This document shows, one piece after another, positions 1 to 32,986 of a stretch of DNA of 32,986 bases; positions within the stretch are counted from its first letter, which is position 1; each line of letters starts with the position of its first letter. The translations under genes were made by a program, and so were the position numbers. Origin of the DNA: Candidatus Nealsoniibacteriota bacterium (GTDB lineage Bacteria > Patescibacteriota > Minisyncoccia > Minisyncoccales > RBG-13-42-11); assembly GCA_019923655.1 (NCBI GenBank), contig JAHXGL010000007.1, positions 1 to 32,986 of the forward strand, given 5' to 3'. The notes beneath the pieces were generated by a model. It made no database searches and was not told where the DNA came from. It saw nothing but the letters and a program-made list of their open reading frames with translations.

Positions 1-4
1 GTTT

Positions 5-96
5 GCGGAGAGGGTGGGATTCGAACCCACGATACGGTTTTACCCATATAGCACATTAGCAGTGTGCCGCAATAGACCAACTATGCGACCTCTCCT
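5..96 (-). tRNA. tRNA-Ser(GCT)
   Basis: Reverse complement GGAGAGGTCGCATAG...CACTGCTAATGTG...GGTTCGAATCCCACCCTCTCC; long variable arm, anticodon GCT, no encoded CCA. Confidence 0.9.
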
Positions 97-178
97 TTAT
101 TTTTATTTTACCCCTCTAAATAGATTAAGTCAAATGATTGAATTTAAGTTAATTTTATGTTAAATTAAAAGGGCATTT

Positions 179-250
179 GCCCTCGTAGTTTAGCGGATAA
201 AACAGTAGCTTGCGGAGCTTCAAACAGGGGTTCGACTCCTCTCGAGGGCA
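179..250 (+). tRNA. tRNA-Arg, anticodon probably GCG
   Basis: GCCCTCG...CGAGGGC A acceptor stem, T-arm GGGGTTCGACTCCTC, anticodon loop TTGCGGA. Confidence 0.85.
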
Positions 251-273
251 CAAATTTTTTGAATTTTTAATTT

Positions 274-2484
274 ATGCAATTAGCTACTCCCATTGAAGAA
301 ATTCCTCGGGTTGGTCCTCAATATCAGAAAAAATTAAAGAAATTAGGGATTAAAACAATCCACGACCTGCTCTTTCATTTTCCTCATCGTTATGAGGAAT
401 TTTCAAACATTGTTCCTGTTTCTGAAATAAAATCCGGGGCAATAAACTCAATTCAAGGAAAAATTTTGGAAATAGAAAACAAGCGGACATGGAAAAAAAG
501 AATGGTTTTAACTCAGTGTTTAGTTGAGGATTTTTCCGGCGCCATAAAGGTTATCTGGTTTAACCAGCCCTATTTAATAAATGTTCTCAAAAAAGGAGAC
601 TTTATTAGTCTGTCCGGAAAAGCAGTTTTGAAAAAAAATGAGATTTATCTTTCCAGCCCGGCTTATGAGAAAATTTCTTCCCTGGCTGATTTTCAAGGAA
701 TTAACCCTAACAAAACAAAAACTACAAAAAAAGAAAAAGGGCTTACTCATACGGGAAGATTAATACCGGTCTATCCGGAAACTGAAGGATTGTCGTCAAA
801 ATGGCTCCGTTATGTTATAAAGCTTGTCCTTACAGATCTCGGAGATAAAATTCTTGACCCTTTGCCGATCAAATTAAGAAAAGAGCATCAACTTATTTTG
901 CTTCAAAAGTCCCTTTGGCAAGCTCACTTTCCTGATTCTCTAATTTTAGCCAAAAAAGCAAAAAAAAGATTTGCCTTTGAAGGTCTTTTTTTTATCGGGC
1001 TTCATATTTTAAGGGAAAAACAAAAATTAGCTAAAGAAAAAGCAATGCCCATTCCTTTTGATTTAAAACTTATCCAGGGTTTTGTTAAAAAATTACCATT
1101 CAAGTTAACCGGCTGTCAGAAAAAATCCATCTGGCAAATATTAAAAGACATTGAAAGGCCATGGCCAATGAATCGTTTACTTGAGGGTGATGTTGGTTCT
1201 GGAAAAACAGTTGTTGCGACAATGGCTATTTTAAACATAGTCAAAGCCGGATACCAAACAGGGTTAATGGCGCCGACAGAAATTTTAGCCAAACAGCATT
1301 TTCAAGAAATTTCCAAGCTCTTAAAAAGCTTTAATTTAAGCATTGGCTTGCTCACAGGAAAGGAGGGTAAGATAATTTCTAAAGAATCAAAATGGCAGGC
1401 AATTAAAATCTCCAGGCAAAAACTTTTGGAAAAGATAATAGCCGGTGAAACAGATCTTTTAATCGGCACCCATGCCTTAATTCAAAAACAAGTTAAATTT
1501 AAAAGATTGGCTTTAGTGGTTTTAGATGAACAACATCGATTTGGGGTAGACCAGCGCGCTCGGCTTTGCTCCTCCCCTGCTAAAGCTTCAACAGACAGGC
1601 AAGAAAAAGAACTGCCTCCTATCCCCCATCTGCTGTCAATGACCGCTACTCCCATTCCCAGAACTTTAGCTCTTACTATTTATGGCGATTTAGACCTATC
1701 TTTAATTGTTGAGCTTCCAAAGGGAAGAAAAAAAATAATTACTAAAATAATCCCGCCAAAAGAAAGAAATAAAGCATATCGGTTTATAAAAAACGAGGTT
1801 AAACAAGGGAGGCAAGTTTTCGTTATTTGCCCTAGAATAGAACCAACGAACAATGAACGGCAAACAGCGAATAATGAACAACTCTTGAAATGGAATGAAG
1901 TGAAGGCAGTAAAAGAAGAATATACCAAATTATCAAAAAAAATTTTCCCAGACCTTAAAATAGGAATGCTTCATGGGAAAATGAAAACTGAAGAAAAAGA
2001 AGAAATAATGAGAAAATTCAAACAAAAAGAAACTGATATTTTGGTTTCAACTTCAGTAATAGAAGTTGGTATTGACATCCCGAACGCAGGAGTAATGATA
2101 ATTGAAGGCGCGGAAAGATTTGGCTTGGCTCAGCTTCATCAATTCCGGGGAAGAGTCGGTAGGGCAGAACACCAGTCATTTTGTTTTTTATTTACCGACT
2201 CGCCAGCCAAAAAAACTTTTCAGCGACTTAAAGCTTTGATGTTTTCTGAAAACGGCTTTGATCTGGCGGAACAAGACCTAAAAATTAGAGGTCCGGGAGA
2301 AGTTTTCGGCCAGAGACAATCAGGAATTCCTGATTTAGTAATGGACTCTTTAGCAGATATCTCTCTGGTTACCAAAACCAGACAAGCGGCAAAAGAAATA
2401 CTAATAGAAGATCCTGGATTAAAAAAATACCCGCTATTGCGGGAAAAAATTCAAGAATTTGAAAAGAAAGTCCATTTAGAATAA
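274..2484 (+). CDS. recG: ATP-dependent DNA helicase RecG
   Basis: 736 aa; GDVGSGKT, MAPTEILAKQH, LDEQHRFGVDQR, MTATPIPRTLALT, GRVGRAEHQSFC motifs; wedge/OB N-terminus. Confidence 0.97.
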   Translation: MQLATPIEEIPRVGPQYQKKLKKLGIKTIHDLLFHFPHRYEEFSNIVPVSEIKSGAINSIQGKILEIENKRTWKKRMVLTQCLVEDFSGAIKVIWFNQPYLINVLKKGDFISLSGKAVLKKNEIYLSSPAYEKISSLADFQGINPNKTKTTKKEKGLTHTGRLIPVYPETEGLSSKWLRYVIKLVLTDLGDKILDPLPIKLRKEHQLILLQKSLWQAHFPDSLILAKKAKKRFAFEGLFFIGLHILREKQKLAKEKAMPIPFDLKLIQGFVKKLPFKLTGCQKKSIWQILKDIERPWPMNRLLEGDVGSGKTVVATMAILNIVKAGYQTGLMAPTEILAKQHFQEISKLLKSFNLSIGLLTGKEGKIISKESKWQAIKISRQKLLEKIIAGETDLLIGTHALIQKQVKFKRLALVVLDEQHRFGVDQRARLCSSPAKASTDRQEKELPPIPHLLSMTATPIPRTLALTIYGDLDLSLIVELPKGRKKIITKIIPPKERNKAYRFIKNEVKQGRQVFVICPRIEPTNNERQTANNEQLLKWNEVKAVKEEYTKLSKKIFPDLKIGMLHGKMKTEEKEEIMRKFKQKETDILVSTSVIEVGIDIPNAGVMIIEGAERFGLAQLHQFRGRVGRAEHQSFCFLFTDSPAKKTFQRLKALMFSENGFDLAEQDLKIRGPGEVFGQRQSGIPDLVMDSLADISLVTKTRQAAKEILIEDPGLKKYPLLREKIQEFEKKVHLE

Positions 2485-2519
2485 ATTTTCCAAATCTTGT
2501 CAGATTTGGAACAATAAAA
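2481..2519. repeat. Palindromic repeat (family A variant) at recG 3' end
   Basis: ATAAATTTTCCAAATCTTGTCAGATTTGGAACAATAAAA; nearly identical 39-mer in rpsB (25208..25246). Confidence 0.85.
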
Positions 2520-2591
2520 TGACCCCACGGAGAGTCGAACTCCGGTTGCCAGATTGAAAATCTGGAGTCCTAACCACTAGACGATGGGGCC
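2520..2591 (-). tRNA. tRNA-Glu(TTC)
   Basis: Reverse complement GGCCCCATCGTCTAGTGGTTAGGAC TCCAGATTTTCAATCTGG ... GGAGTTCGACTCTCC; anticodon TTC. Confidence 0.9.
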
Positions 2592-2603
2592 GTATTATTT
2601 AGA

Positions 2604-3401
2604 TTAGAAATAAAAAAGCAGAGGAACCAAAGCAATCATACCAATAATAATACAAAAAAGCCAGAATTTAACTTTCTTGGCTATTTTAAGAAAAATATGA
2701 ATGCTTAACATTCCTGACAAGAAAGCAAAAAATATCCCTAAAATTCCTTGTCCAATAGTCACCTCTGGCAGTCCCTGAAATAAAATCAGTCCGAAAAGGG
2801 ACATAATAACAGCCGGAATGCTCATTAAAAAAGATAATTTCAGAGCGGTTTCAGCTTTATAAGAACGGAGAAGAAAAACCGAGATAGTGATTCCAGACCT
2901 TGAAATGCCAGGAATAATTGAAAAACCCTGGCTAATACCCAATAAAATTGAATCTTTTAACCCGAGATTTTCTTTTGTTTTTAATTCCTTTGAAACAGCA
3001 AGTTTTTGGAAAACTCCGGTGATGATTAAAAATATCCCGGTTAGGGCGATTAAAACTTCTCCAGTGAAAACCGGAACTATCAAGAATAGAAACAAGGGCA
3101 AACCGATTAACCCGGTAACAAGAGAAGAAATTATAATAAAAGAAATTATTTTATTTTCCCGGCTTTTTTGAAAATCAAAAAAAGAATAATTTTTTATTTG
3201 AAAAAAAAGCTGTCTGATTTCTTTTTGGAAATAAACGAGAACCACTAAAAGCGTACCCAGGTGCAAATATATGGAAAGCTCAATCGCTCTTTCCGGAGAA
3301 TATCCAAAAAATCCCACCATTACTAAAATCAAGCTGCCTTGGCTTGAAATTGGCAGCCATTCAAGCAGGCCCTGCAAAATTCCAAAAAAAATAATATCCA
3401 T
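2604..3401 (-). CDS. uppP: Undecaprenyl-diphosphatase (BacA/UppP family)
   Basis: 265 aa polytopic; GLLEWLPISSQGSL and QGFSIIPGISRSGITIS motifs. Confidence 0.93.
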   Translation of the reverse strand: MDIIFFGILQGLLEWLPISSQGSLILVMVGFFGYSPERAIELSIYLHLGTLLVVLVYFQKEIRQLFFQIKNYSFFDFQKSRENKIISFIIISSLVTGLIGLPLFLFLIVPVFTGEVLIALTGIFLIITGVFQKLAVSKELKTKENLGLKDSILLGISQGFSIIPGISRSGITISVFLLRSYKAETALKLSFLMSIPAVIMSLFGLILFQGLPEVTIGQGILGIFFAFLSGMLSIHIFLKIAKKVKFWLFCIIIGMIALVPLLFYF

Positions 3402-3480
3402 TATTTACTCTAAAAGTTTTATGTAAGCGAATTATTTTTTGCATTATAACATCTAGAAAAAAATAACGCCAGTTATTGCG

Positions 3481-3510
3481 CCTAAGGGGTCAGACTCCAG
3501 GGCACAAACC
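3481..3510. repeat. Family B repeat (GGGGTCAGACCCC-type)
   Basis: CCTAAGGGGTCAGACTCCAGGGCACAA. Confidence 0.7.
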
Positions 3511-3512
3511 TT

Positions 3513-3583
3513 AGCCGGTAGCAGGAATTGAACCTACATCAAAGGTTTACGAAACCATTGCTTTACCGTTAAGCTATACCGGC
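3513..3583 (-). tRNA. tRNA-Thr(CGT)
   Basis: Reverse complement GCCGGTATAGCTTAACGGTAAAGCAATGGTTTCGTAAACC...TACCGGC; loop TTCGTAA. Confidence 0.85.
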
Positions 3584-3600
3584 ATAGTTGCTTTTTATAA

Positions 3601-3688
3601 TGCCTAAGGGGTCTGACCCCTCAAATCATTGCGGGGTCTGACCCCTTTAAGTACAACGGACTTGCAAGAATTGCGGGGTCTGACCACA
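3601..3688. repeat. Family B repeat cluster
   Basis: TGCCTAAGGGGTCTGACCCCTCAAATCATTGCGGGGTCTGACCCCTTT...TTGCGGGGTCTGACC: three units. Confidence 0.8.
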
Positions 3689-3690
3689 AT

Positions 3691-3762
3691 AGCGAGTAAC
3701 GGGATTCGAACCCGTGACCTGTCCTTGGGAAGGACATGTTTTACCCCTAAACTATACCCGCT
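3691..3762 (-). tRNA. tRNA-Gly(CCC)
   Basis: Reverse complement GCGGGTATAGTTTAGGGGTAAAACATGTCCTTCCCAAGGACAGGTCACGGGTTCGAATCCCGT; loop TTCCCAA. Confidence 0.92.
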
Positions 3763-4147
3763 AGAACCCTAACCAATTCAAAAGCTTTTGCCAGAAAGTT
3801 TTTTTATCATCCCCTTCTTTGTTTTCTATTTCTTCTAGCAATGAAATAACAACCACTTCTTCACCGGGTCTTTTCAAACCAAGTTCTCTTGCTTTTTGTT
3901 CCAAAAAAAATTCAGTTGGAATTTGAGCAATTAAAGATTCTAATTCTCTGTTTTTTTCCTCTAAATTTTGGATTTCCTGTCTTAAAGATTTAATCCGGCT
4001 TATCTGCTCTGTTCTTTGCTGGTTTATTCTCCAATTAGAAAAAATTAAAAAACCAACAATCAATAAAGTAAATATAGTTAAAAGAATAGGGAGGGCTGAT
4101 TTTCGCTGGATTTTTCTTTTGTTGATTTTACTGAATCGTGATATCAT
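3761..4147 (-). CDS. Septum formation initiator / FtsB-DivIC-like protein
   Basis: One TM segment then coiled coil (INQQRTEQISRIKSLRQEIQNLEEKNRELESLI) and FFLEQKARELGLKRPGEEVV. Start placed at MISRFSKIN; the longer ORF start lies in repeat DNA. Confidence 0.8.
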   Translation of the reverse strand: MISRFSKINKRKIQRKSALPILLTIFTLLIVGFLIFSNWRINQQRTEQISRIKSLRQEIQNLEEKNRELESLIAQIPTEFFLEQKARELGLKRPGEEVVVISLLEEIENKEGDDKKTFWQKLLNWLGF

Positions 4148-4148
4148 A

Positions 4149-4277
4149 TTTGGAAGATTCGTTTCCAAATCCTTTCGGATTTGGAAGACCTTCGTTTCCA
4201 AACCCCTTCGTGGGTCTTCCAAATCCCTTTGGGATTTGGAAACGAATTTGGAAGACTCCCAAAGGGATTTGGAAGAC
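4149..4277. repeat. Family A repeat cluster
   Basis: Alternating CGTTTCCAAATCC / GGATTTGGAAGAC units with cores CTTTCGG, CCCTTCGTGGG, CCCTTTGGG. Confidence 0.9.
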
Positions 4278-4373
4278 CATGAAAAAGAAAATAATATTTA
4301 AAATAGTTTGGCTGATTCTAATAAGCGGTGTCATTATCAGCATGATTTTATCCCTTCTTTTTATTGGTTTTTA
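4278..4373 (+). CDS. Possible 31-aa single-TM peptide MKKKIIFKIVWLILISGVIISMILSLLFIGF
   Basis: ATG directly after the repeat cluster, hydrophobic helix, clean stop. Confidence 0.35.
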
Positions 4374-4395
4374 ATTATATCAAATACGCAAGCTT

Positions 4396-6024
4396 TTACA
4401 AAGTGGGGTCAGATCCCGCAAACTTTCTAATTTCTTGGCATCTCAAAAGACAAGCTATTAAAAGATAGACAAAAACTCCTATAATACCAGAGGCAATTGT
4501 TTGAAAAATAAGGGCTGGCAAAACATCTACATTTATTAAATGGGCTGTTATCTGTTTAAACAGCCAAACATTGATTCCCATTAAAATTGTCGCGATACCT
4601 ATTTTTTTAAGAGATTGCCAAATCTCCTTAAAATCAATTTCTATCCGCTTTTTCAAAAAAATTAAAAGGAGAAAAAAATGAAAAATTCCTGAAATTGACA
4701 GCGCTAAAGCCAAACCAAGCACAGAGATGTCTGTAAGCTCTTGAAGGTTCAAAAAATTAATTATAATTTCCCGGAACGCACTTATTCCCGGGGCTAAAAG
4801 CCAGACAAACAAAAAACATAAAACAATATTAAGCGCCACTGAATACAAGGCAATTATTGCCGGAGTTTTGGTGTCTTTTATTGAGTAAAAAACCTTAGCC
4901 AAAAATGGAAGACAAGCAGTAGCAAAAATGCCTAAACAGAAAATTCCCAGCATAGCTGCTGTTAATTTTGTTTCTTCTAATCCAAATTTACCTGTCCCTA
5001 AAATAATTTGAGTAATTTGAGTCCGCATTAAAAACATTAACAAGCTTATCGGAATTATTAAAAAGAGAATTTGTCGAAAAATCAAAGAAAAATTCTTAAA
5101 AAATGTTTGCTTTGTTTTATTTGTCCATGCCAGCGACAGGGACGGGAAAGAAGCCAGAGCAAAAGAGATGCCGATTAATCCAATTGGCAGGCGCTGCAAA
5201 TTATTGGCAAAATTTAAAATAGCGACCGAACCCACAGCCAAACCAGAAGCAATAGCAGTTACTATTATTAAGTTAATATAAAAGCCAAATACGCCAATCA
5301 TTCTGGGAATCATTAATTTAAAAACCTTGATTATTCTTGGATCTTTGAAGCGTAAAATTAGAAGATATTTATATCCGCAATTGATGATGCCGGGAATTTG
5401 AAGAAGCATTTGAAGAAACGCGCCTAAAATAACGCCAAAAGCTAAACCATAAAGACCAAAATTCGGAACTAAAAATAAGATTCCAAAAATTATACTTAAA
5501 TTGTATAAAATCGGAGCCAAAGAAAAAATTAAAAATCGGTTGAAGTAATGCAGGACTCCGGAAAAAATACTGGATATTCCAAAAAAGAGCGGGCTAAAAA
5601 ACATTATTCTGGTCAAGGAAACAGTAAGTTCTTTTTTCTCGGGAGAAAAACCGGGAACTACTAAATCAATAATAAAAGGGGTAAACGCAAACAAGAGCAA
5701 GCAAAAGAAAACAAGCAAAACCAAGAAGCAATTTAAGAGATTATTGGCAAATTCCCAGGCCTGTTCTTTATTTTTCTGAAAATATTCTGAAAAAGCCGGC
5801 AAAAAAACCGCGGTTATTCCGCCGACAATTAAAATTCCATAGACAAAATCAGGGATTCTAAAAGCGGCAAAATAAACATCAAGTTCATCGCCCGCGCCAA
5901 ACTTTCCAGCTAAAAGACGATCTCTTATCAGTCCCAGAACCCGGGAAACTAAACCGGCAGCGCCTAATATAAAAGCGGCAAAGACGACTGTTTTAGTTTG
6001 AGAATTAAAAAAATTCGGAAACAT
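4396..6024 (-). CDS. murJ: Lipid II flippase MurJ (MviN)
   Basis: 542 aa polytopic; GLVSRVLGLIRDRLLAGKFGAGDELDVYFAAFRIPD, VFLPAFSEYF, FANNLQRLPIGLIGISFALASFPSLS. Confidence 0.95.
   Translation of the reverse strand: MFPNFFNSQTKTVVFAAFILGAAGLVSRVLGLIRDRLLAGKFGAGDELDVYFAAFRIPDFVYGILIVGGITAVFLPAFSEYFQKNKEQAWEFANNLLNCFLVLLVFFCLLLFAFTPFIIDLVVPGFSPEKKELTVSLTRIMFFSPLFFGISSIFSGVLHYFNRFLIFSLAPILYNLSIIFGILFLVPNFGLYGLAFGVILGAFLQMLLQIPGIINCGYKYLLILRFKDPRIIKVFKLMIPRMIGVFGFYINLIIVTAIASGLAVGSVAILNFANNLQRLPIGLIGISFALASFPSLSLAWTNKTKQTFFKNFSLIFRQILFLIIPISLLMFLMRTQITQIILGTGKFGLEETKLTAAMLGIFCLGIFATACLPFLAKVFYSIKDTKTPAIIALYSVALNIVLCFLFVWLLAPGISAFREIIINFLNLQELTDISVLGLALALSISGIFHFFLLLIFLKKRIEIDFKEIWQSLKKIGIATILMGINVWLFKQITAHLINVDVLPALIFQTIASGIIGVFVYLLIACLLRCQEIRKFAGSDPTL
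4402..4422. repeat. Family B repeat inside the murJ 3' end
   Basis: AAGTGGGGTCAGATCCCGCAAAC, encoding the C-terminal ...KFAGSDPTL. Confidence 0.65.
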
Positions 6025-6096
6025 AAATTTAGTATAATATTTTTACAACTCTTGACAAGTCTTTTGCATCGGTGTAATAATATATTTAAGGACAGA

Positions 6097-6126
6097 AGGG
6101 GTCAGACTCCAGGGGTCTAGCCCCAA
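6097..6126. repeat. Family B repeat upstream of the pilin cluster
   Basis: AGGGGTCAGACTCCAGGGGTCTAGCCCCAAG. Confidence 0.7.
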
Positions 6127-6134
6127 GTAAATAA

Positions 6135-6680
6135 ATGTTTGGTAGACGCAAAAAAACAAAGGGGTTCACCTTAATAGAGCTAATAGTGGTTATTACCGTA
6201 ATCGCAATTTTAACAATAATAATTTTGCCGGATCACAAAATTGGCGGACAGGGGTTTGCTCTTCAAAGATCAGGATATGAATTAGCCCAAAATATCAGAC
6301 GAGCGCAAGAAATGGCAATGTCAGCTAAAAAGTTTCACGGCGCAGTCCCTTTTGGTTATGGAATTTATTTAACAGATGAAGGCATAAGCACAAGCTATAT
6401 CTTATATGCTGATGTATTTCCCACTGGTACCGGAGATCAAAGATGGGGAGCAGGAGATAGTATTGTAGAGAGAATTGAACTAGAAACAGGCATCAAAATT
6501 CAAAGTGTTTCCCCGCCCCGTCTAAGTATAAACTTTAGCCCTCCTAGACCAAAAACAAGAATATCCGGCACAAATGTGCCTGATGGGAATAAAGCAACAA
6601 TTACTCTGGCAGTAATTGCCGATCCTCTTAGAACCAAAATTATCAGAGTAAATAGAGCAGGATTAGTTAGCATAGATTAA
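6135..6680 (+). CDS. Type IV pilin / GspH-like prepilin
   Basis: KKTKGFTLIELIVVITVIAILTIIILP class III signal peptide. Confidence 0.88.
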   Translation: MFGRRKKTKGFTLIELIVVITVIAILTIIILPDHKIGGQGFALQRSGYELAQNIRRAQEMAMSAKKFHGAVPFGYGIYLTDEGISTSYILYADVFPTGTGDQRWGAGDSIVERIELETGIKIQSVSPPRLSINFSPPRPKTRISGTNVPDGNKATITLAVIADPLRTKIIRVNRAGLVSID

Positions 6681-7175
6681 ATGTTGAAATATTTAAATAT
6701 TAGGAGAGGGTTCACCATAATAGAAGTAACAATTGCCCTGTTTTTGCTTTCAACCGGTATATTGGCTGCTTTTGCTGTTACTCAACATATTGTCATTATT
6801 ACAGAAACCGCTTCTTCGCGTTTAATCGCTGCTTATCTTGCCCAGGAAGGAGTTGAAATTGTCAGAAACATTCGAGACACTAACTGGCTGAAAAGAAGGG
6901 ATTGGAAAACAGGAATTATTGTTGGCAATCGGGAGGCTGATTTTCGTGATACAGCTTTAACTCCTTACGCTGGACGTTTTTTAAATATTGCTGCTGGTTT
7001 TTATAGTTACGCTCATGGCCCTCAAACAAAATTCAGGAGAAAAATTACGATTACTACATCAACTGTTGCAGGGAGGCCGAGAATAGGGGTTTCTGTTTTA
7101 GTAGAATGGCTTGAAAGAGGACAAACCCATCAGCTTAGAGCTAAAGGACATTTACATAATTGGCGTTTTAAATAA
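6681..7175 (+). CDS. PilV-like prepilin
   Basis: RRGFTIIEVTIALFLLSTGILAAFAV; YLAQEGVEIVRNIRDTNW. Confidence 0.85.
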   Translation: MLKYLNIRRGFTIIEVTIALFLLSTGILAAFAVTQHIVIITETASSRLIAAYLAQEGVEIVRNIRDTNWLKRRDWKTGIIVGNREADFRDTALTPYAGRFLNIAAGFYSYAHGPQTKFRRKITITTSTVAGRPRIGVSVLVEWLERGQTHQLRAKGHLHNWRFK

Positions 7176-7783
7176 TGAAAAATAATAATAAAACAGGGTT
7201 TACTTTGGTTGAAGTTATAGTTGCGGTTACTGTTTTTACGATTATTATAGGAATAGTGATGCTGATTTTTTCCTGGGTTATTGAAACCCAAGAAAAAACA
7301 TTAGCTTCCCAGGAGCTTTTATTTCAAACAAGTTTTTTAATGGAACATATGGGCAAAAGTTTGAGAATGGCGAAAAAAGAATTAAGCCATCCCCCGACTC
7401 AGTGTTTAGATACTGTTGGCAGAGGATTTAATTTTGAAACTAATCCTCCTATTAATAACAGAATAAGATTTATTAATGATGATAACCTGTGTCAAGAATT
7501 CTTCTTATCTGGCGCGCGCCTGAAAAAACGAATTTCTACAAATGACAATGCTGATCGTTTCAAAGCTCCCCTGTATTTAACTCCTCCTTATTTAGAAGTG
7601 GTTTCTTTTAGGGTTAATTTAATTGGCGCAGGCCAGATCGATACTCTCGGCCAGATCGATAGAATCCAGCCAAGAGTAACTTTGTTCCTGGAAATAAGGC
7701 GAGCTGGTCCTAAACCCGGCTTGCTTCCGTCGGTAAAAATTCAAACCACACTTAGCCAAAGAGATCTTGATATTGTAAAATAA
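7175..7783 (+). CDS. PilW/PilJ-like prepilin
   Basis: KTGFTLVEVIVAVTVFTIIIGIVMLIF; start overlaps the previous stop (TAATG). Confidence 0.85.
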   Translation: MKNNNKTGFTLVEVIVAVTVFTIIIGIVMLIFSWVIETQEKTLASQELLFQTSFLMEHMGKSLRMAKKELSHPPTQCLDTVGRGFNFETNPPINNRIRFINDDNLCQEFFLSGARLKKRISTNDNADRFKAPLYLTPPYLEVVSFRVNLIGAGQIDTLGQIDRIQPRVTLFLEIRRAGPKPGLLPSVKIQTTLSQRDLDIVK

Positions 7784-8142
7784 TGGTTAATAATTCCGAA
7801 AAAGGACTTGCCCTTTATCTAACTTTTGTTGTTTTAGTTGTTGTTCTGGCTTCGGTTTTAGGCGTGTCCGTGATTTTTCTTAGACAAATTGCAGCGATTG
7901 AACGGCTTGAAGATTCAGTAATTGCTTTTTTGGCGGCTGATACTGGAATTGAAAGAGAATTAGATTCCACTCACGCTCCTCCTGAAGACTATACGGGAAC
8001 ACTTGACCTGGGAGGAGGCCTTTTTTCCAGATACAATGTTAGAGTAGCTTCTACTAGCCCTGAATGCCCGGCGCCTAACTTTTGCATCAGATCAGTAGGC
8101 ACTTTCAAAGAAGTTAGAAGAGCGATTGAAGTAAGGAGATAA
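7783..8142 (+). CDS. PilX-like minor pilin component
   Basis: SEKGLALYLTFVVLVVVLASVLGVSVIFLRQ...AFLAADTGIER; TAATG overlap; C-terminal CxxxxxC. Confidence 0.7.
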   Translation: MVNNSEKGLALYLTFVVLVVVLASVLGVSVIFLRQIAAIERLEDSVIAFLAADTGIERELDSTHAPPEDYTGTLDLGGGLFSRYNVRVASTSPECPAPNFCIRSVGTFKEVRRAIEVRR

Positions 8143-8150
8143 ACTTTTAT

Positions 8151-10169
8151 TTGAAGGAATTTATGAATAAACAGAAAGCCAAACAGCGAATTACTAAACT
8201 AAAAAAACTTATCTCTCATCACCGCTATTTATATCATGTTCTTAATCAGCAGAAAATTTCTGAAAACGCTCTTGATTCATTAAAAAAAGAGCTTTTTGAT
8301 TTAGAAGAGCAATTTCCGGAATTTATTACCCCTGATTCGCCAACTCAACGAGTAGCTGGCAGGCCTTTAGAAAAATTTACTAAAGTTTATCATCTTCAGC
8401 CCATGCTCTCCCTAAACGACGCTTTTTCTGAAAAAGATTTAGATAGCTGGTTAATTCGGATTAAAAAATTCTTATCTCCTAAAGAAGCCGAACAAATCGC
8501 ATTTTTTTGCGAATTAAAAATTGACGGCTTGGCAGTTGAGCTGATTTACCAAAACGGTCTCTTGAAAACCGGTTCAACTCGCGGGGACGGACTTGTTGGC
8601 GAAGATGTTACTCAAAATTTGAAAACAATTGAAGCTATTCCTTTGATGTTGAAAAGCCCAATTGATTTAATTGTCCGGGGAGAAGTTTTTATCTCTAAAA
8701 AAGAATTTACTAAAGTAAATCAAAAACAGAAACAAGCCGGACTTTCTGTCTACGCCAATCCCCGAAACTTAGCAGCTGGTTCTATTCGCCAATTAGACCC
8801 TAAGATTACTGCCTCTCGTTGCCCTGATTTCTTTGCTTTTGATTTAGATTTTGCTCCGGAAAGCGCCTTAAATTCAAAAACCCACCAAGAAAAACATCAG
8901 ATTTTGAAAACACTCGGCTTTAAAACCAACCCCTATACTAAATACTGCAGGGACTTAAGAGAAGTTTTTAGATTTTATAAACATTGCACTAAACTAAGAA
9001 AGAAAATTCCCTATGAAATTGACGGGATTGTCATTTTTGTTAATTCAAATAAAATTTTTACCAAATTAGGAATAATTGGCAAGACTAACCGAGGTTCAAT
9101 CGCTCTCAAGTTCGCTCTTAAACAGGCAACTAGCCAAATCATAGATATCAAGGTTCAGGTTGGAAGAACCGGCGCCTTAACCCCGGTTGCCTACTTAAAG
9201 CCAGTTAAAATCAGCGGAGCAACTATTACCAGAGCAACCCTGCATAACCAAGATGAGATAAAACGTTTAGGGCTAAAAATTAATGATACTGTTATTGTTG
9301 GCAGAGCCGGCGATGTTATCCCTGACATTATCAAGGTCTTGCCTACTTTGCGAACAGGAGAAGAAAAAGAATTTAAAATGCCCTCTTTGTGTCCTATCTG
9401 TCGATCTGAAATTAAAAAATTAGCGCAAGGAAAAATCTTTTTTTGTCAGAATCTCGGATGTTTTGCCAGGCAAAAAAGGTATTTTGAGCATTTTGTTTCC
9501 AGGTCTGGTTTTGACATTTCTGGCCTTGGCAATAAAATTATCGCCAAATTAATTGAGGCCGGAATAGTTTCTGACCCGGCTGACCTCTTTGAACTAAAAC
9601 AAAGAGATTTAACTTCTTTAGAAGGCATAGCCGCCAAATCAGCTAAAAACTTAATTGAAGCAATTCAAACCAAAAAAGAAATTTCCTTCTCTCGTTTTAT
9701 TTACTGTCTTGGAATAACCAATGTTGGAGAAAAGACAGCCAAAGATTTGGCTCAATATTTTAAAAACCTCCAAAATTTAAGACAAGCTAGTTTTGAAGAA
9801 TTAGAAAAATTAATGGATATTGGCCCGATTGTTGCCAGATCAATTCATCATTGGTTTAGAAAAAAAAGCAACTTGGAGTTTTTAATGAAGCTGGAAAAAG
9901 TTGGCGTGAAAATAATCTCTTTTAGTTTAGAAAAGGGGCAAAAATTGCGAGGAAAAATTTTTGTTTTAACCGGCAGTTTAGAATCAATAACCAGAGAACA
10001 AGCTAAAACCAAAATTAGAGAACTAGCAGGAGAAATCTCTGAATCAATCTCTTCTAAAACAGACTTTCTTGTTGTCGGCAAAGAGCCGGGCATGACAAAA
10101 ATAGAAAAAGCAAAACTTTTAAACATTAAAACAATTAATGAACAATATTTCCTGGAGATGATAAGATGA
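8151..10169 (+). CDS. ligA: NAD-dependent DNA ligase LigA
   Basis: FCELKIDGLAVELIY, RGDGLVGEDVTQNL, Zn finger CPICRSEIKK...CQNLGC, HhH and C-terminal BRCT. Confidence 0.97.
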   Translation: MKEFMNKQKAKQRITKLKKLISHHRYLYHVLNQQKISENALDSLKKELFDLEEQFPEFITPDSPTQRVAGRPLEKFTKVYHLQPMLSLNDAFSEKDLDSWLIRIKKFLSPKEAEQIAFFCELKIDGLAVELIYQNGLLKTGSTRGDGLVGEDVTQNLKTIEAIPLMLKSPIDLIVRGEVFISKKEFTKVNQKQKQAGLSVYANPRNLAAGSIRQLDPKITASRCPDFFAFDLDFAPESALNSKTHQEKHQILKTLGFKTNPYTKYCRDLREVFRFYKHCTKLRKKIPYEIDGIVIFVNSNKIFTKLGIIGKTNRGSIALKFALKQATSQIIDIKVQVGRTGALTPVAYLKPVKISGATITRATLHNQDEIKRLGLKINDTVIVGRAGDVIPDIIKVLPTLRTGEEKEFKMPSLCPICRSEIKKLAQGKIFFCQNLGCFARQKRYFEHFVSRSGFDISGLGNKIIAKLIEAGIVSDPADLFELKQRDLTSLEGIAAKSAKNLIEAIQTKKEISFSRFIYCLGITNVGEKTAKDLAQYFKNLQNLRQASFEELEKLMDIGPIVARSIHHWFRKKSNLEFLMKLEKVGVKIISFSLEKGQKLRGKIFVLTGSLESITREQAKTKIRELAGEISESISSKTDFLVVGKEPGMTKIEKAKLLNIKTINEQYFLEMIR

Positions 10170-11260
10170 AGTTCATATTTATTCATTTAAAAAAACTTGA
10201 TTGGCTGCTTATAATTTCTGTTCTGCTTTTAACTAGTATCGGGCTTTTATCTATCTATAGTTCTTCTCTTGGCAGAGGAGATTTCTTAAATTTTCAAAAA
10301 CAATTTGCGTTTCTGGGAATAGGATTTTTTTTAATGCTAACCGTATCTTTTTTTGACTATCGGGTGTTGCGGAATAATCCTTATTTAATTTTAGCTCTCT
10401 ATTTATTAGGTCTTTTTGCCCTGGCAGGCTTATTTGTTTTTGGCCCGGAAATCAGAGGAGTAAGAACCTGGTATAGAATTGGCCCTATTTCAATTGACCC
10501 GATAAGCTTTTTTAAAATTGTTTTAATTATCTTGTTAGCTAAATACTTTTCTACGAGACACGTAAGGATGTATCAAGTCCAACACATTCTTCTTTCCGGT
10601 TTCTATATTTTACTTCCGGCTAGTTTAATTTTTTTTCAACCAAACCTAGGTCCAGTAATAATCTTGGTTGCTCTTTGGCTTGGAATACTGATTGTTTCAG
10701 GAATAAAGCTGGGTCATTTTTCAATTTTAGCTGTCTGCGGAATTTTAATCCTAATTTTAGGTTGGAATTTTCTGTTAAGAGATTACCAAAAAGAGAGAAT
10801 TATCAGTTTTGTTTCTCCTCAATTTGAGCCCTTGGGAGCGGGCTGGCAGCAAGCCCAGGCGAAAATTGCTGTTGGTTCAGGACAAATTTTAGGGCGAGGC
10901 ATTGGCCAGGGACCGCAAACCCAGGACGGTTTTCTGCCAAAACCTCAAACAGATTTTATTTTTGCCGCCATCTCAGAAGAAATGGGTCTAATAGGGGTAG
11001 CAGTTTTGCTTTTGCTGTTTTTATTCGTCTTAAAACGGATTATTAAAATTGCGCTTAATTCGCGAGAAAACTTCTCGCGGCTTTTTGCTGCTGGCTTTAT
11101 CTTTTTATTAATTTCTCAAATCTTTATTCATATTGGCATGAACTTAGGAATAGTGCCGGTTATCGGGCTTTCATTGCCATTTATAAGTTATGGCGGCAGT
11201 GGTTTAATTTCTCTTTTTATTGGCCTGGGTATTTTACAAAATATAAAGACTCACCAATAA
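10166..11260 (+). CDS. rodA: SEDS glycosyltransferase (RodA/FtsW family)
   Basis: QFAFLGIGFFLM, GVRTWYRIGPISIDP, PKPQTDFIFAAISEEMGL, GLSLPFISYGGSGLISL. Confidence 0.92.
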   Translation: MKFIFIHLKKLDWLLIISVLLLTSIGLLSIYSSSLGRGDFLNFQKQFAFLGIGFFLMLTVSFFDYRVLRNNPYLILALYLLGLFALAGLFVFGPEIRGVRTWYRIGPISIDPISFFKIVLIILLAKYFSTRHVRMYQVQHILLSGFYILLPASLIFFQPNLGPVIILVALWLGILIVSGIKLGHFSILAVCGILILILGWNFLLRDYQKERIISFVSPQFEPLGAGWQQAQAKIAVGSGQILGRGIGQGPQTQDGFLPKPQTDFIFAAISEEMGLIGVAVLLLLFLFVLKRIIKIALNSRENFSRLFAAGFIFLLISQIFIHIGMNLGIVPVIGLSLPFISYGGSGLISLFIGLGILQNIKTHQ

Positions 11261-11269
11261 ATGACTTTA

Positions 11270-11298
11270 GTCTTCCAAATCCGCAAGGATTTGGAAAC
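11270..11298. repeat. Family A repeat (single unit)
   Basis: AGTCTTCCAAATCCGCAAGGATTTGGAAAC perfect-arm palindrome. Confidence 0.85.
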
Positions 11299-11307
11299 TT
11301 TAATTTG

Positions 11308-11391
11308 TGCCGCGGGTGGGACTCGAACCCACATGGGAAAATTCCCAAGCGATTTTAAGTCGCTCCTGTAAACCAATTCCAGCACCGCGGC
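11308..11391 (-). tRNA. tRNA-Leu(TAA)
   Basis: Reverse complement GCCGCGGTGCTGGAATTGGTTTACAGGAGCGACTTAAAATCGCT...CCGCGGCA; class II variable arm. Confidence 0.92.
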
Positions 11392-11464
11392 AAAGCTTTT
11401 TAATTCGAATCCTACACTTTTAAACTCGTTAGAAGTGGTAGCTATTTTAAGTTTCGAACATTGA

Positions 11465-11495
11465 CCTTGTTAGAGAAAGGGTTTCTCTGACAGGG
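11465..11495. repeat. Strong inverted repeat / hairpin 3' of tRNA-Cys
   Basis: CCTTGTTAGAGAAA-GGG-TTTCTCTGACAGGG, 14-bp stem with wobbles. Confidence 0.6.
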
Positions 11496-11498
11496 TAA

Positions 11499-11570
11499 AG
11501 GCGCGGGCGGGAATCGAACCCACGTATGCGCTTTTGCAGAGCGCCGCCTAAGCCACTTGGCTACCGCGCC
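11499..11570 (-). tRNA. tRNA-Cys(GCA)
   Basis: Reverse complement GGCGCGGTAGCCAAGTGG...GCGCTCTGCAAAAGCGC...CCGCGCCT. Confidence 0.93.
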
Positions 11571-11590
11571 ATCAATTTGTGGAACGTTTA

Positions 11591-11620
11591 GGGGTCAGGC
11601 CACTGGGGTTTGACCCCAGG
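11591..11620. repeat. Family B repeat
   Basis: GGGGTCAGGCCACTGGGGTTTGACCCCAGG. Confidence 0.65.
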
Positions 11621-11684
11621 AATAAAAAAACAAATAGGTTCTTTACAAACCTTTTTTCTCAAAAAAAAGAAGGAGGGTTTACCC

Positions 11685-11837
11685 TTAATTTTTCGGGGTT
11701 TCTGAAGAAGTCCCTGGTTCTTCCGGCTCTTTTGGTCCTTTTACTGATTCGGTTTTTCCTTTTCTTTTTATATACAAAAACGCTAATCCCCCAACTAAAA
11801 CAAGTATTGCGACTGCAAAGAGAAGAATATTATTCAT
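11685..11837 (-). CDS. Small 50-aa membrane-anchored protein
   Basis: Minus strand reads MNNILLFAVAILVLVGGLAFLYIKRKGKTESVKGPKEPEEPGTSSETPKN*. More plausible than the listed + strand 86-aa ORF, which starts in a repeat. Confidence 0.55.
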   Translation of the reverse strand: MNNILLFAVAILVLVGGLAFLYIKRKGKTESVKGPKEPEEPGTSSETPKN

Positions 11838-11847
11838 AGTTTTCTAA

Positions 11848-11918
11848 ATTCGTTTCCAAGTTCGACCTTGAAGTTTCCAACCGAGCGCTCAAAGTTGAGT
11901 GCTCGGTTTGAAAGACTA
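11848..11918. repeat. Family A repeat, CCGAGCRCTCAA core
   Basis: GTTTCCAACCGAGCGCTCAAAGTTGAGTGCTCGGTTTGAAAGACT. Confidence 0.85.
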
Positions 11919-11986
11919 AAGAAAATTAAATTTTCTTTTATTACATATTACAAGTTATGTTTTAAATGTCAAGCCTTCAAGTCTGT

Positions 11987-12015
11987 TGTGCCTAAGGGGT
12001 CAAACCCAAGGGATC
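11987..12015. repeat. Family B repeat
   Basis: GTGCCTAAGGGGTCAAACCCAAGGGATC. Confidence 0.65.
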
Positions 12016-12023
12016 TCACACTC

Positions 12024-12944
12024 CTAATTGTATTTGATAAATACTCGCAGTTTAGCGCTGCTTGCTTTTGGATTTTTAATTATTTCTTTTTTGCTGGGCG
12101 TAAGAGGTTTTTTAAAGGGCAGTTTAACTATCTTGGCAGAAGCCATTTCTCTAAAACTTTGTTTAACAATTCTATCTTCAAGAGAATGAAAAGAGATAAT
12201 TATTAATCGGCCGCCTTTTTTTAATCTATTAACAATTTGCGGAATTACTTTTTGCAAAACCAAAAGCTCCTGATTTACCTCCATTCTAATTCCTCTAAAC
12301 ACTTTACTGGCATAATATCCATATTTTCTGCTAAATCTATATTTTGGCGGTGTCGCAAGTTTAATAACAGATAATAAATCGTTAATAGTAACAATAGGAT
12401 GTTTCTTTCGTATCTGAACAATTTTTTTAGCAATTTGCCCGGCATAAGGCTCTTCGCCAAAATTAAATAAGATATTTTTTAATTCATCTTCCTGGTATTT
12501 ATTGAGAACATCATACGCGCTTAAAGATTGGCTTTGATTCATTCTCATATCTATTTCAGAATCAAGATTTTCTTTGCTCTCTCTAAAACTAAAACCCCTT
12601 TCAGGATTTTCCAAATGATGGCTTGAAACGCCCAAATCCAATAAAACACCGTCAACTTTTTTAATCTTTAATTTATCAAGAATAGATTCAAAATTAACAA
12701 AGTTATCATTAACATATTTTATTGAATTCTTAAAAGCGGCTAATTTTTTCTTAGCGAATTTTATTGCTTCAATATCCTGGTCAATACCGATAATTTTTCC
12801 TTTTTTATTGAGAAGCTGCGCAATCATTTGGCAATGGCCACCGCTGCCCAAAGTCCCGTCAACATATACGCCATTTTTTTTAATATTAAGAAATTTTATA
12901 ACCTCTTTAGGCATTACTGGAATGTGCTCAATTTTAATTTTCAT
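12024..12944 (-). CDS. rsmH: 16S rRNA (cytosine1402-N4)-methyltransferase RsmH
   Basis: HIPVMPKEVIKFL, YVDGTLGSGGH, LLDLGVSSHHLENPERGFSFR, GRLIIISFHSLEDRIVKQ. Confidence 0.95.
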   Translation of the reverse strand: MKIKIEHIPVMPKEVIKFLNIKKNGVYVDGTLGSGGHCQMIAQLLNKKGKIIGIDQDIEAIKFAKKKLAAFKNSIKYVNDNFVNFESILDKLKIKKVDGVLLDLGVSSHHLENPERGFSFRESKENLDSEIDMRMNQSQSLSAYDVLNKYQEDELKNILFNFGEEPYAGQIAKKIVQIRKKHPIVTINDLLSVIKLATPPKYRFSRKYGYYASKVFRGIRMEVNQELLVLQKVIPQIVNRLKKGGRLIIISFHSLEDRIVKQSFREMASAKIVKLPFKKPLTPSKKEIIKNPKASSAKLRVFIKYN

Positions 12945-12946
12945 AT

Positions 12947-14227
12947 TTAAAACTTTTCAATCAAATTATAAATATCCCCTGCTCCCATAATAATCACCTT
13001 TTCTCTTCCTGTAAGGTTCTCTTGCAAATACTTGATTATTTTTTCTTTTGGCAGATAAATTACTTCGGATTTATTAATCGCCTTAACCATTTTTTCAGAA
13101 TTAACTTTCTCTTTAATTTCTTTATCTTCCCTGCCAGCAACTCCATAAATGTCAGTAATTATAATTTTATCAACCAGCGCTTCTCTGAGAGTTTTAACAA
13201 AATCATTAAAAAAACAATGGGTTCGGTGGTATTGATGTGGCTGAAAAACGCACCAAATTTCTTTTTTTGGCCATTTTTCGCGAGCTGCCCTTAAAGTAGC
13301 TTTTACTTCTGTTGGATGGTGCGCGTAATCTGAAATGATTGTTATTTGCTTATCATTAATTACTCCTTTTTTTATTTCAAATCTCCGCCAGGAACCGCGA
13401 TATTCTGACAGGGCATTAAAACTAATCTTATCTGAAACTTTTAAGGCTCTGGCTACTGCTAAAGCTGCCAGGGCATTATCCACATTATGTTTTCCCGGTA
13501 TATTCAAAATCTTCTTTAATTTTTTCTCGTCTTTTGAATTTTTGTATTCGCTTTGAGTAATCAATATGCCGTTCTTTTTTAATTTTTTAGCAAATTTAAT
13601 AAATGCCTTCTTAACATTGTTAAAATTTTTAAAATAATCCAAATGGTCTGGTTCAATATTGGTAATTATTGCAATGTCAGAAGAATAATTTAAAAAAGAT
13701 TCTTCGTGCTCGCAGGCTTCAATAACCAAATATTGGATTTTACCCTGAGCTTGTTGAATAGGCTTCCCTGCCCTATAATTACTATCTCCGAATTCTTTAA
13801 CTTTTGTCCCGACAATTACCGTCGGATCTAAGCCGGCTTTAACTAGCAAAAGCCCAAGCATAGCTGTTGTTGTGCTTTTTCCGTGGGTGCCGGAAATAGC
13901 AATAGTAAAATATTGTTTTGTTAATTCGCCAAGGGCTTGAGGATAACTTTGACACTTAATTCCAAGTTTTTTTGCTTTTTTAAGTTCTAAATTGTTTGGC
14001 CTAACTGCCGGACTATAAATCACTAAATCTATATCTTTAGATATGTTTTTATTTTTTTGGCCAATAAAAATTTTTACCCCTTTCTTTTCTAGGGCTTTGG
14101 TAATTTCAGAAGAATTCAAATCCGAACCAGTTATTTGATAACCTTTAGTAAGGTAATACCTTGCTAAAGCTGAAACCCCAATCCCGCCAATGCCGATAAA
14201 ATGAATTTTTAGTTTTGGAATTGACAT
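12947..14227 (-). CDS. murC: UDP-N-acetylmuramate--L-alanine ligase
   Basis: HFIGIGGIGVSALARYYLTKGYQITGSD, AISGTHGKSTTTAM, YAHHPTEVKATL, WCVFQPHQYHRTHCF. Confidence 0.95.
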   Translation of the reverse strand: MSIPKLKIHFIGIGGIGVSALARYYLTKGYQITGSDLNSSEITKALEKKGVKIFIGQKNKNISKDIDLVIYSPAVRPNNLELKKAKKLGIKCQSYPQALGELTKQYFTIAISGTHGKSTTTAMLGLLLVKAGLDPTVIVGTKVKEFGDSNYRAGKPIQQAQGKIQYLVIEACEHEESFLNYSSDIAIITNIEPDHLDYFKNFNNVKKAFIKFAKKLKKNGILITQSEYKNSKDEKKLKKILNIPGKHNVDNALAALAVARALKVSDKISFNALSEYRGSWRRFEIKKGVINDKQITIISDYAHHPTEVKATLRAAREKWPKKEIWCVFQPHQYHRTHCFFNDFVKTLREALVDKIIITDIYGVAGREDKEIKEKVNSEKMVKAINKSEVIYLPKEKIIKYLQENLTGREKVIIMGAGDIYNLIEKF

Positions 14228-14706
14228 GATTCTAATATTATATATTCTGGCCCTCCTTTTTTTAATACGCTTTCCATCACTTCAATTGAATTTACTTCAA
14301 ATTTTAGATTTATCTCTTCATTGACTTCCGGCCTTTCTTCGGGCTCAATTTGCTTGAATTCCCAGATTTTAATTCGCCCCAGGGTAATATGGGGTACTAG
14401 ATTAAACTCTTTAATTCTCTCCCCAACAACCCAAACCATTTTAGGCGGCATCTTTTTAGGAGGCCCATAGCATATCTTATTAAGGGTTATTGAAAAGGGT
14501 TTCTGTTTTGAAGCTAATTCTCTTGTTTTTTTTAAGACATCTAAAAGCTCATCGTTTGAAATATAACCCAAAAATTCCAAAGTAATATGGATATTATCTT
14601 TTAGTGTCCACCTAATAGGCAGTTCGGGCCATTTAACCTGGTATTCCGCCAGTTTATTTTTTATATTTTCCGGTAAATTTATGGCAGTAAAAATTCTATG
14701 GCGCAT
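14209..14706 (-). CDS. thpR: RNA 2',3'-cyclic phosphodiesterase (2H family, ThpR)
   Basis: RIFTAINLPENIKNKL, two 2H motifs HITLEFLG and HITLGRI. Confidence 0.88.
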   Translation of the reverse strand: MRHRIFTAINLPENIKNKLAEYQVKWPELPIRWTLKDNIHITLEFLGYISNDELLDVLKKTRELASKQKPFSITLNKICYGPPKKMPPKMVWVVGERIKEFNLVPHITLGRIKIWEFKQIEPEERPEVNEEINLKFEVNSIEVMESVLKKGGPEYIILESCQFQN

Positions 14707-14807
14707 GTTCTTTCACCGCCTTCGGCGGTTCAGTCAAGTTAAAAATTAAAAGCGAAAAATTAAAAATTACGATTGAATTATATCATTATTTAAGATAAAA
14801 TTAAAGT

Positions 14808-15827
14808 ATGAAAAAAGAAGCTCATCTTTATAAGAAATTAAAGGATAAAAAGGTGCAATGCCAAAATTGCAGCCACTATTGTCTTGTTTTGCCGGGAAAA
14901 AGAGGAATTTGCGGAGTGAGAGAAAACCGGGACGGTAAATTATACGCCCTGAATTACGGTAAAGCTATTGCCGTAGACATTGACCCCATTGAGAAAAAGC
15001 CTTTTTTTCATTTTCTGCCGGGAAGTTGTTCTTTATCCGTTGCCACGGTTGGTTGTAATTTTTCTTGCTTGAATTGCCAAAACTGGGGTATTTCCCAAAA
15101 TTTCAAAAATAAAAAAGAAATTACGGGAGAAGATTTTCCTCCGGAAAGAATTGTGGAATTGGCAATAAAAAACAAATTGCCAAGCATTTCTTACACTTAC
15201 ACGGAACCGGCTATTTTTAGCGAATATGCCCTAGAAACAATGAAATTGGCCAAAAAAGAAGGTTTAAAAAACAACTGGGTGACCAACGGTTTTTGGTCAA
15301 AAGAATTATTTGATTTAATTTATCCTTATTTGGATGCGGCTAATGTTGATTTAAAGGGCTTTTCCGACGAATTCTATATTAAAAATTGCGGTGGTCGGCT
15401 TGGACAGGTTTTAGATACTCTAAAGCAATTAAAGAATAAAAATATTTGGCTTGAGGTGACAACTCTGGCAATTCCCATGTTGTCTGATTCAGAACAAATG
15501 TTCAGAGAAATTGCCAAATTTATTAAGACCGAGCTGGGTTCTGAAATCCCTTGGCATATCAGCCGATTTTCCGGCGCTATTTCTTGGAAATTGCAACACT
15601 TAGCCGACACCCCGGTTGAAACCCTGGAAACGGCTTATAGAATTGGCAAAGAAACAGGTTTGAAATATGTTTATACCGGAAATGTGCCCGGCCTGCCTTC
15701 TGAAGATACTTTTTGTCCAAAATGCAATACCTTAGCAATTAATAGAGCGGGTTATGTTATTTCCCGTTATGACAAAAGCGGCCAATGTCCAAAATGCGGA
15801 GAAAATCTGGATATTATCATTAAATAA
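14808..15827 (+). CDS. amrS: AmmeMemoRadiSam-system radical SAM enzyme
   Basis: CQNCSHYCLVLPGKRGICGVRENRDGKLYALNYGKAIAVDIDPIEKKPFFHFLPGS; radical SAM CNFSCLNCQNW; C-terminal zinc-ribbon-like CPKC..CPKC. Confidence 0.92.
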   Translation: MKKEAHLYKKLKDKKVQCQNCSHYCLVLPGKRGICGVRENRDGKLYALNYGKAIAVDIDPIEKKPFFHFLPGSCSLSVATVGCNFSCLNCQNWGISQNFKNKKEITGEDFPPERIVELAIKNKLPSISYTYTEPAIFSEYALETMKLAKKEGLKNNWVTNGFWSKELFDLIYPYLDAANVDLKGFSDEFYIKNCGGRLGQVLDTLKQLKNKNIWLEVTTLAIPMLSDSEQMFREIAKFIKTELGSEIPWHISRFSGAISWKLQHLADTPVETLETAYRIGKETGLKYVYTGNVPGLPSEDTFCPKCNTLAINRAGYVISRYDKSGQCPKCGENLDIIIK

Positions 15828-15860
15828 TTTCTATTTTCTAGATTCTATATTCTAAATTCT

Positions 15861-16475
15861 ATGATTATTTTCGCTTGTATTTCCCCCCATCCGCCAATAT
15901 TTCTTCCCTCAATAGGTTCAAAAAAAGACCGGGAAGAAGTAAAAAAGACGATTGAAAATTTGGAATTGCTTGGCGAAAAATTAAAAGAATCAAATCCCGA
16001 TTCAATAATCATTTCCGCTCCTCATCTAGATTGGGGTTTTAATGTTCCCCTATTTTTTCTAGCTAAAGATTTCAAAGGAGAAATTGAAACATATTTAATC
16101 GGAACCGAATCGCCAAAATTTTATTTCGAACAAGGCAAAAGAGTTTACAGAGACAGGGTCTCTGCTAAATCTCTTAAATGTGCGGTGGTTGCGTCTGGGG
16201 ATTTATCTCATTGTTTAAAACAAGATGGCCCCTATGGTTTTCATCAAAATGGTCCGAAATTTGACAAAGCTTTAATAGATGCTTTGAGGAAAAAGGACAT
16301 TGAAACAATTTTAAAATTAGATGAAATGTATCCTGAAGCCGGCGAATGCGGATTAAGGTCTATTTGCTTTATACTGGGAATTTTAGAGGCAGCTGATGAA
16401 GATTGGCAGGCAGAAATTTTATCCTATGAAGGACCTTTCGGGGTCGGGTATTTAGTCGCAAGTTTAAAATCATGA
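15861..16475 (+). CDS. MEMO1/LigB-like (class III extradiol dioxygenase fold) protein
   Basis: FACISPHPPIFLPSIG, IIISAPHLDWG, VVASGDLSHCLKQDGPYGFHQNGPKFD. Confidence 0.82.
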   Translation: MIIFACISPHPPIFLPSIGSKKDREEVKKTIENLELLGEKLKESNPDSIIISAPHLDWGFNVPLFFLAKDFKGEIETYLIGTESPKFYFEQGKRVYRDRVSAKSLKCAVVASGDLSHCLKQDGPYGFHQNGPKFDKALIDALRKKDIETILKLDEMYPEAGECGLRSICFILGILEAADEDWQAEILSYEGPFGVGYLVASLKS

Positions 16476-17482
16476 ACTTAAGAGAATTGGAAAAGGTTTT
16501 GAGGGGCGAACCTTCTTTCCGTTTGAGACAAGTTAAAAAAGCGATTTTCAAGGATTTAATTCAAAATTGGGATGAAATTACTACTTTGCCCCAAAATTTG
16601 CGCCAGAAATTATCTGAGAAATGTTCAATTTCAGAATTAAAAGCAGAAAAAATACTGGTTTCAAAAGATAATCAATCCGCTGGCAAGGTTCTTTTCAAAT
16701 TAAAAGACGGTTTCAAAATAGAGTCGGTTTTAATGCGGCATGTTGACGGTAGGATTACGGTCTGTCTGTCTTCGCAAGTTGGCTGCGCGATGGATTGTCA
16801 GTTTTGCGCCACCGGTCAGCAAGGGTTCAAAAGAAATTTAACAAGCTGGGAAATAATTGATCAGGTTTTATATTTTGCCCGTTCCCTTAAAAAAGACAAG
16901 GAAAAAATAACTAATGTCGTTTTTATGGGCATGGGAGAACCGTTTTTAAATTATGATAACGTTTTAGAAACGATAAAGATTTTTAACGATAAAGACGGGT
17001 TTAATTTGGGCGCCAGACACATTTCCATTTCTACCTGCGGCATTACGGAAGGAATTAAGAAACTGGCCAGAGAAAAATTGCAAGTAAATTTGGCCATTTC
17101 ACTGCATGCTTCCAATAATGAATTGAGGGATAAATTAATGCCGATAAACAAGAAATATCCCATTGAAAAAGTTTTAAAGGCGGTTGATGATTACATTGAA
17201 AAAACAAAAAGAAGGGTGATGTTTGAATACCTGATGATTGACAGGGTAAACGATTCTCCGGAGCAGGCCGAGGGATTGGTTAAAATTTTGAAAAAACCTC
17301 TGTATTTTGTTAATCTGATATCGTTTAACCCAATTGGTCATTCCGGATTCAGTCCTTCTCCTGGCTGGAAAATTAAAAAATTCAAAGATATTTTGGAGAA
17401 ACAAGGCGTTGACGTAACCCAACGTTATCGTTTCGGTCGAGAGATTAGGGCTGCCTGCGGTCAATTAGTAGGAGAAAAATAA
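16472..17482 (+). CDS. rlmN: 23S rRNA (adenine2503-C2)-methyltransferase RlmN
   Basis: VCLSSQVGCAMDCQFCATGQQGFKRNLTSWEI, VFMGMGEPFLNYDNV, RFGREIRAACGQL. Confidence 0.95.
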   Translation: MNLRELEKVLRGEPSFRLRQVKKAIFKDLIQNWDEITTLPQNLRQKLSEKCSISELKAEKILVSKDNQSAGKVLFKLKDGFKIESVLMRHVDGRITVCLSSQVGCAMDCQFCATGQQGFKRNLTSWEIIDQVLYFARSLKKDKEKITNVVFMGMGEPFLNYDNVLETIKIFNDKDGFNLGARHISISTCGITEGIKKLAREKLQVNLAISLHASNNELRDKLMPINKKYPIEKVLKAVDDYIEKTKRRVMFEYLMIDRVNDSPEQAEGLVKILKKPLYFVNLISFNPIGHSGFSPSPGWKIKKFKDILEKQGVDVTQRYRFGREIRAACGQLVGEK

Positions 17483-17507
17483 TCAATAACAATCCCATCT
17501 TTCTTAT

Positions 17508-17834
17508 ATGGTTTATGTTTTGAGTTATCCCGAATTGGTTATGGAAGTTGACCCTGTCAAATTGGCTTCGCCCAAAATCCGAAAGATTTTATTTGACAAG
17601 GTGAATCCCAAAAAATTTGGTATAATTGTAAAAACAGCGCCGATAACTCAGCCCAATAGTGATGACGTTGTTTTCAATGGTCATTTTGTAGCAAAAACCG
17701 GTCTTTTACTTCCCGATTTAGATGGTATAGATACGATTGAAAAACAAATCTCAATTGCCTGTCAAAAAGCCGGAATAAATCCTTCCTTTGAAAAAATCCT
17801 AATTTATAAGTTTACTGTTGAAAAATATCAATAA
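17508..17834 (+). CDS. Hypothetical protein, 108 aa
   Basis: Uninterrupted ORF in a co-directional run; no family recognised. Confidence 0.6.
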   Translation: MVYVLSYPELVMEVDPVKLASPKIRKILFDKVNPKKFGIIVKTAPITQPNSDDVVFNGHFVAKTGLLLPDLDGIDTIEKQISIACQKAGINPSFEKILIYKFTVEKYQ

Positions 17835-17865
17835 TGCCGAAAAGTGTTCTCGGAATATTAGAAAT

Positions 17866-18534
17866 ATGACAAATCAAAAAATCGCCAAAATATTGCAGGA
17901 AATAAGCGAGATGCTGGAAATAAACAGCGTCGCTTTCAAACCAAAGGCCTATCAAAAGGCAGCTTATTCATTGGAAAATTTAAAAGAGGATATTGCTGAA
18001 ATATATCAAGAAAAGGGACTAAAAGGGTTAGAAAAAATACCGAGTATTGGCAAAAGCATTGCCAAAAAAATTGAAGAATTTTTGAAAAAAGGCAAAATTG
18101 ATTATTATACTAAACTAAAACAAGAAACCGCTATTCGCCAGATTATTACTCATTATTTTGAAACAAAAGGATTAAATTTAGATGAAATTAAAAAGAGCGC
18201 GAAAAAGAGAAAAATAATTTATTCTCGTTATACCAAACCGGCAAAACAGCTTTTGGAATTGGCCGGCTCAATAGAAAAAGCGAAAAAAGCCATTGATAAA
18301 GTGGCTCAATGGGCAAAAACAAGAGAATTGGATTACGCCATTGAAACGGTTTTTAAGAAGTGGCTGGAATTGGACCGGCTAAAACCAAAAGAAATAGTCA
18401 AAAAGCCCTATTTTCTTGGAAATCTAATGATTTGGTCAGAAACCAAGAAAAAATGGTATGTGATTGATGAAGCCGGCGAATGGTTAGAATTTGCCGGCAA
18501 AAAAGAGGAGATAGAATGGCGAATCGTAAAATAA
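17866..18534 (+). CDS. PolX-type N-terminal helix-hairpin-helix domain fused to an unrecognised C-terminal domain
   Basis: MTNQKIAKILQEISEMLEINSVAFKPKAYQKAAYSLENL...LEKIPSIGKSIAKKIEEFLKKGKIDYY matches the Pol beta/PolX 8-kDa domain. Polymerase and PHP domains are absent. Confidence 0.75.
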   Translation: MTNQKIAKILQEISEMLEINSVAFKPKAYQKAAYSLENLKEDIAEIYQEKGLKGLEKIPSIGKSIAKKIEEFLKKGKIDYYTKLKQETAIRQIITHYFETKGLNLDEIKKSAKKRKIIYSRYTKPAKQLLELAGSIEKAKKAIDKVAQWAKTRELDYAIETVFKKWLELDRLKPKEIVKKPYFLGNLMIWSETKKKWYVIDEAGEWLEFAGKKEEIEWRIVK

Positions 18535-18537
18535 TAA

Positions 18538-18560
18538 CGGGGTCTGACCCCTTAGGCGCG
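18538..18560. repeat. Family B repeat
   Basis: ACGGGGTCTGACCCCTTAGGCGCGC. Confidence 0.75.
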
Positions 18561-18563
18561 CAC

Positions 18564-18597
18564 TCAACGAACAATGAACAATGAACAACGAACAATA
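18564..18597. repeat. Family C repeat (AACGAACAATGAACAA...)
   Basis: TCAACGAACAATGAACAATGAACAACGAACAATA; related run in recG 1843..1883. Confidence 0.65.
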
Positions 18598-19440
18598 AAG
18601 CCTAAAGTTGTATTTATGGGCACTCCTGATTTTGCCGCTACTATTTTAACAACTATTATTCGCTCTTCTTTGTTTGATGTTTGTTGCGTTATTACTGCTC
18701 CCGATAAACCAGTAGGCAGGAAACAAATTTTGACTCCGTCAGCAGTCCAAATTGTCGCTCAAAGATACAATATAAAAGTTGGACATGCGATGTCCAACTT
18801 TTTGAATATCAAGCCGGATCTTATCGTGCTTGCAGCTTATGGCCAAATTTTGCCAAAAGAAATTCTTGATATCCCCAAATATGGCTGTTTGAATGTTCAC
18901 CCTTCGCTTTTGCCAAAATATCGCGGCCCCTCCCCTATTCAATCCTTTATTTTAAGCGGCGACAAAAAGACCGGGGTAACCATTATCTTGATGGATACCA
19001 AAATAGACCACGGCGGCATAGTCGCAAATTTGAAATTTGAGATTCAAAATTCAAAAATAACTTACAAAGAATTACATAATAAATTAGCAGAATTGGGAGC
19101 TAATCTTCTTGTTGAAACTATTCCCAGATGGATTAAACGTGACGCAAAACCAAAACCCCAAGATGAAAAAAGAGCTACTTATACCAAAATTTTGACTCGG
19201 GAGCATGGTAGAATTGATTGGAGAAAATCAGCTCAGGAAATTGAGCGACAAATTAGGGCTTTTGACCCCTGGCCAGGAACTTATACTATTTATAAGGGAA
19301 AAATATTGAAAATATTAAAAGCAGAAGCTGTCCAAAATAAACTGATAATTAAGCAGGTCCAATTAGAAGGGAAAAAACCAATGAGCTTTGAAGATTTTCT
19401 CCGAGGCCACCCAAATTTTTCTATCCAAAACACTGAGTAG
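18574..19440 (+). CDS. fmt: Methionyl-tRNA formyltransferase
   Basis: VVFMGTPDFAATIL, ITAPDKPVGRKQ, VLAAYGQILPKEIL, CLNVHPSLLPKYRGPSPIQ. Start uncertain because the first ATGs lie in repeat C. Confidence 0.93.
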   Translation: MNNEQRTIKPKVVFMGTPDFAATILTTIIRSSLFDVCCVITAPDKPVGRKQILTPSAVQIVAQRYNIKVGHAMSNFLNIKPDLIVLAAYGQILPKEILDIPKYGCLNVHPSLLPKYRGPSPIQSFILSGDKKTGVTIILMDTKIDHGGIVANLKFEIQNSKITYKELHNKLAELGANLLVETIPRWIKRDAKPKPQDEKRATYTKILTREHGRIDWRKSAQEIERQIRAFDPWPGTYTIYKGKILKILKAEAVQNKLIIKQVQLEGKKPMSFEDFLRGHPNFSIQNTE

Positions 19441-19455
19441 CGCGAACATTTACCT

Positions 19456-19531
19456 TGGTGGACCGTGCCAGATTCGAACTGGCGACCCCCTGTATGCAAA
19501 ACAGGTACTCTACCAACTGAGCTAACGGCCC
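19456..19531 (-). tRNA. tRNA-Ala(TGC), CCA encoded
   Basis: Reverse complement GGGCCGTTAGCTCAGTTGGTAGAGTACCTGTTTTGCATACAGG...ACGGTCCACCA. Confidence 0.94.
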
Positions 19532-19561
19532 GTCTGCCAATCTACTTAATTTAGTATTTAG

Positions 19562-19590
19562 TGAGCGTGCGTGAACCCGAACCACGGACA
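19562..19590 (-). pseudogene. tRNA 3'-half-like fragment
   Basis: Minus strand TGTCCGTGGTTCGGGTTCACGCACGCTCA: T-arm CGTGG/TTCGGGT/TCACG plus 3' acceptor-like CACGCTC. Confidence 0.45.
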
Positions 19591-19616
19591 TCCCCATCCC
19601 TCCCGTCCTTTTTCTG

Positions 19617-19688
19617 TGGGTGTGGTAGGAATTGAACCTACGACCTCCATTTTATCAGAATGGCGTTCTACCACTGAACTACACACCC
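19617..19688 (-). tRNA. tRNA-Ile(GAT)
   Basis: Reverse complement GGGTGTGTAGTTCAGTGGTAGAACGCCATTCTGATAAAATGG...CACACCCA. Confidence 0.93.
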
Positions 19689-19692
19689 ATAA

Positions 19693-19730
19693 AAGAGCGG
19701 AGCGCCCTAACCAGCTGAACTGTACACCCA
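19693..19730 (-). pseudogene. tRNA 5'-half-like fragment
   Basis: Minus strand GGGTGTACAGTTCAGCTGGTTAGGGCGCTCCGCTCTTTT: acceptor plus D-arm with GG, then no anticodon or T-arm before tRNA-Ile begins. Confidence 0.55.
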
Positions 19731-19784
19731 AATAAATCCTCGTAAGTTTAATATTAACAAATCAGAAATTAGAAATCAAGTTAA

Positions 19785-19832
19785 AGTTTCCAACCAGGCG
19801 CTCAATGTGTTGAGTGCTCGGTTTGGAAGACT
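19785..19832. repeat. Family A repeat, CCGAGCRCTCAA-type core
   Basis: AGTTTCCAACCAGGCGCTCAATGTGTTGAGTGCTCGGTTTGGAAGACT. Confidence 0.85.
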
Positions 19833-19845
19833 TAGGTAATTAAAA

Positions 19846-19895
19846 AACTCGCTCCCTCTTTTTTAATTTTAACAAAGAGGAGGCGAGTTTTAATA
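19846..19895 (-). terminator. Rho-independent-type terminator downstream of 16S
   Basis: AAAACTCGCTCCCTCTTT...AAAGAGGAGGCGAGTTTT; on the minus strand the stem is followed by a T run. Confidence 0.6.
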
Positions 19896-20200
19896 ATTTT
19901 AGTTTCTTAGAGTTGCCCTGAATCCGCCTAAGTTTTCCGAAGAAAATTTAGGCGGGTGAACAATCGATCTTTATGGCGTTCGATCAATGCCATAGGATTG
20001 ATAATAGAATTCTCAACCATCAATCCTAATCGACGCTAATTTTCCTAAATATAATTTAGAAAAATTTAAAATGTGATGATCCACCGACAGGTTCCCCTAC
20101 CGGTGCCTTGTTACGACTTCACTCTTGTTACCGACCTTAGCTTAGCCCCGCCCCCTAAGCTCTATGTTTTTACTATCATGTTTAACAAAGCAATAAAATA

Positions 20201-20248
20201 AAGTTTCCAAACCGAGCACTCAAAGTTGAGTGCTCGGTTTGGAAGACT
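20201..20248. repeat. Family A repeat inside 16S rRNA (penultimate stem h44)
   Basis: AGTTTCCAAACCGAGCACTCAAAGTTGAGTGCTCGGTTTGGAAGACT between the GTCACAC and GAAGTCGTAACAAGG landmarks. Confidence 0.88.
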
Positions 20249-20555
20249 GTTGTTTTTTTATTAACTTTGCCATACAGCATAGAGGGCGGGTTTTCGGCTA
20301 CTGCCGGCTTCCCTAGTGTGACGGGCGGTGAGTACAAGATTCAGAAACATATTCATCGCACCATGGCTGATATGCGATTACTAGCGATTCCGGCTTCATG
20401 AGGTCGAGTTGCAGACCTCAATCCGAACTGAGACTGCTTTTGATGGGATTAGCTCCGGCTTGCGCCTTAGCAACCCATTGTAGCAGCCATTGTACCACGT
20501 GTGCAGCCCAGGGCATCAAAGGGTCACGCTGATCTGGCGTCATCCCCACCTTCCT

Positions 20556-20641
20556 CCCCCTCCTAACTTTTTGAATTATTCTTCTTTTTTATAATAACTA
20601 AAAATTGTTTGGATATATTTTTTCAAAAAGTTAGGAGGGGG
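20556..20641. repeat. 20-bp perfect inverted repeat inside 16S (around E. coli 1100-1150)
   Basis: CCCCCTCCTAACTTTTTGAA ... 46-nt AT-rich loop ... TTCAAAAAGTTAGGAGGGGG. Confidence 0.9.
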
Positions 20642-21493
20642 CGGTTTTGCTTGACAAATAAAACAAGCAATAGGGGTTGCGCATGTTACCCCATTTAAGG
20701 GTGCGTCTCAAGATACATGCTGACGACGACCGTGCAACACCTGCCCTGATGTCCTTGTGGGTAGTCCTAACTTTCATTAGGATTTCATCAGGGTGTCAAG
20801 CCCTGGTAAGGTTCCTCGCTTATCGTCGAATTAAGCCACATGGTCCACCGCTTGTGTGAATCCCCGTCTATTCTTTTAAGTTTTAGCCTTGCGGCCGTAC
20901 TTCCCAGGCGGGACACTTAACGCGTTAGCTTCGCCACTTGAAGGGTCGACACTTCAAATAGCTAGTGTCCATCGTTTACGGCGTGGACTACAAAGGTATC
21001 TAATCTTTTTTGCTCCCCACGCTTTCGTCTCTCAGTGTCAGGATCGCCCCAGCTGGCTGCCTTCGCTTTTAGGGTTCCAATCGATATCAACGGATTTCAC
21101 CCCTACACCGACCATTCCGCCAGCCCCTAACGTCCTCTATCCAAGAAGTATCTTAGGCATTCCCAAAGTTAAGCTCTGGGTATTTAACCAAAGACTTTCC
21201 TGGCCACCTACAGACTCTTTACGCCCAATAAATCCGGATAACGCTTGGGGGCTCTGTATTACCGCTGCTGCTGGCACAGAGTTAGCACCCCCTTATTCCT
21301 GGAGTACAGTCATATAAATATTCTTCCTCCAGAAAAGCTCTTTACACCCCGAAGGGTTTCTTCAAGCACGCGGCGTCGCTGGTTCAGGCTTTCGCCCATT
21401 GACCAATATTCTCGGCTGCTGCCTCCCGTAGGAGTGGGGCCCGTATCGCAATGCCCCTGTTGGCGGTCATGCTCTCACACCGCCTATCCGTCA

Positions 21494-21532
<39 letters not shown>

Positions 21533-21578
21533 ACCGCAGACCAATCGTCAACCGGAATTGATTATTCAAAACCTTTAC

Positions 21579-21606
21579 CGAGCGCTCATCAAACTGAGTA
21601 CCCGGG
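21579..21606. repeat. Degenerate CCGAGCRCTCA palindrome inside 16S V2 region
   Basis: ACCGAGCGCTCATCAAACTGAGTACCCGGG. Confidence 0.5.
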
Positions 21607-21688
21607 CTATCAAGGATTAGCCTATCTTTCAATAGGTTATACTTGTGTTAACGGTATGTATCTACGTATTACTAACCCGTTCGCCACT

Positions 21689-21716
21689 CCGAGCACTCAA
21701 CGAATTGAGTGCTCGG
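21689..21716. repeat. Family A core palindrome inside 16S V1 (h6)
   Basis: CCGAGCACTCAA-CGAA-TTGAGTGCTCGG; 12-bp perfect stem matching the cores at 11881, 19793 and 20211. Confidence 0.85.
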
Positions 21717-21965
21717 CGTTCGACTTGCATGCCTTATCCACGCCGCCAGCGTTCATCCTGAGCCAAGATCAAACTCTCAATAAAACACAGATTTACACAG
21801 AATAGCTGTGTTGATCTGTGCGTATTCAGGACAACTCTAAAAAACTAAATGAACGATAAAGAATCTTCTTTTTGTTCAAATTAAATCTTCTTTTCGTTCA
21901 GTCTCAATTGTCAAAGAACTCTCCTTGATTTCTGCTTTTTCATCTTACTTATCTAAAAATTTTTG

Positions 21966-22358
21966 TCAAGTCCCCTCTCTCCCAAGCGTAATTCTTAACA
22001 GATCAATTATTCCCCAGGAAATCATAATAATCACAAATCCAATTATAGTGTATAAAATTATTTTTTGACCGGCCTTAATTCTCTCTGGGTTACCAAAAGA
22101 AAACAAGAAATAGAAAGCACCAATAATTATTAATGCCGGCGCAACAATAATAGAAACTCTCCAGATAAAATTTATTAAAAGATGAATAAATTCTTCAATG
22201 GTTTCGGCACCAAGAGGATTCTGAAGCCGGGCTTCAGCACTCAAGGCAGAAAGTTCCTGCGCTGATTCTAAGGACCAATAACCAGCAAAAACAATGATAA
22301 TCAATATAAAAATTATAGTTTTTAAAAGTTTCATTTTTGTAAATTTATAAAATCGCAA
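21966..22358 (-). CDS. TrbC/VirB2-like T4SS pilin-type small membrane protein
   Basis: Signal segment plus two TM helices (IWRVSIIVAPALIIIGAFYFLFSFGNPERIKAGQKIILYTIIGFVIIMISWGIIDLL). Confidence 0.7.
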   Translation of the reverse strand: MRFYKFTKMKLLKTIIFILIIIVFAGYWSLESAQELSALSAEARLQNPLGAETIEEFIHLLINFIWRVSIIVAPALIIIGAFYFLFSFGNPERIKAGQKIILYTIIGFVIIMISWGIIDLLRITLGREGT

Positions 22359-22361
22359 TTT

Positions 22362-22432
22362 ATTCGCGCCAGGGCTTGAACCTAAATTTACGAATTAAGA
22401 ATCCATTGCCCTGCCAATTGAGTTATAGGGCA
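22362..22432 (-). pseudogene. Degenerate tRNA, Lys(CTT)-like
   Basis: Minus strand TATAACTCAATTGGCAGGGCAATGGATTCTTAATTCG...TTAGGTTCAAGCCCTGG; D-arm, CTT anticodon loop and T-arm recognisable, acceptor stem does not pair. Confidence 0.5.
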
Positions 22433-22451
22433 TAGAGGCGACTAAAATTTA

Positions 22452-23216
22452 CTATTGCGGACAACACCAGATATACAAGATAGCGCCACACCCTATGCTG
22501 GTTTCTCGTACAGACCGATCCTGCTTAACCTTCATTGTTGTTCCGCGGATGTCTGGTTGCAAAGGAATAACCCAAGCTGTCCAATTCCTACAATGATAGG
22601 GACCGCCATCAATCCAAGCAAGAGGTTTGCCTAAATCTCCTTCACGAATTGTTTTTTCCCCAACAAGAGTACACATTCCATAACCTGCTGGGCAATATCT
22701 GCCATCAGGATACCTTTCACGAAAATCACCACGATATCTTCTATCTGAAAGACGAGCAAACCTTTCTGGCACTAGCGGTGGCGCTGTCTCTGACGGCAGC
22801 TCTGGCGGTGGCACTATCTCTTCTTGCCCTGGCGCTGGTCCAACAACCCTGTTTCTCTCCCGTGGATGTCCTATCTCTAAAATTTCTCCTCTTAACAGAT
22901 CAATTATTCCACCGGAAACCATAATAATCACAAATCCAATTACAGTGTATAAAATTATATTTTGGCCAACTTTAATCTTTGCAGGATCGCCAAAAGAAGT
23001 AAGCAGATAAAAAGCGCCAAGAATTATTAATCCCGGAACAATAACAATCGCAATCACCCAAACAATACCAACTATTCTGTCAACAAACTCCTGAAAATCC
23101 TCAGCCGCAAAAGGGTTTTCAAAAACAACTGCCCCAACCTCTGTTAATCCAAAAACCCCGAAACAAAACAAAATTACAAGAGCTAAAAAGAATAAAGATT
23201 TTCCTTTCATCTTCAA
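22452..23216 (-). CDS. TrbC/VirB2-like domain fused to a Pro-rich linker and Cys-containing C-terminal domain
   Basis: VWVIAIVIVPGLIILGAFYLLTSFGDPAKIKVGQNIILYTVIGFVIIMVSGGIIDLL parallels 21966..22358; then PPPELPSETAPPLVPE and CPAGYGMC...HCRNW...GCGAILYIWCCPQ. Confidence 0.7.
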   Translation of the reverse strand: MKMKGKSLFFLALVILFCFGVFGLTEVGAVVFENPFAAEDFQEFVDRIVGIVWVIAIVIVPGLIILGAFYLLTSFGDPAKIKVGQNIILYTVIGFVIIMVSGGIIDLLRGEILEIGHPRERNRVVGPAPGQEEIVPPPELPSETAPPLVPERFARLSDRRYRGDFRERYPDGRYCPAGYGMCTLVGEKTIREGDLGKPLAWIDGGPYHCRNWTAWVIPLQPDIRGTTMKVKQDRSVRETSIGCGAILYIWCCPQ

Positions 23217-23261
23217 TTTCTATAATAACAATTATTCTATCTTTGTCAAGGTTTTTGTTTG

Positions 23262-23287
23262 TGCCTTGCGGGGTTAGACCCCTTAAG
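23262..23287. repeat. Family B repeat
   Basis: GTGCCTTGCGGGGTTAGACCCCTTAAG. Confidence 0.7.
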
Positions 23288-23357
23288 CCAGGGAGAGGAT
23301 TTGAACCTCCAACCTATGGTTTACAAAACCATTGCTCTTCCATTGAGCTACCCTGGC
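23286..23357 (-). tRNA. tRNA-Thr(TGT)
   Basis: Reverse complement GCCAGGGTAGCTCAATGGAAGAGCAATGGTTTTGTAAACCAT...CCCTGGCT; loop TTTGTAA. Confidence 0.92.
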
Positions 23358-23361
23358 GCAA

Positions 23362-23397
23362 AAAAGGGGGACTCCCCCATTGAGCTGCCTCGGTTTA
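23362..23397 (-). pseudogene. tRNA 5'-half-like fragment ending in hairpin + T run
   Basis: Minus strand AAACCGAGGCAGCTCAATGGGGGAGTCCCCCTTTTTT directly 5' of tRNA-Thr. Confidence 0.5.
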
Positions 23398-23415
23398 TGT
23401 AATGGCGAACAGGCA

Positions 23416-23781
23416 TTAATCCTTGTTAATTTCTTCTTCTTTATTGGTTGTTTTTTTTATCTCCTGCCAATATTTATCGCCTTGCCCGGCTTTTTTCTTT
23501 TGAGATTCTTCTCTTAATTTTTGAAGCCAGACAAAGGTCTTATTTTCTATTTTCAAAATTAAAACCCTAAAATGAGAAAGTATTCTCTGAAGTAGAGTTT
23601 CTCTAAAAGAAATTTTGAAAAAAGACAGGTTTTTTATTCTGCTAACAAATCTTACCAAAGTTTCTCGCGGCCAATAAAAGACATTTTCCGGCAATTCAAC
23701 CAATAAAGGAATTTTCCGAAATAAAATTGCGCCCATACCAATTATACTGCCAAATAAAATTATATTCGCAATTAGTTCCAT
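23416..23781 (-). CDS. Hypothetical membrane-anchored protein
   Basis: MELIANIILFGSIIGMGAILFRKIP N-terminal TM, basic/charged tail. Start at the internal ATG; the 23790 start is a TTG. Confidence 0.65.
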   Translation of the reverse strand: MELIANIILFGSIIGMGAILFRKIPLLVELPENVFYWPRETLVRFVSRIKNLSFFKISFRETLLQRILSHFRVLILKIENKTFVWLQKLREESQKKKAGQGDKYWQEIKKTTNKEEEINKD

Positions 23782-23795
23782 TTTCTTCAAAACTC

Positions 23796-23926
23796 TTCGT
23801 TTCCAAATTCGTTTCCAAACCCCTTCGTGGTTTGGAAGACTCCTACGGATTTGGAAGACTTCGTTTCCAAACCCCTTCGTGGTTTGGAAGACTTCGTTTC
23901 CAAACCCCTTCGTGGTTTGGAAGACT
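23796..23926. repeat. Family A tandem array
   Basis: Three copies of TTCGTTTCCAAACCCCTTCGTGGTTTGGAAGAC plus a CTCCTACGGATTTGGAAGAC unit. Confidence 0.93.
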
Positions 23927-23939
23927 ATGAAAGTTAATT

Positions 23940-24524
23940 TTAAATTTCGTGTCTGGCAAACCGCCTTACCACAATATTCTCTCCAAACTTGGCAATGTAT
24001 TCATCAATCAAATCCTTAACTATTTTCTTTCCATCTTTTATCCAGGGTTGAGACATTAAACAAATTTCTTTTTTATATCTTTCCAATTTTCCAGCGACAA
24101 TTTTGTCAATTACGTCTTGAGGTTTGCGTTTGTCAGTAATTTGCTCTTGAAAAATTTTTCTCTCAACACTTAAAAGCTCTTCATTAATATCTTGCTCTTT
24201 TATAAACAAAGGTTTCATTGCGGCAATCTGTAAGCATAGTTCATTAGCCAATTTCTGAAAATCTTGACTTTTAGCGACAAAATCTGTTTGACAGCGAATC
24301 TCTAAAAGAACGCCGATTTTCTTGTTTGAATGAATGTAGCTATGGACAATTCCCTGTTTTGCTTCTTTCTCCGTTATTTTTCCAGCTAAATCCCGGCCCA
24401 TTTTTCTTAAAATTTCCTTTGCTTTTCCTAAATCTCCCTTTGCTTGCTCTAACGCTTTTTTACATTCAGTAACAGAAACATCTGTCTCCTCTCTTAATTG
24501 TTTAATTTGTTCAATAGAAATCAT
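23940..24524 (-). CDS. tsf: Elongation factor Ts
   Basis: EQIKQLREETDVSVTECKKALEQAKGDLGKAKEILRK; GVLLEIRCQTDFVAKSQDFQKLANELCLQIAAMKP. Confidence 0.96.
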   Translation of the reverse strand: MISIEQIKQLREETDVSVTECKKALEQAKGDLGKAKEILRKMGRDLAGKITEKEAKQGIVHSYIHSNKKIGVLLEIRCQTDFVAKSQDFQKLANELCLQIAAMKPLFIKEQDINEELLSVERKIFQEQITDKRKPQDVIDKIVAGKLERYKKEICLMSQPWIKDGKKIVKDLIDEYIAKFGENIVVRRFARHEI

Positions 24525-25273
24525 AAAACTTTTTTTACGCTTTGGATTGTTTCTTTAACTTTAGTAAGAACATATCTTATTGAGCTTACAGCGTCATCGC
24601 TTCCGGGAATGGGATAATCAACCAAATTTGGATCAACATTGGTATCAGCCACCCCAATAGTTCTAATCCCCTTCATTCTTGATTCTTTTATCGCTAAAGC
24701 GTCTTTCCTCATATCCAAAACAAAAATTGCGTCCGGCAGTATTTCTAAATTTTTTATTCCGCCAAATCTTTTCTCCAGGCCTTGCAGTTCACGATCAATT
24801 TTAGCTCTTTCTTTTTTTGTATATTTTTCCAGTTCTCCCTGTTTTTTCTTTGTCTCTAATTCATTAAAATATTTCACTCTCTTCCTGATAATTTCAAAAT
24901 TAGTCAAGCTCCCTCCTATCCATCTTTCATTAACATAAGGAAGCCCGCATTCTTCAGCCGTATCCCTGACCAAATCCTTTGCCTGGATTTTTGTCCCTAC
25001 TAAAAGTAAAATTTTCTTTTCAGAAATTATTTGTTTTATAAAATCCAAAGCTTCTCTAAATTTGGTAACTGTTTTCTCCAGATCAATAATATGAATCGTA
25101 TTTCTGGTCCCGCATAAATACGGCCCCATCTTGGGATGAGTTCGCGAGGTCCGATGGCCAAGATGCAAGCCGGATTGAATCATCTCTTTGGTGTCAAGCT
25201 TTACATTTTTTATTGTTCCAAATCTGACAAGATTTGGAACATTTATTTTTGCTTTCTTTTTTGTCTCTGCCAT
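24521..25273 (-). CDS. rpsB: 30S ribosomal protein S2
   Basis: MIQSGLHLGHRTSRTHPKMGPYLCGTRNTIHIIDLEKT, YVNERWIGGSLTNFEII, PDAIFVLDMRKDALAIKE. N-terminal extension carries a repeat. Confidence 0.96.
   Translation of the reverse strand: MAETKKKAKINVPNLVRFGTIKNVKLDTKEMIQSGLHLGHRTSRTHPKMGPYLCGTRNTIHIIDLEKTVTKFREALDFIKQIISEKKILLLVGTKIQAKDLVRDTAEECGLPYVNERWIGGSLTNFEIIRKRVKYFNELETKKKQGELEKYTKKERAKIDRELQGLEKRFGGIKNLEILPDAIFVLDMRKDALAIKESRMKGIRTIGVADTNVDPNLVDYPIPGSDDAVSSIRYVLTKVKETIQSVKKVL
25208..25246. repeat. Family A variant repeat inside rpsB N-terminal coding sequence
   Basis: Sense strand ATAAATGTTCCAAATCTTGTCAGATTTGGAACAATAAAA; 38/39 match to 2481..2519; encodes INVPNLVRFGTIK. Confidence 0.88.
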
Positions 25274-25355
25274 AGTATTCCTAACTTACCACATCCCAAA
25301 TTAATGTCAATGTTTTCTTTTGTATTTTTACCAAATTCTGCTATAATAAAAAATA

Positions 25356-25388
25356 GCTCCTTCGTTTCCAAATTCGTTTCCAAGGAGC
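25356..25388. repeat. Family A fragment in a larger palindrome upstream of rpmE
   Basis: GCTCCTTCGTTTCCAAATTCGTTTCCAAGGAGC. Confidence 0.75.
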
Positions 25389-25400
25389 GCGGAATCTATT

Positions 25401-25625
25401 ATGAAAAAAAACATTCACCCCAAATATTATCCAAACGCAGAAGTCAAATGCGCCTGTGGGAATATTTTTATTGTCGGTTCAACTAAGGAATTCATTGAAA
25501 TTGAAATTTGTTCTAAATGCCACCCATTTTATACCGGAAAAGAAAAAATTATTGACACTATGGGAAGGGTAGAAAAATTTCAAAAACGGCTGGCAAAAAA
25601 ACAATCCTCAAAAAAGAATGCCTGA
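25401..25625 (+). CDS. rpmE: 50S ribosomal protein L31
   Basis: [63 protein letters not shown]. Confidence 0.95.
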
Positions 25626-26721
25626 AATAGAAGACATAAAGCAAGAATACGATAAATTACTTAATCAGCTCAGCGACCCTGAATTGATTTCTGATTTGAC
25701 CAAATTTGAAAAGCTTTTGAACAGGAAAAATTTTCTTGAAAAAATTATTGCCAAATCGCAAGATATTCAAGAAGTAAGAAATAAAATTGAAGAGAATAAA
25801 GAAATCTTAAAATCAAAAGAAGACCCTGAATTTATTTCTTTGGCGGAAACTGAAATAATTCAGCTTCAAGAAAGACAAGCCGAACTAAAACAAGATTTGG
25901 AAGACTGCGTTTCCAAACCCCCGGACTTGGAAGACAAGGAAAATAAAAATAATTCTGAAACATTAAAGAAAAGCGCCGAAGGCCTGCCTAATACCGCCAT
26001 TATAGAAATTAGGGCCGGGACCGGCGGAGAGGAATCCTCTTTGTTCGCGGCTGACCTTTATAAAATGTATTCAAAATACGCTTCTTTGCGGAATTGGAAA
26101 CAAAAAGTTTTAAACTCTCGGGCAACAGAACTTAACGGATTCAAAGAAATTGCGTTTGAGCTCTCCGGCGGCAATGTGTTCTCTGAAATCCAAAACGAGG
26201 GAGGAATCCATCGGGTCCAAAGAATACCCAGGACTGAAAAAATGGGGAGAATTCATACCTCTACTGTTTCAGTGGCTGTCTTGCTAAAACCAAAAAAAAC
26301 AGAAATGAAAATTAAGCCCGAGGATTTAAAAATTGACTTTTTTCGCTCTTCCGGGCCTGGCGGCCAGCATGTTAACAAAAGAGAAACAGCGGTAAGAATC
26401 ACCCACTTGCCTACTGGCATAGTTGTCGCTTCCCAAAATGAACGAAATCAATTACAAAACAAAGAAAACGCAATGACTATTTTAGAAGCTAAAATTTTAG
26501 AAAAAAGAGAGGCTGAAGATTTTACTAAAATGGGAGAAAAAAGAAAAGCCCAGATAAAATGGGCAAAAAGAGCGGAAAAAATCAGAACCTATAATTTTCC
26601 GCAAAACAGGATTACCGACCACCGGATTAAAAAATCTTGGCGCAACCTTGGAGACATTATGAACGGCAATCTTAAGCCAATTGTTAAAGCTTTAAAGTCT
26701 CCAAAGTCTATTTTGGGATAA
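25618..26721 (+). CDS. prfA: Peptide chain release factor 1
   Basis: [77 protein letters not shown]. Confidence 0.95.
25893..25936. repeat. Family A repeat inside prfA coding sequence
   Basis: GATTTGGAAGACTGCGTTTCCAAACCCCCGGACTTGGAAGACA; shares the 24-mer GATTTGGAAGACTGCGTTTCCAAA with 32075..32177. Confidence 0.88.
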
Positions 26722-28120
26722 AAATCAGCTGCTCGCAAAAAGAAGTAATTGTCTGATGGTCAATAAATGTCTGAAGGCAATTTATCCGTCTTACTACTTG
26801 ATCCCCGTAAAAAGCAAATCTAGGGTTTGCCCAGTTTTCTCCGGCAAAATATTGAAGCGCCGCTCTTCTCTCATTAGTTTGACCGCCTAAATCTCTTAGA
26901 TATAAAGCCGAAGCTAAAAAAGCATGATTAACATTCCAAGGATTTGGAGTTCCTTGAACAAACGGCTCTAATATATGACGGCGATTTACCCAGGTTGAAG
27001 GAATAAACTGGGCCGGACCCATTGCGCCTCCCCAGCCAACTGGTCTTTCCCTTCGCCACATAACGCAAGAAACAGGAGTTCTAAATGTATCAATACCTAA
27101 TTCTCTGGTGATGTTCAAAAAATGCGGCACATCTCGCCTTGGATTCATTGTCCTAATTGCCCTTTTCCCTGTTCTGATACACACACCTTCACCTGTTTTT
27201 ATGCCTTCAGTACTTAAAGAACACTGACCAACATTTCTTCCAAGCGCTGATTCTTGGGTAATAATTGCCAACAGAAAAGCCGGTCTTATTCCGGTTTGTC
27301 CTTCAACCAATTTAGCCAAACTTAAAAGCTCTCCAAAAGAAAGTTGAGCCGCGTCTGGTATGCCCACTAACTCAATAATTCTGGCTCTGATTTCAGCTGC
27401 TTTTTTTGCCTTTTCCTCTTTTGCTCTAAGATATCTCTGATGTTCTGTTTTAGTCATTCTTAATAACCGTTCTTGCCCTCTTTTTGCTGATGCGCCTTCT
27501 TGTTTCTGAAGTATCCGAATAGCAACTACTCCCTCAAGCTCTTGTTTTTCTGTGTTCAGGGCATGTTTTTGATTTTCAAGATATTTTTCAAGATTTATTA
27601 TATGCGATAGAATTTCTTGATTTTCAAGATTCAAAGTTTCCAAAGCAACCAAATGGCTAAAAAAATCAGAAAGTTTTGCTTCCAAGAAAAGAATCTCTAT
27701 TAGAGATTTTTGATTTTTTTTGTGAATAACCTGTAAAATATTTGCCAAGCCCTGTTTTGAGTTTTTAATTTCCAATGAAGTTCTAATAATTGAATCTTCA
27801 GTATCCCCTATTTGCGATTCAATGCCTTCAATCATTATATTGCCCTGACGAATTTGAAGGTCTAATCTGCTTATTCTGTTTCTCAACGCACGAATTTCTC
27901 CTTGAAGGGTTTTCTTTTCTTTCTCGGTTTTGGCAATATCTTTGTCATATTGGGCAATCTTCTGCTCATACCTTTTTAACTTTTGTTTAAGCACCTCGCG
28001 CGCCTCGCGTCTTTGCTCAGGCGTCAAGTCCTCTGACATTAATGCCTGGTTCTGAAACCCGGCAATTGCAAAAACAAAAACCAAGACGAATAACAGAATT
28101 ATTTTTGAAAAGATATTCAT
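26708..28120 (-). CDS. Coiled-coil (EnvC-like) protein with C-terminal lytic transglycosylase (SLT) domain
   Basis: Long N-terminal coiled coil; AIITQESALGRN, GWGGAMGPAQFIPSTWVNRR, NVNHAFLASALYLRDLGG, AALQYFAGENW. Confidence 0.82.
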   Translation of the reverse strand: MNIFSKIILLFVLVFVFAIAGFQNQALMSEDLTPEQRREAREVLKQKLKRYEQKIAQYDKDIAKTEKEKKTLQGEIRALRNRISRLDLQIRQGNIMIEGIESQIGDTEDSIIRTSLEIKNSKQGLANILQVIHKKNQKSLIEILFLEAKLSDFFSHLVALETLNLENQEILSHIINLEKYLENQKHALNTEKQELEGVVAIRILQKQEGASAKRGQERLLRMTKTEHQRYLRAKEEKAKKAAEIRARIIELVGIPDAAQLSFGELLSLAKLVEGQTGIRPAFLLAIITQESALGRNVGQCSLSTEGIKTGEGVCIRTGKRAIRTMNPRRDVPHFLNITRELGIDTFRTPVSCVMWRRERPVGWGGAMGPAQFIPSTWVNRRHILEPFVQGTPNPWNVNHAFLASALYLRDLGGQTNERRAALQYFAGENWANPRFAFYGDQVVRRINCLQTFIDHQTITSFCEQLIFIPK

Positions 28121-28127
28121 TTTATCT

Positions 28128-28183
28128 TGGGGTCATACCCCGCAATGATTTGCAGGGTATGACTCCTGGAGTATGACCCCTTT
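28128..28183. repeat. Family B repeat cluster
   Basis: TTGGGGTCATACCCCGCAATGATTTGCAGGGTATGACTCCTGGAGTATGACCCCTTT. Confidence 0.7.
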
Positions 28184-28223
28184 CATTGTAATTATAAACA
28201 TTTGCAAAAACCTTGTCAAGGCC

Positions 28224-28248
28224 GTTGTGCCTAATGAGGTATGACCTA
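28224..28248. repeat. Family B repeat (degenerate)
   Basis: GTTGTGCCTAATGAGGTATGACCTA. Confidence 0.5.
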
Positions 28249-28250
28249 TG

Positions 28251-29255
28251 TTATATTTCAGCAAATTCAGCTAAACGGCAGGCATAAGCATATTCATTAT
28301 CATACCAGGCAACAACTTTGATTAAATTATCATCAGCCATAGTTAAATCAGCGTCAACAATAGCAGAAAAAGAATTGCCAATATAATCAGAAGAAACCAA
28401 AGGGGCATCTTCTATTTTTAGAATTTCTTTTAATTTATCTTGCTGGCAGGCTTGCCTGAAAGCGTTATTTACTTGTTCATTTGTCGCTCTCTTTTCCACT
28501 TCGCAAATCAAATCTAAAATTGAAACAATAGAAACAGGAACGCGCAAAGAAATGCCGTCTAATTTTCCTTCAAGCTTCGGAATAACCTTGCCAATCGCTT
28601 TTGCCGCGCCAGTAGTGGTTGGAATAATATTCAATCCCGCTGCTCTCGCTCTTCTTAAGTCCTTGTGCGGTAAATCTAAAATTCGCTGGTCATTAGTATA
28701 GGCGTGAACAGTGGTCATAAATCCTTTGATTATCTTAAAATTATCATCAAGGACTTTAACAATCGGAGCTAAACAATTGGTAGTGCAGGAAGCCATTGAA
28801 ATCACTTTGTCCCTTTCTGGAACGTATTTTTCTTCATTTACCCCAAGAACAAAAAGAGGTACTTCCGGCTCTCCGGGCTTGGATTTGGCTGGCGCGGAAA
28901 TTATTACTCTTTTTGCGCCGGCAATAAGATGTTTATTAGCTCCTTCCCAATCAGTAAAATGGCCTGTACATTCAAGGACAATATCAATTTTCATTTCTTG
29001 CCAGGGCAAATTAGAAGGGTCTGTTTCTTTGAAAATCTTTATTTTTTTGTTGTCAATTAAAAATGATTCTTCAAATGTTTCTATTTTTCTTTTATAAGTT
29101 CCATACGCAGAATCATATTGCAAAAGATGGGCTAATGTTTTGACATCAGTCAAATCATTTATTCCCTTCACTTCCAAATCCGGGTGATTATCCAAAATCC
29201 TCTTAAAAACAGCTCGACCAATTCTCCCAAAACCATTTATCGCAATTTTAGTCAT
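28251..29255 (-). CDS. gap: Glyceraldehyde-3-phosphate dehydrogenase (type I)
   Basis: KIAINGFGRIGRAVFKRIL, SMASCTTNCLAPIVKVLDDNF, TVHAYTNDQRILDLPHKDLRRARAAGLNIIPTTTGAAKAIGKVIP, WYDNEYAYACRL. Confidence 0.97.
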   Translation of the reverse strand: MTKIAINGFGRIGRAVFKRILDNHPDLEVKGINDLTDVKTLAHLLQYDSAYGTYKRKIETFEESFLIDNKKIKIFKETDPSNLPWQEMKIDIVLECTGHFTDWEGANKHLIAGAKRVIISAPAKSKPGEPEVPLFVLGVNEEKYVPERDKVISMASCTTNCLAPIVKVLDDNFKIIKGFMTTVHAYTNDQRILDLPHKDLRRARAAGLNIIPTTTGAAKAIGKVIPKLEGKLDGISLRVPVSIVSILDLICEVEKRATNEQVNNAFRQACQQDKLKEILKIEDAPLVSSDYIGNSFSAIVDADLTMADDNLIKVVAWYDNEYAYACRLAEFAEI

Positions 29256-29941
29256 AAATTTAATGTTCTTGTTTCTCTGCTTGTTCTAAATTCATTTCTT
29301 GTTTCATTTCTTAATTCATTTCTTGTTTCATTTTTTAATTCAGCAACCCCTTGTCTTATTTCCTTTATTATTTCTTCTAAATGCCTTGTTTTTGTTTCTT
29401 GATAATAGACTCCCTTTACTTCTGAAGGCAACGCCTTTATAATTTCTTTTGAATTATCAATAAAAAGTTTTATGCCTAATTCTTTTATTTTTTCTATCTT
29501 GTGTTCTATCATTGCCCCTCCTTTTCTTCTGGTAAAAAGCCCTCTATATCCCTCAATTTTGTGTTTTTTTAACCATTTAGTCGCCAGTTCTTTGTCAGAA
29601 AATCCGGTAATTAAATAAATCTCGCATCCCTGCTCTCTTAACTCGTTCATTAAAGCAACCATAGGCTTGTTGGGCTTTCTGTTTTTATAAATACGGCTGA
29701 TAATTTCTTTCCCGCACGGCGATTCTCCTAATATAAAATCATATAATTTATCTATCTCATAAGATGATAATTCCCTTAAGTTTTTTTTGTTTGGAAAAAA
29801 GCTTGGAATTTTTTTATCTATCATCTTTCTTATTGGGGCCGGATAATCAGCAATCACTCCATCAATATCAAACCCGATTTTTATTTCTTGGTCCTCAAAA
29901 TTCACTTCTGTTTCTCGGCTTATTTTTTGATCTGCTGCCAT
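29252..29941 (-). CDS. HAD-like phosphatase/5'-nucleotidase-type protein with repetitive C-terminal tail
   Basis: IGFDIDGVIADYPAPIRKMID, YLITGFSDKELATKWLKKH, KLFIDNSKEI; tail ELKNETRNELRNETRNEFRTSRETRTLNL. Start at MAADQK. Confidence 0.7.
   Translation of the reverse strand: MAADQKISRETEVNFEDQEIKIGFDIDGVIADYPAPIRKMIDKKIPSFFPNKKNLRELSSYEIDKLYDFILGESPCGKEIISRIYKNRKPNKPMVALMNELREQGCEIYLITGFSDKELATKWLKKHKIEGYRGLFTRRKGGAMIEHKIEKIKELGIKLFIDNSKEIIKALPSEVKGVYYQETKTRHLEEIIKEIRQGVAELKNETRNELRNETRNEFRTSRETRTLNL
29262..29342. repeat. Short tandem repeat in the 3' end of the HAD-like gene
   Basis: Sense strand AAAAATGAAACAAGAAATGAATTAAGAAATGAAACAAGAAATGAATTTAGAACAAG. Confidence 0.8.
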
Positions 29942-29946
29942 AAAAA

Positions 29947-29972
29947 TGCAAATCATTGCGGGGTTTGTGCCT
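29947..29972. repeat. Family B repeat fragment
   Basis: GCAAATCATTGCGGGGTTTGTGCC; GCAAATCATTGCGGGG also in the 28141 cluster (reverse complement) and AAATCATTGCGGGGT at 3623. Confidence 0.6.
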
Positions 29973-29973
29973 T

Positions 29974-30216
29974 TTAATCTTTTATTCCTAAAAGATCTAA
30001 TACCTTTGGTCTGTCAAACCCTATCACAATTTCCCCATCTATTTCTACAATCGGCACTTCCATTTTTCCTGATTTGGTAATCATCTCCTCTTTCGCTTTT
30101 TCGTCTTGGGAAACATCTATTTCTTCAAATTCAATATTGCGCTCTTTGAAAAATTCCATCAAAGTAAAACAATAAGGACAGGCCGGGGTTGTAAAAATAC
30201 GAATTTTTTTATTCAT
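29974..30216 (-). CDS. Glutaredoxin-like protein
   Basis: KIRIFTTPACPYCFTLMEFFKERNIEFEEIDVSQD...VPIVEIDGEIVIGFDRPKVLDLLG; CPYC. Confidence 0.9.
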   Translation of the reverse strand: MNKKIRIFTTPACPYCFTLMEFFKERNIEFEEIDVSQDEKAKEEMITKSGKMEVPIVEIDGEIVIGFDRPKVLDLLGIKD

Positions 30217-30881
30217 TATTTAGAATAATTTTTTTTAATAATTCTAAATGCCTGTTCAGCCGAATCAACCAAATGGAAGCTCTTTAAGTCTTGTTTGCTA
30301 ATCGCTCTCTGTTTTTCATAAACTTCTTTTTCCAGCCAGTCAAACAATGGCTGCCAATAAGATTTACTGATTGCGATAATCGGAATATGGTAAGGAAGTT
30401 TTTTGGTCTGAACCAGGGTAACCATTTCAAAAAATTCATCAAGAGTGCCAAAACCGCCCGGAAAAAAGACATAACCACAGCGGCCAAAAGAGAGCATTAC
30501 TTTTCTGGTAAAAAAATAATAAAAACTAATCGGCCGATTAACATACTTATTCATTGTTTGTCCTTTCGGAAGCTGAACGTTCATTCCAACCGATTCTCCA
30601 TTAAGCTCAAAAGCGCCGCGATTAGCCGCTTCCATTATTCCGCCACCAGCGCCGGTAAAAACAGTAAATTTATCCTTAACAAGCAAACGAGCCAATTTTC
30701 TCGCTTCCTGATAATAAGGATTGTTTGGAGAAAAGCGGGAGGAGCCAAAAATCCCGACTGTTTTTTTAAAATCAGCAACGAAATGAAAACCATCAACAAA
30801 TTCAGCCATTATTTTGAAAATTCTCCAGGAAAAAGTTTTTCTAAAGTCCTCTCTTTGAGATGGAAATGAAGTTTTTTTCAT
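30216..30881 (-). CDS. LOG-family Rossmann-fold nucleotide-binding protein
   Basis: VGIFGSSRF, VFTGAGGGIMEAANRGAFE, FFPGGFGTLDEFFEMVTLVQTKKL (PGGxGTxxE). Confidence 0.9.
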   Translation of the reverse strand: MKKTSFPSQREDFRKTFSWRIFKIMAEFVDGFHFVADFKKTVGIFGSSRFSPNNPYYQEARKLARLLVKDKFTVFTGAGGGIMEAANRGAFELNGESVGMNVQLPKGQTMNKYVNRPISFYYFFTRKVMLSFGRCGYVFFPGGFGTLDEFFEMVTLVQTKKLPYHIPIIAISKSYWQPLFDWLEKEVYEKQRAISKQDLKSFHLVDSAEQAFRIIKKNYSK

Positions 30882-30885
30882 ATTC

Positions 30886-32073
30886 CTAAACCAATTTAAT
30901 TCCCGTGATTTTCGCTGATAACAAACTTAATGCCCTCAAATCCTGTTTTGATAATTGATGAACATTGTTTTTCCCGACAGCGCCAGTAATCATTTTTATT
31001 TCTTCATTGCAATTTCTTAGATAGGCAGCGATGTTTTGAGACGCTTGAACAACATTTAATCTTTTTCTTAATTCCGGCTCTTGAGTAGCAATGCCTTGAG
31101 GACACTTGCCCAAATAACAAAGTCGGCAATAGATACAGCCCAGGGCAATTAATAATGGAAAGCCAATGAAAACCGCGTCTGCGCCCAAAGCTAATGCTTT
31201 GGCAAAATCAGCGCCAGTATTAAAGCCGCCGCCAATCCATAATTCTTGTTTAGCCCTTTTTTTGTTCAGTATTTCTCGCGCTCTTGCTAAAGCGGCTAAT
31301 GTCGGCACGCCCATTTCGTTCAACATTACTTCAGGAGCGGCGCCGGTCCCCCCCTCCATTCCATCTAAGGCAATTATATCAGGATTAGCTTTTATTGCCA
31401 AACTAATATCTTTTTCTACATCTCCGGCTCCTAATTTAAGAATAATCGGCGCTCCTTTAGTCAGAGTTCTAAGCCATTCTATTTTTTTTGTTAATCCCTT
31501 GATATCTTTAATATCAGAATGATAAGCCGGTGAATGAATATCTTTATTCTTTTCAACTCCCCTCATTTGAGCAATTTCTTCTGTAACTTTGGTGCCAGGA
31601 AGATATCCTCCAAATCCCGGCTTTGCGCCTTGACCGATTTTTATTTCAATAGCATCTGCTTTTTTAAGAATTTCTTCAGTAATTCCGAATCGTCCTGTGC
31701 CATATTGGATTATCAATTTTTTTGAAAATTCTCTTTCTTCAGCGAGCATACCTCCTTCGCCAGTATTTTCTATTGTTCCAGCAAGAGAAGAGGCTTTAGC
31801 TAAAGCAATTTTTGCTTCGCGACTAAGAGCGCCAAAGCTCATTGCTCCAATAATAATTGGTATTTCTATTTCTATTGGTCTTTTGCTTAACCGACCAAGA
31901 ATTGTTTTTGTTTTAATTTCTTCCTTGTAATAATCAACCGGCTTTTTCGCTATTTGCGCCGGCATAAAAACCAAGTCCTCAAAACTAATTTTGTCTTGTT
32001 TATTGGATCTGCCGCTAGCAATAGGAATATTTTTTACTCTGTCTTGTATTTTTCTAAACCAATTTTCGTTCAT
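30886..32073 (-). CDS. Stand-alone glutamate synthase FMN-binding domain (GltB domain 2-like)
   Basis: PIIIGAMSFGALSREAKIALAKAS, NTGEGGM, KIGQGAKPGFGGYLPGTKVTEEIA, ALDGMEGGTGAAPEV, CIYCRLCYLGKCPQGIATQ. Start at MNENWF. Confidence 0.88.
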   Translation of the reverse strand: MNENWFRKIQDRVKNIPIASGRSNKQDKISFEDLVFMPAQIAKKPVDYYKEEIKTKTILGRLSKRPIEIEIPIIIGAMSFGALSREAKIALAKASSLAGTIENTGEGGMLAEEREFSKKLIIQYGTGRFGITEEILKKADAIEIKIGQGAKPGFGGYLPGTKVTEEIAQMRGVEKNKDIHSPAYHSDIKDIKGLTKKIEWLRTLTKGAPIILKLGAGDVEKDISLAIKANPDIIALDGMEGGTGAAPEVMLNEMGVPTLAALARAREILNKKRAKQELWIGGGFNTGADFAKALALGADAVFIGFPLLIALGCIYCRLCYLGKCPQGIATQEPELRKRLNVVQASQNIAAYLRNCNEEIKMITGAVGKNNVHQLSKQDLRALSLLSAKITGIKLV

Positions 32074-32074
32074 T

Positions 32075-32177
32075 TTGGAAGACTTCGTTTCCAAATCCGT
32101 TTCCAAATCCTACGGATTTGGAAGACTCCTACGGATTTGGAAGACTGCGTTTCCAAATCCTTAGGATTTGGAAGACT
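32075..32177. repeat. Family A repeat cluster
   Basis: TTGGAAGACTTCGTTTCCAAATCCGTTTCCAAATCCTACGGATTTGGAAGACTCCTACGGATTTGGAAGACTGCGTTTCCAAATCCTTAGGATTTGGAAGACT. Confidence 0.92.
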
Positions 32178-32250
32178 AAAGTTCATCTTGGCCCCTTGCT
32201 GCTTATATTATAATACTATCTTAAAAGAAGAAATAAGTCAATTTTGAGTA

Positions 32251-32373
32251 ATGGCAAAAAGGAGCGAAAAAATACATCAAGAAGAACCTTTTTTAATTAT
32301 TCAAGGCGACATTCAGGGCGGCAATCACCTTTTAAGTTCCAATTGTTTTTGTTCTGTCGTCTTACTTTATTAA
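32251..32373 (+). CDS. Possible 40-aa peptide MAKRSEKIHQEEPFLIIQGDIQGGNHLLSSNCFCSVVLLY
   Basis: ATG to TAA, below the ORF-track cutoff; ends exactly where the convergent rubrerythrin stop begins. Confidence 0.4.
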   Translation: MAKRSEKIHQEEPFLIIQGDIQGGNHLLSSNCFCSVVLLY

Positions 32374-32958
32374 TTAATATTCTTCGCATTTAATTTGATA
32401 AAAGCTTCTTCCGTGGTCGCAAGATGGACATCTTTCCGGCGGCATTGTTCCAAAATAAACATATCCACATTCACGACAAACCCACGAAACTGCTTTTTCT
32501 TTTTTAAATACTCTTCCTGCCTCAACTTCTTCCAAAAGTTTCTGGTACCTTTCTTCATGATGTTTTTCTGCTACTGCAATTGCTCTTAGCCTACTGGCAA
32601 TTTCAGGAAATCCTTCTTTTTCAGCAACATCAGCAAATTCCGGATACATTTTTGTGTACTCATAATTTTCGCCGGCAATTGCTACTTTTAGGTTCTCAGC
32701 TGTTGTGCCAAGTATTGTTGGTGCTACCGCTTCAACTCTGATTTCATCAAGGTTTTCCTTGCTCTTCTTTTTCAATTCGTTAATCAGTTTGAACAGCCAA
32801 CTTGCATGTTCTTTTTCGTTTTCTGCTGTGATAAGAAAAATTTCGGCAATCTGTTCAAACCCTTCTTTTCTGGCAATTTTGGAATAGAAAGTATATCTAT
32901 TCCTTGCCTGGCTTTCACCGATAAAAGCCCTTGTCAGATTTTCAATTGTCTTTTCCAT
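32374..32958 (-). CDS. Rubrerythrin
   Basis: [44 protein letters not shown], rubredoxin-like [27 protein letters not shown]. Confidence 0.95.
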
Positions 32959-32986
32959 ATTTTTTACCTAAATTATTGAATTATTT

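Follow-up and report, generated by a model that had tools for sequence, protein, structure and literature searches.

The window analysed here, a 32,986-nt stretch of DNA, corresponds to contig C18 of draft genome G000 (463 kb in 20 contigs, completeness 97.9%). The closest named relatives of its ribosomal protein S2 occur in Nealsonbacteria and Parcubacteria metagenome genomes, indicating that the source is a Patescibacteria lineage. Two genes of the window, rpsB and recG, share a short palindromic repeat (Table 1). The original prediction described a 39-nt repeat, located within the rpsB reading frame, that matches the 3′ end of recG at all positions but one and provides the recG stop codon. 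Both sequences are exactly as stated: segments 2481–2519 (+) and 25208–25246 (−) are identical at 38 of 39 nucleotides, a match for which shuffled sequences give an expectation of 0, and the stop codon lies inside the recG copy. The sense strand of rpsB reads ATA AAT GTT CCA AAT CTT GTC AGA TTT GGA ACA ATA AAA, which is translated as INVPNLVRFGTIK.

Table 1 Genes and palindromic repeats mapped in the window.
Feature	Position	Strand	Remarks
37-nt palindromic element, coding copy in rpsB	25210..25246	-	encodes INVPNLVRFGTI
rpsB, ribosomal protein S2, 250 aa	24521..25273	-	PF00318 E=3.5e-78; TIGR01011
Perfect 12-bp stem with 4-nt loop, inside the rpsB element	25214..25241	-	
37-nt element at the recG 3′ end	2481..2517	+	supplies the recG stop TAA, 2482-2484
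recG	274..2484	+	ends within the element
Second palindrome family, copy (TTCCAAATCC-TTTC-GGATTTGGAA)	4163..4186	.	arm sequence similar, flanks different
Second palindrome family, copy	11273..11296	.	just 3′ of a 364-aa ORF, adjoins a tRNA-Leu gene

The unit common to all copies, aligned in one orientation, is 37 nt long (ATAAATTTTCCAAATCTTGTCAGATTTGGAACAATAA). Flanking sequences differ outside these 37 nt, and the final two bases of the 39-mer agree by chance only. A search of the genome revealed that the two copies of the window are not merely a pair, as eight copies with an exact core are present, while a reversed-pattern control gave none. Seven copies are the same over the 37 nt, and a single substitution sets the rpsB copy apart. 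In a ninth, variant copy, the flanks and arms are retained, whereas the tip of the hairpin is altered. Every copy begins with ATAAAT and ends with CAATAA, so that ATAA is found at both ends, at a spacing of 33 nt; since this tetranucleotide is identical in all copies, a target duplication cannot be told from the ends of the element. As DNA, the element is predicted to fold into a hairpin, with z = −4.6, or −7.1 in the case of the rpsB copy. The 28-nt right part of the unit, searched with up to 3 mismatches, is absent from 246 other genomes of the order, while eight mismatch-free copies occur here. Similarly, the broader pattern TTCCAAATCN6GATTTGGAA, matched by a second repeat family as well, is found 17 times in this genome and never in 117 other genomes. 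No exact match to 25 nt of the element was found in viral contigs. This distribution indicates that the repeat is a recent expansion confined to one Patescibacteria lineage.

Neighbouring genes, named according to NCBIfam and Pfam matches, are contacted by the element in different ways. Two copies are wholly coding, and both are read in the same frame: the rpsB copy and a copy in the C-terminal tail of FtsZ (INFPNLVRFGTIK). The TAA stop codons of uppS and, as read from the sequence, of the acylphosphatase gene acyP are located inside element copies, the latter in the variant one. The start codons of rpsM and acyP share their AT with the end of a copy, the start codon of trmD immediately adjoins one, and an additional copy is found between rplJ and rplL, directly 3′ of the rplJ stop. 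Gene ends adjoining a copy always meet the ATAAAT end. The C-terminus of RecG is not lengthened here, as the RecG protein of a relative (L133) likewise ends with HLE. The element does not correspond to an intrinsic terminator, as the sense strand lacks a U-run and a terminator-like pattern is found at rpsB on the antisense strand only; the flanks of the other copies feature no consistent U-run.

Some neighbouring regions have an unusual organization. Downstream of the FtsZ domain, the FtsZ tail (L001:1329-2657(-), contig C12) appears to be an array of different palindromic repeats, the peptides of which are INFPNLVRFGTIK, FPNSFPNPKGIWN, KVSKSAMDLED and FPNPFVVWKR. The acyP gene is located between two inverted copies of the element, in a cassette-like arrangement (L007 and L025, contig C20, ~13398-13737). 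Coding ends are overlapped by the second family of palindromes (GTTTCCAAATCC-NNNN-GGATTTGGAAGAC) as well (loci L017, L021 and L029 of G000), for instance the C-terminus of a metal-dependent hydrolase, a ComEA-like protein and a 5′-3′ exonuclease.

In our preferred reading, to which we assign a probability of about 0.87, the repeat is a short non-autonomous palindrome resembling the Rickettsia palindromic elements (RPE), which spread recently and left one copy in frame at the 5′ end of rpsB. The sole difference between the rpsB copy and the other seven is a T to G change at 25240, which replaces Phe with Val and turns an uninterrupted stem of 10 bp into one of 12 bp. In a test for uninterrupted stems carried out on S2 tails, the rpsB copy was flagged, and none of 300 codon shuffles reached its score. 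Imperfect palindromes can be corrected by template switching, an established mechanism. The perfected stem could result from such a correction, from selection for the hairpin, or from chance.

In a rival reading, the palindrome is a regulatory site, either a repressor operator or an mRNA hairpin, which was retained near ribosomal and translation genes and encodes a peptide only incidentally. Four copies adjoin translation genes (rpsB, rpsM, rplJ/rplL and trmD), the 12-bp hairpin would form in rpsB mRNA soon after the start codon, in a region with a fold z of −2.6, and the only substitution in the rpsB copy makes the stem perfect. However, the whole 37 nt, including asymmetric unpaired flanks, are conserved, as expected for a recent duplication and not for a binding site. 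Moreover, copies also follow recG and uppS, another lies in the C-terminal tail of FtsZ, and the repeat is missing from every other examined genome of the order. A regulatory role is unlikely.

S2 proteins of the relatives feature a variable, lysine-rich N-terminal tail, such as MAETKKTAKKDEFNLDTEEM or MAEDKKKVKKDEFKLKPEDM. In the window, the tail reads MAETKKKAKI before the insert and KNVKLDTKEM after it, and the tails of relatives match both sides of the repeat. The insert peptide is absent from all 81 other related S2 N-terminal segments, as determined by both segment comparison and alignment. Removal of one unit from rpsB leaves an in-frame tail of 20 residues (MAETKKKAKIKNVKLDTKEM), the same length as MAETKKTAKKDEFNLDTEEM of a relative; because tail length varies among relatives, this match is consistent with insertion rather than conclusive. 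The genus comprises a single genome, and the relatives compared lie outside it. S2 would therefore carry an 11-residue insertion in its N-terminal tail, presumably translated. In the predicted structure, residues 1–18 have pLDDT values <50 and the fold extends from helix 28–34 onward; the insert would thus be placed inside a disordered tail or at its margin. The original prediction envisaged an N-terminal extension preceding the conserved S2 start. The additional residues are indeed present and encoded in frame, but they form an insertion within a tail that relatives also have, and homology begins slightly before the proposed MIQSG start, at residue 28.

The position of the start codon bears on this conclusion. 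If S2 translation began 3′ of the repeat, the latter would be a non-coding element of the 5′ leader. An in-frame ATG is found at residue 31, and intragenic REPs located near annotated N-termini often reflect misannotation (PMC3733652). Yet the residues upstream of the repeat, MAETKKKAK, resemble the S2 N-termini of relatives, such as MAETKKTAK and MAEDKKKVK, and initiation at M31 would truncate the predicted first helix, as well as the TIGR01011 homology, which begins at residue 28. The upstream ATG (25271–25273) is preceded at a distance of 5 nt by AGGA (25279–25282), while AAAGAG abuts the M31 codon with zero spacing. The downstream start was rejected on the basis of the relatives’ N-termini, the position of the first helix and the lack of a spaced Shine-Dalgarno sequence at M31, and is very improbable; the start codon maps upstream of the repeat. 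Although repeats may cause wrong joins in a metagenome assembly of 20 contigs, an artefact is hardly credible and was rejected, as a join of this kind would bring two different loci together, whereas rpsB sequence is found on both flanks of a 37-nt unit shorter than a sequencing read, and rpsB occurs once in the genome.

Other families of the order have palindromes unrelated to this one in the corresponding tail of S2. KPASAKATAGK or KPASAKASAGK is found in genomes G057, G012 and G066, while the S2 tail of G022 features GSKLPTGQA, the product of another unrelated repeat. The case for mobility is weaker for GSKLPTGQA, since only two near-exact copies of the repeat were found, in a genome that is 79% complete. 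Occupied and empty sites can be compared within one genus. S2 is occupied in G057 (KKEKPK-PASAKATAGK-EEKKV) and G012, and empty in G083 (KKEKP-KEEKKEV); in MnmA, by contrast, G057 and G083 have the insert (GGG-PASAEATAGK-PYYV), whereas G012 lacks it (SGG-PYYV). The PASAKATAGK insert is 30 nt long in both S2 and MnmA. Among 21 matches, the proteins that were confirmed by Pfam and carry the insert in frame include S2, RecG, MnmA, a GatA-type amidase, archease, ArgS, the PheT beta subunit, a FemAB-like protein, L23, NusA, RpoC, S16, FtsK and TatD. Most of them are read as PxxAxAxAGK, but the element is oriented the other way round in TatD and at one MnmA C-terminus. Across the phylum, 33 of 287 genomes contain the element. 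Many palindromes of the PASAKATAGK type have no overlying ORF of at least 100 aa at the phylum scale, and the coding bias observed at the genus level should therefore not be generalised. The PASAKATAGK copies in S2, the stem of which contains internal mismatches, are not flagged by the uninterrupted-stem test, and the stem score of 10 at L038 arises from a hairpin other than its GSKLPTGQA repeat. The presence of different repeats at one S2 spot in related genomes looks like the outcome of a recurrent process.

Additional inserts were noticed in these genomes. In MnmA of G057 (L134:697-1902(+)), PASAEATAGK is accompanied by another repeat-like insert, CLRQGYGGQA, while MnmA of G012 lacks both inserts at those sites and features a different one at the C-terminus. 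Ribosomal protein S16 of G083 (L146:1081-1539(+)) has a long extra C-terminal tail ending with PASAEATAGR.

The spread of an RPE-like element could have proceeded as follows. Upon insertion, the element would duplicate an ATAA target, or TA or TAA within it, and add 33 nt, equivalent to 11 codons. Because the ATAA ends are 33 nt apart, insertion with target duplication would keep the frame, and the frame used is stop-free. Copies would persist only at sites where little harm is done, such as intergenic regions, stop or start codons, and disordered tails (the S2 N-terminus and the FtsZ C-terminus), the peptide being presumably near-neutral. By the same process, other families of the order would have acquired unrelated palindromes in S2 and in many further proteins, which suggests that the element works like Rickettsia palindromic elements. 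Transposition, with ATAA as a putative target-site duplication, is the presumed route; mobility is suggested by the dispersal of the element, the identity of its copies, and the occupied and empty sites observed for the sister repeat PASAKATAGK. The view that a mobile palindrome contributed coding sequence to S2 is thus supported by a multi-copy, lineage-specific repeat, with mobility itself as the probable explanation.

RPEs (Ogata et al. 2000; see PMC2229807 and PMC10969869) have also been reported in Wolbachia. They are about 105–150 bp long (105–146 bp according to PMC2229807), although the shorter families RPE-4 and RPE-6 have been grouped with REPs (PMC3733652). The repeats described here share with RPEs an open frame within dispersed palindromes, the in-frame location in unrelated conserved proteins as well as in intergenic regions, and the tolerance of insertions. 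In this genome, the hairpin-forming repeat is dispersed in eight copies plus a variant, and in-frame insertions occur in conserved proteins, absence from homologues having been established for S2. In contrast to RPEs, the elements are 37 nt and ~30 nt long, reside in another phylum, and have targets that include ribosomal proteins S2, L23 and S16. Compared by behaviour with the published descriptions, the element is best read as RPE-like.

REPs of the GTAG and CGTC superfamilies are 20–40-nt palindromes, a range that includes the 37 nt of the element; many lie at gene 3′ ends and supply stop codons, some are found within genes, and the GTAG type is tied to Y1/RAYT transposases (PMC3733652). 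Several phyla have REPs within genes, or REP ends that provide stop codons (PMC3733652), and the word “ribosomal” is absent from the main text of that survey. Unlike REPs, the element has ATAA at both ends and a low copy number. None of the copies carries an unpaired GTAG or CGTC tag at its end, and the element is not classed as a REP for this reason. Bacterial MITEs such as Correia, ERIC and RUP are also small and non-autonomous, with inverted arms, TA in the terminal bases and a possible target duplication, and some are joined in frame to genes, but their length is about 100–200 nt (PMC2229807).

Coding palindromes have hitherto been mainly a Rickettsia oddity, with a few cases in other bacteria. 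The novelty of the RPE-like palindromes described here would lie in their occurrence in another phylum and in a ribosomal protein; no report of coding palindromes in Patescibacteria was found in the literature searched, which is not proof of novelty. As the same S2 spot was hit in several Nealsonbacteria-like lineages, and is either occupied or empty within a genus, it offers a direct view of selfish DNA turning into protein. The process would also explain why some phylogenetic marker proteins have insertions confined to one lineage, which could lead to errors of alignment and annotation across a large group of bacteria. More tentatively, and with less than even confidence, we propose that Patescibacteria host several unrelated families of very short palindromes adapted to protein invasion in tiny, gene-dense genomes. 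Their net insertions would be multiples of three (33 and 30 nt), their coding copies would mostly be read in one stop-free frame, and ribosomal proteins, polymerases and synthetases would be repeatedly lengthened.

The putative mobiliser would be a transposase, of the Y1/RAYT or another type, either acting in trans or since lost. The Y1 transposase profile PF01797, by which RAYT/Y1 partners of REPs were sought, has no match in G000 (97.9% complete); the mobilising enzyme may have been lost, be encoded in the portion of the genome that the draft does not cover, or belong to another type. Of 14 genomes of the order that were tested, 10 have Y1 (HUH) transposases, among them every genome in which S2 carries PASAKATAGK; these enzymes match the NCBIfam model REP_Tyr_transpos with scores below the cut-off. 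At three of four loci read, the Y1 gene is flanked by GAGAACNGTTCTC palindromes, and at two of these (L194 and L195) a related palindrome is also present within the transposase ORF. Within the order, these associations connect coding palindromes with Y1 enzymes, but they do not extend to the element of the window. The RAYT-like Y1 genes flanked by GAGAACNGTTCTC map at L194:1199-2027, L195:1203-1993 and L196:1248-1268.
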